Source of the DNA: Planctomycetota bacterium
GTDB lineage: Bacteria > Planctomycetota > Phycisphaerae > UBA1845
DNA length: 64,000 nt
Reading direction: 5' to 3'
Assembly: GCA_024280855.1 (NCBI GenBank)
Contig: JAJRPG010000027.1
Location: forward strand, 1 to 64,000
Below the pieces are notes generated by a model. It did no database searches. It saw only the letters and a program-made list of their open reading frames with translations, and was not told the DNA's origin. Shown here one piece after another: positions 1-64,000 of the stretch; the first letter of the stretch is position 1; the number at the start of each line of letters is the position of its first letter. A program made the translations under genes and the position numbers.

Positions 1-47
1 GCCACCCATAGGTTCTGCTGCTCACGTTTACGCTTGCCCAACGCCAT
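1..47 (-). CDS. Transposase, N-terminal 15 residues only (cut by window edge)
   Basis: The ATG is at 47 on the minus strand, preceded by GATGAGGTAATTC, which contains a usable ribosome binding site. The visible protein start is MALGKRKREQQNLWV, a basic Gln-rich start like those of IS1182/IS5-like transposases. It is too short for a domain call. The adjoining terminal-repeat-like sequence at 122-140 supports the mobile-element reading. Confidence 0.4.
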   Translation of the reverse strand, partial: MALGKRKREQQNLWV

Positions 48-141
48 GAATTACCTCATCCTTGAGTTCAATCCTACTCCTCAATCACGCGACTCTAACA
101 TTATAACACAATTGCCAAAGAGTTCTTCAACAGGCTGCTAG
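1..141 (-). mobile_element. Partial insertion sequence, 5' terminal part (transposase start plus terminal repeat)
   Basis: On the minus strand a transposase-like reading frame starts at 47 and runs off the left edge. Upstream of it the sequence at 122-140, read on the minus strand, is TAGCAGCCTGTTGAAGAAC. That resembles the terminal inverted repeat of IS1182-like elements as I remember them. The element therefore probably ends at about 141 and only this end is in the window. Family assignment is from memory of the repeat and the protein start, not from a search. Confidence 0.45.
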
Positions 142-685
142 TGAAGCGGGGCTTGCCAATGAAAACATGACAACAGCCAACGCGAGCGTTGAGATGCTGC
201 GGCGATACGTTACGAGTTGGCGTGGCTGACTCGACTGTCTCGTAGCGAAAGTTGTATTCACGAATCTACTCCAATGGCTATTATATTGCCAACATCAACG
301 CTTTGCCGAATTTTGGACACAGTTTGTCCTTAGACACGTCGCAGCCCGATCAGAATTATCGGTCTAATCAACGCAATTACCGTACCTCGTTATATATAAT
401 CCTCACAACTAAGTGATTTACTACAGGCCGAAAATAGCTATGCCCAAGAGGATGTGACAAATAAGGGGCGATTGATTCGCATTTACGTTAGTTTCTATAA
501 GCCATATCAGTGACACACCTGACGTAGCGGTCATGAATTGTTGCAAAAGTAGGTCCGTCAATTCCGACGATGATTCACTAACATGGCGTTTCGTACCTGA
601 CGCATACTACCTCAGGGGAGCGGTGTATTGTGCAGGCTAATTGGCGAGATATGTGATGTAAGTATTTCTTGTAAGGTTCAACGCG
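142..685. other. Gene-free stretch between IS end and sensor kinase
   Basis: I see no convincing gene here. A short open frame runs across the IS boundary and stops at 227-229. It could be the last ~29 codons of a gene cut by the IS, but nothing identifies it. The rest is AT-rich and has no clear terminator or promoter. Confidence 0.4.
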
Positions 686-3001
686 TTGGTGACTATAGGA
701 AATAATCAAATAGCCCGGCTATGTATATGTGCCACGATATTGGCATGTTACCATCTAGCTGCCCCGGCTATGTCACGCGCGGAGGATGCACCATCCAACG
801 CATCCGAAATTCCCTCGTCGTCTACCCAAACTGTAAAAATCGGCGTCCTCGCCGTGCGCGGTATGGAAAAATGTTCCGCCCAGTGGGGCCCAACAGCGGA
901 CTACCTTACAGAATCAATTCCAGGATATAGTTTCACCATCGTTCCACTTGGCTTAAAAGGAATGAACCAAGCCGTCGAAAATGAGGACGTCGATTTTGTT
1001 GTGACTAACACAGGGAATTATGTGGGGTTAGAAGCCGAGTATGGCGCTTCGCGCATTCTCACGCTTCGCAATCTTCGCCAAGGGAATCCTTACACCGAGT
1101 TTGGCGCTGTCATTTTTGTACGACGTGATCATACTGACATAATTAGCCTAGACGACCTGTCCGGTAAATCGTTCATGGCCGTTTCCAAAAAAGCATTCGG
1201 CGGATTCCAAATGGCCTGGCGAGAACTCGCCTTAGCAGGAATTGATCCCTTCCAGGATTTAGGAGAAATTCAGTTCGTTGGATTCCCTCAAGACAACATC
1301 GCCTTCGCCGTCCGCGATGGTGAGGTCGATGCTGGAACCGTGCGAACCGATACACTCGAACGAATGTCTGCGGAGGGAAAAATTAAGCTATCAGACTTTC
1401 GAATCCTCGCAGGTAAGAGGTATGAAGAATTTCCGTTTGCCGTAAGCACCCAGCTTTACCCGGAATGGCCATTTGCCAAAGCCAGGCATACGTCTGAGCG
1501 GTTAGCTCATCGTGTAGCCACAGTTTTATTGACCATGACACCTACACATCCAGCGTGTGTCGCGGCCAATTCGGCCGGGTGGACCATTCCGCTTGACTAT
1601 CAGCCGGTTCATGATTGTTTCAAACAACTACGCATTAGTCCCTATAGCGACTACGGAAAATTTACCCTCACAGATATCTTCCACCGTTATTGGCCTTGGA
1701 TGGTTTCCGGATTTTTGCTCACGGTGGTATTAGCCGTAGCTACCATTTGGGTTGGGCGCTTGAACTTCCGCCTCAAAAAAGCACACACAGACCTCGTCTC
1801 AGCCAAGGATGCCGCAGAAGCCGCCACGCGGTCCAAGAGTTCATTTCTCGCCAACATGAGTCATGAAATTCGCACGCCTATGACAGCTATTCTAGGCTTC
1901 GCGGAGAACATGCTCGACGAAAACCTACCTAATGAAGAGTGCCGAGAAGCTGTCATGACTATTCGTGACAACGGAAACTACTTGTTGGGCATCATTAACG
2001 ACATTCTCGATTTATCCAAAATCGAAGCCGGGAAAATGAGTATCGAGAGCATCCCCATGGACCCATGCAACGTGGTGCGTGACGTAGAGATGCTCATGTC
2101 GGTGCGAGCCCAAGCCCAGCGCATTGAATTTATCACTGAATACATCGGCGCGATTCCTAAAAGTGTCGACAGCGACCCCGTTCGTTTACGTCAGATATTA
2201 ATTAACCTCGTGGGTAACGCGATCAAGTTTACAAAAGTTGGTAGCATACGCTTAGTCGTATCGCTCATTCATCAACAAACCCGCCCACAGCTTCAGTTCG
2301 ACGTAATCGATACAGGCCGCGGCATGAGTCACGAAATGGCCAGCCAAATTGCACAACCCTTCACACAAGCAGATGCATCTACAACGCGCGAGTTTGGAGG
2401 AACAGGACTAGGCTTGACCATTAGCAAGCGTTTCGCTGGATTGCTCGGCGGCGATATGTGCTTGGTGGAAACCAAGTTAGGTGTCGGAACAACAATGCGC
2501 GCAACCATAGACATCGGCAGCATCAAAGGTGTCGAGATGAACGAAACGCCAAGCCTCAATAAGAACATCGAATCACCAGACGTGCAAAACGACCAGGCAG
2601 ACCTACGCTTAGACGGCCTGCGCATCCTTTTAGCCGAGGATAACAAGACCAACCAGACACTCATCGCAGGCATACTACGAAAGCGTGGCGCGGAAGTAAC
2701 CGTAGCCGAGAATGGTCAACTAGCAGTAGAAGCCGCAACAAAAGCTAGTATACAAGGCATTGGCTTCGACTGCATACTTATGGACATGCACATGCCCGTC
2801 ATGAACGGGTACGACGCTACATCTACATTAAGAAACCAAAATTACCACGGAGCCATCATCGCACTAACCGCCAACGCCATGGAAGGCGACCGCCAAAAAT
2901 GCATCGACGCAGGCTGCAACGACTTCGCCACCAAACCCATAAACCGCAACAAACTAATCAGTACAATAATCAATTGCACAACATCTGCCCCCGTCGCGTA
3001 A
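686..3001 (+). CDS. Hybrid sensor histidine kinase with PhnD-like periplasmic sensor and receiver domain
   Basis: 771 residues starting at TTG 686 (GTG 689 is the alternative), with AAGG at 673-676. After a signal/anchor segment, residues ~50-325 form a phosphonate-binding (PhnD/TtrS-like) solute-binding domain. A single membrane helix at ~338-357 (WMVSGFLLTVVLAV) follows. Next come a HisKA domain with the H-box SHEIRTPM (phosphoacceptor H393) and a HATPase domain with N-box NLVGNAIKFT (~507), DTGRGM and GGTGLGL (~572). The C-terminal receiver domain has phosphoacceptor D700 in LMDMHMPVMNG, then the T/K residues in ALTANAM and ATKP. The family senses small oxyanions or similar ligands in the periplasm and passes phosphate on to a receiver. 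The ligand is unknown and no response regulator is adjacent. Confidence 0.88.
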   Translation: MVTIGNNQIARLCICATILACYHLAAPAMSRAEDAPSNASEIPSSSTQTVKIGVLAVRGMEKCSAQWGPTADYLTESIPGYSFTIVPLGLKGMNQAVENEDVDFVVTNTGNYVGLEAEYGASRILTLRNLRQGNPYTEFGAVIFVRRDHTDIISLDDLSGKSFMAVSKKAFGGFQMAWRELALAGIDPFQDLGEIQFVGFPQDNIAFAVRDGEVDAGTVRTDTLERMSAEGKIKLSDFRILAGKRYEEFPFAVSTQLYPEWPFAKARHTSERLAHRVATVLLTMTPTHPACVAANSAGWTIPLDYQPVHDCFKQLRISPYSDYGKFTLTDIFHRYWPWMVSGFLLTVVLAVATIWVGRLNFRLKKAHTDLVSAKDAAEAATRSKSSFLANMSHEIRTPMTAILGFAENMLDENLPNEECREAVMTIRDNGNYLLGIINDILDLSKIEAGKMSIESIPMDPCNVVRDVEMLMSVRAQAQRIEFITEYIGAIPKSVDSDPVRLRQILINLVGNAIKFTKVGSIRLVVSLIHQQTRPQLQFDVIDTGRGMSHEMASQIAQPFTQADASTTREFGGTGLGLTISKRFAGLLGGDMCLVETKLGVGTTMRATIDIGSIKGVEMNETPSLNKNIESPDVQNDQADLRLDGLRILLAEDNKTNQTLIAGILRKRGAEVTVAENGQLAVEAATKASIQGIGFDCILMDMHMPVMNGYDATSTLRNQNYHGAIIALTANAMEGDRQKCIDAGCNDFATKPINRNKLISTIINCTTSAPVA

Positions 3002-3010
3002 CTGCGCCAA

Positions 3011-3033
3011 CGTAGGGCGGGCTATTGCTTGCC
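3011..3033 (+). repeat. Dispersed repeat, family C (GTAGGGC...GGCTATTGCCTGCC), diverged copy
   Basis: It reads cgtagggcgggctattgc followed by ttgcc and matches the copies at 38205, 39264, 39400 (inverted) and, loosely, 52373. It lies between the convergent sensor kinase and Zn-ribbon genes. Confidence 0.5.
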
Positions 3034-3083
3034 GATTACGAACTAATCTTGACGCGGCAAACTTTAGTATTGCATTAGCAATT

Positions 3084-3728
3084 TTACTCCCGCGCTTCCC
3101 CGCAACTCCAACAGGCGTCAAAATTCGCCGGGTTGTCATTGCCACAGTCTTGGCACTGCCATTCTGGTTGTTCCGTGGCATCATTGGATGCTAGGAATTT
3201 GTTTCTCACCAGCCAGAGGAAATCGAAATGGAACTCACTCAACACATGGAGCGACCAGGTCATTAATCCTGAGACGGGATTGTGTTTTTCTTCTAATGTG
3301 TACGGAATAAAATCGTGTTCCAACAATAAGGCCAGAAGCTGAGGGGCTATCTCGTTTGTGATTTGCTTGTTCGCCACGAACCGCGGCTTCTTCGGGCGTG
3401 ACATGCTCGGCTCAAACGGCTCTTGGCAGGATGGGCATTCATGTTTCCGCGCGCCTGCCAACGGTTCGTCACAACGGTTGCAATACAAACCAAAATCTGG
3501 AAACGGTAATTCCTCTCCCGTAAATCGAGGCTCACGCAATCTTGCATAGGTAGGGATGAGGGTAGCCATGTCCAGCGGGTCGCCGCATTCTGAACAGCGG
3601 TGCGAGGGCAAGCCATTAAGTAGGTAATCGCAGTTGGGGCAACGAAGATGCCACTCTGGAATCGGAAGTTGGTGAATATCGACTGTCATCTTCATTGATT
3701 CTACCAACTTTCTCACCATCTTGGCCAT
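3084..3728 (-). CDS. Zn-ribbon protein with three CxxC pairs
   Basis: 214 residues and no signal peptide, so probably cytoplasmic. Three zinc ribbons are visible. The first has C30/C33 and C45/C48 in CPNCDYLLNGL...CSECG, the motif frequent in planctomycete proteins. The second has CNRC...CPSC in the middle. The third, near the C-terminus, has CQDC...CWSC and looks like a double-psi/RanBP2-style ribbon. Between the second and third ribbon, about 80 residues (LLEHDFIPYTLEE and on) resemble the DUF2007-like signal-transducing fold only vaguely. Function unknown. The start is uncertain (Met1, 4, 12 or 14 are possible) because no strong ribosome binding site is seen. It is transcribed towards the sensor kinase and divergently from the transferase at 3744. 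Confidence 0.7.
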   Translation of the reverse strand: MAKMVRKLVESMKMTVDIHQLPIPEWHLRCPNCDYLLNGLPSHRCSECGDPLDMATLIPTYARLREPRFTGEELPFPDFGLYCNRCDEPLAGARKHECPSCQEPFEPSMSRPKKPRFVANKQITNEIAPQLLALLLEHDFIPYTLEEKHNPVSGLMTWSLHVLSEFHFDFLWLVRNKFLASNDATEQPEWQCQDCGNDNPANFDACWSCGEARE

Positions 3729-3743
3729 TATAGGTCTGAGTCA

Positions 3744-4931
3744 ATGATTGAACTGGCCATCACTCGCCATCGTAACGTAAGTGTTAGCCGAGCCGAACAT
3801 CTACAGGTAGACTCAACCGCTATGACCCTTATCGTTTGCCTCGCCATTCTAGGCCCGTTTCTACTTTCGCTAATGCTCACGATTTTCGTTAGAGCGTGGG
3901 CCGTCCGTCGCGGCTTCGTAGATCATCCCACGGGCCATAAACGCCACGACAAGCCAGTCGCCCTCGGCGGCGGCGTCGCCATCATGCTATCCATTTTCGC
4001 ACCCATCGTTTTCGGCATGGGGCTAGCCTGGTGGTTTCAACGGACTTCGCCGCCAGATTGGCTGCCCGAAATCATGCGAACCCATTTGGACGGCATAGCT
4101 TCAAAACTCACCACGATAGCATCAATCACGATGGGGGCCTTGGTGTTACATGTCGTGGGTATCATTGACGACCGCCGAGCGATGGGACCATGGCCTAAGC
4201 TGTTTGCTCAGACCGCGGTAGCCATTTTCATCGCAGGCCCTGTGGGGATACGAGCGTGCGAGGCTCTCCCTCCTATATTTTCAATCACACTGACGGTCCT
4301 ATGGATTGTGATTATCACGAACGCTTTCAACTTCCTGGACAACATGGATGGCTTAAGCGCCGGAGTCGCCGTCGTAGCTTTGTCTATCTTTTCTGTAGCC
4401 GCAGTTCAGACCGGCCAAATTTTCGTCCCCGTTATGGCCTGGGTCACGATTGGCGCCTTGTTGGGCTTTTTGGTCTTCAACTTCTCGCCAGCTTCGATTT
4501 ACATGGGGGATTCCGGCAGCTTGGTAGTTGGTTATTTGCTGAGCGTTTTAACCATATTAACAACTTTCTATGACCCACGGCAGGGGCTTCAGCCGTTCGG
4601 AGTTTTCGTGCCTGTGGTAGTATTAGCAGTGCCACTTTACGATGTCATTAGCGTAGTGATTCATCGGATTCGGGCTGGCGATAGTCCATTTCGGGGTGAC
4701 CAGAGACATTTTTCTCACCGATTGGTCAAACGCGGTATGAGTCCAAGGGCGGCTGTCTTGACTATATATCTAGCCACGGCTGCGACTGGCTTGCCAGCTA
4801 TTATGTTGTCTAAGGTTACTTGGCGAGGGGCGGTGATGCTTCTGATTGAGTGTTTGTCAATCGTGGCTATGATTGCCATTTTGGAGCATACCGGCGGCGC
4901 GACTGATGACGATACGAATACAACCTTATGA
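3744..4931 (+). CDS. Undecaprenyl-phosphate sugar-1-phosphate transferase (WecA/MraY family)
   Basis: Polytopic membrane enzyme of 395 residues that attaches a sugar-1-phosphate (typically GlcNAc-1-P) from a UDP-sugar to undecaprenyl phosphate, starting a surface glycan. Family signatures are in order: GHKRHDKPVALGGG, DDRRAMGPWPKL, the metal-binding NFLDNMDGLSAG, then YMGDSGSLVVGYLL and HRIRAGDSPFRGDQRHFSHRL near the C-terminus. About ten hydrophobic helices are seen. The lack of MraY-specific neighbours favours the WecA/TagO/RfeA branch, which would fit the exopolysaccharide genes at 58-64 kb. An alternative start at ATG 3822 (MTLIVCLAILG), with AGG upstream, would remove 26 residues that look unlike the family. 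Confidence 0.85.
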   Translation: MIELAITRHRNVSVSRAEHLQVDSTAMTLIVCLAILGPFLLSLMLTIFVRAWAVRRGFVDHPTGHKRHDKPVALGGGVAIMLSIFAPIVFGMGLAWWFQRTSPPDWLPEIMRTHLDGIASKLTTIASITMGALVLHVVGIIDDRRAMGPWPKLFAQTAVAIFIAGPVGIRACEALPPIFSITLTVLWIVIITNAFNFLDNMDGLSAGVAVVALSIFSVAAVQTGQIFVPVMAWVTIGALLGFLVFNFSPASIYMGDSGSLVVGYLLSVLTILTTFYDPRQGLQPFGVFVPVVVLAVPLYDVISVVIHRIRAGDSPFRGDQRHFSHRLVKRGMSPRAAVLTIYLATAATGLPAIMLSKVTWRGAVMLLIECLSIVAMIAILEHTGGATDDDTNTTL

Positions 4932-5215
4932 TGCGCCTATCACAAGTGTCTTTTGGGCTGCAAATTCAAAAGTCTTACACATCTTGAAATGATGTTATTA
5001 TGTGACGTTGCGGCAGCAAACGAGCTTTGTCTGCGTCCAGTTTTAAACGATATGAATGATGGCAGCGAGAACCATATCAATGTTGTTATGGACATGTTGT
5101 AAATTGGGGCTTTATTTAGCAAGATATTTTTTCACTTATTAGTTGTATCGCTTACCCCAATACCCTAGACTGGCAATCTGGCAGATCGTTCAGCTGGCTA
5201 CTTTGGAGGAGGAGG
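4932..5215. other. Intergenic leader region upstream of the giant surface-protein gene
   Basis: No gene and no clear terminator after the transferase. AT-rich stretches around 5110-5150 may hold the promoter of the downstream gene, but I cannot single out a convincing -35/-10 pair. The end of the region carries a very strong Shine-Dalgarno run (GGAGGAGGAGG) that serves the short ORF at 5216. Confidence 0.4.
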
Positions 5216-5323
5216 ATGCGAGTCGCATCTCTTGCTAGGCTGGATATGAGTATTAGGTTTGTGCTTCGTAGCGCACTGGAAATGCAATGCGCCAATTGTT
5301 TGGTGGAGGGAAGCGTCCAATGA
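5216..5323 (+). CDS. 35-residue leader ORF translationally coupled to the giant protein
   Basis: ATG 5216 is preceded by a run of GGAGGA, the strongest ribosome binding site in the neighbourhood. The frame encodes 35 residues starting MRVASLARLDMSIRF and containing a CANC motif. Its TGA stop (5321-5323) overlaps the ATG at 5320 of the giant gene in an ATGA junction, which is typical of translational coupling. The product resembles nothing I know. It may matter only as an act of translation controlling the downstream 7.7-kb gene. It could also be a chance ORF. Confidence 0.4.
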   Translation: MRVASLARLDMSIRFVLRSALEMQCANCLVEGSVQ

Positions 5324-8300
5324 TTATAAGTCCGAGCGTTTTTAACAAAGTGGCTCTAACGAGGAATGTGTTTTCGGCCAATGGTCGTCGTCTACTTTCC
5401 TTGCTCATCGTCGGCCTGTGCCTTTCAAGTGGCACCCTAGCGATGGCGAGTGGCTCTAAGAATATAGTGTGCTTGGATGATTGCGAATGTAGTGATGGTC
5501 TATCATTGCTGCGCTTATCCTACAATGGTCCAAGTGGGTCCACTGTGCGCGTAGAGGTTGGTGGTGTCATTTTCAATTCGGCGCTAAACAATGGCGACGT
5601 GTTTGAGCTGAACGGTAGCGATGGCGATGGCGGTTTTTCAAATAATACGATGACGCTGTTCATTGATGGCGTTGAAGATGCCAGTATCCATTTATCTTGT
5701 TCTCAGCCAATTGGCGTTGGTTTTGTATATGGTTCATTTACTGTTGTTGCGATGGCTTCGGTCGGTTCTGGCTTTGTTGACACCCCGTGTCCCTACGACT
5801 GCCCATGTGATGGGTTTGAAGTTGATTTGTCTAAAATTGGGCAGGGCGGTAATTCCTGCACGACTAGTCCCCGGCCTGTAGCGACTGATGGTTCTTCGGC
5901 TCCGTTTGTATTGACCGCTCGTACTAAAGTTGACCATCACGACGAATTGAATGCGAACGCATTTGGCAGCACAGCAAAAGTCGTCATCAATAAGAACGGT
6001 ACTGGGGTAAAGCGCTCTAGTTGTTCCGGTGGGAAAGGCATAGCTGGTAAGGGCGGCGATAAGGATGAAGAACTAATCTTCACATATGATACTTCTGTCC
6101 TGGCGGCCAATATTCAGATTCACTTAAACAAAGCTGATTTTCAAGATGATAACGATGATGATGCCAGACTGTTGATACCCACTGCTTCAGCAGGTCAGGA
6201 TCAGGCTGCGATATCAAATGCCATTGTAGGTCTTAATGGATCGGGCAGTACCTCCCAAATTGGTGGGCTTACTTATTCATGGACACAGTTATCCGGTCCG
6301 GCGATTACGCTTTCTGACCCCACTGCGGCTCAGCCAACGTTTGTTGCTCCAGTCATATTCCTAAGCACGCCGATCGAAATCGAGTTGACGGTTTCGGATG
6401 GTCAAAACTCGCATTCGGATATCGTTCAGATAAACATTAATACGCCAACATCTCCGAACACCGTTCCTAGTGTAGAGGCGGGTGCGGATATTGTTTCGAT
6501 GGAATTGGTGCCAGTGTTGCTGGATGCCAGTCAGTCGTTTGATGCCGATGGCGACTTGCTAACTTACACATGGGAGCAGGTTTCTGGAACGCCTGTGGTT
6601 TTGGTAGATGCCAATACGGCTAAGGCGAAATTCCTGGCTCCTGACCTTGTTGATGATGAGATGCTGAAGTTTCGTGTGACTGCGACGGATGGCCAGTCAA
6701 CGTCGAGCGACACGATATTTGCATCGTTGTCCAGTGTTTCTGATGAGCCATACATTTATATTTCAAGTGTTGGTTCTGCGGGCTTTGATTATACGATCTC
6801 CACGGCTGAGATTGTTGCAGCATTTTCAAGTGACGGGTCTAACCGAGGCTGGGTAGATTTTAGTCAGTTTACATCGTTACCATCGGGTTTGATGATCGAC
6901 GCTTTTAAGCTTCGTGAAACTAAAGATGACTTGTATATCGATTTTTATCTGGATTGCACGCCGAGTTGCTCTACAGATGCGGAATGTAGTGACAACGATG
7001 CCTGCAACGGTGTTGAAACTTGCGATCTCGTAAACGGGTGTCAGGCGGGTGCGCCGCTTGCTTGCGACGATGGCAATTTGTGTAATGGTGTTGAAACCTG
7101 TGATGCCGTGAACGGTTGTCAATCAGGTACGCAAGCTGGTGCAGGCACTGCGTGTAGTGACGGTGATGTTTGCAATGGTGATGAAGTTTGTGATGGTGCG
7201 GGTGTGTGTCAAACTGGTTCACCTTTGACTTGCGATGATGGTAACGTGTGCAACGGCGTCGAGACCTGCGACCCTGTGTTGGGTTGTCAAGCTGGAAGCG
7301 GTACGAATTGTCCGCCTGTTGAAGTTGTGTTCGTCATGGACACTTCCGGGTCCATGCAAAACGAGGGCAATGCACTTTGCTCGACAATAAGCGGCATCGT
7401 GGCGGACTTAGGCACGCAGGGAATTACGGTGACACATTCCGTTTTGGCTATCTATCCTAACAGCGGTAACGATTTGTTTAGCTGTCAAACTGAGATGGAT
7501 ACTGTTCATTTACTATTGGGTGATGTTGTGCCAAACGATCCTGACGGATGCCCTGGCGATTTGAGCGGAAACAACAGTTCAGAAAAAGACGAAAACTGGG
7601 GACCAGCGACGGCGATTTTAGCCGGTAATTTTGCCTGGACGCCTGGCTCTACAAGACTCATTATTCCTATCAGTGACGAAGGTGCTTGTCTGGGTAGTAG
7701 TGGCAATGGCTGCAATGATCCTGGCAGTGACCGGGACTCTGTAGAAAATGCGATCACCGTGGCTGTGGCGAATGGTGTGATTGTGTCCCCGATTACGGGC
7801 GATGGTTCGAGTTCTTGCGTCATTGGCTTGGCGCAGCGCATGGCTATGGGCACTGGCGGTACGGCGTTTATGTCTTCCGACGCGAGTATGGACTTAGCTA
7901 CGGGCATTGCCAATATCATTTTGGCGGCTTGTGATGCTGTAGACACCTGCGACGATGGCAATGCTTGTACGACGGGTGATTCCTGTGCCAGCGGTACTTG
8001 CCAGGGCACGCCGGTTTCATGCTTGCCTGACGACGAGTGTCAATCGTTTGCTTGCAATCCAGCGACTGGATTATGTGAAGCGGTTTCGATTAATGAGGGA
8101 TTGGCTTGCTCTGACGATGGCAATGTTTGTACGGACAATGTCTGTCAGGCAGGTGCGTGTGTCGCGGTCAATAACGATGCGAATGCATGTACCGATGGCT
8201 TGGCCTGTACGACTGATGCGTGTACGGCGGGTAGTTGCGTGAGTACGCCAATCACTTGCCCTGGCGATACTGATTGCCAATCATTTGTTTGCAACGAAAC

Positions 8301-11300
8301 CACAGGCATGTGTGAGGCGCAAAGCATCAATGGCGGTTTGGCTTGCACGGATGATGGCAACCCATGTACCGACAATGTCTGCCAGGCTGGTGCATGCGTA
8401 ACGGTCAATGACGATAGCAATAGCTGTTCTGATGGTAATGCGTGCACGACGGATGTTTGTTTAGCGGGTGTTTGCTCGAGCAGCTCGGATGCCTGTCCTG
8501 ACAACAATAGCTGTCAAACTTTCGTTTGTAATCCAAGTACGGGGATTTGCGAACCACAAAGTATCAATGAAGGATTAGCTTGCGAAGCCGACGGCAATCC
8601 TTGTACAGATAATGTGTGCCTAAGCGGTGTGTGTTCAGTGGTTAATGACGACTCCAACGTGTGTTCCGACAACGATGATTGTACGACAGATGCGTGTGTT
8701 GGTGGTGCATGTGTGGGGACGGCGATTACTTGCCCGGCTGATACTGATTGTCAGACCTTCGCATGTAATAGTGCGGCTGGAATTTGCGTACCTCAACCGA
8801 AAAACGAAGGCTTGAGTTGCAGCGATGATGGAAATCCTTGCACGGACAATGTTTGCACCTTTGGTGTGTGTACGGCGACCAATGATGATACCAATGCCTG
8901 TTCCGATGGCTTGAATTGCACGACGGATGCTTGTGTTGGCGGCTTGTGTGTGGCTACGCCAAATACTTGTCCCGATGCGACGGATTGTCAGACGTTTGCA
9001 TGCAATGAAACGACAGGTCAGTGCGAGGCGAGCTCATCTAATGAAGGCTTGGCTTGCACGGATGATGGCAATGCTTGTACCGACAATGTGTGTCAGGCTG
9101 GTGTCTGTGCTGCCGTGAACAATGATAGTAATTCCTGTACGGATGGAAGTGTTTGTACAAATGATGCTTGCGTAGGCGGCGTGTGTTCGAGTACGGCTGT
9201 GACCTGTCCAACTGCGACCGACTGCCAAACCTTTACATGTAATTCCGCTACGGGGCAATGCGATGCTCAGAATGCTAATGAGGGCTTGGCTTGTAGCGAT
9301 GACGGAAATGCTTGTACAGATAATGTGTGCCAAATGGGCGTTTGTATTGCAGTGAATGATGATACCAATGCTTGTACGGATAATAATCTGTGTACGACGG
9401 ACGCTTGCATTGGTGGGGCGTGCATGAATATGCCGGTTTCCTGTCCGGCTGCGACTGAATGCCAGTCGTTTGCATGTGATACGGCGGATGGCGTATGTAA
9501 AGCTCAGTCTGCTAATGAAGGTTTGTCATGCACCAGTGATGGAAACCCGTGTACGGATAATACTTGCCTGGCAGGTGTGTGTGCGGCGACAAATGATGAT
9601 ACGAATGCGTGTTCTGACGGTGTGTCTTGCACCGCTGATGTATGTGTTGCGGGAAGTTGTTCTTCGACGCCTACGGATGCCAGTTGCAATGACGGTAGTA
9701 TTTGCACGACCAATACCTGCTCACCGCTGAGTCCACAAGCTGATGCTGGCGGCTGTGTTAGTTCTGCTGTAGCGGGCTGCTGCCCATTAACGCCTTGTGA
9801 AGATAACAACGCTTGTACGGATAATGTTTGCGACGGTGCTACCGGCTCGTGCAGCTTCCCACCCATCGCGCTCGATTGCTCGGAGTTGGATGACGATTGC
9901 ACCGTTGGTGTATGTGATCCTGCGACAGGAACTTGTACTGTTGAGGCGGAGAACGAAGGATTTGAATGTACGGATGATGGAAATGCCTGTACGGATGACA
10001 TTTGTCGAAATGGTATTTGTACACCAGAAAATAATGACGCCAATGCGTGTACCGACGGCAATGCCTGTACGACTGATGACTGTTCGGCTGGGGCCTGTGT
10101 GAGTACGGCTATCACTTGTCCAGCGGATACGGATTGCGAAACTTATACTTGTAATTCGACATCGGGTCTTTGCGAGGCTCAGTCAACCAATGAAGGCTTG
10201 GCTTGCACGGATGATGGAAACGCCTGTACGGATAATGTCTGCCAGGTTGGTGCATGTGTAGCGGTAAATGACGACTCAAACAGTTGCACGGACGGCAATA
10301 CCTGTACCAACGATGCTTGTGTAGGTGGCGTATGTCAGAGTTCAAATGTTTCCTGTCCGGCTGATAACGATTGTCAAACTTTCGTATGTAATCCTGGGAC
10401 TGGGGCGTGCGATGCTCAGTCTACGAATGAAGGATTGAGTTGCACCGATGACGGCAATGCTTGTACAGACAATGTCTGTCGGGCTGGTGTTTGTGCGGCA
10501 GAAAATAACGATGCCAATGCCTGTTCGGATAGCAATGCCTGCACGAACGATGCGTGCGTTTCGGGAGCGTGTGTTGGTACAAATGTTTCCTGTCCGGCTG
10601 ATAATGATTGCCAGACTTTTGTATGTAATGCTACGACAGGACAATGTGAACCTCAGGCAACCAATGAAGGATTAGCCTGCACCGACGATGGCAATGTTTG
10701 TACCGACAATGTTTGCCAAAGTGGCGTGTGTACCGTAGCCAACAACGACGCCAATGCTTGTACGGATAATAATCCTTGTACTAATGATGCTTGTGTCGGT
10801 GGTAGCTGCGTTGGAACGAATATCACCTGCCCAGCTGATACTGATTGTCAGACTTTCGTGTGCAATCCTGGCACTGGCGTTTGCGATGCGGTCTCGACCA
10901 ATGAAGGATTGGTTTGTACCGACGACGGAAATCCTTGTACCGACAACGTATGTCGTAGCGGCGTGTGTGCGGCTGAAAATGATGATACCAATACTTGTAC
11001 GGATAACAGTTTGTGTACGGACGATGCCTGCGTCGCGGGTGGTTGCATCAATACGCCAGTGACTTGCGATGATAGCAACGTGTGCAACGGTGTCGAAACC
11101 TGTGACCCCGCGCTGGGGTGTCAAGCTGGAACGCCGCTGGCATGTGTCGATTCAAACTTGTGTAACGGTACAGAGACTTGCGATGCGACGTTAGGTTGTC
11201 AGGCTGGTACGCCATTGGTTTGTGATGATAACGATGCGTGTACGGGTACAGAAACATGCGTGCCTGCTACTGGTTGTCAGCCAGGGACGCCGCTGGTTTG

Positions 11301-13017
11301 TGATGATAATGATGTATGTAACGGAGTAGAGACCTGCGCACCGGCTAATGGCTGTGTGGCTGGTATGCCGTTGGCATGTGATGATAACGATGCTTGTACT
11401 GGTGTTGAGTCTTGCGATGCGACACTTGGTTGTCAGTCAGGTGCGCCGCTGGTTTGCGATGATAACGATGCCTGTAACGGCGTTGAGGTTTGCAATCCAG
11501 CCGTTGGATGCGAGGCGGGTACGCCAGTGGTTTGCGATAATAACGACGTTTGCGATGGGTTAGAAACCTGTGATCCATCAAACGGAGCTTGCATTCCTGG
11601 TACGGGCTTGGATTGTAATGATAACGATCTTTGTACGGTAGATGCTTGCGATCCTGTAGCGGGTTGCCTACCCAAGACGGCTGTGGATTGTGATGATAGT
11701 AATGTATGTACCGGTGTAGAAACATGTGACCCGGCGCTCGGTTGTCAAACGGGAACTCCGTTGGTTTGTGATGATATGAATCTGTGTACTGATGATGCTT
11801 GCGATGAAATCGCCGGCTGTCAGTACCTGCCGGATGATAGCAATAGCTGTGAAGCCGACGGCGATCTTTGCACGATTGATATTTGTGCTGCGGGTGTATG
11901 TGGTACGACGAATGTGGCGTGTGATCCGGATACCGATTGCAGCACTTTTGCATGTAATTCCAATACCGGCGCTTGTGATGAGCTACCAATTAACGAAGGG
12001 CTTGCATGCACCGACGACGGCAATGAATGCACGGCTGATGTTTGCCGGACTGGCGTTTGTGCGAATGAGCCGACTGACGGTGCCATTTGTACCGATGACG
12101 GCATCGAATGTACGAGTGACCTTTGCGATGCGGCTGGTGTTTGTAATCATACGAATGTGACCGATGGTACGGTCTGCACGCAGGATGTTCTGGTTTGTAC
12201 TTTAGATGTGTGTAACGGCGGTGTTTGTGAGCATCTTGGCATGGATGCGATTTGCGATGATATAGTAGGTTGCACGGATGACGTATGTGACTTGGTTAAC
12301 GATTGTGTGAACACACCGATTGACCTTGCTTGCGATGATTTGATTGCGTGTACTATTGATACCTGTGATGCGGTCAATGATTGCTCGAATACGCCTGACG
12401 ATTCGGCCTGTGATGATGGTGTGTCTTGTACCATCGATGTTTGCGATGGGTTCGCGGGCTGTATCTCATCGCCGGTTGATTCCATGTGTAACGATAACGT
12501 GGCTTGTACCGTCGACACCTGCGATTCGACTAATGATTGCCAATTTACGCCAAATAGCGCTCTTTGCGATGATGGCAACGAATGTACGCAGGATCAATGT
12601 TCGGCGACAGGCTGCATCTTTACGGATACAGGCTTGTGCGGTGCGTGTTGTATCAATTCGACGAAATCCTGCGTGTCGGATGTCTTACAAGCAACTTGCA
12701 CAGACCTGGATGGATTGTTCATTGGTTCGGGCACGGCTTGTCTTGGCGATATGGATAATGACGGCATTGACGACCTCTGCGACAATTGCAACGGGGCTAA
12801 TGACGCCATATTCGGGAAATTGGCCTGTACGAAAACGGGTATAGCTTGTGAGGTAGACGCCGATTGCGGGAATAACGATGTCTGCCAGAAAGCGTGCATC
12901 GGAAGGATTCCAACCGTATCCGAATGGGGCTTATTGGTGCTGGCATTGCTGCTCTTGGTGTGCGGTAAGCTGTATTTTGGGGGCCTGATGCGTCTCGAAG
13001 CTGTTCGAGTTGATTGA
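5320..13017 (+). CDS. Giant Cys-repeat surface protein with VWA domain and IPTVSEWG exosortase-sorting tail
   Basis: 2565 residues from ATG 5320, chosen for its ribosome binding site GGAGGGA at 5305-5311; an in-frame ATG at 5287 lacks one. A signal peptide (LLSLLIVGLCLSSGTLAMA) is followed by an uncharacterised N-terminal region and two PKD/K319L-like domains (~285-385 and ~380-470, YSWTQLSGP and YTWEQVSGTP). Next come a short Cys-rich block and a von Willebrand A domain (~667-868) with an intact MIDAS, D674-x-S676-x-S678. From ~900 to ~2500 there are dozens of Cys-rich modules (CTDDGNACTDNVC...). The tail is IPTVSEWG (from I2530), a hydrophobic helix, and a short end with few basic residues (LEAVRVD). 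Proteins with this tail are recognised by exosortase H, processed at the outer face of the membrane and delivered to the cell surface. The VWA domain suggests metal-dependent adhesion. The xrtH gene lies 3.8 kb downstream. Confidence 0.88.
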   Translation: MIISPSVFNKVALTRNVFSANGRRLLSLLIVGLCLSSGTLAMASGSKNIVCLDDCECSDGLSLLRLSYNGPSGSTVRVEVGGVIFNSALNNGDVFELNGSDGDGGFSNNTMTLFIDGVEDASIHLSCSQPIGVGFVYGSFTVVAMASVGSGFVDTPCPYDCPCDGFEVDLSKIGQGGNSCTTSPRPVATDGSSAPFVLTARTKVDHHDELNANAFGSTAKVVINKNGTGVKRSSCSGGKGIAGKGGDKDEELIFTYDTSVLAANIQIHLNKADFQDDNDDDARLLIPTASAGQDQAAISNAIVGLNGSGSTSQIGGLTYSWTQLSGPAITLSDPTAAQPTFVAPVIFLSTPIEIELTVSDGQNSHSDIVQININTPTSPNTVPSVEAGADIVSMELVPVLLDASQSFDADGDLLTYTWEQVSGTPVVLVDANTAKAKFLAPDLVDDEMLKFRVTATDGQSTSSDTIFASLSSVSDEPYIYISSVGSAGFDYTISTAEIVAAFSSDGSNRGWVDFSQFTSLPSGLMIDAFKLRETKDDLYIDFYLDCTPSCSTDAECSDNDACNGVETCDLVNGCQAGAPLACDDGNLCNGVETCDAVNGCQSGTQAGAGTACSDGDVCNGDEVCDGAGVCQTGSPLTCDDGNVCNGVETCDPVLGCQAGSGTNCPPVEVVFVMDTSGSMQNEGNALCSTISGIVADLGTQGITVTHSVLAIYPNSGNDLFSCQTEMDTVHLLLGDVVPNDPDGCPGDLSGNNSSEKDENWGPATAILAGNFAWTPGSTRLIIPISDEGACLGSSGNGCNDPGSDRDSVENAITVAVANGVIVSPITGDGSSSCVIGLAQRMAMGTGGTAFMSSDASMDLATGIANIILAACDAVDTCDDGNACTTGDSCASGTCQGTPVSCLPDDECQSFACNPATGLCEAVSINEGLACSDDGNVCTDNVCQAGACVAVNNDANACTDGLACTTDACTAGSCVSTPITCPGDTDCQSFVCNETTGMCEAQSINGGLACTDDGNPCTDNVCQAGACVTVNDDSNSCSDGNACTTDVCLAGVCSSSSDACPDNNSCQTFVCNPSTGICEPQSINEGLACEADGNPCTDNVCLSGVCSVVNDDSNVCSDNDDCTTDACVGGACVGTAITCPADTDCQTFACNSAAGICVPQPKNEGLSCSDDGNPCTDNVCTFGVCTATNDDTNACSDGLNCTTDACVGGLCVATPNTCPDATDCQTFACNETTGQCEASSSNEGLACTDDGNACTDNVCQAGVCAAVNNDSNSCTDGSVCTNDACVGGVCSSTAVTCPTATDCQTFTCNSATGQCDAQNANEGLACSDDGNACTDNVCQMGVCIAVNDDTNACTDNNLCTTDACIGGACMNMPVSCPAATECQSFACDTADGVCKAQSANEGLSCTSDGNPCTDNTCLAGVCAATNDDTNACSDGVSCTADVCVAGSCSSTPTDASCNDGSICTTNTCSPLSPQADAGGCVSSAVAGCCPLTPCEDNNACTDNVCDGATGSCSFPPIALDCSELDDDCTVGVCDPATGTCTVEAENEGFECTDDGNACTDDICRNGICTPENNDANACTDGNACTTDDCSAGACVSTAITCPADTDCETYTCNSTSGLCEAQSTNEGLACTDDGNACTDNVCQVGACVAVNDDSNSCTDGNTCTNDACVGGVCQSSNVSCPADNDCQTFVCNPGTGACDAQSTNEGLSCTDDGNACTDNVCRAGVCAAENNDANACSDSNACTNDACVSGACVGTNVSCPADNDCQTFVCNATTGQCEPQATNEGLACTDDGNVCTDNVCQSGVCTVANNDANACTDNNPCTNDACVGGSCVGTNITCPADTDCQTFVCNPGTGVCDAVSTNEGLVCTDDGNPCTDNVCRSGVCAAENDDTNTCTDNSLCTDDACVAGGCINTPVTCDDSNVCNGVETCDPALGCQAGTPLACVDSNLCNGTETCDATLGCQAGTPLVCDDNDACTGTETCVPATGCQPGTPLVCDDNDVCNGVETCAPANGCVAGMPLACDDNDACTGVESCDATLGCQSGAPLVCDDNDACNGVEVCNPAVGCEAGTPVVCDNNDVCDGLETCDPSNGACIPGTGLDCNDNDLCTVDACDPVAGCLPKTAVDCDDSNVCTGVETCDPALGCQTGTPLVCDDMNLCTDDACDEIAGCQYLPDDSNSCEADGDLCTIDICAAGVCGTTNVACDPDTDCSTFACNSNTGACDELPINEGLACTDDGNECTADVCRTGVCANEPTDGAICTDDGIECTSDLCDAAGVCNHTNVTDGTVCTQDVLVCTLDVCNGGVCEHLGMDAICDDIVGCTDDVCDLVNDCVNTPIDLACDDLIACTIDTCDAVNDCSNTPDDSACDDGVSCTIDVCDGFAGCISSPVDSMCNDNVACTVDTCDSTNDCQFTPNSALCDDGNECTQDQCSATGCIFTDTGLCGACCINSTKSCVSDVLQATCTDLDGLFIGSGTACLGDMDNDGIDDLCDNCNGANDAIFGKLACTKTGIACEVDADCGNNDVCQKACIGRIPTVSEWGLLVLALLLLVCGKLYFGGLMRLEAVRVD
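8017..12080 (+). repeat. In-frame tandem repeats encoding Cys-rich modules (79- and 26-codon units)
   Basis: Within the giant gene, a 237-bp unit (79 codons; equivalent points at 10354 and 10591) occurs seven times in a row from about 8019 to 9680. It occurs five more times from about 9877 to 11062 and once near 11926-12080. Each unit runs roughly CPADxDCQTFxCN...NEGLxCTDDGN...CTDNVC...C. Between the last two blocks a 78-bp unit (26 codons, CDDxNVCNGVETCDPxxGCQ) is repeated about ten times. It also occurs before the VWA domain near 6960-7310. Copies are diverged at DNA level, so this is an old amplification. Confidence 0.85.
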
Positions 13018-13181
13018 TTCGTTGTTTGAGATAGGCTCACGTAGTACAGTGTGAGTGTAATTTAGAGAAAAATAATTTTTTCCTTGTGTTTGGCTGGATA
13101 GTTGTGGTAGACTGGGCCTTGCACTGATAAGCATAGTGGTTTATCAGGTCTGGTAGGTGCGGTTAGGGAGTATGGCTTTAA

Positions 13182-13859
13182 GTGGCTAATTTAGTGACAG
13201 ACAATCGGCACTCTACTGCTAAGGGCGGGCTATTGGCCTTGTCGTTGGTAGGTGGTGCTATGCTTATGTCGCTGGCTCTGTCCTCCGCCTCCAATCAATG
13301 GCTAGGCCTAATTACACTTGTTCCATTGCTCTTAAGCATGAGGCTGTTATCGCCGTCGCGGGCTTTGCTTGCCGGTGGCCTCTTTGGTTTTAGCTTGGCT
13401 ATGTTCTGCGGCTTTGGTTCGCACCCTTCGTTTGCACTTACTGTTAACTCAGTAGCTTTGACTACGGTAGCTGTAGGGATTTATGGCTTGCTTGGTGCGC
13501 GCATGACTCGCCGCATCGGTTTCAGTCCGCTCATTCTTGCTTTGGGTTGGGTGGCTGTTGAGTTAGCTTTGAAGCCGTTAGCAATTAAGCATGGTTTACT
13601 GGCTTCTACTCAGGGTAGCGGTTTGTTTGTCCGCGTGATTGGTCCGGCTGCTGGTTATTTGGTTGTTGCTTTTGTCGTTGCTTATATCAATGCTTCACTC
13701 CTGGAAATTCTAACCGGGGTGTGTGCGATTAATGGTGGCGGCTGTCGAATGGTCTTTTCTGGTCGTCCTCGTGAGTCGGCTATTATATCTGCTTTTCTTT
13801 TCTGCTCTGCAGAATTTTCAAACATAGCGCAACCCCGCGCTCCTCCCCTGGCTATCTAA
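13182..13859 (+). CDS. Lnt-like polytopic membrane protein lacking the catalytic nitrilase domain
   Basis: 225 residues from GTG 13182, with AGGGAG at 13165-13170. The first ~185 residues are five or six hydrophobic helices that resemble the N-terminal membrane part of apolipoprotein N-acyltransferase (WLGLITLVPLLLSMR...GGLFGFSLAM). The carbon-nitrogen hydrolase domain with its Glu-Lys-Cys triad, which should follow, is absent, and no other frame downstream to 14112 encodes it. The last ~40 residues look unrelated to membrane protein and may be out of frame. So it is either a stand-alone membrane protein or a truncated gene. It lies between two exosortase-H substrate genes. Confidence 0.5.
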   Translation: MANLVTDNRHSTAKGGLLALSLVGGAMLMSLALSSASNQWLGLITLVPLLLSMRLLSPSRALLAGGLFGFSLAMFCGFGSHPSFALTVNSVALTTVAVGIYGLLGARMTRRIGFSPLILALGWVAVELALKPLAIKHGLLASTQGSGLFVRVIGPAAGYLVVAFVVAYINASLLEILTGVCAINGGGCRMVFSGRPRESAIISAFLFCSAEFSNIAQPRAPPLAI

Positions 13860-14112
13860 GTTGTCTGCTGCCTCCCAGTTTGGCGAGGTAGTCGGGCTTG
13901 GAAGTAGACACGGCTGAGATTTGCTCCCGTGTTTGCGCTGTCGGCTTCGGTTATTCATTATAATTTAGAGTTTGCGCGTACGATGGTTTGTTCGTCTAGT
14001 CTAAGAGCAATAAACCCGCTGTGGTTAGGCGCTGTCGACGCGATTGTTTACGACCGTTGAATTCGAGAGAGGGTTGTCTTCTCTCGCAAATCCTTGTTTG
14101 GAGGTAATGGAA

Positions 14113-16395
14113 ATGAAGGTTCGAAATTTAGTAGCTTTAACTGCTGCTGTTTCTATGATTGCGATGAATGCTGCTTTTGCAGTTCCACCGAGTCCAGTTC
14201 AAAATGCTACACACTCGGGTGGCCGTGGTCCTGGCGTGTTGCCAATCAATGGTAACCAGTCATCCAATGATTGCTCTTCAGTATTTGCTGAAGGCGTTCT
14301 CCCGACTACAGGCGGCGTTATTAGTGGTGATACAGCTGCTAGCGCTGACGATTTTGATGATGCTGCAACTAGCGGTCTTTGTGCCGGTTCTGGTTATGGT
14401 CCTGGTGGCGTTCCTGATAACATTCACTCGTTCCAGGTTGCTCAAAATGGTGTATGGTCTTTTGACACTGGTTGCCCAGGTCAAACAAACGTTTTTGATA
14501 CCAGCATGCACATTCGTGAAGATACCGGTGGCGGTTGCCCTGGTGACATCGTTGCTTGTAATGGTGACGGTTGTGGTGGTACTTTCGGTTCTACCATCAA
14601 CGAATTCTTGCTATCTGGTGTTGATTACTTCCTAGTTATGGAAGGTTACAGCTCATTCCAACGTGGTGCTTACGACGTAGATTACATTCAAGCAGTTGCT
14701 CCTTGTGCTATTGACGCTGATTGCAGCGATGGCTTGAATTGCAATGGTCTTGAAACATGTAACGCTATTGGCGAATGCCTGGGTGCTGGCCCTCTTTGTC
14801 CTACATGGTTGACATGTAACGAAGCAGCCGGAACTTGTGATGGCATGGCTCCAGCTGATTGTGTTTCGTTGTTGAAGACCACTGAGAGTGGATTCTACTT
14901 CCCAAATCTCCAAGTTGGTGTAAACGATATTGGTATGGCTGACGAAATGGTATTGCGTGATGGAGCTGGTACTGAGCTTATCAGCTATTCATTCGATGTA
15001 CTGGGTCGTGATCAAGGCCAAGGCATTGTTGGTGATATGTATACTATCACTACCAACCTTTGGACAATAGGTGGTGGCGGAAACCCAGGCGCTGTGATTC
15101 CTGGCACGCAATGCATCTTGAGCTTTGCCATTCAGCCAGGCGGATCTCCAGCGGATGTTATCCTTTGCGAGCCTAACGGTGGTTCACCAACTGGTGTCAT
15201 CTTGAATAAAGGCCCATTTGGTACTGAAGGTTTCGTTGTTTATCGATTGGACGACATTGGTGCTGGTTTCTCGATTGCTTCAGAAGCTATTCCTCCAGTA
15301 GAAGGTGACTTGAGTGCATTGACACCATATGACGGTATCGAAGCTGCATTCGCCACTGAAATCTTCTGGATTGAAGATGCGCCTGGCGTTGGTACTTTTG
15401 GTCCAACTACTTTTGGTGCTGGCGTTAACTCTGACTTTACAAACTTAACTGTTTGCACCGAGCCAGAAGGTCCTTGTTGTCTAACAGACAATACATGCTC
15501 AATGCTATCTGTTGATAATTGTGCCGCTGCAGGCGGAACTCTTACATTGGGTATAAACACACTTGATAACCAAGTGACTTGTGCAGATACCGATTGTGAT
15601 GGTGACGGCGTTCTTGGTGGTGCAGACAACTGTCCTGCAGTTGCGAATGCCGACCAGGCGAACGCTGATGCTGATTCGTTTGGTGATGTATGTGACAACT
15701 GTCCAAATGCTGATAACGAAGATCAGGCAAATTCTGATGGCGATACATTCGGTAATGCATGTGATAACTGTGTGAACGCAGACAATGAAGACCAAGCCAA
15801 TGCAGATGGCGACATCTTTGGTGACGCATGTGATAACTGTGTTGACAATGCTAATGACGATCAGCTAAATTCTGATGGTGATAGCCACGGCGATGTTTGT
15901 GATAACTGCCCAGCTGATGATAACGAAGATCAAGCTGACTGCGGTAACAACATGGTTGGTGACGTTTGTGATGTCAACACTGATGGTGATAGCTTGACTG
16001 ACGAATGTGACAATTGTCCAAATAATCCAAACGATGACCAAGCCGATGGCGATAGTGATGGTGTTGGTGATGTTTGTGACAACTGCCCAATCGATGCTAA
16101 CACCAATCAGGCAGATGCTGATGGTGACGGTACTGGCGATGCTTGTGACGGTTGTGTAGATGATCCGAACAAGATTGCTCCAGGAATCTGTGGTTGTGGC
16201 GTTGCCGATCAAGGTGATAGCGACAATGACGGTGTTCTAGACTGTGTTGATACATGCCCAGGTGCTGATGATGCTGTATTCGGCGAATGCCGTAACAACA
16301 TCCCAACCGTCTCCGAATGGGGTCTGGTTGTCTTGGCATTGCTACTCTTGGTAGCTGGTAAGGTCTACTATGGCCGTCGCACTGCCTTGAACTAG
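14113..16395 (+). CDS. Thrombospondin type-3-repeat surface protein with IPTVSEWG exosortase-sorting tail
   Basis: 760 residues. ATG 14113 is chosen because GGAGGT at 14100-14105 sits seven bases upstream. A signal peptide (MKVRNLVALTAAVSMIAMNAAFA) is followed by a PPC-like beta domain (residues ~35-190) and a Cys-rich module like those of the giant protein (CSDGLNCNGLETC, ~203-215). A central region of unknown fold follows. At ~492-725 there are about nine Asp-rich thrombospondin type-3 calcium-binding repeats (DGDxxGDxCDNCP). The sorting tail starts at I730: IPTVSEWG, a hydrophobic helix (LVVLALLLLVAGKVYYG), then basic GRRTALN. It is probably anchored or released at the surface through the exosortase H encoded 400 bp downstream. 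Calcium probably stiffens the repeat stalk. The tail is nearly identical to that of the giant protein. Confidence 0.9.
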   Translation: MKVRNLVALTAAVSMIAMNAAFAVPPSPVQNATHSGGRGPGVLPINGNQSSNDCSSVFAEGVLPTTGGVISGDTAASADDFDDAATSGLCAGSGYGPGGVPDNIHSFQVAQNGVWSFDTGCPGQTNVFDTSMHIREDTGGGCPGDIVACNGDGCGGTFGSTINEFLLSGVDYFLVMEGYSSFQRGAYDVDYIQAVAPCAIDADCSDGLNCNGLETCNAIGECLGAGPLCPTWLTCNEAAGTCDGMAPADCVSLLKTTESGFYFPNLQVGVNDIGMADEMVLRDGAGTELISYSFDVLGRDQGQGIVGDMYTITTNLWTIGGGGNPGAVIPGTQCILSFAIQPGGSPADVILCEPNGGSPTGVILNKGPFGTEGFVVYRLDDIGAGFSIASEAIPPVEGDLSALTPYDGIEAAFATEIFWIEDAPGVGTFGPTTFGAGVNSDFTNLTVCTEPEGPCCLTDNTCSMLSVDNCAAAGGTLTLGINTLDNQVTCADTDCDGDGVLGGADNCPAVANADQANADADSFGDVCDNCPNADNEDQANSDGDTFGNACDNCVNADNEDQANADGDIFGDACDNCVDNANDDQLNSDGDSHGDVCDNCPADDNEDQADCGNNMVGDVCDVNTDGDSLTDECDNCPNNPNDDQADGDSDGVGDVCDNCPIDANTNQADADGDGTGDACDGCVDDPNKIAPGICGCGVADQGDSDNDGVLDCVDTCPGADDAVFGECRNNIPTVSEWGLVVLALLLLVAGKVYYGRRTALN

Positions 16396-16423
16396 TCTGT
16401 TTGATTAACTGCGATTTTCCGAC

Positions 16424-16465
16424 GATGGCGGAGTCTCCTTGTGAGGCTCCGCCTCATCGGTTTTT
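16424..16465 (+). terminator. Rho-independent terminator after the TSP3 protein gene
   Basis: GGCGGAG at 16427-16433 pairs with CTCCGCC at 16447-16453, extended by a GAT/ATC pairing around a bulge, and is followed by TTTTT at 16461-16465. It lies 30 bp after the stop codon. Confidence 0.7.
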
Positions 16466-16626
16466 GCGGTATGTTCAGGTTGCTGCATTCGGACGGTCCG
16501 GATGTCAGCTCGTTACGGTTTGTCAGCAATTAGTTGACTTAGTTGCAGTTATTGAACTTGGGGTGGTATGCCCCGGCTCATGGTTGCAGCGATGCATTGA
16601 ACGCAGCGGGTTTTATTGATATTAGG
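16466..16626. other. Gap between two tandem terminators
   Basis: About 160 bp with no gene I believe in. TTGACT at about 16529 could be a -35 box, but no good -10 follows at the right distance. A short independent transcript ending at the second terminator is conceivable. Confidence 0.25.
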
Positions 16627-16665
16627 GCCGCTTGTGGGAAACGTTTCCTGCAGGCGGCTTTTTTT
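16627..16665 (+). terminator. Strong rho-independent terminator upstream of xrtH
   Basis: GCCGCTTGTGGGAAAC (16627-16642) pairs over its whole length with GTTTCCTGCAGGCGGC (16643-16658), using a few G-U pairs, with the top pairs opening as the loop. TTTTTTT follows (16659-16665). It isolates the surface-protein genes from xrtH. Confidence 0.85.
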
Positions 16666-16731
16666 GTGGGTGCGAGATAGTTTGGTGTCGATAAACTATT
16701 CGTCAGCGACAGCAATTGCAGAAGCGCCGTA

Positions 16732-16760
16732 TTTCACGAAGAACGATTTTGCATTATAAT
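16732..16760 (+). promoter_or_regulatory. Sigma-70-like promoter for xrtH
   Basis: TTTCAC at 16732-16737, a 17-bp spacer and TATAAT at 16755-16760, 38 bp before the xrtH start codon. Together with the terminator at 16627-16665 this suggests an independent transcript for xrtH. Confidence 0.5.
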
Positions 16761-16798
16761 ATGAAATACTGAGTCGATGAGGAGGTCTTTGTAACTGC

Positions 16799-17434
16799 AT
16801 GAGTAGGCGCAATAAACATAAACGTGATTCTGATTCGCCCGCCGATGGTAAGGGGCAACCCCGTCGTCGCAAGGGGCGACGCAAATCTTGGTATGCGACC
16901 CATGGCAGAGATTTGAGGTTTCTGGCTGTGTTCGCAACGCTTATGGGCGGGTATTTTTTTGTTACAACGACATCGTCATTCAAGGATGAGTTCATACCTT
17001 GGTTTCTGGAGCTAAATGCGACTGTATCTGCGACCGTCATTCACGCCTTTGGCTATGAGGATATGACGCAGCGTGGGAATGCGTTGATGTCAGCGCGAGG
17101 CGCAGTATCTGTTGAACGTGGTTGCGATGCACTGGACCCGTGTGCCTTGTTTGTCGCAGCGGTGTTGTCTACGCCTGCGCCGATGGTGTCTAAGCTTTTG
17201 TCCGCACTAGGTGGCGCTTGCGTGCTTGTGGTGTTGAATTTGGTTCGCATTATCACGTTGTTTTTAACGGCTGTTCATTGGCGGCCGGCGTTTGATGTGA
17301 TGCATTTGGAGGTGTGGCAAGCGTTGTTTATCATTCTGGCTATTGTATTGTGGATGGCCTGGGCATCGTGGGAGAGAAATCGACGGCGCAGGACTGTGAT
17401 GGCTGAGGCGTCGCAGATGCCAGATACGAATTAA
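16799..17434 (+). CDS. xrtH: Exosortase H (IPTLxxWG-CTERM type)
   Basis: 211 residues from ATG 16799, with GAGGAGGT at 16779-16786. A basic N-terminus (~30 residues) precedes about five membrane helices. The exosortase catalytic residues are in place: C109 in VERGCDALDPC, R150 in NLVRIITLF and H169 in VMHLEVWQ. Exosortases are integral membrane transpeptidase-like proteases. They cut C-terminal sorting tails on the outer face of the cytoplasmic membrane and pass the protein on to the surface. The short size and the neighbouring IPTVSEWG-tailed proteins indicate the H type. The next gene starts 22 bp downstream and is probably cotranscribed. Confidence 0.88.
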   Translation: MSRRNKHKRDSDSPADGKGQPRRRKGRRKSWYATHGRDLRFLAVFATLMGGYFFVTTTSSFKDEFIPWFLELNATVSATVIHAFGYEDMTQRGNALMSARGAVSVERGCDALDPCALFVAAVLSTPAPMVSKLLSALGGACVLVVLNLVRIITLFLTAVHWRPAFDVMHLEVWQALFIILAIVLWMAWASWERNRRRRTVMAEASQMPDTN

Positions 17435-17455
17435 CCGAGCATATCGATATTGGCT

Positions 17456-18223
17456 ATGTCTAGTAAATCTTCATCGTTAAAAGAACAAGAATTTCGTGCG
17501 GAAATTGTTGAGGTCGGCTCCGAGCTGGTTTCGTTCAAGTCGATTCTGCGATTTTTCCTGGTTTTTTGCGTACTTTCAGGATTATTTTTGTACCCGTGGC
17601 CAAGTGTTGAGCAGGGATATCGCAATGTTTTTCGGGTAAGTGGAGACATTGTTTTCTCCAGGTTTTGGTTTTGGCCTGACGGAAATGTTAGCTTCATAGA
17701 CTTGGAAAAAGACGATGCTCGTGCCCGCGTTAATGCGGTTATACCGGCTCCTCTACCTCCGTACTTTCGACTGCCAGCCGCGACTGGTGAGTTGGATGTG
17801 TTGATGGTGTATCAGAATCGAAGTGCAGCAGGAAGCCTTGGTTTGGTCCGCGCCAGTAGCCGAAATAACGGATACTGGCCTACGGTATTTTTAATCGCGC
17901 TCATTTTAGCAAAACGCATGCGCTGGTCGCGACGGGGTTGGGCGATGTTATGGGGGTTGATATTAGTTCATGGTTTCATCGCTTTTAGATTATCGATCAA
18001 TATGTTAGCAACGGGTTTTGCCGTGCCGGGCAAGCGTTATGCACTATTTGAGCCGAGCGAATTTTGGCTGGCATCGCTACGCCGGGCTGATGAAGTGTTT
18101 GTGCAAAATCCGACGGTGTCATTTGTGGTTGCTGCTTTTATTTGGCTAGTAGTTGCTTTTACTCGGCAGGATTGGGTTGCTATCTTTCAATCGACGCGCG
18201 GCGACGGCGATGATTTCGATTAG
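17456..18223 (+). CDS. Probable exosortase H-associated membrane protein
   Basis: 255 residues from ATG 17456 (TTG 17450 is also possible), with no clear ribosome binding site, which fits coupling to xrtH 22 bp upstream. Hydrophobic helices lie at about 32-50, 140-155, 163-187 and 222-240. Between helix 1 and helix 2 is an extracytoplasmic stretch of ~90 residues. XrtH genes in other bacteria are usually followed by a membrane protein of this size and layout, and I assign it by position and topology rather than by a motif I can name. It may help present sorting tails to exosortase H. It could instead be an unrelated membrane protein. Confidence 0.6.
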   Translation: MSSKSSSLKEQEFRAEIVEVGSELVSFKSILRFFLVFCVLSGLFLYPWPSVEQGYRNVFRVSGDIVFSRFWFWPDGNVSFIDLEKDDARARVNAVIPAPLPPYFRLPAATGELDVLMVYQNRSAAGSLGLVRASSRNNGYWPTVFLIALILAKRMRWSRRGWAMLWGLILVHGFIAFRLSINMLATGFAVPGKRYALFEPSEFWLASLRRADEVFVQNPTVSFVVAAFIWLVVAFTRQDWVAIFQSTRGDGDDFD

Positions 18224-18299
18224 TTCATCAATACTGCAATCGGTTTTATTTACCGTAATTTTTCAATAGACGCCTTGGTGCTAGCGAAAAAAAATTCTC

Positions 18300-20228
18300 A
18301 TGGGCCATAATAAACGTCGATCGGAACATAAGAAGGCTGCGCAGGGTGCAAACGTGAGCCAATCTTTGTCACCGAAATGGGGACGTAAGCGCGTAATAGT
18401 GATGTGTGCTTTCGTTGGCATAGTTGTTTCTGTGATGTTCAGTTTTGGTGGAGTCGCCATTGAGGATGCTTGGGCTCCCGGCTCTGCGAAAGACTATAAT
18501 ATCGTATTGATTACGCTGGATACAACCCGTGCCGACCATGTGGGTTGTTATGGTTTTGAACGCGCGGAAACTCCCGTCATAGACCGATTAGCCAGGGAGG
18601 GCATTCGTTTTGCTGATGCGATTTCTCCTGTACCCATGACGCTGCCCGCACATTGCTCGATTTTAACGGGGCTTGATCCCATCGGTCATGGGGTACGAAC
18701 GAACGGCACTGATTCGTTGAAAGAGGACCAAAAAACGTTAGCCGAAATGCTGAAAAACCAGGGTTATGAGACAGGCGCTTTTGTCTCCTCATATGTGCTA
18801 AACGCTCGGTTCGGACTGCAACAGGGATTTGATGTTTATGACGATTGGGTAGAGCCAGGTGCGAATGCCTTAATCGGTGGACTGACGAATGAACGCGACG
18901 CGCATCGGGTTACTAATAAAGCGATATCCTGGTTAAAGCAAAGAAAAGTAGATCAACCATTTTTTCTTTGGACGCATTATTACGATCCCCATGATCCACA
19001 TGAAATTCCTCAATCGTATATCGCGCGATTTGAAGGTAATGAGTATGACGGCGAGATTGCGTTCGTAGATAAGCAGCTAGGCCGACTTCTTGATGTGCTC
19101 TCTTCTAAAAATTTAGACAAAAAAACGATTGTGATTCTAACGTCGGATCATGGCGAAAGTTTGGGCGAACATGGAGAGCCTACGCATACGCGGTTTATTT
19201 ATGAAGCGACACAATCGGTTCCGTTGATTATTTGGTCTCCATCTCTATTGGCTGGCGGTTTGGTTGTGGATGATGCGGTGGTTGGCCTGATCGACATTGT
19301 ACCTACCGTTGTGGATATGCTGGGTTTGAAGAGCGATGTGAGCTTTGATGGAATTCCTTTGAATCAGTGTCGTATGAATCCAGATCGTATGATGTACATC
19401 GAGACGCTGGATACTTATCTGGATAATGGGTGGGCGCCTCTATTTGGTATTCGCCGACATCAGGATAAATACATATTGGCTCCCAGGCAGGAGTATTACG
19501 ATCTTGTTCGTGATCCGGATGAGTTGAAAAATCTTTTTGGTGCTCGGTCTAAACGTGTTTCCTCCGCAGTGCAAACGCTGTCTGAGGAGCTGACCAGGCG
19601 ACGTGAAAATGACGACGAAATAACTCAGTTGGCGAAAGATGTCGAAGACCTTGATCCGCAAGCCCGTAAACGTCTTGAAGCGTTGGGGTATCTGGGAGGC
19701 GATGGCCCTGCGGCTACTGACGGAGAATTGCCTGACCCGAAAGATATGATGGTTGTCTACGAAATGGTACGGGTCGCGAACGCGCAATCGTCGAAAGGTT
19801 TGCAAGATGAGGCGATGGCAAAGCTGCTCAAGGCCAAGGAATTGACGCCCAACGATTATTCGATCGACAAGGATATAGGTATTGTATACATGCGTATGGA
19901 CCGTCTTGAAGACGCGGTCGTGTCACTAAACATATACCTCGAATCCAGGCCTACGAATTCGAATATTCACGCACTGATCGCTCAGGTGCTTCTCAAGTTA
20001 CAACGCGTAGATGAAGCTAAAAAGCATTTACTTTTCGCTTATGAAGAGTCTCCTGATAATGGCATGGTACTAATCGCGATGGGTGATTTACTCACGCTGA
20101 TAGGAAATTTCGACAAGGCTGAGGTTTACTACAAAGAGGGGCTTAAGGTCGATCCGTATCGCGTGGAGAAGGTCGCTATTGGTCGGCTCAAAAAACTTCA
20201 GCAGATTCGGCGAGCGATGGGTCAATGA
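18300..20228 (+). CDS. Membrane-anchored sulfatase-fold protein with C-terminal TPRs
   Basis: 642 residues with one N-terminal membrane helix (~31-52), so the enzyme part is probably periplasmic. Alkaline phosphatase/sulfatase-superfamily motifs are LITLDTTRADHVGCYG (metal Asp residues), LPAHCSILTG with C119 at the nucleophile position, and LTSDHGESLGEHGEPTH (metal Asp/His). C119 is not followed by the CxPxR or CxAxR pattern needed to make formylglycine, so it may act as a phosphodiesterase or phosphotransferase rather than a classical sulfatase. Residues ~500-640 hold about four TPR units (ALIAQVLLKLQRVDEAKKHL and similar). The ending RLKALGYL-like segment (RLEALGYLGG at ~460) is typical of this subgroup. 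The substrate is unknown. It follows the exosortase genes and overlaps the minus-strand gene tail to tail. Confidence 0.75.
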   Translation: MGHNKRRSEHKKAAQGANVSQSLSPKWGRKRVIVMCAFVGIVVSVMFSFGGVAIEDAWAPGSAKDYNIVLITLDTTRADHVGCYGFERAETPVIDRLAREGIRFADAISPVPMTLPAHCSILTGLDPIGHGVRTNGTDSLKEDQKTLAEMLKNQGYETGAFVSSYVLNARFGLQQGFDVYDDWVEPGANALIGGLTNERDAHRVTNKAISWLKQRKVDQPFFLWTHYYDPHDPHEIPQSYIARFEGNEYDGEIAFVDKQLGRLLDVLSSKNLDKKTIVILTSDHGESLGEHGEPTHTRFIYEATQSVPLIIWSPSLLAGGLVVDDAVVGLIDIVPTVVDMLGLKSDVSFDGIPLNQCRMNPDRMMYIETLDTYLDNGWAPLFGIRRHQDKYILAPRQEYYDLVRDPDELKNLFGARSKRVSSAVQTLSEELTRRRENDDEITQLAKDVEDLDPQARKRLEALGYLGGDGPAATDGELPDPKDMMVVYEMVRVANAQSSKGLQDEAMAKLLKAKELTPNDYSIDKDIGIVYMRMDRLEDAVVSLNIYLESRPTNSNIHALIAQVLLKLQRVDEAKKHLLFAYEESPDNGMVLIAMGDLLTLIGNFDKAEVYYKEGLKVDPYRVEKVAIGRLKKLQQIRRAMGQ

Positions 20229-21016
20229 GTGTGGCCGGTGGCGAAATACTCATCACGATTTGTACGGGACATCAGCAGCGGGAAAACGATGTCGCTAAGG
20301 CAGCAGGGTATCATGACAGCTAGTACGACGAAAAGGAAAACTTTTCCGAGTACGTCAATCCAACCCACCATGCCAAGCGGCCCCACCATATAGAAAATGC
20401 TCGCCATCGTAGAAGCCAGGACGTGCATGGAGTGTGAAAGCAACGTGCTGTGTTTCGCGGCGCCGGCTGCGGCTAGGCCGATGATGCTACCTATGAACGC
20501 AAACGGCAATACGACGTCGGTATGTTCGATGATGCACAAATGCCAAGGCGCTTGAATACCTAATATGGATAGAGATACATGTGGCATGACTATGTCACTC
20601 ATGCCGCAGACGCCGACAGCGCCAATCAGCCCAATGATAATGGCCTTGAGCCATTTGCGCTCATAACGAAAAAACATAGCCGTGGTTGCTGCCGCAGAAA
20701 ACAGCATGTGTGCGGGGTGGAATAAGTGAAAGAACCGCTCTGCGAATGCGTTGTCGTGATTATGATCGTCCGAGGCTAATTCTTCCTCGTGATTGTGTGC
20801 ATGGTCTATGCTTTCAATATGATGCTCGGCAGGTGATATAGCTGATCGGCTAAATCCGTCTCCGAATATGCAAAGTGTGCCCGCGACGATGAGGCCGATG
20901 GTGACAGCTAAGACTGAGAAGGGAACATGCTCACGCAACTCTGTGAGTAACGCGGATGGGCCATGGTCATGATCGCAGTGTTCGTGCGATTCGTGGTTGT
21001 GTGAGGACGCTGTCAA
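20222..21016 (-). CDS. His-rich polytopic membrane protein, possibly metal-related
   Basis: 264 residues. The start is TTG at 21016, supported by GGAG eight bases upstream; the nearby ATG is in another frame. The N-terminus is His-rich (HNHESHEHCDHDHG) and so is the loop after helix 1 (HHIESIDHAHNHEEE). These stretches look like metal-binding segments of metal permeases or efflux accessory proteins. About six hydrophobic helices follow, and HPAHMLFSAAATTAMFFRYE contains two further His residues. I do not recognise the family. The gene converges on the sulfatase gene with a 7-bp overlap of coding ends. Confidence 0.6.
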   Translation of the reverse strand: MTASSHNHESHEHCDHDHGPSALLTELREHVPFSVLAVTIGLIVAGTLCIFGDGFSRSAISPAEHHIESIDHAHNHEEELASDDHNHDNAFAERFFHLFHPAHMLFSAAATTAMFFRYERKWLKAIIIGLIGAVGVCGMSDIVMPHVSLSILGIQAPWHLCIIEHTDVVLPFAFIGSIIGLAAAGAAKHSTLLSHSMHVLASTMASIFYMVGPLGMVGWIDVLGKVFLFVVLAVMIPCCLSDIVFPLLMSRTNRDEYFATGHTH

Positions 21017-21170
21017 AATCAGACTCCATCATATAATTTACGAATGCCAATTATCGCAGCCTCATTAATCCTAATGCTTGCGATTCAATCCGGCATTTTC
21101 CACTCTTGGGCACGGATTATGCTGCCCAAAGGGGATGTGGACAAGTGTCAAAGGTTTATGGCATTGTAAG

Positions 21171-21201
21171 GCACGGGTAAATTGTTGTTTACCCATGCCC
21201 C
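21171..21201 (+). repeat. Dispersed palindrome, family A, diverged copy
   Basis: GCACGGGTAAATTGTTGTTTACCCATGCC has the inverted arms GGGTAAA and TTTACCC and the flanks CACGG and CATGCC of family A. It lies between divergent genes. Other copies are at 35687, 44078, 47661, 53383 and 57252. Confidence 0.6.
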
Positions 21202-21261
21202 TCAGAAGATGTCGAACGCAGTTTTGCTGATACAATTGGTGCATAATTACGGAGAATGGCT

Positions 21262-22395
21262 ATGTCCGCATCAATTCGCCTTAAGGAGCTTCTGTACGAC
21301 AACACCATGTCGTCAGCCCCTGAGCTTGTCGTTAGTGAGTCTGGAGGGCGGGTTAGATGTCTCGCCTGCGGGCATCGCTGCCTGGTATTGCCCGATCATC
21401 CCGGCGTCTGCCGGGTACGATTTAACGAGAACGGCGATTTACGGGTTCCAGCGGGGTATGTAGCTGGGGTTCAAGTTGATCCGATTGAGAAAAAGCCTTT
21501 CTATCACGCCTTTCCTGCGAGGGACGTATTGTCGTTTGGCATGTTGGGCTGCGACCTTCATTGCGGATTTTGCCAGAATTGGGTGACATCGCAGGCGCTG
21601 CGAGACGACGCAGCAGTGGCTAGGCCTCGTTTTTATCGAGCGGAGCAACTCGTCGAAGCGGCGGTGCGGCAGCAGGTTCCGGTCATGGTCAGCACATATA
21701 ACGAGCCGTTGATTACAGCAGACTGGGCCGTGGAAATTTTCAAGCTGGCCCGTGCAGAGGGTATTGTTTGCGGTTTTGTTAGTAACGGAAATGCTACGCC
21801 GGAAGTGCTGGAATTCATCAGGCCTTATGTGGATTTGTATAAGGTCGATTTGAAGACGTTTAATGATCGCAGCTATCGAAAACTTGGAACCGCCCTGGAA
21901 AACGTTCTTGATACGATTAAGCGGTTGGTCGTTATGGGTTTTTGGGTGGAAATAGTGACGCTTGTGATTCCCGGCTTCAACGACAGCGACGAAGAACTGA
22001 CGCAGATGGCCGATTTTATAGCGAGCGTATCGCCCGACATTCCCTGGCATGTGACGGCATTTAGGCCAGATTATAAAATGACGGACCCGCCACGAACACC
22101 AGCCGAAACGCTGTTGCGGGCCTGTGAAATAGGGAATCGTGCCGGACTGAAGTTTGTCTATCCGGGGAATGTTCATGGTGCGTTCGGCAAGCGGGAGAAT
22201 ACATATTGTCCCTGTTGTGAAAAGTTGTTGATCCGCCGCTGTGGGTTTGTAGTAGAACAAAATCGCATGAAAGGTTCTACCTGTCCGTTCTGCGAAACAA
22301 CTATTCCCGGTGTGTGGCAGGATGATCCGCCAAACTTCACACACGGTGATGGCATCCCTCTGCCATGCATCATGCCGGATGGGCCTTGCGGATAG
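21262..22395 (+). CDS. amrS: AmrS-like radical SAM enzyme (AmmeMemoRadiSam type)
   Basis: 377 residues from ATG 21262, with GGAGA at 21251-21255; the ATG at 21256 is too close to it. An N-terminal zinc-ribbon-like part (CLACGHRC...GVCRVR) precedes the radical SAM core with the cluster motif C97-DLH-C101-GF-C104. Typical AmrS segments follow: YNEPLIT, FVSNGN, VDLKTFND, WVEIVTLVIPGFND and FRPDYKM. A second Cys-rich module sits at the C-terminus (CPCCEKLL, CPFCET). The family is linked to AMMECR1 and MEMO proteins, but neither partner gene is nearby. The precise reaction is unsettled. It is probably a single transcription unit, or read into gap. Confidence 0.85.
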   Translation: MSASIRLKELLYDNTMSSAPELVVSESGGRVRCLACGHRCLVLPDHPGVCRVRFNENGDLRVPAGYVAGVQVDPIEKKPFYHAFPARDVLSFGMLGCDLHCGFCQNWVTSQALRDDAAVARPRFYRAEQLVEAAVRQQVPVMVSTYNEPLITADWAVEIFKLARAEGIVCGFVSNGNATPEVLEFIRPYVDLYKVDLKTFNDRSYRKLGTALENVLDTIKRLVVMGFWVEIVTLVIPGFNDSDEELTQMADFIASVSPDIPWHVTAFRPDYKMTDPPRTPAETLLRACEIGNRAGLKFVYPGNVHGAFGKRENTYCPCCEKLLIRRCGFVVEQNRMKGSTCPFCETTIPGVWQDDPPNFTHGDGIPLPCIMPDGPCG

Positions 22396-22433
22396 TGGCG
22401 TGTAATATTTTCTTCTCAGTTCGTCTGTCATTG

Positions 22434-22462
22434 TTGACTGCAATCACACTAAAACGTAGCCT
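22434..22462 (+). promoter_or_regulatory. Possible promoter for the gap-pgk operon
   Basis: TTGACT at 22434-22439, a 17-bp spacer and TAGCCT at 22457-22462, about 140 bp before gap. The -10 box is poor. Confidence 0.25.
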
Positions 22463-22599
22463 AGACGGGCGTGGAATATGTCTGTTTTTCAGGCTCGTTA
22501 CCGTGAGGTAGGCTATATTCTGCTAATCGTAAATTTTGCTATCCGTAGTAGCGGGTAGATGTTTTCAGCTTCGATTCACTCAACTTGGAGTAGAACAAT

Positions 22600-23625
22600 A
22601 TGGGCGTAAAAGTCGGGATCAATGGTTTTGGGCGTATCGGGCGACTGGTGTTTAGGGCGATGGCGGCTCGCGGTGGCGAGTTTGATGTTGTGGCTATCAA
22701 CGATCTGAGTACCCCGGCGGCGCTTCGTCAGTTGCTTAAATACGACACGGTGCATGGCCGATTCGATGGGACGGTCGAGTCGACAGATTCGTCACTGCTG
22801 GTCAACGGCAAAGAAGTGAAAATTCTTTCGGAACGCGCGCCCGCAAAGCTCCCTTGGGGTGAAATGGGTGTGGATGTCGCGTTGGAATCGACTGGCGTAT
22901 TCACGGCTAAGGAAAGTGAGCGGGGTGGTTACGGCGATCATCTTAAAGCCGGTGCGCGGAAGGTTGTTCTTAGTGCGCCAGCTAAGGATGATCCTGATTT
23001 GACCGTGGTGTTTGGCGTTAATGACGAACAGCTAAACGCATCTCATAAAACTATATCTAACGCAAGTTGCACGACGAACTGCCTCGCACCCTTGGTTAAG
23101 GTGCTGAACGATTCGTTTGGTCTAGTCGATGGATTGATGACGACGGTTCATGCTTATACCAACGATCAGAAAATAGCTGACATGGTGCATAGCGACCCAC
23201 GACGTGCGCGGGCGGCTGCGGCGAATATCATTCCTACGAGTACCGGTGCTGCGCGGGCTGTGGGTAAGGTGCTGCCAGAGTTGGAAGGTAAGCTAAACGG
23301 CTTTGCGCTGCGTGTTCCTGTGCCAGACGGTTCGATTGTTGACTTAGTCGCTAGATTGAAAAAGCCAGTGACGGCTGAGGAAGTCAACGCAGCCTTGAAA
23401 AACGCGGCTGAGGGTTCGCTCAAAGGAATCATGGAATACTGCGAAGACCCCTTGGTTAGCAGCGATATAATCGGTAATCCGCATAGTTCGATTATTGATG
23501 CGCTAAGCACCATGACTATGCCTGGCGATCGCGGCGAATTTGTGAAGGTTGTATCCTGGTATGATAATGAGTGGGGCTATGCCAGTCGCACGGCGGATTT
23601 GATTGCCAAGGTGGCGGCACTGTAG
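22600..23625 (+). CDS. gap: Glyceraldehyde-3-phosphate dehydrogenase, type I
   Basis: 341 residues, normal for the family, cytoplasmic. It converts glyceraldehyde-3-phosphate, phosphate and NAD+ to 1,3-bisphosphoglycerate in glycolysis. Seen: the NAD-binding start [20 protein letters not shown], the active site [12 protein letters not shown] with C157, HAYTNDQ (catalytic His nearby), the [18 protein letters not shown] substrate loop and the ending [14 protein letters not shown] 22600 has GGAG ten bases upstream. pgk follows at once, as in many bacterial glycolytic operons. Confidence 0.97.
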
Positions 23626-23698
23626 CCATGAGCATTATGGTTTGTTGCTCAGTCAGGCAGGGCATGAGCTTGCGACCTTTTTTGGGGATATAGCCAAC

Positions 23699-24952
23699 AT
23701 GGCCATCGGTACAGGCGCGTCGATGAAGAAGACGGTTGACGATATTGACGTGCGCGGACGGCGGGTGCTTGTTCGTTTAGATTTGAACGTCCCACTCGGC
23801 GCACAGCAGCAAATTACGGACGACCGGCGCATTCGGTCTACACTTCCGACGATTCAACGTCTCATTGATGGCGGCGGGCGAATTATTTTGATGAGCCATC
23901 TTGGTCGACCGGATGGTAGTGCGGAGGACAAGGCTCGTCTTTCGCTTGCGCCAATAGCCAAGCGACTTGGCGAATTGCTCGGCCGGTCTGTGCCGCTGAT
24001 AGACGATTGCGTTAGTGAGGATGCTGCGACTGTTGCATCGGGCCTTGCTGATGGCGATGTCTGCCTGCTAGAAAACTTGCGATTTCACTCTGAAGAAACC
24101 ATCAAAGATAAAAAGGCGGCTGGCGATACTTCTTTGCGTGAGGCGAAAGATGCGTTTGCGTCTAAGTTAGCCTCGTTGGGTGAGATGTATGTGTGTGATG
24201 CTTTCGGTACATGTCATCGAGACAATGCCAGCATGTTGACAGTCCCGCAGATGATGGCGGGTAAGCCTCGCGTGGTGGGATATTTGGTTCAACGTGAGTT
24301 AGCTTTTCTGGGCGAGGCGATGTCGTCCCCGGCTCATCCCTTTGTTTGTATTCTTGGCGGCGCGAAGGTTTCCGATAAGCTCGGCGTGATTGAATCGCTG
24401 CTGGGCAAGTGTGATACGATTCTGATTGGCGGGGCGATGGCTTATACCTTCCTCGCTGCTGATGGTATGGAAGTGGGAAATAGCCTGGTGGAGAAGGATT
24501 TATTTGAGACCGCCAGGAAATTACGTTTACAAGCTGGGGATAAGCTTCGGCTGCCGGTTGATTCGGTCGCGGCGGAGAAAATTGAAAAAGGTGCGCCGAC
24601 GAAGTTTTGCGAAAGTGAAATCCCGCCTGGTTGGATGGGGCTTGATATTGGTCCCAAGACCATCGAAGACTTTGGCCGAGTATTGCAAGCGGCTAAGACG
24701 ATTGTTTGGAACGGGCCTATGGGCGTTTTTGAGGTGAGACCTTTTGACGCGGGTACGTTAGGCGTGGCGCATAGTGTCGCTGGGGCAACGGATGGCGGCG
24801 CGATTTCGATTATTGGTGGTGGTGATAGTGCTGCGGCTATTGATAAGGCCGGGCTTTCGGATCGTATGACGCATGTATCCACAGGCGGCGGCGCATCATT
24901 AGAGTTTCTAGAAGGTAAGCGCTTCGCAGCGATTGACGTGTTGGATGATTGA
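23699..24952 (+). CDS. pgk: Phosphoglycerate kinase
   Basis: About 417 residues. It makes ATP and 3-phosphoglycerate from 1,3-bisphosphoglycerate, the step after gap. Signatures are TVDDIDVRGRRVLVRLDLNVPL, the substrate-binding SHLGRPDG, LLENLRFHSEE, DAFGTCHRDNAS, GGAKVSDKLGVI and the nucleotide-binding C-terminal IIGGGDSAAAI...HVSTGGGASLEFLEGK. I chose ATG 23699. ATG 23723 (MKKTVDDIDV), where homologues usually begin, is an equally good alternative. The same frame stays open upstream to 23603, but that part overlaps gap and looks unrelated to the family. It forms an operon with gap. Confidence 0.96.
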   Translation: MAIGTGASMKKTVDDIDVRGRRVLVRLDLNVPLGAQQQITDDRRIRSTLPTIQRLIDGGGRIILMSHLGRPDGSAEDKARLSLAPIAKRLGELLGRSVPLIDDCVSEDAATVASGLADGDVCLLENLRFHSEETIKDKKAAGDTSLREAKDAFASKLASLGEMYVCDAFGTCHRDNASMLTVPQMMAGKPRVVGYLVQRELAFLGEAMSSPAHPFVCILGGAKVSDKLGVIESLLGKCDTILIGGAMAYTFLAADGMEVGNSLVEKDLFETARKLRLQAGDKLRLPVDSVAAEKIEKGAPTKFCESEIPPGWMGLDIGPKTIEDFGRVLQAAKTIVWNGPMGVFEVRPFDAGTLGVAHSVAGATDGGAISIIGGGDSAAAIDKAGLSDRMTHVSTGGGASLEFLEGKRFAAIDVLDD

Positions 24953-24994
24953 TTTAGATTCTGTAGAGGCATATTTGTTGAGAGCGAATTTCCC

Positions 24995-26203
24995 ATGTTA
25001 GAAAAACTTAGTCTACATAACTTCAGAACTTATCTTAATGCCGAAGTGGAATTTACACCCCGTCATTTAATTATTGGTAAGAACAATAGTGGGAAGACAA
25101 ATTTGTATTCCGCGTTAAAATTCTTGTGTGCAATTGTACGCGGTGATTTTGCGGATGCGTGCTACGCAGTACCAGGTGGAATATCAGAATTAAGAAATTG
25201 GACCTTAGACAGCCCACTCGTTGAATTATCCTTATTTTGCAAGTTGCCATATCAGGGCCAGATGCTTACCTATCGATACGACCTTCACTTGGAGGTGGAT
25301 GTAGGTGGGATTGCCGCAAAGTTATCTGGACAAAACCTTACTATTAAAATTAGGGAAGAACGATTAGTTGTAACTGGCGCGAAAAAGGGTGACATTGAGC
25401 TGTTATTCAATGATGGGATGCAGTCCACTATGTTGCGTGAAAAAACTCAGCTTCGTGGAGATGGAGATGTTGATACCGCGCAATCTCCTCAAGACAGCTC
25501 GATGCTCTCCAAGCTATATGTACTTGAGACGAATAGTCGAGCCATGGTATTCAGAGATTTCCTTTCCAGATGGTTTTTCTTTTCATTGAACCCGGAACAG
25601 CTACGATTTGGGTGGCGCGATTCAAAAACCAGCGATTCATTTTTAAGCATGAATGGCCATAATCTGGCATTCATGCTGTACAACATGAAAAACGTGGATG
25701 AGCGACGCTATCGAAAAATTATTGAACATGTTCGCTTGCTGGAGCCAGACTTAGAAGCTATCAATTTTATACCTTCTGCAGGTCAGGTTCCCATTCCATT
25801 CATTGAACTAAAGCACAGGCGTCAGGCTACTTGGGATGGTCTATCTGATGGTACCCTGCGTTGCCTGGCTATGGCATATTTAGCAGAAGTCGCGCGTCCA
25901 AACGAAGGTGAGAAACCAGTACCATCATTGATTTTCATTGAAGAGCCTGAAAACGGTTTGTTTCCGGGGCATCTGCGTGCCGTATTTGATCAATTATTTG
26001 AAGATGAAGCATCTAGCGGACAATTTATTTTCACTTCTCATTCACCTTATTTCATAAACTTTTTTGACTCACGCAGAAAATCAGTTTCTGTTTTGAGAAG
26101 AGCGGAAGGTCGCACTACGATTGCTAATCCACAACTACCCGACGATTCTGATCCTGACCGTCTATTGCTCGCCGAAGAGTTCTCGATGGAGTTAGACGAT
26201 TGA
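24995..26203 (+). CDS. AAA ATPase of the RecF/OLD (AAA_15/AAA_21) type
   Basis: 402 residues. The start LEKLSLHNFRTY...VEF and Walker A G28-KNNSGKT-35 are typical of SMC/RecF-like ATPases. The signature-like GLSDGTLRCLAMAYL precedes Walker B LIFIEEPENG (312-321), and an H-loop H348 lies in FIFTSHSP. No TOPRIM domain is fused. The next gene overlaps by 4 bp and encodes a TOPRIM-like protein, so the pair resembles split OLD/AriA-AriB-like or other ATPase-nuclease anti-phage modules. The gene is more AT-rich than gap and pgk upstream and sits inside a glycolytic gene run, which suggests acquisition. A defence role is inferred only. Confidence 0.8.
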   Translation: MLEKLSLHNFRTYLNAEVEFTPRHLIIGKNNSGKTNLYSALKFLCAIVRGDFADACYAVPGGISELRNWTLDSPLVELSLFCKLPYQGQMLTYRYDLHLEVDVGGIAAKLSGQNLTIKIREERLVVTGAKKGDIELLFNDGMQSTMLREKTQLRGDGDVDTAQSPQDSSMLSKLYVLETNSRAMVFRDFLSRWFFFSLNPEQLRFGWRDSKTSDSFLSMNGHNLAFMLYNMKNVDERRYRKIIEHVRLLEPDLEAINFIPSAGQVPIPFIELKHRRQATWDGLSDGTLRCLAMAYLAEVARPNEGEKPVPSLIFIEEPENGLFPGHLRAVFDQLFEDEASSGQFIFTSHSPYFINFFDSRRKSVSVLRRAEGRTTIANPQLPDDSDPDRLLLAEEFSMELDD

Positions 26204-26808
26204 TCAATAAAATTGGACTCATATATCAGGATGGGAACAGTGCAGGATTTCTTCGCGGTTTGTGCGATCGACTAGCTTGTAAAGCCGAACTAATTACACC
26301 ACCGTCCGCAATTGGTAAGACTCAAGTCATGCCGAGACGGCAAATTATCTTGGCTTGGAAATATTTCCAAACAAGGGGCGTAGATTTAGTCGTGAGATTT
26401 ACTGATGCTGATCGTTCTCGCTGGGAAGACATTCAACGTGATGAAATGAGTCGCGTTCCAGACGATGCTAAATCTATGTGGATTTGCGGAGTAGCTGTGA
26501 ACAATGTGGAAGAATGGCTGTGCCTGGACGTTGGAAATTTGGCCACATTGCTAGGAATTGATTCTTCAAGGATACCCGTCGGAAAGGATCAAACCGGCGT
26601 AGTAAAAGGATTGATATCTCGGAATTGTTTGATAGATGAATCAGGCTGTGATGTAGCAGCAAGAATAGTACGAGACACTCCACAAAGAGTTTTTCGCCGT
26701 TGGCTTGAAGAGCCTTCGTTATCGAGCTTTTACAGCGAATGTCGCGCGGCTGCCACTAGGGCAGGGTGCGAAACTCCGAACGAATTAGATTCGAGTAGCC
26801 ATGAATAG
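26200..26808 (+). CDS. TOPRIM/DUF4276-like partner of the AAA ATPase
   Basis: 202 residues from TTG 26200. The start overlaps the ATPase stop (TTGA), so translation is probably coupled. The N-terminal GLIYQDGNSAGFLRGL matches the VEGxxDxxFL start of TOPRIM-like proteins, with Asp (D11) for the usual Glu. D69-A-D71 in VVRFTDADRSRW fits the DxD metal motif. VNNVEEWLCLD resembles the xxEAWLLA motif of DUF4276/DUF3226 proteins. The expected role is a metal-dependent nuclease or sensor controlled by the ATPase. The last 8 bp overlap rpe. I have not identified a named family with certainty. Confidence 0.6.
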   Translation: MINKIGLIYQDGNSAGFLRGLCDRLACKAELITPPSAIGKTQVMPRRQIILAWKYFQTRGVDLVVRFTDADRSRWEDIQRDEMSRVPDDAKSMWICGVAVNNVEEWLCLDVGNLATLLGIDSSRIPVGKDQTGVVKGLISRNCLIDESGCDVAARIVRDTPQRVFRRWLEEPSLSSFYSECRAAATRAGCETPNELDSSSHE

Positions 26809-27490
26809 TTTTCCGAAATCACCGGGGATTCGTATGGCGCCTTCGCTGTTGGCTGCGGACTTCACGCGATTGGGTGAGCATGTGGATGAAATCGAGCGTG
26901 GTGGGGCGACCGTGTTGCACCTTGACGTGATGGATGGCCACTTTGTACCTAATCTTAGTTACGGCGCAGTTGTGATCGAAGCGTTGCGTGATCGGTCGAA
27001 AATGTTTTTTGATACGCATTTGATGATCGAAGAGCCAAAGCGTTACGCCGAGTCGTTTGTCAAAGCTGGGTCTGATCTTATTACATTTCACATTGAGGTC
27101 GTTAAGCATCCTGAGGCTATGGTGGCGCATCTTCGTGAGTTGGGCGTAGCGGTTGGGGTTTCGATCAATCCTACGACGCCGGTCTCTGCGATTGAGTCTA
27201 TTATCGACGATGTTGATCTGGTTTTGGTCATGAGCATTTGGCCAGGATTTGGCGGTCAGAAGTTTATGCCTGAGGTGCTAGATAAGGTTGTGGAGTTGAA
27301 AAAGCGTCTTGGCCCGCATCAGCGACTGGAAATCGACGGTGGTATCGGACCTAAGACCGTGGGTTTGGCAGCCAAGGCCGGGGTTGATACGCTAGTAGCT
27401 GGTACGGCGATTTTTCGCCAGCCTGACCCGGTCGCTGCGATGAAGCAGCTTTACAGCTTGGCGGTTGACGCTGTCGGCGAGGCGGGATAA
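26801..27490 (+). CDS. rpe: Ribulose-phosphate 3-epimerase
   Basis: 229 residues, cytoplasmic, interconverts ribulose-5-phosphate and xylulose-5-phosphate in the pentose phosphate or Calvin pathways. Seen: MAPSLLAADFTRL, the metal/catalytic LHLDVMDGHFVPNL, FDTHLMIEEP, MSIWPGFGGQKF and the phosphate-binding EIDGGIG. The ATG at 26801 overlaps the preceding gene by 8 bp; ATG 26834 (MAPSLLAADF) is an alternative nearer the family start. It is separated from pgk only by the ATPase/TOPRIM-like pair. Confidence 0.95.
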   Translation: MNSFPKSPGIRMAPSLLAADFTRLGEHVDEIERGGATVLHLDVMDGHFVPNLSYGAVVIEALRDRSKMFFDTHLMIEEPKRYAESFVKAGSDLITFHIEVVKHPEAMVAHLRELGVAVGVSINPTTPVSAIESIIDDVDLVLVMSIWPGFGGQKFMPEVLDKVVELKKRLGPHQRLEIDGGIGPKTVGLAAKAGVDTLVAGTAIFRQPDPVAAMKQLYSLAVDAVGEAG

Positions 27491-27558
27491 TAAGCACGAA
27501 GTTAACTAGCGGCGGATTGGCTGTGCGTTAGTTGATTGCATGATATGAGCGAGCGAAA

Positions 27559-28176
27559 ATGGCTTCTTTGATTTTAATACCTTGGCCCGAAACCACTTGG
27601 AGCCTAGCTGGTCGGATGATAGGCCGAAGTCCGGTTTCGTTGACGGAGCAGGGGCGTAAGCAAGCTTTGGCCTGGGCTGATGCCCTGGAGAAAGACCCGC
27701 CGGTGGCTGTTTATTCCAGCACTGAGGTGGCTTCGGTCGAGACGGCTCGGGTATTGGAGAAGCGAGCCAATATCAAGCGAAAAGAGTTGAAGGGCTTAGC
27801 TGAGGTTAATGTTGGTCTGTGGGATGGATTGACGACGGACGAGTTGAAACGTCGATATCCGAAAATATATAAGCGTTGGTGCGATGATCCATTTGCGGTC
27901 TGCCCTCCGGAGGGCGAAGAATTTTCGTCTGCTTCGGAACGTATCCGCGAGGGGATCGTGGGCATTGTGGGTGATCGTCGAGATCGCACGCTAGCTATTG
28001 TGCTAGGGCCGTTTTCGTTCGCACTGGCTCGGTCCATTGTAGAGCGTAGTCCTGTGGTTGATATTCATGATATTGCCAATGCCGAGCCGCTACGTTATCC
28101 GTGGTTGCCTGCAAGCAAAGAAAAATCAACTTCAACTGTGGTCGCTGCTTCGGCGGTGGCTGCTAAGGGTAATTAA
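27559..28176 (+). CDS. Degenerate histidine-phosphatase (phosphoglycerate-mutase-like) protein
   Basis: 205 residues with the overall layout of the histidine phosphatase superfamily: SPVSLTEQGRKQALAWADAL, VYSSTEVASVETARVL, LAEVNVGLWDGLTTDEL. The catalytic motif RHGET is replaced by P8-W9-P10-E11-T12, so the nucleophilic His and its Arg are gone. The second His (usually HG in the C-terminal half) is replaced by LGP in AIVLGPFSFALAR. It is therefore very unlikely to be a phosphatase and more likely a scaffold or regulator. It ends 2 bp before accD, suggesting coexpression with fatty-acid synthesis. The gene is intact, so loss of catalysis seems tolerated or selected. Confidence 0.75.
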   Translation: MASLILIPWPETTWSLAGRMIGRSPVSLTEQGRKQALAWADALEKDPPVAVYSSTEVASVETARVLEKRANIKRKELKGLAEVNVGLWDGLTTDELKRRYPKIYKRWCDDPFAVCPPEGEEFSSASERIREGIVGIVGDRRDRTLAIVLGPFSFALARSIVERSPVVDIHDIANAEPLRYPWLPASKEKSTSTVVAASAVAAKGN

Positions 28177-28178
28177 CA

Positions 28179-29024
28179 ATGGTGATTAATGACGCTTTGG
28201 GTCCAAAGGAGAAGGCTGCATTGCAGGATCGTGTAGAAATACCAGCAGGCCTATGGACGCGCTGCGAAAGTTGTAGCCGCATTGTGTATGAGAAGGAAGT
28301 GGCTGAGGCGCTCAATGTTTGTCCGGAATGCGGTCATCATCGACGGGTAGACGCCCGTACTCGTGTTACGCAACTGGTGGATGAGGGCACGTTTGAGGAG
28401 TTTGCGGCTGACCTTACTTCTACCGACCCACTCAAATTCACGGATCGTATGCCGTATAAAGATCGGCTGGTGCGCGAGCAGAAGAAGACGGGTGAGGTGG
28501 ATGCGGTCCTTGTTGGCAAAGCCTTTATTCGTGGTCGCGGGGTAATCTTAGCCGTGATGAACCCTAAATTTATCATGGCTTCGATGGGGGCGGTGGTTGG
28601 CGAGAAGATTACGCGGGCTGTAGAACGAGCGTTGGAGGAGGGGTTGCCTTTCATTGTGGTGACTGCTTCTGGCGGTGCGCGTATGCAGGAGGGGATGATT
28701 TCTCTCGTGCAGATGGCTAAGACTTCTGCGGCATTGGCTCGGTTTGATGACGCTGGTGGTTTGTATGTCGTGGTGGCTTCAGACCCGACCACGGCTGGGG
28801 TGGCTGCTAGTTTTGCCAGCTTGGGTGATATTATCCTTGCAGAACCCAAGGCGATGATAGGATTTGCCGGGCCTCGGGTGATTGCTAATACGATCAATGC
28901 GGAGTTGCCGGAGGGTTTCCAAACCGCAGAATTCATGCTGGAACACGGCTTTATCGATCGCATTGTGGATCGTAGTCAGTTGCGATCTGAGCTAGCGAGA
29001 GTGATTGATTATTGCGGGAAATAG
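28179..29024 (+). CDS. accD: Acetyl-CoA carboxylase carboxyltransferase subunit beta
   Basis: 281 residues, cytoplasmic. It is half of the carboxyltransferase that transfers the carboxyl group from biotin to acetyl-CoA, the first step of fatty acid synthesis. The N-terminal zinc ribbon has CESC...CPECG (Cys near residues 28-50). The crotonase-like core follows, with DAVLVGKAFIRGRG, MNPKFIMASMGAVVGEKI, TASGGARMQEGMISLMQ-like and the ending GFIDRIVDR. The start at ATG 28179 is two bases after the preceding gene. No accA is seen nearby. Confidence 0.95.
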   Translation: MVINDALGPKEKAALQDRVEIPAGLWTRCESCSRIVYEKEVAEALNVCPECGHHRRVDARTRVTQLVDEGTFEEFAADLTSTDPLKFTDRMPYKDRLVREQKKTGEVDAVLVGKAFIRGRGVILAVMNPKFIMASMGAVVGEKITRAVERALEEGLPFIVVTASGGARMQEGMISLVQMAKTSAALARFDDAGGLYVVVASDPTTAGVAASFASLGDIILAEPKAMIGFAGPRVIANTINAELPEGFQTAEFMLEHGFIDRIVDRSQLRSELARVIDYCGK

Positions 29025-29206
29025 CGGTTGTTGTCATGATGGAGTGCCGAGGCTCGTCACTGATTACGGCGGCGCGGTGATGGGAAAAGAGTTGGATCGT
29101 CTCTTTTTTCATGAAAGAAAAACTTTGCTTTTCGCCGATGAGAGTGGTACAAGCTTGCTGTTGCAGGTGAGCCTTGTTCAACACTTGGTTGTTTCACGGA
29201 AGAACA

Positions 29207-29758
29207 ATGACCCAACGGCCTAGAATGGTTAATACGCTGGTGTGCTTGGTTGTGTCCATGACGGGTGCGGCTGGGCTGCTTGGTTATCTTGATCCTTCCG
29301 TGTCACCATCCGCAGATTCTTTACCCTTTGAAACTATCGAGTCCGTTGCTTGGGAAGTCGTAGCTGATACATTTGATCTTGACCCTCAGCGATGGCAGTC
29401 GGTCAACGTAGCCTCTCGTTTAGAGAGTGGGGAGCAGGGCACGCTTCTCGTCGCGAGGGCGAGTCGAGTAAGCAGTCATTTTTTCGTTCATTTTGATGGC
29501 CGAATTTCTTGCGGCTCTTTGTGGCGTGACCAACTGGAACTCGCAGATTCGCCCGGTACGATTGTGGTAGAGGTCGCTCAAGGAGGGCCTGGCGAGTTGA
29601 TGTCCGAGGCTCAGTGGGTGGGTGTGCGGTCCTTAGTACGGTCACTCACCGAAACAGTTTCTCCTGCTGGGGTTGAGTTGCCGATTACAACTGACAATTC
29701 CTGGCAAACTGCGTATCAATCCACTGAGATGGTGTCCGAAATCGCTACATCTTCGTAG
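29207..29758 (+). CDS. Exported AmpD-like (amidase_2) protein lacking zinc-ligand histidines
   Basis: About 183 residues. The start is uncertain: TTG 29174, ATG 29207 and ATG 29225 are in frame, and GGAAGA at 29198-29203 favours 29207. An N-terminal helix (MVNTLVCLVVSMTGAAGLLGYL) suggests an exported or anchored protein. The remainder follows the N-acetylmuramoyl-alanine amidase 2 layout: WQSVNVASRLESGEQG (normally IVIHHS...G), SSHFFVHFDGRISCGSLWRDQ (normally YHFVI..DGxI..G), TIVVEVAQGGPG and SEAQWVGVRSLVRSL. The zinc-binding His of the first motif and the later one are missing, so it probably binds but does not cut peptidoglycan. This call rests on pattern similarity only. Confidence 0.45.
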   Translation: MTQRPRMVNTLVCLVVSMTGAAGLLGYLDPSVSPSADSLPFETIESVAWEVVADTFDLDPQRWQSVNVASRLESGEQGTLLVARASRVSSHFFVHFDGRISCGSLWRDQLELADSPGTIVVEVAQGGPGELMSEAQWVGVRSLVRSLTETVSPAGVELPITTDNSWQTAYQSTEMVSEIATSS

Positions 29759-29951
29759 CGAGGCGATTCGGGCCTAGTTCACCTTGATCTATCTGGGATT
29801 TTCTTCCCCACAATGTTCCTAAATAATTTACCTTGGGTTTGTTGAGGCATTAAGGTATGCTGTTGGCGACGTGGTGTGGTGGTCAATCTATCTTGAGATT
29901 GCTCAGCATGTAGTTAATTTGCATTTGCGATTGAGGGGTAAACCTATAATT

Positions 29952-30920
29952 ATGAATAATGCAACAGAACAGATTCCTTTATTCCCCTTAGCCAAAAAGG
30001 AGATGTCTGATACGTTTTCTGAAGATGCAGAAATTGTATTTTCGTTAGGTGATTCTCTCGACATCTTGAAAAAATGCCCAGACAACTTTGCCAAACTAAT
30101 CATTACGTCTCCCCCTTATAACATAGGCAAAGAGTATGAAACGCAGGTTAAGCTTGAGCATTATCTAGCAGGGCTTCGGCCTGTAATGCAAGAGCTTGTT
30201 CGAGTGTTGTCGCTAGGTGGGTCGTTGTGTTGGCAAGTCGGGAATTATGTAGAAAAGAGCGAAGTCTTCCCACTTGATATTTATTTTTACCCGATATTCA
30301 AGAAGATGGGGCTGCAATTGCGCAATCGAATTATATGGACTTTTGGCCATGGGCTGCATTGTTCTGTGCGTTTTTCGGGCCGCTATGAAACACTGCTTTG
30401 GTTCACGAAAACAGAAGATTATGTTTTCAACCTTGATCCTGTTCGAGTCCCCTCAAAATACCCGGGGAAGACTAATTTTCGTCCAGGCCCCAAATATGGC
30501 CTTCCGTCGGGTAATCCGCTAGGTAAAAATCCGAGTGATATTTGGCAGTTGATGACTCATGAATGGGAGACGTGTCTGTGGGATATTCCCAATGTGAAGT
30601 CAAATCACCCAGAGAAAACTATTCATCCTTGTCAATTTCCAATCGAGCTTGTTGAAAGATGCGTTCTTGCAATGACCTGTGAAGATGATTGGGTGCTTGA
30701 TCCATTTAGTGGAGTTGGATCTTCTATGTTAGCGGCGGTTAGGCATGATCGTCGTGCGATGGGTTGTGAACGAGAAAAAAATTATATCGACGAAGCGAAA
30801 CGCAGGATGAATATGCTCTTTTCTGGTGAGTTGCCTTATAGGCCATTAGGCAAGGCGGTTCACAAACCAACTGGTAAAGAAAAAGTATCGCAAATCCCTG
30901 AACAGTGGAAAAATAGTTAA
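29952..30920 (+). CDS. Type II DNA methyltransferase, beta class, probably N4-cytosine
   Basis: 323 residues from ATG 29952 (GAGGGG upstream); upstream in-frame starts to 29871 add unrelated sequence. Motif IV TSPPYN is at 52-57 and precedes the SAM-binding motif I DPFSGVGSSM (from D250), the beta-class order. SPPY rather than DPPY favours N4-methylcytosine, though it does not prove it. It methylates the host's copies of a recognition site so the partner nuclease does not cut. The nuclease gene starts 9 bp downstream, giving a classical two-gene restriction-modification unit. Codon use and AT content differ from accD upstream, suggesting lateral transfer. Confidence 0.9.
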   Translation: MNNATEQIPLFPLAKKEMSDTFSEDAEIVFSLGDSLDILKKCPDNFAKLIITSPPYNIGKEYETQVKLEHYLAGLRPVMQELVRVLSLGGSLCWQVGNYVEKSEVFPLDIYFYPIFKKMGLQLRNRIIWTFGHGLHCSVRFSGRYETLLWFTKTEDYVFNLDPVRVPSKYPGKTNFRPGPKYGLPSGNPLGKNPSDIWQLMTHEWETCLWDIPNVKSNHPEKTIHPCQFPIELVERCVLAMTCEDDWVLDPFSGVGSSMLAAVRHDRRAMGCEREKNYIDEAKRRMNMLFSGELPYRPLGKAVHKPTGKEKVSQIPEQWKNS

Positions 30921-30929
30921 GGTGTGCAG

Positions 30930-31499
30930 ATGAAAATTGCTGGTGTTTACTCGTTTAATAACGGGGTTGAAGTTGTTCAGGACAAGTATCCAGTCCTGCT
31001 GTCGGAGATCGAAAGTTGTATCAATGCGATCGATGCCTCGAAATGTAAAACGAAAACTAGTAAAGAGAAGACGATGAAAGGCGCAACGCTTTACTCCCCA
31101 GTTGACCTCAATAAATGGTTTAAGAAAATTCTCTATGCATCAGGATGGGAATCAGTTCGAGTAAAATGCGATTATCCTACACGATACTATGTGCCAGATT
31201 ATGAACCCAAAGATTTGAACAAGGGTGCGTTTCGTGAAATGGATTTCGTGAAAGAGAAACTGGGTATTGAAGTACAGTTTGGTAAGTATTCATTCATGGT
31301 TTACAACGTAGCTGCTAAGATGACAATTTTTAGAAATCTATCTTGTATTGATACAGGTATTGAAATAGTGCCTGTGAAATCGTTAGCCGATGAAATGAGT
31401 AGTGGCGTGAGCTATTTCGAACAGTTTGTTTGGGATTTAGAGAAGCGAGGTGTATCAAACATTGATGTGCCCGTAATGATAATTGGGATTGATGTATAA
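30930..31499 (+). CDS. BglII-like type II restriction endonuclease
   Basis: 189 residues from ATG 30930, with AAGGTG at 30919-30924; GTG 30924 is an alternative. BglII uses D84, E93 and Q95. Here D105 in FREMDFVKEKLGIEVQFGKY is followed by E114 and Q116, with exactly the same spacing, in a similar D..FVK..GIEVQFGKY context. BglII cuts AGATCT and its relative BstYI cuts RGATCY, so a GATC-core site is expected but not shown. The enzyme would be cytoplasmic and act on unmethylated invading DNA. It overlaps the next gene by 8 bp (31492-31499). The partner methyltransferase of probable N4-cytosine type fits M.BglII. Confidence 0.8.
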   Translation: MKIAGVYSFNNGVEVVQDKYPVLLSEIESCINAIDASKCKTKTSKEKTMKGATLYSPVDLNKWFKKILYASGWESVRVKCDYPTRYYVPDYEPKDLNKGAFREMDFVKEKLGIEVQFGKYSFMVYNVAAKMTIFRNLSCIDTGIEIVPVKSLADEMSSGVSYFEQFVWDLEKRGVSNIDVPVMIIGIDV

Positions 31500-33495
31500 C
31501 CTATCAATTAAATTTTCAATTCTGGCCTTGCTCATGATTCGTTCATATGCAGCTGCTCAAACTGTCGATCCGGATTTTGGTCGGCAGTGGTATTTGGAGA
31601 ATACTGGCCAAGTGGTTGGTGGGGTGGCTGGGGTTCCTGGTGCTGATGTGGATGTGCTTTCGGCTTGGACGATGTTCGACGGGGCTTCGAACGTTACGGT
31701 AGCTATTGTATCCACGGGGGTTGATCCTCATCCTGAGTTTGCATCTCGTTTGCTTGAAGGCATTAGCTTTGTAGGTGATCCTTTGAATACGCTGGATGTG
31801 TGCGGCACGGGGACGCACATAGCTGGGGTCATTGGAGCTGCGCGGGGTAATTTTACGGGAGATAATGGAATTGCTGGCGTTTGCCCGACCGTTTATATCC
31901 TTCCCGTGCGGGTATCTGATAGCTGTGCGAGTGGTATATCGGCTACGGCGCAAGGGATTGAATGGGCGGCGGATCATGGGGCTGACATCATTGTCGTTAG
32001 TGTATCTTTCTCCTCCGGTAACAGCCAACTATTACAGGCGATTGACTATGCGGCCAGTCTGAATGTGGTGGTTGTTGCACCTGCAGGTAATATTGGTGAC
32101 AATGTACTGGCATTTCCGGCTAACTATGATGACTGTATAGCAGTTTCAGCGACGACGAATCGAAATGGATTGACTAGCTTTTCAAATTTTGGCATGGGGC
32201 TTGATTTGTCTGCGCCTGGGGAAAATATATATTCAGCCTGGCTGGGCGATGCTTATATGGAGTCGTCAGAATCTGGTGCGACGGCTGCGGCCTTGGTCGC
32301 TGGCGCCGCAGCGCTGCTGAAATCATATAATCCCAATTTAACAGGGCTACAATTGCGTCAACTGATAAATGACACGGCTGTCCCGATTGGCGATCCCATG
32401 CTATTTGGTAGTGGCCGACTGTGTACGGGGTGTGCGTTGCAACAAGCATCGCCACCATTGCTGCGCTTCGAGCATGATTTGCTGCAGCCGAGAATTATTT
32501 CGCCGAATGCTTCCACCACGCGAACTGTGCAGCTTGTAGACGTATCTGATGTCGCTGACGTTGATCGCGTATTTTTGCACTATCAAATCGATGATGGGCC
32601 GTGGAGAGTGACAAGCATTCGGCACATTTCCGGCGAGGCCTATAAGCTGCGATGGCCTGCTATTCCTTGCGATTCGACGCTTAGCTATTTTCTGAGTGCC
32701 GAAACTGTAAGCGGTGATATTATTTTTGATCCTGTGACAGCGCCATTGCTAAACTACAGCGTGCGCGGGGGAAATCGCGTCGTTGTTTTTGGAGACGATT
32801 TTGAAGCGGATTTGGGCTGGCTTTCGCTTGATACTACGGGTAGCGATAAAGGATTGTGGGAGCGAGTTATACCGATAGGGACCAGCGCTCAACCAGCGTA
32901 TGATGCGACTCCGCAAGCGGCGTCGTTTTGTTATGTGACGGGTCAACATGTGCCTGGTCAGTCCGATGGGTTTAATGATGTCGATGGCGGGCCTGTGGAG
33001 TTATGGTCGCCTGAAATTCCGATTCCGTCGCGTAATGTCGAACTGAGTTTTTCCTGCTGGGTTGAATCGCTCGGTAGTGGTACGCCTGATTCTATGGTTG
33101 TTGAAGTCTCAGTCGATGACGGACAATCCTGGTTATTGATCGATCAAATTCCTGCAACAGCAGGCTGGACTTCGCAGGTGTACGCGCTTCGTGAGGTACT
33201 CGGTTTTTCAGGCCCATCTATGCGTGTTCGTTTTTCAATCGCTGACTTGGATGCGTCACTAACCGAAGCTGCCGTTGACAATTTTCGCGTGACTTGGCTG
33301 CCATGCAGTACCGCTAGCCATGATGCAGATGGCAATGGAATCGTTGACCAAGAAGACCTTAGTGAGTTTATTACTTGTCTGGGTGGACCTAGTGCCATAA
33401 TCGCAGACGATGCTTGTCGCGTGTTCGATGTCTACGGATTATCCGAAGTTGACCTTAATGACTTTTCCGCATTTCAGCGGCGCTTTAACCCTTAG
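31492..33495 (+). CDS. Secreted subtilase-fold protein with lost catalytic residues and dockerin-like tail
   Basis: 667 residues from ATG 31492, with a signal peptide (FSILALLMIRSYAAAQ). Residues ~25-315 are peptidase S8-like. The catalytic Asp is Ser (S74 in AIVSTGVDPHPEF), H109 is kept (GTGTHIAG) and oxyanion N200 is kept (APAGN). The nucleophile motif GTSMA is GATAA (T264), so two of the three catalytic residues are changed. Next comes a beta-rich middle region with a jelly-roll-like domain (DDFEADLGWLSLDTTG). The C-terminal ~60 residues hold two EF-hand-like, dockerin-type repeats (DADGNGIVDQEDL; YGLSEVDLNDF). It is probably an extracellular, non-proteolytic binding protein. It starts inside the nuclease gene's last codons. 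Confidence 0.75.
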   Translation: MYNLSIKFSILALLMIRSYAAAQTVDPDFGRQWYLENTGQVVGGVAGVPGADVDVLSAWTMFDGASNVTVAIVSTGVDPHPEFASRLLEGISFVGDPLNTLDVCGTGTHIAGVIGAARGNFTGDNGIAGVCPTVYILPVRVSDSCASGISATAQGIEWAADHGADIIVVSVSFSSGNSQLLQAIDYAASLNVVVVAPAGNIGDNVLAFPANYDDCIAVSATTNRNGLTSFSNFGMGLDLSAPGENIYSAWLGDAYMESSESGATAAALVAGAAALLKSYNPNLTGLQLRQLINDTAVPIGDPMLFGSGRLCTGCALQQASPPLLRFEHDLLQPRIISPNASTTRTVQLVDVSDVADVDRVFLHYQIDDGPWRVTSIRHISGEAYKLRWPAIPCDSTLSYFLSAETVSGDIIFDPVTAPLLNYSVRGGNRVVVFGDDFEADLGWLSLDTTGSDKGLWERVIPIGTSAQPAYDATPQAASFCYVTGQHVPGQSDGFNDVDGGPVELWSPEIPIPSRNVELSFSCWVESLGSGTPDSMVVEVSVDDGQSWLLIDQIPATAGWTSQVYALREVLGFSGPSMRVRFSIADLDASLTEAAVDNFRVTWLPCSTASHDADGNGIVDQEDLSEFITCLGGPSAIIADDACRVFDVYGLSEVDLNDFSAFQRRFNP

Positions 33496-33625
33496 ACAAG
33501 TTTACACTCTTCATACTTCATGTTGTTAGCTAGACGCGGTATCATGGATATTGATTCGTAACATCACGCAAGAATTTTCTTGTGATTGATTATCAAATTC
33601 AGTTTCCAATAAAGGAGCAAACCTT

Positions 33626-34237
33626 ATGTCGTCGAAAAAGATTGTCGTTTCGTTGTCGGGTATTTTGTTTGTCATGTTGGCTGCCAGCACCGTGCTGTCA
33701 GATGACAAGGCTATGCAGAAACATGAAGGTGAACCAAATGCCATGATGGATGCGTGGTCGAAGAATGCTAACCCAGGCCCGTTTCACGCTCATCTCAAGC
33801 CGCTGGTTGGTTCATGGAAGACGACTGCGAAATTTTGGATGATGCCAGGCGCAGAGCCAGCTATGAGTGCAGGTACATCTGAGCGGGAATTTATTCTCGG
33901 TGGCCGATACTTGCAGGAGCATTATAACTCAACCGTGATGGGTTCTCCCTTTACAGGTTTTGGAATCGTCGGATATGACAACGCGAAGAAGCAGTATGTA
34001 AGCACCTGGATGGATACCATGTCAACGACGATCATGATGGATCGCGGTAGTTGTGACGCCTCTGGCAAGGTGTTTACATATCACGGCGAAATGGATGATC
34101 CATATACTGGCACGCACAAAAAATACCGCACCGTGCTTCGTGTGATTAACAACGACAAGCATATTTTGGAAATGTTTGAAACTTCGCCAGGTGCAAAAGA
34201 GCGTCAGAGTATGGAGATTATCTATACACGCTCGTAG
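33626..34237 (+). CDS. Exported DUF1579 protein
   Basis: 203 residues from ATG 33626, with AAAGGAG eight bases upstream. A signal peptide (VVSLSGILFVMLAASTVLS) is followed by a single DUF1579-type beta-barrel-like domain: GSWKTTAKFWMMPG, SEREFILGGRYLQEHYN, GFGIVGYDNAKKQYVSTWMD and ILEMFETSPG. The family's function is unknown; it is lipocalin-like in appearance. The gene stands alone, with about 130 bp upstream of it, and faces the beta-helix gene end to end. Confidence 0.8.
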   Translation: MSSKKIVVSLSGILFVMLAASTVLSDDKAMQKHEGEPNAMMDAWSKNANPGPFHAHLKPLVGSWKTTAKFWMMPGAEPAMSAGTSEREFILGGRYLQEHYNSTVMGSPFTGFGIVGYDNAKKQYVSTWMDTMSTTIMMDRGSCDASGKVFTYHGEMDDPYTGTHKKYRTVLRVINNDKHILEMFETSPGAKERQSMEIIYTRS

Positions 34238-34269
34238 ATCTTGCTCTCGATTTGCTCGTCGAACAGTGA

Positions 34270-35634
34270 CTATGGCCCGGTGATACTATCGTGGAAGCTA
34301 TATAGGTCATCCAGGCTGACGTCGGCGTCGTTGTTATCGTCGAACACGCATAGGCAGACGTCATCATTCGGGCTGGTAGCTGGGAATGTTGCAAAGCATC
34401 GTTGAAATTCGGCGTAGTCAGCAAGGTCGACTGCATCATCGGCGTTGTAGTCATTGGCTAATTGAAGAGTTGCAGATTCAAACGGGCCTCGGTCAACGCG
34501 ACAGCTTTGCAAGCGAGGTGTGAAGTCGAGGTCCATATCTGCGCCTATCGTTGCTGCGAAGCTTGGGTCGCCGGTGTTGATAGCCGGTGATGTAGGGGCT
34601 AATCGCCAATCGTCGTCGCCAGTTCCCGCTACGCCATCCAAGCCAAACGGGTCAACGAATTGCGGATCAACGCCGTTGACGCCGGGACCATCGAAAGATA
34701 TGGCTAAAAAACCTTGAATTGTCGTGTGAGAGAGTGGTGGTGGGATAACGCCTCCCGAAACGAATTGGGCGGATTCATCCATGCCGCCTCTGTCTATATT
34801 TCTCCAGAGGATGCAGTTTTTCATAGTTGAGATGCTCGTGCCTCCGTCGCGCATGCCGCCAATTTGGCTCATGGGATCACCATCGGCGTTGTTGTAGGCT
34901 ATCGTACAGTTCGTCAATTTTGGGAACGCATTAAAGTTATCGATTCCGCCTGCGAAAATTGCACGATTGCCAACGATCAGGCAATTGATTAGCGAGACGT
35001 TGTGTTTGTCGTTATACATGCCACCACCTTTGTTTAGGGCAGAGTTTCCGCGAATGATGCAGTTGCGAATGGTTGGCCCGTTAATGGCTGGTGAAAATGG
35101 GTTTTTGTTAATGATACCGCCACCTCGATCATCTGTTCCGGGTGGTGGGATATTTGCGTTGCCGCCCGTAACCGTAAAGCCATCAATAACCGTAGATAAG
35201 TCACGAAAGCTAGCCGTGACAACGTGATAGCAGTTCTCACTATTGTTGATAAAGCCAGGTAGGTCGTCGCCGTTGAGGTCGCAAGACAGAATCGTTTCAT
35301 ACTGGCGGATATGGCGCTCGTCTGGATTAGCTTCGCCGCAACCTGCAAATCCGCCTAGTAAAGTTACGCCATTCTGATTAGTAGCAATTCGAAATGTAGA
35401 AGAGCGAACGTTTCCGGGCAAGTATAGGCCATCTGCTACGCGGATTTCGTCTCCGGGAACGGCGTTGCCAAGGGCCGTGGTCAAGCTGGTGTAGCCGCTG
35501 CACCAACTGGTCCCGTCATGCGTTGGGCCTGTGGCGTTTATGTCTACAAAGATGACGGATTGCGCGCGGATTGTCTGAGGCATCAACAACAAGCCAGCGC
35601 AAAGCATAGCTAGTCTGAATACTAAAGACCGCAT
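34270..35634 (-). CDS. Secreted parallel beta-helix protein with dockerin-like tail
   Basis: 454 residues. ATG 35634 has AGG nine bases upstream; TTG 35643 is the alternative. A signal peptide (LVFRLAMLCAGLLLMPQTIRAQS) is followed by a right-handed beta-helix region, with rungs such as NGPTIRNCIIRGNSALNKG and VSLINCLIVGNRAIFAGG, as in choice-of-anchor and polymorphic outer-membrane-like proteins. The last ~60 residues (DYNADDAVDLADYAEFQRCF and DDNNDADVSLDDLYSFHD) are two EF-hand/dockerin-like repeats common in planctomycete secreted proteins. The ligand is unknown; such helices often bind or cut polysaccharide. No catalytic residues are recognised. Confidence 0.75.
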   Translation of the reverse strand: MRSLVFRLAMLCAGLLLMPQTIRAQSVIFVDINATGPTHDGTSWCSGYTSLTTALGNAVPGDEIRVADGLYLPGNVRSSTFRIATNQNGVTLLGGFAGCGEANPDERHIRQYETILSCDLNGDDLPGFINNSENCYHVVTASFRDLSTVIDGFTVTGGNANIPPPGTDDRGGGIINKNPFSPAINGPTIRNCIIRGNSALNKGGGMYNDKHNVSLINCLIVGNRAIFAGGIDNFNAFPKLTNCTIAYNNADGDPMSQIGGMRDGGTSISTMKNCILWRNIDRGGMDESAQFVSGGVIPPPLSHTTIQGFLAISFDGPGVNGVDPQFVDPFGLDGVAGTGDDDWRLAPTSPAINTGDPSFAATIGADMDLDFTPRLQSCRVDRGPFESATLQLANDYNADDAVDLADYAEFQRCFATFPATSPNDDVCLCVFDDNNDADVSLDDLYSFHDSITGP

Positions 35635-35686
35635 GACAATCAACCTGAAATCCCCCTTAGTGCGTTCGCATTGGTCTTTCTAAGTC

Positions 35687-35718
35687 CACGGATAAGCTGT
35701 GGCTTACCCATGCCACCC
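35687..35718 (+). repeat. Dispersed palindrome, family A
   Basis: CACGGATAAGCTGTGGCT then TACCCATGCCACCC: arms around a short loop, with the typical right flank CATGCCACCC. It lies in the gap before the ABC transporter genes. Confidence 0.7.
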
Positions 35719-35878
35719 AGCTCCCAGCCCTGCGGAGCTACAAACTTCTCCCACACATTATAGTCACGCCAAGCCCCTGTCAGCGAGGGCGAATGACCGA
35801 TATTATCTTAGTTATAAAGTCGTTAGCCTGTGGCTGGTAAATTGATCGTGTCTGTGGGCGGTTTAGGGAGCAAATGAG

Positions 35879-36649
35879 TTGGCTATTGAGACATCTTTCA
35901 TATTTGAGCTGACGGACGTTTCCAAGCGTTACGAAGGCCACGCAGCTATCGACGGGGTTGATTTGTGCATTGGGCAGGGGCAGGTTGTCGTTCTCATTGG
36001 CCCGAGCGGTTGCGGGAAGTCTACTTTGTTACGGCTTATGGTGGGGCTTATCACGCCGGATTCGGGATGCGTACTTTTTGAGCAAGAACCCCTGTCGCTA
36101 GAAAATGTTCGATCGCAGCGACATCGGATGGGATACGTCATTCAGGACGGCGGGCTATTCCCACATCTAACCGCAAGGCAAAATATCACGCTGCTCGCGC
36201 GGCATCTTAGTTGGGATGATTCGCGGATTCATGAACGCATCGAAACACTGGCTGAGCTGACAAGCTTTCCGCTGGCTGCGTTAGATCGTTATCCGCTTGA
36301 AATGTCGGGCGGCCAAAGGCAGCGTGTCAGTTTGATGCGGGCGCTGATGTTAGATCCCGACGTGCTTCTACTGGATGAGCCTTTGGGCGCGCTCGATCCG
36401 ATGATTCGTAGCCAATTGCAAGATGACCTGCGAGAGATTTTTAGTCGCCTGGGCAAGACCGTGGTTTTAGTGACGCATGATCTAGCCGAGGCGGCATACC
36501 TGGCTGATACGATTGTTCTTTTGCATGAAGGACGCATTGTTCAGCAAGGTGATTTACCTTCACTGATCGAATCGCCGGCGAATGATTTTGTGACGAAGTT
36601 TATCAATGCCCAGCGAGGTGCGTCTATCCTGCAGGGAGGGGCATCGTGA
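35879..36649 (+). CDS. Osmoprotectant ABC transporter ATP-binding protein
   Basis: 256 residues from TTG 35879, with AGGGAG at 35865-35870. Peripheral ATPase on the inner face of the membrane, powering uptake through the next gene's product. Walker A GPSGCGKST (~41-49), Q-loop, signature SGGQRQRV, Walker B VLLLDEPLGALDP, and H-loop THDLAEA. It resembles the OpuC/ProV/OsmV group (glycine betaine, choline, carnitine). The ProV-type C-terminal CBS domains are absent; only a short tail remains. The next gene starts inside its stop codon (GTGA), so the two are coupled. Confidence 0.88.
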   Translation: MAIETSFIFELTDVSKRYEGHAAIDGVDLCIGQGQVVVLIGPSGCGKSTLLRLMVGLITPDSGCVLFEQEPLSLENVRSQRHRMGYVIQDGGLFPHLTARQNITLLARHLSWDDSRIHERIETLAELTSFPLAALDRYPLEMSGGQRQRVSLMRALMLDPDVLLLDEPLGALDPMIRSQLQDDLREIFSRLGKTVVLVTHDLAEAAYLADTIVLLHEGRIVQQGDLPSLIESPANDFVTKFINAQRGASILQGGAS

Positions 36650-38202
36650 ATCTAGTTCAGCTGCGGCGAAAATTTTCTCTATTGATTATAGCTATGGGTG
36701 TAGGATTTTTTGCACCTATTGTCTCGGCGGATGATGCCATAAATCCTACCGTAACGGTTGGCTCTAAAAAATTTACGGAGTCGGTGATCCTTGGTGAGAT
36801 GGTATCGCTACTCGCGGAACATGCTGGAGGAAGCGTGACGCATCGCCGTGAGCTTGGCGGGACGCGGGTGCTTTGGAACGCTTTGGTTGATGGCTCGATC
36901 GATATGTACCCGGAGTATACGGGGACGTTGCGTGAGGAAATTTTCATTGGCCAAGCTGTGGGCAATGAGGATGCGCTGAGGAAGTTACTTGCGACCCACG
37001 GCGTGCGGATGAGTGAGCCTATGGGGTTTAATAATACTTACGCTATTGGCATGAACCGCGAGCAGGCTAAGAATTTAGGAATCACGGCGCTTTCGGATTT
37101 GCGAGATCATCCTGAATTGCGATTTGGTTTTACCAGCGAATTTATGGATCGTGGCGACGGTTGGCCTAGTCTGTGCGAGGCGTATCGGCTGCCGCAAAAA
37201 AATGTGCGCGGGATGGACCACGATCTTTGCTACCGGGCACTTGCAGCTGGTGGGATTGATCTGATGGATATGTACGCCACGGACGCGGAGATTTCGTATT
37301 ATAACTTAGCTGTGTTGCGTGATGACCTGAAGCACTTCCCCCGATACGAAGCCGTGTTGCTCTATCGTGATGGTTTAGCGGATCGCGCAGCTGCGGTGCT
37401 AAAGCAAGTGTTGTTGTTGGGTGGCAGTATCGACGAACGCACGATGACGGGTATCAATGCGCGGGTTAAACTTGATGACATACCAGAGTCACAAGCCGCG
37501 GCTGATTTCCTGCGTGAAAAGTTCGACATTGAAGTGAAGGTAAATGTCGAAAGCATAGGGGCAAGGCTCTGGCGCACGACGTGTGAGCATTTATTTCTCG
37601 TGCTGGTCTCGCTGAGCGCTTCTATTTTCGTAGGAATTCCATTAGGCGTGATAGCTAGTAAAAGGCCCAGGCTTGGGCAACTGGTGTTGGGTGTGGTCGG
37701 CGTGGTGCAGACGATTCCCGCGCTCGCGCTATTGGTTTTATTGATGACATTGTTACGGCCTTTGTCGGTAGTGGGGGTGGAGAGCATCGGCGCCCATCCC
37801 GCAATCGCAGCCCTGTTTTTGTATAGTTTATTGCCCATCGTTCGTAACACATATACCGGGCTGATGGGGATACCGTTGCCGCTGCGAGAATCCGCGACGG
37901 CGCTAGGATTGTCCGGGCAGGCTCAACTGCTTCGTGTGGAATTGCCGCTAGCGCTGCCGACGTTATTAGCCGGGGTGAAGACCGCGGCGGTGCTTAACAT
38001 CGGTTTTGCAACGTTGGGCGCGTTGATAGGCGCAGGCGGTTACGGTCAGCCAATTCTTACGGGCATTCGGTTAGATAACATCTCGTTAATCCTACAAGGC
38101 GCATTGCCCGCAGCAGGCCTAGCCATTCTAGCCCAAGGGATGTTTGAACTATTCGAGCGGACGGTAGTGTCACGCGGATTGCGCTTGCGGCATAGAGATT
38201 AA
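36646..38202 (+). CDS. Osmoprotectant ABC transporter, fused substrate-binding protein and permease
   Basis: 518 residues from GTG 36646, overlapping the ATPase stop. A signal peptide is followed by an OpuAC/ProX-like binding domain (~30-300): VTVGSKKFTESVILGEM, GTRVLWNALVDGSIDMYPEYTG, and DMYATDAEI. The permease domain (~310-518) has about six helices and the coupling motif region ESATALGLSGQAQLLRVELPLALPTLLAG. In the better known OpuFB/EgtU fusions the permease precedes the binding domain; here the order is reversed. It probably imports glycine betaine or another small quaternary amine for osmoprotection. Confidence 0.87.
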   Translation: MNLVQLRRKFSLLIIAMGVGFFAPIVSADDAINPTVTVGSKKFTESVILGEMVSLLAEHAGGSVTHRRELGGTRVLWNALVDGSIDMYPEYTGTLREEIFIGQAVGNEDALRKLLATHGVRMSEPMGFNNTYAIGMNREQAKNLGITALSDLRDHPELRFGFTSEFMDRGDGWPSLCEAYRLPQKNVRGMDHDLCYRALAAGGIDLMDMYATDAEISYYNLAVLRDDLKHFPRYEAVLLYRDGLADRAAAVLKQVLLLGGSIDERTMTGINARVKLDDIPESQAAADFLREKFDIEVKVNVESIGARLWRTTCEHLFLVLVSLSASIFVGIPLGVIASKRPRLGQLVLGVVGVVQTIPALALLVLLMTLLRPLSVVGVESIGAHPAIAALFLYSLLPIVRNTYTGLMGIPLPLRESATALGLSGQAQLLRVELPLALPTLLAGVKTAAVLNIGFATLGALIGAGGYGQPILTGIRLDNISLILQGALPAAGLAILAQGMFELFERTVVSRGLRLRHRD

Positions 38203-38204
38203 AC

Positions 38205-38230
38205 GTAGGGCACGGCTATTGCCTGCCTTT
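38205..38230 (+). repeat. Dispersed repeat, family C
   Basis: GTAGGGCACGGCTATTGC then CTGCCTTT, three bases after the transporter stop. It is the same sequence as at 39264-39287 and the inverse of 39400-39423. Confidence 0.75.
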
Positions 38231-38241
38231 GGTGAACGCAA

Positions 38242-38286
38242 GGTGCCCCATTGTTTGCCTACTGGCAAAGGGTGGGGAAAGGATCT
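38242..38286 (-). repeat. Dispersed hairpin repeat, family B (inverted copy)
   Basis: On the minus strand it reads CCTTTCCCCACCCTTTGCC, a short turn, GGCAAACAATGGGGCACC. The arms CTTTGCC/GGCAAA form a hairpin. Other copies are at 39446, 56350 and 57322. Confidence 0.7.
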
Positions 38287-38336
38287 TAATCGGACGCCAA
38301 TCAAATTTAGGTGTGGCATAAGGATTTCGGAATACG

Positions 38337-39188
38337 ATGGAAAAAATTATCGACAGGAATGACCACGCACCGCGCTGTATCGAATGTGGATACATTTTGT
38401 TGGGCTTAACTGAGCTTCGCTGCCCGGAGTGCGGCACAGAATTTGATCCTGAATATGTCAAACAGGACTCGTATCGCGTTCACCTTCTCCCTTGGGAACG
38501 ACCAGAAGTGGGTGGTTGGATCAAAAGATTAGCCCGGACGCTTATGTTGGCGTCGTTACATCCGTCGCGATTTTATACTAGCGTCAGTTACCGGAAAGAT
38601 AGACGCATTAGGAATCCAGTAAAACTAATTCTCGCGTACATTCTTGCGTCCATGTGTATATTATTCGTTTCGCAAATCGTGGAAGAAGCAATAGGCTTTG
38701 TTTGGATGTGGGCAAAGCTGGGGCAATTCTCGCAAGTATGGGCATTAGAGAAAAGAGTATTAGTCACGACTGGGATACTATATTTGTTCGTACCAGTCGT
38801 GCAAATTTTGTCGTCGATAATTCCCATCGGAGTAATGGCCGCGGTGATTCGTTATGTTTTTCGAGAAAAAATTGGTTCATTGCGTTATGTCGATATGTTT
38901 GGGTTGTATTGCCCCGTAGTTGCTTTGCAAGCGTTCTTACTGCTCGTCGGTCATATTACGGTTCAGGTCGCCATGTATGCAGAGTTCATGATATACGATA
39001 TATCTGACTTGGTCGCCGAAATCATCCTTCCTTTAACGTTATGGTTTAGCTGTCGAAAATTTATATTGTTGAGTCGTTGGAAATCTATAGGGATATCGAT
39101 TTTAGGTTGCGTTGTGTATTTTGTGTGCGGAATAATCACCTATTGGCTTATGCAGATTCCCCTCTTCATTTCTCGCGGATTATTATAA
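38337..39188 (+). CDS. Membrane protein with N-terminal Zn-ribbon
   Basis: 283 residues. The N-terminus has C14/C17 and C29/C32 in CIECGYILLGLTELRCPECG, the motif shared with the Zn-ribbon gene at 3084-3728. Then come five or so hydrophobic helices from ~100 on (LILAYILASMCILFVSQIV, ILYLFVPVVQILSS and more), like Yip1-type membrane proteins. Function unknown; it is probably in the cytoplasmic membrane with the zinc ribbon inside. It lies between copies of repeat families B and C. Confidence 0.65.
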   Translation: MEKIIDRNDHAPRCIECGYILLGLTELRCPECGTEFDPEYVKQDSYRVHLLPWERPEVGGWIKRLARTLMLASLHPSRFYTSVSYRKDRRIRNPVKLILAYILASMCILFVSQIVEEAIGFVWMWAKLGQFSQVWALEKRVLVTTGILYLFVPVVQILSSIIPIGVMAAVIRYVFREKIGSLRYVDMFGLYCPVVALQAFLLLVGHITVQVAMYAEFMIYDISDLVAEIILPLTLWFSCRKFILLSRWKSIGISILGCVVYFVCGIITYWLMQIPLFISRGLL

Positions 39189-39263
39189 CGCCGGGTGGTC
39201 CAGATCCTTCTTTTTGGACCTGGGGGAGTCGATGATTGAACGCCTAATGTCTTCCCCGATTCC

Positions 39264-39423
39264 GGTAGGGCACGGCTATTGCCTGCCTTTTGCGAAGGTC
39301 TAAAGTGTTCGAAGTTTTATAGCGTTAGGCGTTGCGATGATGGCATCAATCGTCTTTCAATGGCCCGGATGGCATGCCAGATGTGTAGTTTCCGAATACG
39401 GCAGGCAATAGCCGTGCCCTACC
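39264..39423. repeat. Perfect 24-bp inverted repeat pair of family C
   Basis: 39264-39287 (GGTAGGGCACGGCTATTG, CCTGCC) is repeated exactly in inverted orientation at 39400-39423. The 112 bp between contain no gene I support. This is part of the 333-bp gene-free stretch 39189-39521. Confidence 0.85.
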
Positions 39424-39445
39424 TGGAGTACTCCACATGCTTAAA

Positions 39446-39490
39446 GATCCATTCCCCACCCTGTGCCAGTTGGCAAAGGATGGGACACCC
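39446..39490 (+). repeat. Dispersed hairpin repeat, family B
   Basis: Runs from GATCCATTCCCCACCCTGTG through a turn to GGCAAAGGATGGGACACCC; a diverged copy of the sequence at 57322. It lies 30 bp beyond the end of the aldolase gene. Confidence 0.65.
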
Positions 39491-39521
39491 TAATCATAGT
39501 GTCACTATGGTGGCAGCGGTG

Positions 39522-40571
39522 TTATGCAACTTCAATCGACTTATCCAAATACACATCCTGAATAGTATTAAGCAGTTTAATACCCTCAGCCATCGGGCGT
39601 TGGAACGCTTTGCGTCCTGAGATAAGTCCTGTTCCGCCAGCTCTTTTGTTGATGACAGCGGTGCGGGCTGCGTCTTGGAAATCGTTGCTGCCTGATGCGC
39701 CGCCGGAGTTAATTAGGCCCATGCGGCCCATGTAACAGCCAGCTAACTGATAGCGGGTGAGGTCGATAGGGTGGTCGGTGGTTAGGTTGTCGTATACGGC
39801 TTTATTGGTCTTGGCGAAGTTGATCGCTGTGAAGCCGCCATTATTCTCCGCTTGCTTTTGCTTGATAATGTCAGCTTGAATGGTCACACCAAGGTGATTA
39901 GCCTGGCTGGTTAAGTCTGACGCGGCGGAATAATCAGTCCCGTCTTTTTTGAATCCGTTGTTTCGCAGATAGCACCAAAGCACGGTAGCCATTCCCATTT
40001 CGTGAGCGGCTTGGAACGCTTCGCTGACTTCCATAATCTGTCGAGAAGATTCTTCAGAGCCAAAATAAATCGTCGCACCAACAGCTACGGCTCCCATGTC
40101 AGCGGCTTGTTCGACTGAGGCGAACATAATCTGATCGTATTTGTTGGGATAGGTGAGCAGTTCGTTGTGGTTGAGTTTGACGAGGAACGGAATCTTGTGG
40201 TCATATTTACGAGCCACCGAGCCGAGAACGCCCAATGTGGATGCAACCGCGTTGCAGCCGCCTTCGATGGCGAGTTTGATGATGTTTTCCGGGTCGAAAT
40301 AGATTGGGTTCGGCGCGAAGGACGCCCCAGCTGTGTGTTCGATGCCCTGGTCAACGGGAAGAATCGAGACGAAGCCCGTGCCGCCGAGTCTGCCATGATC
40401 GAAAATCGTTTGTAGGGACCGCAGGACAGGCGTAGGCCGGTCTGTGTGGGAGTAGACATTGTCGACGAAGTCTGGACCTGGCAGATGCAGCATCCGTTTG
40501 TCGATAGTCTTACAGGTATGGCCTAGCAGAAAATCAGCTTGGTCGCCGAGGAGGTCTAGAATAGCGCTCAT
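39522..40571 (-). CDS. fbaB: Class I fructose-bisphosphate aldolase (DhnA/FbaB type)
   Basis: 349 residues, cytoplasmic. It splits fructose-1,6-bisphosphate to dihydroxyacetone phosphate and glyceraldehyde-3-phosphate through a Schiff-base lysine. Seen: [70 protein letters not shown], the long CYLRNNGFK loop and the phosphate-binding LINSGGASG...[12 protein letters not shown]. The ATG at 40571 has GGGAG ten bases upstream. It belongs to the same pathway as gap and pgk at 22.6-25 kb but is on its own here. Confidence 0.92.
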
Positions 40572-40700
40572 AGTATTGAAACTCCCGAAAATGTTGGCCT
40601 AAACAAGGCACGCCATGACGGCATGGTAATAGCCGTGTCCCAGTCCTGAAAACGCGAAAATCATAGTAAGCTCTGTAGACAAGCAGGCAAGGGGGAATGT

Positions 40701-40886
40701 ATGAAAAACGTGTGGAAATCGCGGCTGGAATCTGTGAATTTCTGGGTTTCGTCAAGTTTGATTGGGGGGCGATTATTGCCCCGATTGGTCGTGTCGTGTA
40801 AGTTAGGGCTGATTGCGGCTTCGTCGGTGATGGATCGATTAGGCCGTGGTTTTGAAATTGCAGCTAAGGAGCAGCTTGATGACTGA
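40701..40886 (+). CDS. Small basic protein coupled to tig (tentative)
   Basis: 61 residues from ATG 40701, preceded by GGGGGA at 40691-40696. Amphipathic/hydrophobic middle (WVSSSLIGGRLLPRLVVSC). Its stop overlaps the trigger factor start by 8 bp (40879-40886), which could couple translation. No homologue is recognised, and it may be a chance frame in the tig leader. Confidence 0.3.
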   Translation: MKNVWKSRLESVNFWVSSSLIGGRLLPRLVVSCKLGLIAASSVMDRLGRGFEIAAKEQLDD

Positions 40887-42537
40887 TAAGGGTTCGTACA
40901 TAGGACAAGATGACGCCAACGTCGATGATCAGAAATCGAAGTCTGAGCATGAGCAGATCATGGAGAAGCTCAAGGAAACGATTACCGTCGAAAAGAAGGA
41001 AATCGGGTCGTTGCGCATCAAAATGACCGTCACCGTCCCACGCGAGACCATCGATGCGCGCTTGAGCGAGCAGTACACAGAGCTTAAACGCGACGCTACC
41101 GTTCCCGGTTTTCGTAAGGGCCATGCGCCGATTCAGTTGGTGGAAAGACGCTTCGCTACTGATGTGGGCACGCAAATCAAACGCGAGTTGGTTAGTTCAG
41201 GGTATCTAGCTGCTGTTGAAAAAGAAGAAATAAACGCCCTCGGTGATCCGCTATTTTGGGTTCCGGTTAAAGAGGAGCAAGAAGGCGAAAATCAGCAGAC
41301 CAAGATCGTAGAAACCGAGAGGCTGCTACCAATTGATGAAGCGCTGGAGTCGTTAGAGTTCCCGAAAGAGGGGGCGTTGACTTTTGCCTGCGAAATTGAA
41401 CTCAAGCCAGAGTTTGAATTGCCGGAATTGAAGAAAGTTGCGATCAATCGGATCAAGTTAGCGGTCGCGGATAGTGACGTTGACGCTGAGCTAAAGCGGA
41501 TGCGCATGATGCGTGGTACGTTTAATCCGGTTGAAAATGGCAAAGTCGAATTAGACGACATGTTGTTCGTCGATTTTAAGATGATCGTAGATGGCAATGT
41601 GGTTGATTCGGCTGAGAATTTCGACGTCGCGGCCCGTGACATGAATATCAAGGGTGTGCAATTGGAAGGCTTTGGCGAAGTTGTTAAAGGTAAGAAGCTT
41701 GGCGATACGGTCACAGTTGAGGGCGTTGTGCCTGACGATCATGTGCAGATCGATATTCGTGAGAAGAAGGTTAAGTTTGAGCTGACCCTTAAAGAAATTA
41801 AACGTTTGGAAGTACCGCCTTTCGATAAGGAATTCCTTGAATCAATCGGCTTTGAAAGTGAAGATGAGCTGAAAGACCTAGTCCGTAATCGTATGGATTC
41901 AGAGCTTAATGGCAAAAGTCGCGGCCTGATGCATGAGCAGATGGGCGATTATTTACTTGAGCATACAGAAGTAGAAGTTCCGGAAGGCTTATCGCAGCGT
42001 CAGGTGGAACGGTCGCTGTCGCGGCGGCGTGTTCAACTCCTTCAAGCTGGTATGCCTGAAGCTGAGATTGATAAGTCGATGGATGAAATGCGGGTGCAGG
42101 CCCAGGATCAGGTCATCCGCGATCTTAAATTGTTTTTCGTATTAGAAAAAATCGCCGAAGACCGCGATATTACGGTTCCTGAAGATCGCATCAACGGGGC
42201 GATTGCCCAGATAGCTGCCCGCTCTAATCAGCGGTTTGACCGTGTTCGAGACTCATTGAGCAAGGGCGACGGGCTGACGATGTTGTACCTTCAGATTCGT
42301 GACGAGATGATTCTTGACCTTCTTATTGAGGATGCGGACGTTACGGACACCGACAGCGACAAGGAAAGTCCGAAAAAGAAGACTGCCACTAAGGTAAAAA
42401 CGAAGGCCAAGGAGAATGCGCCAGCTAAGGAAAAACCAGAGGCCAAGAAAACGACGACTACGACAGCTAAAAAGAAAACTCCCGCTAAAAAAGCCCCTGC
42501 TAAGAAGGTTGTGAAGAAGAAAAAGAAGACCTCTTAA
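40879..42537 (+). CDS. tig: Trigger factor (ribosome-associated chaperone)
   Basis: 552 residues, longer than the usual ~430. ATG 40879 has AAGGAG at 40867-40872. An acidic N-terminal extension (DDANVDDQKSKSEHEQIMEKL) precedes the ribosome-binding domain with VPGFRKGHAPIQLVERRF (family motif GFRxGxxP). The FKBP-like prolyl isomerase domain follows in the middle (DDMLFVDFKMIVDG). The helical chaperone domain follows to about residue 485. The last ~65 residues are a Lys/Ala/Thr/Pro tail (KKKTPAKKAPAKKVVKKKKK), like histone H1 tails and unusual for this family. It binds nascent chains at the ribosome exit; the two clpP genes follow, a common arrangement. Confidence 0.92.
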   Translation: MTDKGSYIGQDDANVDDQKSKSEHEQIMEKLKETITVEKKEIGSLRIKMTVTVPRETIDARLSEQYTELKRDATVPGFRKGHAPIQLVERRFATDVGTQIKRELVSSGYLAAVEKEEINALGDPLFWVPVKEEQEGENQQTKIVETERLLPIDEALESLEFPKEGALTFACEIELKPEFELPELKKVAINRIKLAVADSDVDAELKRMRMMRGTFNPVENGKVELDDMLFVDFKMIVDGNVVDSAENFDVAARDMNIKGVQLEGFGEVVKGKKLGDTVTVEGVVPDDHVQIDIREKKVKFELTLKEIKRLEVPPFDKEFLESIGFESEDELKDLVRNRMDSELNGKSRGLMHEQMGDYLLEHTEVEVPEGLSQRQVERSLSRRRVQLLQAGMPEAEIDKSMDEMRVQAQDQVIRDLKLFFVLEKIAEDRDITVPEDRINGAIAQIAARSNQRFDRVRDSLSKGDGLTMLYLQIRDEMILDLLIEDADVTDTDSDKESPKKKTATKVKTKAKENAPAKEKPEAKKTTTTTAKKKTPAKKAPAKKVVKKKKKTS

Positions 42538-42662
42538 AACAAGCGACCTTTTGAGGCGAATCTGCCGACAATATACCTGTAGCTGATGTCGTGGTTTCGT
42601 CGGGATGTTTGATGAGGCGGGGATGTCAGGATATTATTGGAATTTGTGAAGCGATATAAGTG

Positions 42663-43316
42663 ATGACCCACCCAAACGAGGTTCGACCTATGCATGATGC
42701 TTTAGGGCATGTACCCGTGATGAATCAGATGCCGGCTTATCAACGCACGCGTGAGATGTCTTTGACGGACATGCTGCTTGAAAACCGGATTATTTTCCTT
42801 TCCGGCCCGATTGGCGAACGGTCGGCTAGTCTGGTCATTCAACAACTGTTATATCTGCAATCGATTCGTCGCACGCAGGATGTTAATCTGTACATCAATT
42901 CGCCTGGCGGGTTGGTAGATCAGACACTGGCTATTTATGACACTATGAATTTCATGGGGTGCGAGGTTGCGACCTATTGCATCGGCCAGGCTGCCAGTGG
43001 CGCAGCCATAATTTTGATGGCTGGTGCGAAGGGTAAGCGATTCATCCTGCCAAATGCCAAAGTCATGATGCACCAGCCTTATGGGGGTATCACGGGGCAG
43101 GCAGAAGATATTCGCATTCAAGCTGAGGAAGTGCTTCGCGATAAGAAAAGATTGAATACCATTATCTCGCACTGCACGGGAAGACCGATTGAGAAAGTCA
43201 CTGACGAGACCGAGCGAGATCGATACCTTGATGCCCAAGAAGCCGTCGAATACGGTGTGGTCGATGAAATTTTGATCGAGCCTGCGGACGAAAAAAACAA
43301 AGCTAAGAAGAAGTAG
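42663..43316 (+). CDS. clpP: ATP-dependent Clp protease proteolytic subunit ClpP (paralogue 1)
   Basis: 217 residues from ATG 42663 (GTG 42660 is also possible). Serine protease subunit forming the Clp chamber with ClpX/ClpA. The triad is S112 (GQAASGAAI), H137 (MMHQPYGG) and D186 (RDRYLDAQEA). The spacings of 25 and 49 equal those of E. coli ClpP, so it should be active. AKGKRFILPNAKVMMHQP and YGVVDEI are typical. A second clpP follows 104 bp later. clpX is not in the window. Confidence 0.95.
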   Translation: MTHPNEVRPMHDALGHVPVMNQMPAYQRTREMSLTDMLLENRIIFLSGPIGERSASLVIQQLLYLQSIRRTQDVNLYINSPGGLVDQTLAIYDTMNFMGCEVATYCIGQAASGAAIILMAGAKGKRFILPNAKVMMHQPYGGITGQAEDIRIQAEEVLRDKKRLNTIISHCTGRPIEKVTDETERDRYLDAQEAVEYGVVDEILIEPADEKNKAKKK

Positions 43317-43419
43317 ATCGGCGGCGGGCGTGTGCCTGCAGGGCGTGCTTTAACGTTGTCGTGTGTTAGCCCCGATCAGAGTCTATCAGATTGAATTTTC
43401 TTTACAGGGAATGTGATCC

Positions 43420-44034
43420 ATGTCTGTTGTGAATCAGCGTGTGCCCTTCGTGATTGAGAGTACCGGCCGAGGTGAGCGGGAGATGGATATCTTCTCACGA
43501 TTGCTCAAGGACCGTATCATTTTTCTATCTGGCGGCGTGAATGATGACGTAGCTAATGTCATTGTTGCGCAGTTGCTTTTCCTTTCCAATGAAGACCCCA
43601 AGGCCGACGTGAATCTATACGTCAACAGCCCTGGCGGTTCGGTGTCGGCTGGTCTGGCGATCTACGATACCATGCAGTATCTGCGATGCGACGTCGCTAC
43701 TTATAACGTAGGGTTATCTGCAAGCATGGGAGCCATCATTCTGTGTGGTGGCGCTAAGGGTAAGCGTTATCTATTGCCGAATAGTCGAACGCTTCTTCAT
43801 CAGCCGCTGATTGGTGGCGTGATGGAGGGTTCCGCAACTGATCTATCTATCGAAGCCGAAGAAATTATTCGTCTTCGCAAGGTGCTTTACGAAATCATCT
43901 CATCACGTTCTGGAAAAGACATGGCTTCGGTCGAAAAAGATTGCGATCGCAACAAGTGGCTCGATGCTGGCGAAGCTATCGAATATGGTCTAGCTGACCA
44001 GATTCTAGAACGTATGCCGATGCCAGCGAGCTAA
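43420..44034 (+). CDS. clpP: ATP-dependent Clp protease proteolytic subunit ClpP (paralogue 2)
   Basis: 204 residues from ATG 43420 (AGGGA upstream). Triad S102 (LSASMGAI), H127 (LLHQPLIGG) and D176 ([14 protein letters not shown]), again with spacings of 25 and 49. Sequence differs clearly from the first copy, including LSASMGA for QAASGAA. The two may form mixed or separate ring types, as in other bacteria with two ClpPs. A strong terminator follows at 44141-44166. Confidence 0.95.
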
Positions 44035-44077
44035 GCTTCGTACGTTTTTTTCATTGCATGTTGGATGGCTATTGATT

Positions 44078-44109
44078 GGGTGGCATGGGTAAGCCTCAGC
44101 TTACCCGTG
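44078..44109 (-). repeat. Dispersed palindrome, family A (inverted copy)
   Basis: GGGTGGCATGGGTAAGCC then TCAGCTTACCCGTG: the inverse of the copies at 53383 and 57252. It lies just after clpP2. Confidence 0.8.
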
Positions 44110-44140
44110 TGGAAAAAACGCCGTAAGATTCAGACAAGCC

Positions 44141-44166
44141 ATCGCCGGAGACCTTCCGGCGATTTT
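44141..44166 (+). terminator. Rho-independent terminator after clpP2
   Basis: ATCGCCGGA (44141-44149) pairs perfectly with TCCGGCGAT (44155-44163) and is followed by TTTT. It ends the tig-clpP-clpP transcript. Confidence 0.85.
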
Positions 44167-44196
44167 ATTAAGCTTATGGAACCGTTATGTCATTCC

Positions 44197-44220
44197 CGCG
44201 CGGGCTAAAGCCCGCGGCTC
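44197..44220. repeat. Dispersed palindrome, family D (CGCGGGCTAAAGCCCGCGGCTC)
   Basis: GCGGGCTAAAGCCCGC is a near-perfect hairpin. A second copy is at 53457-53481. This one supplies the last codons and stop of the glutamine amidotransferase gene read on the minus strand. Confidence 0.7.
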
Positions 44221-44801
44221 GGTTGGTTTGATAGACCTAGAAAGTTAGCCATCAACTGCGAGCCTTCGACTGTCAGAAAACTTTCCGGATGAAACTGTAC
44301 ACCTTCGATAGGCATCGTCTTATGCCGGATGCCCATCAACTCGTCTCGATCATCGGTCCAAGCCGTTACCTCAAAATCTTCAGGTAAGCTATCACGACTT
44401 ATCGTGAGCGAGTGATATCGCGTAGCTATAAAGGGGTTTGGTAAGCCTTCATAACAGCCTGTGCCAACGTGTTTGATGGCACTTGTCTTGCCGTGCATGA
44501 GTCTCTTTTCACGTTGAATCGTTCCGCCGAACACTTGGCCTATGCACTGATGCCCCAGGCAAACGCCGAGGATGGGAATCTTTCCGGCGTAGTGTTTAAT
44601 GACGTCGTTGCTGATTCCGGCTTCGTTGGGTGTGCAAGGGCCTGGTGAAATAATCACTCGCGAAGGATTAAGACTGTCCAATTCCGCCAGAGTCGCCTGG
44701 TCATTGCGCACCACTTGAATCGGGTGATCGGGGATGAGCGTGCCCACCTGTTGCACGAGGTTATAGGTGAACGAGTCGTAGTTATCTATTATGAGTATCA
44801 C
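44205..44801 (-). CDS. Anthranilate/aminodeoxychorismate synthase glutamine amidotransferase subunit
   Basis: 198 residues, cytoplasmic class I glutaminase. It releases ammonia for anthranilate (TrpG) or aminodeoxychorismate (PabA) synthesis. Start MILIIDNYDSFTYNLVQ is diagnostic. Nucleophile C81 lies in GVCLGHQ, with the His-Glu pair in VQFHPESFLT. The partner chorismate-binding subunit is not in the window, so trpG and pabA cannot be told apart. The final residues PSRGL and the stop come from a family D repeat, suggesting the 3' end was remade by the repeat. It lies 31 bp after hemW on the same strand. Confidence 0.9.
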   Translation of the reverse strand: MILIIDNYDSFTYNLVQQVGTLIPDHPIQVVRNDQATLAELDSLNPSRVIISPGPCTPNEAGISNDVIKHYAGKIPILGVCLGHQCIGQVFGGTIQREKRLMHGKTSAIKHVGTGCYEGLPNPFIATRYHSLTISRDSLPEDFEVTAWTDDRDELMGIRHKTMPIEGVQFHPESFLTVEGSQLMANFLGLSNQPSRGL

Positions 44802-44832
44802 AACAATAGCCTAACAGACCGAGCGAATTGTT

Positions 44833-46047
44833 TCAATTCTTCAGCACCTTGAGCGAGGTATCCGCAGGGCCACAGAGATAGGCTAATTCGCGTATGACAG
44901 CATCGGCGACGAGTCGGCCTTGCGGCGTGAGGGAAATGTAAGAGTCTGTCACGACGAGTTTACCGAGCGAGACCAATCCAGGGAGGATCGCTGAAAAATG
45001 GCTGCGCGGATCAATGCCAAAGCGATGTTGGAACGCCTCGATCGAAATCCCTTCGATTAGCCTGAGCTGCATCATCACGATTTCGAGCATTAAGGCTTCC
45101 TGGCTTAGCGTTTCCACTTCGACCTCGGCGTGATCTTTCTCTTGCATCATCTTCACATAACCATTGACGTCCGACACATTTTTGTATCTGCGATTGCCTA
45201 TACACCCCGCGGCTGATGGGCCTACGCCGAGGTAAGGTTGATTGCGCCAGTAAATCAAGTTGTGTTGCGATTCGCACCCAGGGTGGGCGAAGTTGCTTGT
45301 TTCATATTGGCTATAGCCCGCGTTGGAGAGTATCTCGATGGTGAGCAAGAACATATCCGCTTCCAATCCTTCGTCGCAAGGCGTAATTCTGCTGGTATCG
45401 CGCATGGCCGTGAGTTTTGTATTAGGTTCGTAGGTTAAGCCATAACATGCGATGTGGTCGGGTGAAAGTTCAATTGCACGTTGTAACGACTGTGTCCATG
45501 TTTCGATGGTTTGCCCCGGAATGCCAAAAATCAGATCGAGATTAAGTTGATTGATCCCCGCCCGGCGCAGGGTAGCTACCGATGGGGCGATGTCATCCGG
45601 CGTATGTAAGCGCTCAAGGGTGGTTAATTCTTCAGGAAAAAATGATTGAGCGCCCATCGACACCCGCGATACTCCACATTGTTTAAGAAGCTTCGATTTT
45701 TCATATTCGACGGTTGCGGGATTCGCTTCAACAGTAAACTCATCTAGCGTAGCCTGCCCCACGGAATTTTGGATCGTTTCCAGGACGAGCCGAAGTTCGT
45801 CAACAGGCAGTGTCGTCGGCGTGCCACCTCCAACGAATACGGTTGTGATGGAATGTTTCAGCTCAGCCGTTCGTGCGGAAAGTTCTTTAACCAAAGCATC
45901 CACCAGCGGCTTTGTCTCTCGGTCTTTCAGAGCGACGGAATAAAAATCGCAATAGCCACATTTTGAATCGCAAAAAGGTATGTGGACGTACAAACCGCAC
46001 GGCGCTTCGGTGGTGCCGTTCACGTTGTCTGATTCACTCACTTCCAT
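44833..46047 (-). CDS. hemW: HemW-like radical SAM heme chaperone (coproporphyrinogen oxidase-like)
   Basis: 404 residues. The start GLYVHIPFCDSKCGYCDFYS has cluster cysteines C26, C30 and C33; the following Phe-Tyr context and VFVGGGTPTTL are typical of HemW. True HemN proteins have a different N-terminus and a fourth Cys, absent here. It ends with the HemW C-terminal domain (GISIEAFQHRFG...LTPQGRLVADAVIREL). It is thought to bind heme for delivery rather than to oxidise coproporphyrinogen. It is probably cotranscribed with the downstream glutaminase gene and divergent from the FHA gene. Confidence 0.9.
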   Translation of the reverse strand: MEVSESDNVNGTTEAPCGLYVHIPFCDSKCGYCDFYSVALKDRETKPLVDALVKELSARTAELKHSITTVFVGGGTPTTLPVDELRLVLETIQNSVGQATLDEFTVEANPATVEYEKSKLLKQCGVSRVSMGAQSFFPEELTTLERLHTPDDIAPSVATLRRAGINQLNLDLIFGIPGQTIETWTQSLQRAIELSPDHIACYGLTYEPNTKLTAMRDTSRITPCDEGLEADMFLLTIEILSNAGYSQYETSNFAHPGCESQHNLIYWRNQPYLGVGPSAAGCIGNRRYKNVSDVNGYVKMMQEKDHAEVEVETLSQEALMLEIVMMQLRLIEGISIEAFQHRFGIDPRSHFSAILPGLVSLGKLVVTDSYISLTPQGRLVADAVIRELAYLCGPADTSLKVLKN

Positions 46048-46281
46048 AGTCCATATGATAACGTCTTGTTGGCTATATAGTTAGTACGCATGTATGGGGG
46101 GGGACTGAGCGCAAAAAAAGTCGCGTTGTGGTGAATGAGCAATGGTTTTGAATGAGTGGATTTGTCGGGGAGCGACAGCTTGGATACAATTAAGCGTGGT
46201 ACGATGGTTGCGTTAGCCATGTTCATGTGAGGCTTCGTCAACGCGATTCCCGCCGAGGTTGGGGGTCGCTTCGTTCACAGG

Positions 46282-46779
46282 ATGTGTGGTATGAATGTCA
46301 AACTAATTTTGTTTCTTGAAGATGGTAAGCGACGGGATTTTCTCCTGCCATTGGGTATTACTAAGATAGGCCGACAGCGTGATTGCCAGATTCGCATCCC
46401 GCTTTCTGATATTTCACGTAACCATGCTGAGGTTGTCGTCGAGGAGAACAGTGTGATGCTGCGAGATTTAGGCTCAGCCAATGGTACGCTACTTAATGAT
46501 GAGCGTATTTTCCTGGACGAGATTCTCGAAGCTGGTGACCAAATTGTTGTTGGTCCAATTCGGTTAATCGTGCAGATTGGCGATGACCCAAGTGAAGCAG
46601 AAATAGCGGATATTCACAAAGCCGCAATGAGCGGCCAAACTTTGGAGCAGCGAAGTGGCTCGGTAGGGACGTCCAAGCATGTGTACATTTCGGATGAAGA
46701 TGTTGATCCAATCGCGGCGTTAGAAGAGTTGGCTTCGAGCGCTGACCAGACGGCTATCAATGAGGATGAGGATGATTAG
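46282..46779 (+). CDS. FHA-domain protein
   Basis: 165 residues (ATG 46282 or 46291; AGG upstream fits the second). An FHA domain fills residues ~5-95: ITKIGRQRDCQIRIPLSDISRNHAEV with the conserved GR, S and NH residues, and LGSANGTLLN. It binds phosphothreonine peptides, so it probably reads out a Ser/Thr kinase; no kinase is nearby. The C-terminal ~60 residues are acidic and end in EDEDD. It is followed by a membrane-anchored protein 75 bp later. Confidence 0.9.
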   Translation: MCGMNVKLILFLEDGKRRDFLLPLGITKIGRQRDCQIRIPLSDISRNHAEVVVEENSVMLRDLGSANGTLLNDERIFLDEILEAGDQIVVGPIRLIVQIGDDPSEAEIADIHKAAMSGQTLEQRSGSVGTSKHVYISDEDVDPIAALEELASSADQTAINEDEDD

Positions 46780-46854
46780 CGGTTTGTCATTTACATGTTG
46801 TTTTCGCATGGCATTGGTTAGGCTATTTCTTCTCGCAGGTGATTGAGGACTACG

Positions 46855-47376
46855 ATGGCAGAATCGCAATCACCGACAGGGGCCCAGGCGGATGCTCATC
46901 GAGACCAGCGTCGTCGTGCGTTGCGTCGTCAGTTGCTTATGCTATTGGTAGGCACGTGCTTACTGGTTGCGTTTATTGTATGGCTGGGCGACATGCGTCG
47001 TCAGCAATGGGCGATGAAGCAAAGTCGTTGGTACGCGACGCAGTTATTGGCGAGATCCGGTGAATTTCGTGTGTTGCCATTAAATTTGTTTGTCGATGTC
47101 GTGCAGGACGTTCCAGAAGAGCTCAAAGCCCAGGCCAAACCATTTTCCTATCTTTCTCGGGAGCAGGCTCGGTTGCTGAGCAAATCTTCATCGCTATTGA
47201 TGGTCGCGTGGTCAAAGCCAGTGCATCGCGTGATCACGACTGATGGTCGAGCGGTAGTGACGTATGATGAGGGCAGCATTCGACCGGTTTGGATAAAACT
47301 GAAAGAATTTGATCTATTATTTACCCGCCAACAACAAGAGATTGTCCGCCTGAAAAGCGAAAAGGGCGTTGGTTAG
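46855..47376 (+). CDS. Membrane-anchored protein of unknown function
   Basis: 173 residues from ATG 46855, with GAGGA six bases upstream; TTG 46843 is in frame but weaker. A short cytoplasmic start is rich in Arg (DQRRRALRRQ). One membrane helix follows (LLMLLVGTCLLVAFIVWLGD), then an ~125-residue outer part with no recognised domain (WYATQLLARSGEFRVLPLN; LFTRQQQEIVRLKSEKG). It may go with the upstream FHA gene. Confidence 0.6.
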   Translation: MAESQSPTGAQADAHRDQRRRALRRQLLMLLVGTCLLVAFIVWLGDMRRQQWAMKQSRWYATQLLARSGEFRVLPLNLFVDVVQDVPEELKAQAKPFSYLSREQARLLSKSSSLLMVAWSKPVHRVITTDGRAVVTYDEGSIRPVWIKLKEFDLLFTRQQQEIVRLKSEKGVG

Positions 47377-47837
47377 CGCAATAGTATCTTGCGCCTGACT
47401 GTCCCCGCGATAACGGGCGCTTTTATCCTGATCTTTATTTCGTTTCTGTGCAGATATGGCGTGTTTTCTCGTTGATTTAGCGTCCGGAAATAGGCGACTT
47501 TTCTTTGGCTCCTAACATTCAACGATACAACTTTGATGATTCGGGCACGGGTTAAGCTTTGATTGCTAATGATGGTGCGATAACTATTTGGTGGGCTTGG
47601 CAGCGTGATTGGTGTTACCGATGTATAAGCGTCGGTTGTCTTATTTGAGAACGCATAGGACACGAGTAAAATGTGACTTACCCATGCCGCCCGCCGCTTG
47701 ACTGTTTGGGATGGTGGGGGCATAACTTTGCGAGTGAATTCGTCGTCGTGGGTTTAGCTGGTGATGGTCGAAGAAACGTGTCGTGGTATTGCGTGCGGTG
47801 TTAGTGTGAATGGGCTTAGGGCTGAGCAAGGTTCGTC
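47377..47837. other. Gene-free stretch with a family A repeat
   Basis: The first 50 bp contain two weak hairpins (GCGCAA...TTGCGC and CCCG...CGGG followed by CGCTTTT), possible terminators for the upstream gene. 47661-47692 is a repeat. I see no gene or clear promoter in the rest. Confidence 0.4.
47661..47692 (+). repeat. Dispersed palindrome, family A, diverged copy
   Basis: CACGAGTAAAATGTGACTTA then CCCATGCCGCCC; one arm is degenerate but the flanks match the other copies. Confidence 0.55.
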
Positions 47838-50060
47838 GTGGTTAATACTTTATTCAATAGAATGCTAACGAGAAGACTTTTGATGGGCGAGCGAAGGCGT
47901 CGGACGGGGCTTGGCGTGGTGCTGCTGGCTTGTCTGTTTTTGCTGGATGAGGCTTCTACTGCGCAGGCTTATATTGGGCCTGGAGCGGGCTTTGCGGTTG
48001 GTTCATCTTTAGTGGCTTTTTTCCTGGCGTTTTTGTCTGGGGCTGCGGCGATATTCCTTTGGCCTACGCGGTGGCTGTTTAGGTTCTTGCGGGGTAGACA
48101 TGCCATGGCCCGGGCGCGGACCAAGCGGTTTGTGATTCTTGGTCTGGATGGTATGGAGCCGACGCTGGCAGAGAAGTACATGGCTGAGGGCAAGATGCCC
48201 AATTTGTCTAAGCTGAAGGCGAAGGGCACGTTTACTCGGTTGGGGACGACGGCTCCGCCTTTGTCACCTGTGGCTTGGTCTAGCTTTTTGACGGGCTGCA
48301 ATCCTGGTAAGCATAACATTTTTGATTTTCTGACGCGCAATGTTCACAGTTATCTGCCGGAGTTGTCTTCGGTGAGTATCAATGGCCCGCGTCGGGTATT
48401 GAAGCTTGGTAAGTATACCATTCCGCTGGGAAAATCTGATATTCGTTTGAATCGCAAGGGGAAGCCGTTTTGGAATACGCTGGGCGAGCATGGGATTTTT
48501 GGCAACATTATCCGTGTGCCGATTACGTTCCCGGCTGAGCCTTTTCGGGGGGTGTTGCTGTCGGCGATGTGCGTGCCGGATTTGCGCGGTAGCCAAGGAA
48601 CTTTTTCGTTTTATAGCACTGGCAGTTCTACGGATGAGGAACACATCGGCGGTGAACAGATTCGGGTGAAGCGCGAAGGGAATTTGGTGCGGTCTTACCT
48701 GGTTGGCCCGGACAATGGATTGAAAGAAGGGGCTGGGGCGATGCACTGCCCGTTTGAGATTGAGATTACCGGGAAAGACGCTGCGGTTTTGAAGGTTAAT
48801 GGCGAGCGGATTGAACTGACGTGTGGGAAGTATAGCCCGTGGGTTGTGGTGAAGTTCAAGGCTGGTCTGGGTATAAATGTAGATGGGATTTGCGAATTTT
48901 TACTGCAAGCGACTGAGCCGGAGTTTAGGTTGTATGTGACGCCGATTCAGATTGACCCGGCTAAGCCTGCTATGCCGATTTCTCACCCGTCTGTTTTCTC
49001 AAATTATCTGGCGAAGAATCAAGGGCGATATGCGACGCTGGGGCTGGCTGAGGATACCTGGGGGTTGAACGCGGTGCTTCTTGGTGATGACGATTTCTTG
49101 CATCAATGTCTCGAAGCGGATGACGAACGAGAGAAAATGTTCTTCGATGCGTTGGAGAAGGTGCGGAGTGGGTTGTGTGTCTGCGTGTTTGATGGCATGG
49201 ACCGAATTCAGCATATGTTCTGGCGATATATTGATGAAGAGCATCCGGCACATAAGGGGCAGGCTGAGTCGCAGCAACGGAACGCGATTGAAGATTTGTA
49301 TAAACGCGCGGACGAGTTGGTCGGTAAGACGATGAAGGCGTGCGATGATGATAATACTGTTTTGATGGTGATTTCAGATCATGGATTTAATTCGTTCCGG
49401 CGCGGGGTGGATTTGAATGTGTGGCTGGAGGAGAACGGGTATTTGACGTTGAAGCCTGGTGGGCGAGGTCAGAAGTATTTGGCTGGGGTGGATTGGTCCA
49501 AGACGAAAGCATTTTGTTTAGGGTTAGCTGGTATTTGGCTGAATGTAAAAGGGCGCGAATCTCAGGGGATTGTTGAGCCTGGAGATGCGGCTGCACTTCG
49601 TAGCGAGCTTTGTGAGAAGCTGACCGGGCTTCGTGATGATGAGAAGGACGAGCTGGCGATTAGTCGGGCGTTTGATGCGCAGAAGATTTATGCCGGGCCT
49701 TATAAAACGGAAAGCCCTGATTTGATTATTGGTTATAACCGGGGTTATCGCGTTAGCTGGGAAGCGGCGATTGGTCAGCCTACGGATAAGATGTTTCATG
49801 ATAACGATAAGGCCTGGAGCGGGGACCATTGTATTGACCCGAAATTAATTCCTGGCGTGTTGTATTGCAATCGAAAAATAGATGCGAAACATCCTCGGCT
49901 TATGGACCTTGGGCCTACGGTGTTGGATATGTTTGGCGTGGATGTGCCGGGGCATATGGATGGTAAGCCGTTGCCTGTGGCTGATGTTGATGGGACGTTT
50001 CCGAAGAATGGTCATGGTGGTGCTGCGAAGCAAGAGCAGGAGGCTGTGGTCGTTTCGTGA
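47838..50060 (+). CDS. Membrane-anchored type I phosphodiesterase/nucleotide pyrophosphatase-family protein
   Basis: 740 residues from GTG 47838, with AAGG at 47828-47831. Two N-terminal hydrophobic helices (~26-45 and 55-76) precede an alkaline-phosphatase-superfamily domain. FVILGLDGMEPTLAEKYMAEGKMPNL has the metal Asp, PPLSPVAWSSFLTG the presumed Ser nucleophile and VISDHGFNSFRRGVDLN the metal Asp/His, with further metal ligands in DKAWSGDHCID. The substrate is unknown; many relatives have been linked to glycan or phospholipid metabolism. The next gene begins inside its stop codon and encodes a paralogue, so the two are coupled. Confidence 0.8.
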   Translation: MVNTLFNRMLTRRLLMGERRRRTGLGVVLLACLFLLDEASTAQAYIGPGAGFAVGSSLVAFFLAFLSGAAAIFLWPTRWLFRFLRGRHAMARARTKRFVILGLDGMEPTLAEKYMAEGKMPNLSKLKAKGTFTRLGTTAPPLSPVAWSSFLTGCNPGKHNIFDFLTRNVHSYLPELSSVSINGPRRVLKLGKYTIPLGKSDIRLNRKGKPFWNTLGEHGIFGNIIRVPITFPAEPFRGVLLSAMCVPDLRGSQGTFSFYSTGSSTDEEHIGGEQIRVKREGNLVRSYLVGPDNGLKEGAGAMHCPFEIEITGKDAAVLKVNGERIELTCGKYSPWVVVKFKAGLGINVDGICEFLLQATEPEFRLYVTPIQIDPAKPAMPISHPSVFSNYLAKNQGRYATLGLAEDTWGLNAVLLGDDDFLHQCLEADDEREKMFFDALEKVRSGLCVCVFDGMDRIQHMFWRYIDEEHPAHKGQAESQQRNAIEDLYKRADELVGKTMKACDDDNTVLMVISDHGFNSFRRGVDLNVWLEENGYLTLKPGGRGQKYLAGVDWSKTKAFCLGLAGIWLNVKGRESQGIVEPGDAAALRSELCEKLTGLRDDEKDELAISRAFDAQKIYAGPYKTESPDLIIGYNRGYRVSWEAAIGQPTDKMFHDNDKAWSGDHCIDPKLIPGVLYCNRKIDAKHPRLMDLGPTVLDMFGVDVPGHMDGKPLPVADVDGTFPKNGHGGAAKQEQEAVVVS

Positions 50061-52132
50061 AGTTGAATTTATTTATGCATCGTGTGGCGCGTAAGCGGAT
50101 ATGTCATGTCATGTTGATGGCATTATTACTGGCGTGGGCCGTGTCTTGTAGTGACTCGAAATCATCTTCAGGGCCGCTTGGTCCGAGGGTGGTAGTGGTT
50201 GGTTTTGATGGGATGGACCCACGTCTTTGCGTAAAGCTTATGGACGAAGGTAGGATGCCGAACCTTGCAAAGTTGAGGGATGCGGGGGGCTTTCAGCCTT
50301 TGGGGACGAGCATCCCACCGCAGAGTCCGGTGGCTTGGTCCAATTTTATTACTGGGGCTGACCCTGGTGTTCATGGCATTTTTGATTTTGTTCATCGTGA
50401 CCCATCGAGACAATGTGCGCCCTATTATTCTGCTGCAGAAACGGTGGAAGGTGATTTGGGATGGGAAGTTGATGATTATAATATCCCGCTGAATTTTTGG
50501 CCTTTCAATCATACGCCAACAGAAACTTTGCTTCGTCGCGAGGGTACGCCTTTCTGGGATTATCTGGATGAGGCCGGGGTTGATGTTCACATTTATGATA
50601 TTCCGGCGAATTATCCGCCGAGTAAATCTACGCATGGTCACATGTGCTGTTTGAGTGGGATGGGGACGCCGGACTTGCTTGGTTCGCTGGGCGGTGAGTC
50701 GCAGTTTTTTGGTGAGGGTGAAAAGTCGCGGGCGGTGGCTGGTAGTTATATTGAGCCGATTACGTTTACGGGGAGTAAGGCGAAAATACGACTGCTAGGC
50801 CCGGAGCATACTTTCATGCAGCTTCCGGAGCGGGTTACGATTGACGTGACCGTGTATCGCGATGTGACGCGAAAGGCCGCTCGGCTGGAGGTTCAAGGCG
50901 AGACGATTTTGCTCAAAGAAGGCGAGTGGAGCGATTGGTGCCAGTTGGATTATGAATTGGGTATGCCTCCGTTTTTGCCAGCTTCACATGCGAAAGGAAT
51001 TTGTCGATTTTATTTGCAACAAGTTAGCGACAAATTTCGTCTATATGTCACACCTATTAGCATTGACCCGTCGGACCCGGCTGGCCAAGTTATTTCTGAG
51101 CCTGAAGAATTTGTGACGGAAATTTCGGATGCGCTAGGTTTGTTTTATACGACTGGTTTTCAAGAAGACTACAATGCACTGAAGAGTAAGATATTTACTG
51201 ATGGCGAGTATCACACACAGGCGGACTATGTGCTTGAAGAACGGCTAACTTTGTTTGATTATGCAAAGCAAACGTATAACGATGGGTTATTATTTTTTTA
51301 CTTTTCGAGTACTGATGTGCAATCACATATGTTCTGGTGGGACAGTGATAAGAAGCATCCTGTTCGCACGCCTGAGATGGCTAAGAAGTATCATGGCGTA
51401 ATTGAAGATTTGTATCAGCGGATGGATGGCGTGGTGGGGCAGGTGCTGGACGAGTATGGCGATTCGGCGACGGTTATGGTGATGTCGGATCATGGATTTT
51501 CGACTTTTCGTCGGCAGTTTAACCTGAACACCTGGCTTCGGCAGGAAGGGTATGTTTTACCGGCTGATTGCAAGTCGATTATGCGGGTGAGTGGTAAGGG
51601 GAGCGTGGATTGGTCGCGGACGACGGCGTATGGGCTGGGGCTTAATGGTTTGTATTTGAACTTGCAGGGGCGAGAAAAGTTTGGCATTGTCACGCGGCGT
51701 AAACGAGCGGGAATGTTGCAAGAGATTAAAGAGAAGCTGCTGAAAGTGCGCGATCCGGAAGATAATCATCTGATCGTTAAAGAGGTTTATCTTACGGAAG
51801 AAGTGTATCACGGGCCTATGACGGCTGAGGCTCCGGATTTGATTGTGGGATATTACCGCGATTATCGAGCGTCGAACGCAACTTCGCTGGGCGATATTTC
51901 TGATGTGATGGTTAGCGACAACGACGAGGCATGGAGCGCGGATCACTGCATGGCTGCGGATGAAGTGCCGGGCGTGATATTTAGTAATAAGCGAATTATG
52001 GCGATCGGGCCTGACTTAATTGATTTGGCTCCGACGATTTTGAAAGCTTTGGGCGTGTCGCCGCCGGCGACGATGACGGGTAAGAATTTATTTGAGATGA
52101 CGCATACCGCATTGGCTGAGGATGGTCAGTAG
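50057..52132 (+). CDS. Lipoprotein type I phosphodiesterase/nucleotide pyrophosphatase-family protein
   Basis: 691 residues from GTG 50057, overlapping the preceding stop (GTGA). The signal peptide ends at a lipobox-like LAWAVSC, so it is probably anchored by lipid at the periplasmic face. The catalytic domain parallels the previous gene: VVGFDGMDPRLCVKLMDEG, PPQSPVAWSNFITGADPG, MSDHGFSTFRRQFNLN and DEAWSADHCM. Sequence similarity along the full length indicates tandem duplication and divergence: one copy membrane-spanning, one lipidated. It is followed 12 bp later by a 62-residue gene and then a membrane protein, probably one operon. Confidence 0.8.
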   Translation: MKLNLFMHRVARKRICHVMLMALLLAWAVSCSDSKSSSGPLGPRVVVVGFDGMDPRLCVKLMDEGRMPNLAKLRDAGGFQPLGTSIPPQSPVAWSNFITGADPGVHGIFDFVHRDPSRQCAPYYSAAETVEGDLGWEVDDYNIPLNFWPFNHTPTETLLRREGTPFWDYLDEAGVDVHIYDIPANYPPSKSTHGHMCCLSGMGTPDLLGSLGGESQFFGEGEKSRAVAGSYIEPITFTGSKAKIRLLGPEHTFMQLPERVTIDVTVYRDVTRKAARLEVQGETILLKEGEWSDWCQLDYELGMPPFLPASHAKGICRFYLQQVSDKFRLYVTPISIDPSDPAGQVISEPEEFVTEISDALGLFYTTGFQEDYNALKSKIFTDGEYHTQADYVLEERLTLFDYAKQTYNDGLLFFYFSSTDVQSHMFWWDSDKKHPVRTPEMAKKYHGVIEDLYQRMDGVVGQVLDEYGDSATVMVMSDHGFSTFRRQFNLNTWLRQEGYVLPADCKSIMRVSGKGSVDWSRTTAYGLGLNGLYLNLQGREKFGIVTRRKRAGMLQEIKEKLLKVRDPEDNHLIVKEVYLTEEVYHGPMTAEAPDLIVGYYRDYRASNATSLGDISDVMVSDNDEAWSADHCMAADEVPGVIFSNKRIMAIGPDLIDLAPTILKALGVSPPATMTGKNLFEMTHTALAEDGQ

Positions 52133-52144
52133 GAGAAATGAATC

Positions 52145-52333
52145 ATGGCTAAGATTAAATTGGATGCGAATTTGTACGACCGGGTTAAGAAGGTGGCTGA
52201 GGTTGCAGGGTACGGGTCTGCGGATGAGTTTATCGTCCATGTGATCGAGAAGGAACTTAAGCAACTTGAAGCCGGCGGGGACGATGAAGCCGCGGTGATG
52301 GAACGGCTTCGCGGGTTGGGGTATTTGGAATAG
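52145..52333 (+). CDS. Small ribbon-helix-helix-like protein
   Basis: 62 residues from ATG 52145, with AGGAGA nine bases upstream. The first half (IKLDANLYDRVKKVAEVAGY, then SADEFIVHVIEKELKQ) has the beta-helix-helix pattern of RHH DNA-binding proteins. The C-terminus MERLRGLGYLE resembles the RLxxLGYL ends of sulfatase-family proteins, suggesting a small partner of the phosphodiesterases rather than a regulator. It lies 12 bp downstream of the second phosphodiesterase gene. Role unknown. Confidence 0.7.
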   Translation: MAKIKLDANLYDRVKKVAEVAGYGSADEFIVHVIEKELKQLEAGGDDEAAVMERLRGLGYLE

Positions 52334-52335
52334 AC

Positions 52336-52348
52336 GCCCCTTTGGGGC
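52336..52348 (+). terminator. Small hairpin after the 62-residue gene
   Basis: GCCCC at 52336-52340 pairs with GGGGC at 52344-52348. No T-run follows, so termination is doubtful. Confidence 0.3.
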
Positions 52349-52372
52349 ATGTCGAATTTCAATGTCGTTTGT

Positions 52373-52394
52373 GTCAGGCAATAGCCTGACCTAC
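52373..52394 (-). repeat. Dispersed repeat, family C, short inverted copy
   Basis: GTCAGGCAATAGCCTGACCT: palindromic around CAATAG and related to the copies at 38205 and 39400. Confidence 0.45.
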
Positions 52395-52407
52395 GACGTG
52401 GAATAGC

Positions 52408-53346
52408 ATGGAATCGTTTGGTGACATTCTTGTTGGTGGCGCGAATGGGTTGTGGTGGCTTTATGAGGCTGTCATTTCGCTGGCGCTAGCGGTGTATGGT
52501 ACGGTTGATGTTGTGCTGAATCCGGTGATGTCAACGGTGTTGAGCGTGCTGAACCCGATTGGGAATGTGCTTGGTGACGTGGTTTATGGCGCGATGTCCG
52601 TGCTGCCGCCTGCCTGGGGGCTTGTTATCATTTCGGCGATCACCGGCGTGGTGATGCTGTTCATGTTTAAGTTTACGTCTAATCAGCAGGCCATCGTAGC
52701 GGCGAAGGATACGATTAAGGCCAACCTGCTGGCGCTCAAGCTGTATAAGGATGAGATTCGCGTAACTTTTATATCGCAATGGCAATTAATGCTGGGTATT
52801 GCTCGTTTGCAATGGCATATGTTTAAGCCGGTTGTTATTGTGATGTTGCCGATGTTGGTTGGCTTATCGCAGATGGGGATTCGATATCAATGGCGAGCGC
52901 TGCACACAGGCGAAGAGGCGTATGTGCATGTGTATTTGGATGAGCCGTTAGCGCATGAGGTTTCGCTGGAGCCTGGGAGTGGGGCTGAGGTGGAAGTCTC
53001 GGCGATGGCAGGTGAGAGTGACTATGCGTGGCGCATTCGTGCGAGAGAGCCTGGTGTCCATACATTGAAGTTCCAGGTTGATTCAGAGACGATTGAAAAA
53101 GAGCTTGTGGTTGGCGATGGTCTTGAGCGGGTGAGTGTAGAGCGGACTGGTGCGAACTGGGCGACGCAGTTGTTTCATCCTGTCGAAGCGCTGCTTTCGA
53201 GTTCGAGTCCGGTTAGCCGAATTGAGATAAAATATCCTGATCGCGTGTCGTGGATTTATGGTAGCGACTATTGGGTGTTGACGTTTTTTGTGGTTTCGAT
53301 GCTTGTGGCTTTGGTGTTGGCGCCGGTGTTTAAGGTTAAGTTTTAG
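52408..53346 (+). CDS. Polytopic membrane protein of unknown function
   Basis: 312 residues. Hydrophobic helices at the N-terminus (LYEAVISLALAVYGTVDVV), around 70-90 (AWGLVIISAITGVVMLFMF), 140-160 and at the C-terminus (VLTFFVVSMLVALVLAPVF). After the second helix comes TSNQQAIVAAKDTIKANLLALKL, a charged amphipathic segment resembling the cytoplasmic loop of YidC/EMC3-like proteins; this resemblance is weak. An extracytoplasmic beta domain (~165-260) follows. I have the impression that such proteins sit beside this kind of phosphodiesterase gene in related bacteria. Probably the last gene of that operon. Confidence 0.6.
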   Translation: MESFGDILVGGANGLWWLYEAVISLALAVYGTVDVVLNPVMSTVLSVLNPIGNVLGDVVYGAMSVLPPAWGLVIISAITGVVMLFMFKFTSNQQAIVAAKDTIKANLLALKLYKDEIRVTFISQWQLMLGIARLQWHMFKPVVIVMLPMLVGLSQMGIRYQWRALHTGEEAYVHVYLDEPLAHEVSLEPGSGAEVEVSAMAGESDYAWRIRAREPGVHTLKFQVDSETIEKELVVGDGLERVSVERTGANWATQLFHPVEALLSSSSPVSRIEIKYPDRVSWIYGSDYWVLTFFVVSMLVALVLAPVFKVKF

Positions 53347-53382
53347 GCGTTAAGGTCTTTGCGCGACTATTATTAAAAAAGA

Positions 53383-53414
53383 CACGGGTAAGCTGAGGCT
53401 TACCCATGCCACCC
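53383..53414 (+). repeat. Dispersed palindrome, family A
   Basis: CACGGGTAAGCTGAGGCTTA then CCCATGCCACCC: the best copy, with perfect arms GGGTAAGC and GCTTACCC. Confidence 0.85.
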
Positions 53415-53456
53415 GGATGCGGGCATACCATTGTCACTCTGGATTGCGTATCACGT

Positions 53457-53481
53457 CCGCGCGGGCTGAAGCCTGCGGCTC
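53457..53481 (+). repeat. Dispersed palindrome, family D
   Basis: CGCGCGGGCTGAAGCCTGCG then GCTC, a copy of 44197-44220. It ends three bases before the HAD start codon. Confidence 0.7.
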
Positions 53482-53484
53482 GTT

Positions 53485-54171
53485 ATGTTGAAATCTGTTG
53501 ACGCTATTTTTATTGACTTTTACGGCACCGTCTCTTCGGGGGATCGAGAGATTGTTGAGCAGGTGTGTTCGCGCGTGGTCGAAGACCTTGATCTGCCGAT
53601 GTCAGCTAGCGAGTTTGCGATTGAGTGGGGTGAGCATTTTTTCGCAATGCTCGACCTTAGCAATCGCTCGGGGTTTCGCACGTTGCATGAATGTGAGTTG
53701 GTGAGCCTTGGTCTGATGTTTCAATCGCGTGATCGTCAGGTTGACCCGGCTCCATATGTAGCGGACTTGGAAGCGTATTGGGCTGCCCCGCCTTTGTACG
53801 ATGATGCGTTGGAATTCCTAGCTGGGGCCTCGTTGCCAATCTGTTGCGTGTCAAATGCTGATACGGCGCCGCTTCATCAGGCCATCGAGAAACATGGGTT
53901 GAAATTTGATGCGGTTGTGTCGTCTGAGGATGCGAAGTGCTATAAGCCGGGGGCGGGCATTTTTGATCGCGCGTTAGATGCCTTGAATGTCTCGGCTGAC
54001 CGGGTGGTGCATGTTGGCGATTCTTTGCACAGCGATATTGACGGCGCGCAGCAGCGGGGCATTCAAGCAGTGTGGCTAAACCGCCAAAGTCGGATTCACG
54101 ATATAGGCATCGCGTCACCAGATCATACGATATCGTTGCTGACGGAATTATCTGAACTGCTCGATTCGTAG
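53485..54171 (+). CDS. HAD-superfamily hydrolase
   Basis: 228 residues, cytoplasmic. Motif I IDFYGTV has nucleophile D11 but Tyr (Y13) for the usual second Asp, as in 2-haloacid dehalogenase-like members. Motif II is ICCVSNAD, motif III is KCYKPGAGIF and motif IV is HVGDSLHSDIDGA. A phosphatase or dehalogenase on a small molecule; substrate unknown. ATG 53485 follows immediately after a family D repeat, and no ribosome binding site is visible, so the 5' end may have been rebuilt by the repeat. Confidence 0.85.
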   Translation: MLKSVDAIFIDFYGTVSSGDREIVEQVCSRVVEDLDLPMSASEFAIEWGEHFFAMLDLSNRSGFRTLHECELVSLGLMFQSRDRQVDPAPYVADLEAYWAAPPLYDDALEFLAGASLPICCVSNADTAPLHQAIEKHGLKFDAVVSSEDAKCYKPGAGIFDRALDALNVSADRVVHVGDSLHSDIDGAQQRGIQAVWLNRQSRIHDIGIASPDHTISLLTELSELLDS

Positions 54172-54421
54172 TAATTGGCCGTTAAGGCCTGTCTGAAGTT
54201 ATCAAATCTTGCTGAATTTTCATTTTCGCCTGACGACAATAATCGTGATTTCACGTCAGTGAGGGCATGTTTTAGTGTTTTGAGACCTAACTGAACGGCG
54301 GGGATTTGCATTTTTTCGTTGCCGGATAGCGGTGAGCGTGATATTATTTAACATGTGGAAACAGTTCACTGATGTATACAGGACCGATCAGGGGAGTGTT
54401 TCAATACTCGGAGGCATTGTC

Positions 54422-56290
54422 ATGACTCATCGACGTCGAATTTATTGGAAGATTTTGGTTTTGGTTTCGGCTGTGGGCTTGAGTTTCCCCGTGGTCGCGG
54501 ATGCTGGTTCTGGTGGTCGTGGGAGATCTAGTCATTCGTCCGGGAAATCGGGCCATTCGTCGGGGAGGTCAGGTCATAGTAGGTCGGGTGGCTCACGACG
54601 TACGACATCTCGTAGTCGAGGGGCTTCTCGTCATCGCACATCGAGTCGTCGGAGTATTAGTCGTGGGTCACATAAGTCGACTAGTCGAGGTCATGCATCC
54701 AATCGTGCATCTAATCGAGGCCATGCGTCAAATCGTGCATCCAGTGCACGCATAAGTCGTCAAAGTGTGGGTCGCAGCTCGCATTCTCGAAAGTCTTCTT
54801 CGCATCAAACGTCACAAACGCAGCACGGGTTTCGTCGTCCTACGACCAACGTGCGAGCGCCCTCGTCTTCCAATGCTGGGCATCGAAGGCAAATCACGCC
54901 ACATCGGGTGATTCGTAATACGTCTGGTGGTGTAGCTGGCCATACATCTTTTCCTACGACTTCGTCCAGAAATTCTGTTGGGTCACACGGTGGTCGCAGT
55001 ACGGCTCATGCGCCTGGTGGTGGAAGCTCGAGTGTTGTATTTAGTGACACGGGAAGGTCACGATCTAATTTCAATCACTCCGGCCAAGGTTTTAGCAGTC
55101 GAAACGGCGGTCATGGCCAAGGTACGTCGGGCGCTGGCTTTGTGGCCATCAATGGGCAAGGGCATTCTCGTAGCGAGAGGAATGTTGTAGGACAGCGAGG
55201 TGGTAGGAAATTTAATTCTGGCCATGGCGCGGTGGGTGCTCCGTTTGCCGGTTCGCTTTTTGTTAATAATAATGTCAGTCGCTATGGTCGAGCTTATGAC
55301 CGCAGCAACGTTTTTCATGATGGTCAGTCTATTCGATCGGCGAGATTGTATCCTTCCGGTTCGGGTGGTCATAGCTCAGGATTTGTTGGCGGAAATAGAC
55401 ACGGCGGTGGTTATGGCGGGTATGGTAATTCTCATGGTGGGTATAGGAATGGTTCTCATGGTGACAATGGGTATTATTTTGGTTCGTACTATTATGGCCG
55501 ACGTCATTCTCGTGGGTATTATGGTAACTATGGTTCCGTGTATTATCCAGCGTATTCCTACTTAGATTATGGTTATTCGTCGTATCCCTATTATTATCCA
55601 TACACGAGTGTGGGCGTGAGTTCGCAGACTTATTACGATGTTGATCCAGGTGTTGCGCAGGGTTATCAAGATGTGGTAGCTGAGCCTTCTCCGGTAGTCA
55701 CCATCTATGTTCAACCTGCTCAATCTGGTGGGGGCGAGGCGGCGCCGGGTGCGTCGTTGGGGTCACCGATAGATGCGGCTACTCAGGCTGCACCGCAGGT
55801 GGGTCAGATTAGGATTCCGCAATCTGTGGCAGATGGTCATCAGGCGTTTGCGCAGCATGATGTTGTGAAGGCTCGTCGTGCGTATTTGACGGCGGTATTG
55901 GCTGACGGTGATGATGGATATGCGAAGTTATTTTATGCGATGGCTAGTATGGCTGCGGGTGAGTATGATGTCGCGGCGCTGGCACTTCGGGGTGCGTTGC
56001 AGACGGCTTCTGAATTGGTGACTGATCCAATCGATCTGCGTCAGTTTTATAATAACGATGAGCAGATTCAGGCTGATATGGGCGCGTTGGTGGCGTATAT
56101 ATCTCTGAACGCTGACGATGTCGATAGTCAATTGTTGCTGGCATATTTTCAATATTCGATGGGGCAGGCTGATGCGGCGCAGCGGGTATTGATGTCGGTG
56201 AGCAGTGACGTTATTGAGAAAGATGCGACGATGAAGGAATTGCGCGATGCGGTTGGCGTTGTTGTTTCTCGCAAACAAGATCAGCCTTAG
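54422..56290 (+). CDS. Secreted Ser/Arg/Gly/His- and Tyr-rich low-complexity protein with TPR-like C-terminus
   Basis: 622 residues. ATG 54422 has GGAGG eight bases upstream; an upstream in-frame start at 54332 would hide the signal peptide (KILVLVSAVGLSFPVVADAG). Residues ~30-370 are disordered and basic, rich in Ser, Arg, Gly and His (SSHSSGKSGHSSGRSGHSRS). Next comes a Tyr/Gly-rich patch (~375-430, YYGNYGSVYYPAYSY). The C-terminal ~150 residues form helical TPR-like repeats (HQAFAQHDVVKARRAYLTAV; LLAYFQYSMGQADAAQRVL). Possibly a matrix or envelope protein that phase-separates or binds polyanions. No known family assigned with confidence. Confidence 0.7.
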   Translation: MTHRRRIYWKILVLVSAVGLSFPVVADAGSGGRGRSSHSSGKSGHSSGRSGHSRSGGSRRTTSRSRGASRHRTSSRRSISRGSHKSTSRGHASNRASNRGHASNRASSARISRQSVGRSSHSRKSSSHQTSQTQHGFRRPTTNVRAPSSSNAGHRRQITPHRVIRNTSGGVAGHTSFPTTSSRNSVGSHGGRSTAHAPGGGSSSVVFSDTGRSRSNFNHSGQGFSSRNGGHGQGTSGAGFVAINGQGHSRSERNVVGQRGGRKFNSGHGAVGAPFAGSLFVNNNVSRYGRAYDRSNVFHDGQSIRSARLYPSGSGGHSSGFVGGNRHGGGYGGYGNSHGGYRNGSHGDNGYYFGSYYYGRRHSRGYYGNYGSVYYPAYSYLDYGYSSYPYYYPYTSVGVSSQTYYDVDPGVAQGYQDVVAEPSPVVTIYVQPAQSGGGEAAPGASLGSPIDAATQAAPQVGQIRIPQSVADGHQAFAQHDVVKARRAYLTAVLADGDDGYAKLFYAMASMAAGEYDVAALALRGALQTASELVTDPIDLRQFYNNDEQIQADMGALVAYISLNADDVDSQLLLAYFQYSMGQADAAQRVLMSVSSDVIEKDATMKELRDAVGVVVSRKQDQP

Positions 56291-56349
56291 TTGAGTGCAT
56301 GACAGTTTCGGCGTATTTGAATTAGTGTACGTTTTCCATTCTCGAATAT

Positions 56350-56391
56350 CCTTCCCCCACCCTTCGGGAGTACCCGAAGAATGGGGCACCC
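56350..56391 (+). repeat. Dispersed hairpin repeat, family B
   Basis: CCTTCCCCCACCCTTCGGGA then a turn and GTACCCGAAGAATGGGGCACCC. It has the same flanks as 57322 with a different hairpin stem (CTTCGGG/CCCGAAG), so the stem covaries while the flanks stay. Confidence 0.7.
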
Positions 56392-56412
56392 AGCTTGTGC
56401 TTGGCGGATAAT

Positions 56413-57177
56413 ATGTCAAAAGTTCAGGACACATTTCTTGATCCTTGCTGGTATGACAAAGGTATTAACTGGTCGGCGCGACTGGGCCGGGAGATTCCTC
56501 TGCTTGTTGATGTTTTTGGTGAGCCTGGTGACGGCGGTTTGATTGATGCTGGCTGCGGTACTGGTCGGCAGGTGTGTGCATTGGCTCAGCAAGGTTATCG
56601 CATGGTGGGGGCGGATGCCAGCGATGAAATGATAGTGATGGCTAGGTCGCTGGCGAGAGAATTAGCGGTTGATGCCGCTTTTCATGTCAGTCCTTATGCC
56701 GAAATGAATGAACGGCTGGGCGGTGGGTTTGGTGGCGTTTATTGCCTGGGGAATGCGCTGGCTGCGGCAGGGTCTGAAGATGCGGTGCGTGAGGCGTTGG
56801 GGCAGTTCTCGAAATGTCTTAGGGCTGGCGGTCGGCTGTTTGTTCAGGTGCTAAATTTTGAGCCTATGCGCAAGGAATTGCCTTGTGTGCGAGGCCCTCG
56901 AGTTTCGGTGGTGGATGGTCGGGAATATATTTCGACCCGCAATTTTCAATTTTATGATGATAGAGCCGTCGTGACGAATACGACGCTATGGCAGGACGAT
57001 GGTTGGAAGCAGCGAAGTCATTCGGGCCGATTGTATCCTTTGAGTTTAGAGCAGATTCAAACGTGGTGCGCGGAGGTGGGGTTGAGGATTGATGAGACTT
57101 GGGGGAATTATCAGCGGGATGAGTTTGATGTGACGAGTTCTGTTGATTTGATATTTGTGGCTACGCGCGAGTCGTGA
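56413..57177 (+). CDS. SAM-dependent methyltransferase, class I
   Basis: 254 residues from ATG 56413 (TTG 56395 is the alternative, inside a repeat flank). Motif I LIDAGCGTGRQ at ~43-52 binds SAM; then VGADASDEMI (motif II), GGVYCLGNALA and LRAGGRLFVQVLNFE follow, the usual Rossmann methyltransferase order. The C-terminal half (QFYDDRAVVTNTTLWQDDGW) is family-specific. Substrate unknown. Flanked by repeats on both sides. Confidence 0.85.
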   Translation: MSKVQDTFLDPCWYDKGINWSARLGREIPLLVDVFGEPGDGGLIDAGCGTGRQVCALAQQGYRMVGADASDEMIVMARSLARELAVDAAFHVSPYAEMNERLGGGFGGVYCLGNALAAAGSEDAVREALGQFSKCLRAGGRLFVQVLNFEPMRKELPCVRGPRVSVVDGREYISTRNFQFYDDRAVVTNTTLWQDDGWKQRSHSGRLYPLSLEQIQTWCAEVGLRIDETWGNYQRDEFDVTSSVDLIFVATRES

Positions 57178-57251
57178 ATTCGAATGCACGATAGCGATGT
57201 TGGATGATGTCTGTTGGTTAGAATGATATTTGTTTAATCAATTATATTCGA

Positions 57252-57283
57252 CACGGGTAAGCTGGGCCTTACCCATGCCACCC
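57252..57283 (+). repeat. Dispersed palindrome, family A
   Basis: CACGGGTAAGCTGGGCCTTA then CCCATGCCACCC. Confidence 0.8.
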
Positions 57284-57321
57284 GGAATATATCAATGCGC
57301 CATGATAATATGCAGGCGTCC

Positions 57322-57361
57322 ATTCCCCACCCTTTGCCGGTAGGCAAAGAATGGGGCACCC
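57322..57361 (+). repeat. Dispersed hairpin repeat, family B
   Basis: ATTCCCCACCCTTTGCCGGT then AGGCAAAGAATGGGGCACCC. Stem CTTTGCC/GGCAAAG with a tight turn; a second partial flank GATGGGGCAC follows at 57369. Confidence 0.8.
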
Positions 57362-57423
57362 GGAAAAAGATGGGGCACTTGGACATCGCCAAATTTTATC
57401 AGAACTTGGTCAGCACTGCACGA

Positions 57424-58257
57424 TCAGTGTTCGTGCTTTTCTATTTGTTTTTTGGAACCCATTAGTACGGTAGTGTTGGGGTGTTTTTTTCGCCATTCGC
57501 CTAGCGTGATGACGGGCGGCTCTTCGATGAAGGGGATGGTCTCGCCTTTACGTGGGCCTGAGATAGCTGTCCACTTGGTGTCGTCTAGTGGATACCAAAG
57601 GCTTTCCGTTTTTCTATCGAAGATGAGGAATACGTTTTTGTGGACATAGCCACTGACTCCGAACTCGTCTGTTGAACCGTTAATTTTACGTCCGTGAACC
57701 ACGGACAATTGGGCGAGTGGTCACCAGCCTACGGTGACGGGTTTGCCACCGATGATGTCGTTGACTAATTCGTGGCGGTCGAGCAAGGCGACGGGGTAGG
57801 CGCGTGCGACATCGCCCTGGATAAATCCGATGACGTGTATTTCATCATTGACCGAGGCGCGTTGGTCTTTTCGGTAAGGGCTTTGTGGAACGTGTTTTAG
57901 AAGTCGGGGGTCGTCTGGTGAGACGAACATGGGGTCGTCGATGCTGGGGATGGCGTCCTTGCCGATGCCGTATTGAAGCTCGGCTGTGGGGATGGGGGAG
58001 CCGGTGAAGTCGTACCAGAATGCGCCGGGGGCTGAAGGGTCTGAGCCTCGCATTCCGCCGTAGAGCATGGTCTTACCGTTTTCGACTTTGACCTTTTTGC
58101 TATTGGGGCCTAGGAGGCCTCGGAAATTATTCTTGCCTGAGTTATCCCCGGCAAAGCTAGGCAGGGACGCGCAGGCCAAGACTAAGCCTGCGAGGGCGAT
58201 GCCCTTGGTGCGGTTGAAGTTGGCCGAGCTGGCCCCGTCGTGGAATTTCATTTTCAT
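57424..58257 (-). CDS. DUF3179 protein, candidate selenoprotein (in-frame UGA at conserved Cys)
   Basis: Read through one TGA (57721-57723), the frame gives 277 residues. A signal peptide (GIALAGLVLACASLPSFAG) is followed by DUF3179 features: DEIHVIGFIQGDVARAYPVALLDRHELVNDIIGGKPVTVGW, then residue 179 encoded by TGA, then PLAQLSVV, FGVSGYVHKNVFLIFDRKTESLWYPL and GEWRKKHPNTTVL. In family members the corresponding place reads YCPLC, so the TGA falls on the first Cys. The mature protein has no Cys at all. The downstream 98 codons are intact. A hairpin matching bacterial SECIS rules follows the TGA. Alternatively it is a gene killed by one nonsense mutation. ATG 58257 has AAGGA nine bases upstream. 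The biochemical role of DUF3179 is unknown to me. Confidence 0.75.
57690..57706 (-). promoter_or_regulatory. Candidate bacterial SECIS hairpin
   Basis: On the minus strand GTCCGTG (57706-57700), loop GTT (57699-57697), CACGGAC (57696-57690): a perfect 7-bp stem. Between the TGA and the apical loop are 21 nt. The published rules, as I recall them, are a 16-37 nt spacing, a loop of 3-14 nt with G among its first two bases and a stem of at least 4 bp; all are met. Confidence 0.6.
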
Positions 58258-58637
58258 GGTTTGATTTCCTTCGAAAAAAATTTAATCTCAAGCTCAGCCG
58301 AAAATCATTTTAGTCGTAGGAGCGGAATTTCTCAATGTTATGGTGCGTATCAGTATTGTGAGGGACGAATCAGCCTCGTATTAGTGGAAGGCGGTAGGGA
58401 ATGCTGGTGGGTTGTATGCTGGTGTGAGCCGTTTACAATCGGTTGTGGCGGTAAGTGTGTGGTATTTTCGGATACCGGGTTAGACAAGGAACCTAAACTG
58501 CGCGAACATGCCCAGCCGATAGCTCTTTTAGGGCGAAAGAGTGCGAAAGTCCTTAATTGAGAATGGGTTACGTTATTTGCGTCGTGTGCTTGCACGGTAT
58601 GCCGAGTTCGGCTCCGTGGGGATTGAATCATAAAAGA
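58258..58637. other. Divergent intergenic region before the exopolysaccharide locus
   Basis: It holds no gene I support. Short hairpins are visible, such as GGTAT...ATACC near 58460 and CTCTTT...AAAGAG near 58523. ATGCTGGTG is directly repeated near 58398 and 58412. It probably carries promoters for both the DUF3179 gene and the exporter gene, but I cannot place them. Confidence 0.35.
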
Positions 58638-60206
58638 ATGATTGGGATTGGCGATATTTTAACTCGAGTGGTCTTGGCTGTGGTCCTGCTAGCTGGTAGC
58701 GGTTGCTCGATGCAGTCTGTAATGAATGGCTGGTTAGACCCGACAGTACTGGGTGATTTTGAGGCGTATCATACGACTCAAATTCGAGCCTCGCTAACTT
58801 TGGAAGATGTTCCACAAGGGATAGCTGGTGCGTCTCGGCCTACGGCGGCTGATTTGGATGTTATCGCGAAAGATTTTTCGATATCTGCTGGTGACACGTT
58901 ACAAGTTGAGATCAATGAGCTTCGCGCTCGTGGTACGATTTTTCAAGCGGCTGCTCAGGTTAGTCCAACGGGCTATGTAAATCTGCCGGTTGTCGGGCGC
59001 ATTCGCGCCGCGGGTAAGACGGTTCCGGGGTTTGAGGCGTCGTTGGTTTCGACGTTGCAGGACGATGGGATTTTGATCAACCCTGAGGTGACGGTGAACC
59101 CGACTTTTTTGCAGGCGGCGACTTATTCCATCTTTGGTGTGGGGGTGAGTGCCTCTAATAATGCGCCGCTGCGTGCGGGCGTGTTTCCTATCCGTCGTCC
59201 GGATTTGCGGGTGCTTGAGGCGATCAATCAGGTTGGTGGTTTGAATGAGTTTGTGACAGAGATTTATGTCTTTCGGAAAGATGATTTGTCGGTTTATGAC
59301 ACGCGGAGTCAGGCTGATCGTCCTGTGGAAGTTATTGAGGAATCGTTGCCTGTTGAGCCATCGGTTGCGATGGCGGTTGCGGCTGATGCTGAGGGGCAGG
59401 ATGAGCAGGAATTGATTAGCGCTATTTTGGATCAAGGCAAGCCTGCTGCTGAGCCTCGCGTTGAAGCTAAACCTAAGTATGAGAGTCCGCAGCAGCGAGA
59501 TATTTTGTCGGCGACAGATGCTGATTCGACGCAGCCTTTTTTGTTTGTGGATGGTGCGTTTGTGCGTAATCCTAATTTTGAAGGACATGCGCAGGCTGGT
59601 GGCGTGGAGGGTTTTTCCCCACCTACTATTGACACGGTGATGTCATCTTCGAATTGGGCGCGGGTCGCAGGGAATTCTCCATATCGAACGATACTTGTTG
59701 ATGCGGAGCAGCTTCGTCGTGGCGATCCGGCAGTGAATATTGTGGTTCATGCGGGGGATGTTATTCGGATTGTTAGCGGCGAAATTGGCCAATACTATGT
59801 GATGGGGCAAGTGAATCAGCCGGGACCATATCGGTTTAATGCCGAAACAATTACGCTAAAGGCTGCCATCGCGTCGGCAGGCGGCTTATCTGCGTTGGCT
59901 TGGCCTGACCGGTGTACGATTTATCGTCGGTTGGGTAGCCGAGAGCAGATGGTTCAGGTTGATCTAGATCGAATTTTCTCAGGTAAGGATTCAGATTTTA
60001 TGGTGCGTCGCGGTGATATTATCAACGTCGGTACGCACCCGTTGGCTCCTTTTTTGCAGCGGCTTCGGGCGCTGACGCTGCCAAACATTACATCGAACAT
60101 TGGTTATGGGTTTACTTATTCGCGGAACTTTGCGGACATTGATTCGTTTGCCGTGCAGAGCAACCCTAATAATCGCCCCAGTCGTTTTCAACAACTTTTT
60201 CCTTAG
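58638..60206 (+). CDS. Wza-like polysaccharide export lipoprotein
   Basis: 522 residues from ATG 58638; upstream starts back to 58557 are in frame but precede the natural signal peptide. Lipobox LLAGSGC. A Poly_export domain (ISAGDTLQVEI...QVSPTGYVNLPVVGRIRAAGKT) is followed by SLBB-like beta-grasp domains (LEAINQVGGLNEFVTEIYVFRK; YYVMGQVNQPGPYRFNAETITLKAAI). A linker of ~80 residues between them is rich in Glu/Ala/Pro. It forms the outer-membrane/periplasmic channel of a Wza-type exopolysaccharide exporter, working with the Wzc-like protein at 61212. First gene of the visible export locus. Confidence 0.85.
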   Translation: MIGIGDILTRVVLAVVLLAGSGCSMQSVMNGWLDPTVLGDFEAYHTTQIRASLTLEDVPQGIAGASRPTAADLDVIAKDFSISAGDTLQVEINELRARGTIFQAAAQVSPTGYVNLPVVGRIRAAGKTVPGFEASLVSTLQDDGILINPEVTVNPTFLQAATYSIFGVGVSASNNAPLRAGVFPIRRPDLRVLEAINQVGGLNEFVTEIYVFRKDDLSVYDTRSQADRPVEVIEESLPVEPSVAMAVAADAEGQDEQELISAILDQGKPAAEPRVEAKPKYESPQQRDILSATDADSTQPFLFVDGAFVRNPNFEGHAQAGGVEGFSPPTIDTVMSSSNWARVAGNSPYRTILVDAEQLRRGDPAVNIVVHAGDVIRIVSGEIGQYYVMGQVNQPGPYRFNAETITLKAAIASAGGLSALAWPDRCTIYRRLGSREQMVQVDLDRIFSGKDSDFMVRRGDIINVGTHPLAPFLQRLRALTLPNITSNIGYGFTYSRNFADIDSFAVQSNPNNRPSRFQQLFP

Positions 60207-60227
60207 TCGTTTTTCGTGGAGCGATGA

Positions 60228-61169
60228 TTGGCTAGCCAACCTCGACAAGCTGAAACCCCTTGGGCGGACATTTTTTCTCCGGTGTCGCGTATGCACATCG
60301 TCATGGTGGTGTTGCTGATGGGCTTCTTGTTTCGTGGGATTATCGAGCGGGGGATGGTTGGTCGGTGGATGACCGACGGGAACTGGTCGCATGGCTGGCT
60401 GATTCCTGTTTTTAGTTTGTATTTTTTAGGTACGCAGCGGGAGAAATTGGCGAAAGTATCGGCGAGTCCGAGCTATTGGGGGGCTGTGGTATTGCTCCTG
60501 TCGCTGGCGATGTACTTTTTTGGCGCGTGGCAAATAAGAGCGACCTATGTGCAGGCGGTGTCTGTGGTTGGCTGTATATTTGGTGTGGTGCTATTGCTTG
60601 GCGGTTGGTCGGTGCTGCGCATTGCGTGGTTTCCGATTTCGTTTTTGATGCTGTGTATACCCTTGCCTGGGTTATTGTATTATCAGTTGACGTTTCCTAT
60701 GCGAACGTTTGCTTCTTCGGCGGCGGCTACGATCATGCCGTTGCTTGTTCCGGGTTTGCATACTGAGGCACAGGCGGTGGTGATTGATTATGTCATGCCG
60801 GGAAGTGCGCCTGGACAACTTAATGTGGAAGAGGCTTGTAGCGGGATGCGCTTGATGATGGCCTTTGTCACGCTAGGGGTTGCGATGGCGTATTTGGGTG
60901 AGCGTAGTTGGTGGCAGCGGGCGATTATGGTGGCGTTTTGTGTGCCGACGGCTTTGCTTTGCAATGTGATTCGCGTTACCACGACCGGCTTATTGATTGT
61001 TCATGGCCGGGAGGATTTGGCGACGGGGACACCGCATCAGCTGCTCGGAATGTTGATGTTGGGGCTGGCGCTAGGAATTTATTCGGTGGTGGGATATGTG
61101 CTTGGTCATTTGTTTATCGAAGATGATAAGGACTCAAGCCATCGTGATTCGGATGTAGTGACGCCGTAA
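60228..61169 (+). CDS. Exosortase of an exopolysaccharide locus
   Basis: 313 residues from TTG 60228, with GGAG six bases upstream; the ATG at 60224 is in a frame with an early stop. About eight membrane helices, with catalytic residues C204 in VEEACSGMRLMM, R249 in CNVIRVTTTG and H270 in TPHQLLGML, as in exosortases. It is longer than exosortase H at 16799 and of the type found inside exopolysaccharide operons. The C-terminal EpsI domain of some exosortases is absent. No sorting-tail substrate is seen near it in the window. Confidence 0.85.
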   Translation: MASQPRQAETPWADIFSPVSRMHIVMVVLLMGFLFRGIIERGMVGRWMTDGNWSHGWLIPVFSLYFLGTQREKLAKVSASPSYWGAVVLLLSLAMYFFGAWQIRATYVQAVSVVGCIFGVVLLLGGWSVLRIAWFPISFLMLCIPLPGLLYYQLTFPMRTFASSAAATIMPLLVPGLHTEAQAVVIDYVMPGSAPGQLNVEEACSGMRLMMAFVTLGVAMAYLGERSWWQRAIMVAFCVPTALLCNVIRVTTTGLLIVHGREDLATGTPHQLLGMLMLGLALGIYSVVGYVLGHLFIEDDKDSSHRDSDVVTP

Positions 61170-61211
61170 TAATTGTGATCGTATGTTAGATTTTAATCGA
61201 CGAATAAGACT

Positions 61212-63416
61212 ATGAGTATAGCACCAAAGACAGTACACAATCAGTTAGGCCTGCCTATAGAACATGACGGCGGAGGCGAGGGACATGCACCGGTGCCAAC
61301 TATTGGTGATATGGTGTCGATGTTGCGTCGCCGGACGCTGTTGATCTTTTTGCTGACCATATTGTTTTCGCTCATGTCGATAGGCGGTTTTGCCGTTTGG
61401 TGGAAATACTTCCCCGGCTTTCGTTCTGAATGTTTGATTGAGTGTATATCGAATATCCCGGAAACGGAGCTGTCTACCGGGCAGGACGTGCCACGCGAGG
61501 AAGAGCATGCGCGATTTGTGATGTCTCAGGCGGTGCTGCTAAAAAGTCAGACGGTGCTTGCGGAAGCGCTTAAGGTGAACGCCGTTCGGGAAACAAGTTG
61601 GTATAAGGATATTGATGACAATCAGCATTTGCTGATTCTAACGGAGGAATTGTCGGCTTCGCCTGTTCGGGGTACGAACTTTATTAAGGTTTCTATTCTT
61701 TGTAAAAATCCGAACGACCCAGCGGTCATTATTAACGAGGTCGTGACTCAATGGCTTTCATCTGTGAAGCGTCGCAGTGCGGAAAACTTTGCGTCCAAAG
61801 CGTTGCAGGATGCGCAGGAACAGCAGACGCTGTTGGACAGGCAGATCGAGAGCAAGCGAGCGTCTTTGGCTGAGCTAGCGTCGCGGTTGCCGGCTGGGGC
61901 TGTTGATAATCCTGCTAATAATATCGTAGCGCAAAACGTGGCGCAGTATGGCGCGCAAGTCGCGCAAATTGGTTTGGAGCTTTCGCAACTAGCGCAGTAT
62001 CGTCAGATATATAATGACCCTAGCGGGGTGGCGGTCACGGCTGAGGACCGTTCGATTGTGGAGCTTGACCCACAGGTGGCCGAGTTATCGCGGGCGTTGT
62101 TTTTGTTGGAACAGCAGAAGACGGCTGACCTGGAGACGTATGGCCCGTCGCATAAAGTGATAAGGCAAATTGATGCGCAGATTGATGCTTCGGATGAGAA
62201 ATTGTCATCGAGGCGGCAGGAAGTTTTGTTGCAGCGGCGAAATGATATACGTGAGGCAACAAATGCCGCGTATGCCAACTCTCAACATTCACTTCTTGAG
62301 GTGCAGGAAAAAGTAGCCCGGGCTGAGGCTGCGATGCAGGATCAGGATGATTTGCTGCGTAAGTATCGCACGCTGGTTGAGGAGATTAAACAGTTATTGA
62401 TATATCGGGTGCAACTGGAAGAGTTTATCAAAAGTCGTAGTCGGGTAGTGCGGCGGCAGGCGGCGGTTAATGTGAATGTGGTTCAGCCTGCGGCGAACCC
62501 GCTAGAGCAGACGAGTCCTTCAATATTTTTGTTACCATTCGGAATTTTCCTTTCGATTTTGTTGCCTATGGTGATAGCTATTGGCTTGGAGTTTTTGGAT
62601 AAGTCGGTGCGATCGCCGCAGGACGTATCGAGGCATCTTGATGTGGCGCTGCTTGGCGTGATTCCAGATACAGATGATGAGGAAGTTTCGATCGATCGGG
62701 TGGAGACGGCTGTTCGAGATTCGCCGCGGTCGATGATTGCCGAGGCATTTCGTCAGGTGCGGGCTAATTTACAGTTTAGTTGCCCGTCGGAGCATCGGCG
62801 GGTGGTAATGGTGACGAGTCCGTTGCCGGATGATGGACGTACGACGATTGCGGTGAACTTAGCTATGGCGACCGCGCAGGCTGGTCGTAAGGTGCTGCTT
62901 ATTGATGCTAATTTCCGCCGGCCTTGCTTGGATAAGATTTTCAATGTGACGACTCAAGATGGATTAAGCAAGCTGCTTATTGGTGAGGGGAAACTGGAAA
63001 GTGCGGTTTGCCGGACGGATGTAGCTAATCTTGATGTATTGCTAGCTGGTCGTGTGCCACCTAACCCAGCGGAGTTGTTGGGCAGCACTCATTTTCAAAC
63101 GCTCATTAAAGATGCGTTGTCTACATACGATCAGTTGATTATCGATACACCACCTCTTCTATTAGCCTCGGATGCTGCGGTGCTGGCGTCGGCTGCGGAT
63201 GGTGTTATTCTGGTGATTAGGGCGACGGCTAATTCGCGTGGAATCGCGCGGCGAGCGCTTGGGTTGTTGTCTGATGTTGGTGCGCATATGTTTGGTGCGG
63301 TGTTAAATGCCGCGCCGGTGACGCGGGGTGGTTACTTCCGCGAGCAGCTGCGCACTTATTATGACTATCAGGTTGAGGTGGGTTCTTCGACGACGGGCCT
63401 ACCGAAGGATGCGTGA
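61212..63416 (+). CDS. Wzc-like chain-length determinant / BY-kinase-like protein
   Basis: 734 residues. A Wzz domain with membrane helices at ~45-63 and ~435-455 (SIFLLPFGIFLSILLPMVIAI) flanks a long coiled-coil periplasmic region. The C-terminal cytoplasmic CpsD/CapB-like ATPase domain follows. Its P-loop reads SPLPDDGRTT, with R543 where the family has the ATP-binding Lys. The second Walker motif is LLIDANFRRP (D565, with N567 for the usual Asp). The third is LIIDTPP (D645). A few tyrosines (TYYDYQ) end the protein, as in bacterial tyrosine kinases. It would set polymer length with the Wza-like partner; kinase activity is doubtful given R543. Confidence 0.87.
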   Translation: MSIAPKTVHNQLGLPIEHDGGGEGHAPVPTIGDMVSMLRRRTLLIFLLTILFSLMSIGGFAVWWKYFPGFRSECLIECISNIPETELSTGQDVPREEEHARFVMSQAVLLKSQTVLAEALKVNAVRETSWYKDIDDNQHLLILTEELSASPVRGTNFIKVSILCKNPNDPAVIINEVVTQWLSSVKRRSAENFASKALQDAQEQQTLLDRQIESKRASLAELASRLPAGAVDNPANNIVAQNVAQYGAQVAQIGLELSQLAQYRQIYNDPSGVAVTAEDRSIVELDPQVAELSRALFLLEQQKTADLETYGPSHKVIRQIDAQIDASDEKLSSRRQEVLLQRRNDIREATNAAYANSQHSLLEVQEKVARAEAAMQDQDDLLRKYRTLVEEIKQLLIYRVQLEEFIKSRSRVVRRQAAVNVNVVQPAANPLEQTSPSIFLLPFGIFLSILLPMVIAIGLEFLDKSVRSPQDVSRHLDVALLGVIPDTDDEEVSIDRVETAVRDSPRSMIAEAFRQVRANLQFSCPSEHRRVVMVTSPLPDDGRTTIAVNLAMATAQAGRKVLLIDANFRRPCLDKIFNVTTQDGLSKLLIGEGKLESAVCRTDVANLDVLLAGRVPPNPAELLGSTHFQTLIKDALSTYDQLIIDTPPLLLASDAAVLASAADGVILVIRATANSRGIARRALGLLSDVGAHMFGAVLNAAPVTRGGYFREQLRTYYDYQVEVGSSTTGLPKDA

Positions 63417-63446
63417 TTTTCACGCTTGCATCACGGATTATTTTTC

Positions 63447-64000
63447 ATGCCTAAAGTGAATATGCTCGACCTTTCTGGTGAGTACGAATTATTTAGAGAT
63501 AAAGTGCGAACGGCTGTTGATGAAGTGCTGGAGAGTCAGCAATTTATTAACGGTCCTGCGATCAAGCAGTTGGAGGAGGCGCTGGCGCAGCGGGCGGGCG
63601 TGGCTCATGGTATTGCGATTAGTAATGGTACGGATGCGCTGCTTTGTGCTCTGATGGCTTTGGACGTAGGCGCTGGCGACGAAGTTATTCTTCCTTCGTT
63701 TACATTTTTTGCCACGGCTGGGGTGGTGGCAAGGTTGGGGGCTACGCCGGTTTTTGTGGATGTTGACGAAGCTACGTTTAATATCGATCCGATGTTAGTA
63801 GAAAAGGCTATCACCTCGAAAACGCGCGCGATTATTGTGGTCCACTTGTTTGGTCAATGTGCGGATATGGATGCGATCAATCGCGTGGCTAAGGCTCATG
63901 GCGTTAAGGTTGTAGAAGATGCGGCGCAGGCGATTGATGCGACGTATGGCGAAAAGAAGGCCGGGAGCCTGGCGGATGTCGCTAGCTTGTCATTTTATCC
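63447..64000 (+). CDS. DegT/DnrJ/EryC1/StrS aminotransferase (cut by window end)
   Basis: First 184 residues only, from ATG 63447. PLP-dependent enzyme that aminates nucleotide-linked ketosugars. Seen: MLDLSGEYELFRDKVRTAVDEVL, ISNGTDALLCALMAL, GAGDEVILPSFTFFATA, FVDVDEATFNIDP, VVHLFGQCADMD and VVEDAAQAIDATYGEKKAGS, where D of VEDAAQA binds the PLP pyridine. The lysine lies beyond the window. It probably makes an amino sugar for the exopolysaccharide exported by the preceding genes. Confidence 0.92.
   Translation, partial: MPKVNMLDLSGEYELFRDKVRTAVDEVLESQQFINGPAIKQLEEALAQRAGVAHGIAISNGTDALLCALMALDVGAGDEVILPSFTFFATAGVVARLGATPVFVDVDEATFNIDPMLVEKAITSKTRAIIVVHLFGQCADMDAINRVAKAHGVKVVEDAAQAIDATYGEKKAGSLADVASLSFY

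Follow-up and report, generated by a model that had tools for sequence, protein, structure and literature searches.

An In-Frame TGA in a Planctomycete DUF3179 Gene Is Predicted to Encode Selenocysteine in a Secreted Protein

Introduction

The window analyzed here, i.e., the whole stretch of 64,000 nucleotides at the start of contig JAJRPG010000027.1 of a Planctomycetota bacterium (assembly GCA_024280855.1), contains a DUF3179 gene that is interrupted by a TGA codon, which raises the question of whether the gene is broken or whether the TGA is translated as selenocysteine (Sec). A first-pass annotation of this DNA had favored a secreted selenoprotein and had put DUF3179 forward as a candidate new selenoprotein family. 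The features of the locus are given in Table 1.

Table 1. Coordinates of the features of the DUF3179 locus in the window.
Feature	Position	Strand	Details or basis
DUF3179 gene, predicted selenoprotein	57424..58257	minus	277 residues, Sec at 179, terminal TGA included
Probable signal peptide, residues 1–36, cleavage after SFA	58150..58257	minus	By eye and orthologue N-termini
PF11376-matching region, with predicted beta domain	57427..57960	minus	Profile match and predicted model
In-frame TGA, residue 179, at invariant Cys/Sec column	57721..57723	minus	Homologue alignment
SECIS-type hairpin core, 7-bp stem GUCCGUG/CACGGAC, loop GUU	57690..57706	minus	21 nt after TGA; covariation

The Interrupted Gene and Its Homologues

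When the frame was read from 58257 to 57424 on the minus strand, the TGA at 57723–57721 was found to be its sole interruption. The TGA is preceded by 178 codons and followed by 98 codons and a terminal TGA, and the read-through product of 277 aa reads MKMKF...VTVGW-U-PLAQLSVVHGR...EKHEH. This product scored 117 bits against PF11376 (gathering cut-off 27), matching about positions 1–155 of 292, which corresponds to the first half of the profile. The description of an otherwise intact DUF3179 gene with one TGA and 98 family-like codons behind it was thereby confirmed. The only Cys of the protein, C29, falls in the likely signal peptide as judged by eye, in agreement with the earlier remark that the mature protein has no other Cys. 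An NCBIfam search with both DUF3179 proteins of the genome matched no model.

Only two DUF3179 matches were present in the source genome, and in both a single TGA interrupts the frame at the same codon. A search of the source genome together with 59 relatives gave 32 matches with E < 1e-36, each of which contained exactly one stop, a TGA; no further disabling mutations, which the first-pass annotation had named as a point against its proposal, were found in these closest matches. Within the window subclade, TGA occupied the same column in 15/15 aligned members. The Sec/Cys column was read out in 65 distinct homologues, obtained with a search pattern that also permitted Ala at this column, and contained TGA in 45 and Cys in 20; neither TAA nor TAG was ever found in place of TGA in the 45 TGA genes. 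Six columns were invariant in a 62-row alignment: Y154, E163, C/U179, P180, G203, and W221. The annotation had placed the TGA at the conserved Cys of the family and had proposed to look for TGA or Cys there in homologues; the placement was correct, and these two were what the column held. In a quick tree, two Sec/Cys changes sufficed, and the window sequence was placed among 27 Sec sequences that split into a window-type and a paralogue-type subclade. A contig labelled Gemmatimonadota (JAOTZH010000147.1; L104:4001–4735) was also found to encode a 57% identical Sec-DUF3179 with the UPLA motif, which may reflect either transfer or mis-binning.

Downstream of the TGA, dN/dS was 0.03–0.10 (genus and clade, where computable), values lower than or similar to those for the 100 codons preceding it. 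These values bear on the explanation that the gene is a non-functional pseudogene or the product of a sequencing or assembly error, the stop having arisen by recent nonsense mutation or through misreading of TGC or TGG. A lone stop in an open frame has the appearance of a recent nonsense mutation, and the source assembly (G000; 4.56 Mb, 96% complete) is a draft in 112 contigs. However, this explanation is refuted by the recurrence of the TGA at the same codon, in 32/32 of the closest matches and 45 distinct sequences from the phylum, together with the low dN/dS past the TGA and the lack of a second stop. The codon is common to relatives and the region behind it is under purifying selection, and we consider a pseudogene or an error practically out of the question.

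The SECIS-Type Hairpin

Downstream of the TGA, the sequence GUCCGUG-GUU-CACGGAC forms a hairpin of 7 Watson–Crick pairs with its loop 21 nt past the TGA, and a G-U pair (57707/57689) can lengthen the stem. The perfect 7-bp stem, the GTT loop with G as its first base and the spacing of 21 nt were all exactly as first annotated. Bacterial SECIS elements are reported to have a loop of 3–9 nt, a stem of 4–16 bp, a distance of 16–37 nt from the UGA, a G as first or second loop base and an energy of −7.5 or lower (PMC13188914), and the window hairpin lies within all of these published limits. Its energy of −10.7 kcal/mol (z −0.59) was inside the shuffled range; because this energy is unremarkable, a fold test alone would have missed the hairpin, and the support for it comes from position and covariation, not from energy. 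Among synonymous recodings of the window gene, 18/100,000 gave the 7 pairs at the same place and 66/20,000 gave an equally long stem anywhere in the SECIS-like range.

Standard pairs made up 97.8% of the 7-pair stem across the 45 distinct TGA genes, and 5/7 pairs were changed on both sides. Double-change cells in the stem numbered 44 compared to a shuffled mean of 11.9, and the covariation score was 0.483 compared to 0.184 for shuffled alignments and at most 0.16 for slid controls, in which the slid stem partners paired at 26–48% only. The full stem was found in 41/45 TGA genes but in only 1/20 Cys genes. On average, the TGA genes showed 6.84 of the 7 pairs, whereas synonymous recoding gave a mean of 5.24 and a maximum of 5.67 in 500; the Cys homologues were at their recoding null (3.65 pairs compared to 3.57). 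The protein code alone therefore does not account for the stem, since the recodings stay below the observed pairing. The loop GU was invariant in 45/45 TGA genes, which a conserved Val codon explains in part, and synonymous divergence was 0.25 in the hairpin codons compared to 0.75 elsewhere. A covariance model of the hairpin, run over the source genome, detected no clear gene besides the two DUF3179 genes. One Cys-form DUF3179 gene (L024, genome G275) also has a 10-bp hairpin where a SECIS would lie; its genome is scored 100% complete and lacks SelA. This hairpin was matched by 353/20,000 recodings; it is possibly a fossil SECIS left after a Sec-to-Cys change, which is only suggestive.

Selenium Machinery and Decoding of the TGA

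All four genes that the first-pass annotation had proposed to look for, selA, selB, selC, and selD, were present in the source genome. A match to selA scored 486 bits; selB (648 aa), which adjoins selA, was identified by eye, the selB model having been run on the relatives; a tRNA-Sec with anticodon UCA scored 61 bits; and selD scored 367 bits. The selD gene (L015; G000:C39:6050–6973, minus strand) has its own in-frame TGA in the active site (SCAG-TGA-AGK); about 33 nt downstream of it, a GUU loop is closed by a perfect 7-bp stem. SelD of this genome is probably itself a selenoprotein. Beside selB, the frame of a deiodinase-like/thioredoxin-fold gene (L012:10143–10805, G000 contig C102) is interrupted once by TGA (FGSYT-TGA-PPFRR), and 17 nt further on there is a 7-bp hairpin with a GGU loop; this neighbor of selA/selB is likely a further selenoprotein.

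The TGA form of DUF3179 was found in at least 52 genomes among the matches listed from a 392-genome sample. A full SelA, counted when the match exceeded 180 bits, was present in 47/52 genomes with TGA forms compared to 35/66 genomes in which the listed matches were Cys-only (Fisher p 8e-6, uncorrected for kinship). The five TGA-bearing genomes without a full SelA match were all drafts, 77–92% complete. Among the 59 relatives, selB was over the cut-off in 49, and the four TGA carriers without it were drafts 63–81% complete.

As several genes of the source genome have an in-frame TGA, this codon might be thought to be reassigned to Trp or Gly. However, TGA is also an ordinary stop in this genome, terminating 3/9 clear window genes and selB. 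Furthermore, the homologue column contains Cys and never Trp or Gly, the Sec system is complete, and the hairpin is specific to the TGA forms, so that reassignment is given hardly any credence. The ORF list contains both pieces of the gene, the second starting with TTG 13 nt after the TGA. Termination at the TGA and a restart at the TTG at 57708 could thus give two cooperating polypeptides of 178 and 94 aa. This would lose the invariant catalytic-type column, through which the Cys homologues run continuously; moreover, TAA or TAG never substitutes for TGA among the 45 genes, the hairpin obeys the SECIS rules, and the machinery for Sec is encoded in the genome. We therefore regard two separate products as very improbable.

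Taken together, the sel genes, the agreement of the hairpin with the SECIS rules, the TGA/Cys column and the intact relatives supported computationally the original reading of the gene as encoding a selenoprotein, and comparative sequence evidence makes it almost certain that the TGA is read through with selenocysteine at residue 179. In the proposed mechanism, SelB carrying Sec-tRNA-Sec would bind the GU-loop hairpin after the UGA, selenocysteine would be inserted at residue 179, and the ribosome would go on to the 277-residue product; judging from the signal peptide recognized by eye, this full-length selenoprotein would then be exported. The seemingly broken planctomycete gene would thus be a conserved selenoprotein gene of a form, the TGA-form DUF3179, that is common in the phylum and that gene finders stopping at TGA would cut short in every case.

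Relation to Known DUF3179 Selenoproteins

The DUF3179 domain-containing protein (pfam11376) is tabulated as a selenoprotein family with the motif UxxC/T in two reviews (PMC9312934, PMC13188914), both of which credit Zhang and Gladyshev 2007 and the deltaproteobacterial symbiont of Olavius algarvensis. Since it is tabulated there, DUF3179 is not new as a selenoprotein family, and the novelty proposed in the first-pass annotation could not be upheld. Compared via the tables of these reviews, the window gene shares with the tabulated Sec-DUF3179 the Pfam family, Sec at the Cys position and the occurrence of Sec/Cys homologue pairs. The tabulated motif is UxxC/T, whereas both the window gene and its paralogue have UPLA and match neither UxxC nor UxxT; this motif describes the listed examples and is not a definition of the family.

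The 27 genes of the window clade carried the motif UPL[AVSD], with A, V, S, or D at the last position. Unlike the tabulated members, this planctomycete clade has a short form and almost always no other Cys beyond the N-terminal segment, the exceptions being L078, with Cys 225 near the C-terminus, and L081, where the N-terminus of the reading is fused or over-extended. The UPL[A/V/S/D] motif, the short form and the near-lone Sec seem to be unlisted so far, and the departure of the clade from the known family in its lone Sec and short form is modest. Cys-containing planctomycete DUF3179 proteins (YCPLC, some CPLA) have the same six invariant columns as the window protein (Y, E, C/U, P, G, and W), but they have a Cys codon, show the full hairpin at the SECIS place in just 1/20 cases, and are mostly of a longer form with two similar halves, whereas the window protein is short. 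By eye, the long DUF3179 proteins (alignment A3) appear to repeat a similar half in tandem (AYP...ND...YDR/T.SLW), with the Cys missing from the second copy, and the window protein corresponds to a single half.

Predicted Fold and Possible Function

A literature search on DUF3179 found no paper on the function of the family. For both the window protein (pLDDT 88) and a Cys homologue (pLDDT 89), AlphaFold predicted a confident, mostly beta core; residue 179 was placed at the end of the strand 172–179. A search of the PDB by sequence found no relative, and Foldseek searches of the PDB with both models gave nothing significant. With a second structure aligner, Rieske domains were the best beta-domain matches of either model; these alignments spanned about 90 residues and had Z scores of 5.1 and 5.8, below 8, the level that this aligner treats as telling.

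The predicted beta domain thus has a weak likeness (Z 5–5.8, about 90 residues) to Rieske [2Fe-2S] ferredoxins. These carry Cys/His cluster ligands, whereas the window protein lacks them and has no detectable sequence similarity. The ligand patterns C-x-H and C-x-x-H were absent among the conserved columns, and there is one Cys/Sec past the N-terminal segment. Kinship with Rieske proteins is not claimed, because profile comparison with the Rieske proteins of the source genome itself found no similarity; the cluster ligands are also missing, and the resemblance serves only as a lead. Based on the predicted models, the planctomycete clade might represent distinct secreted single-selenol proteins on a Rieske-like scaffold, in which the cluster ligands were lost and the lone Sec became the redox center, an idea that we consider quite doubtful. 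If true, a fold that normally bears an iron–sulphur cluster would use one selenocysteine without a resolving cysteine instead.

Since the Sec is almost always the sole Cys/Sec past the N-terminal segment, a one-selenol redox enzyme is the most likely function, a proposal by analogy with general selenoprotein chemistry in which we have about even confidence. Without a second Cys in the clade, two-Cys or Sec-Cys chemistry would not be available within one chain, and the lack of a resolving Cys implies that the oxidized Sec would have to be reduced by an outside thiol or a partner protein. The Sec might instead have a non-redox role in metal binding or structure. The missing resolving Cys and the weak resemblance of the predicted fold to a metal-cluster fold are consistent with such a role, but most known Sec residues are redox-active (PMC9312934) and no conserved Cys/His ligand set remains next to the Sec, so that we consider it unlikely. 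How an exported selenol works on its own could usefully be studied in this Cys-poor Sec clade.

The function could not be deduced from conserved gene neighbors of the DUF3179 loci, because the shared loci were too few: an exopolysaccharide cluster was found in only three window-type loci, and ECF sigma and anti-sigma genes in only three loci of the paralogue set. In the source genome, the paralogous Sec-DUF3179 gene (L013:4499–6777) follows an ECF sigma factor gene and an anti-sigma-like gene, and this pair is near just two other paralogue loci.
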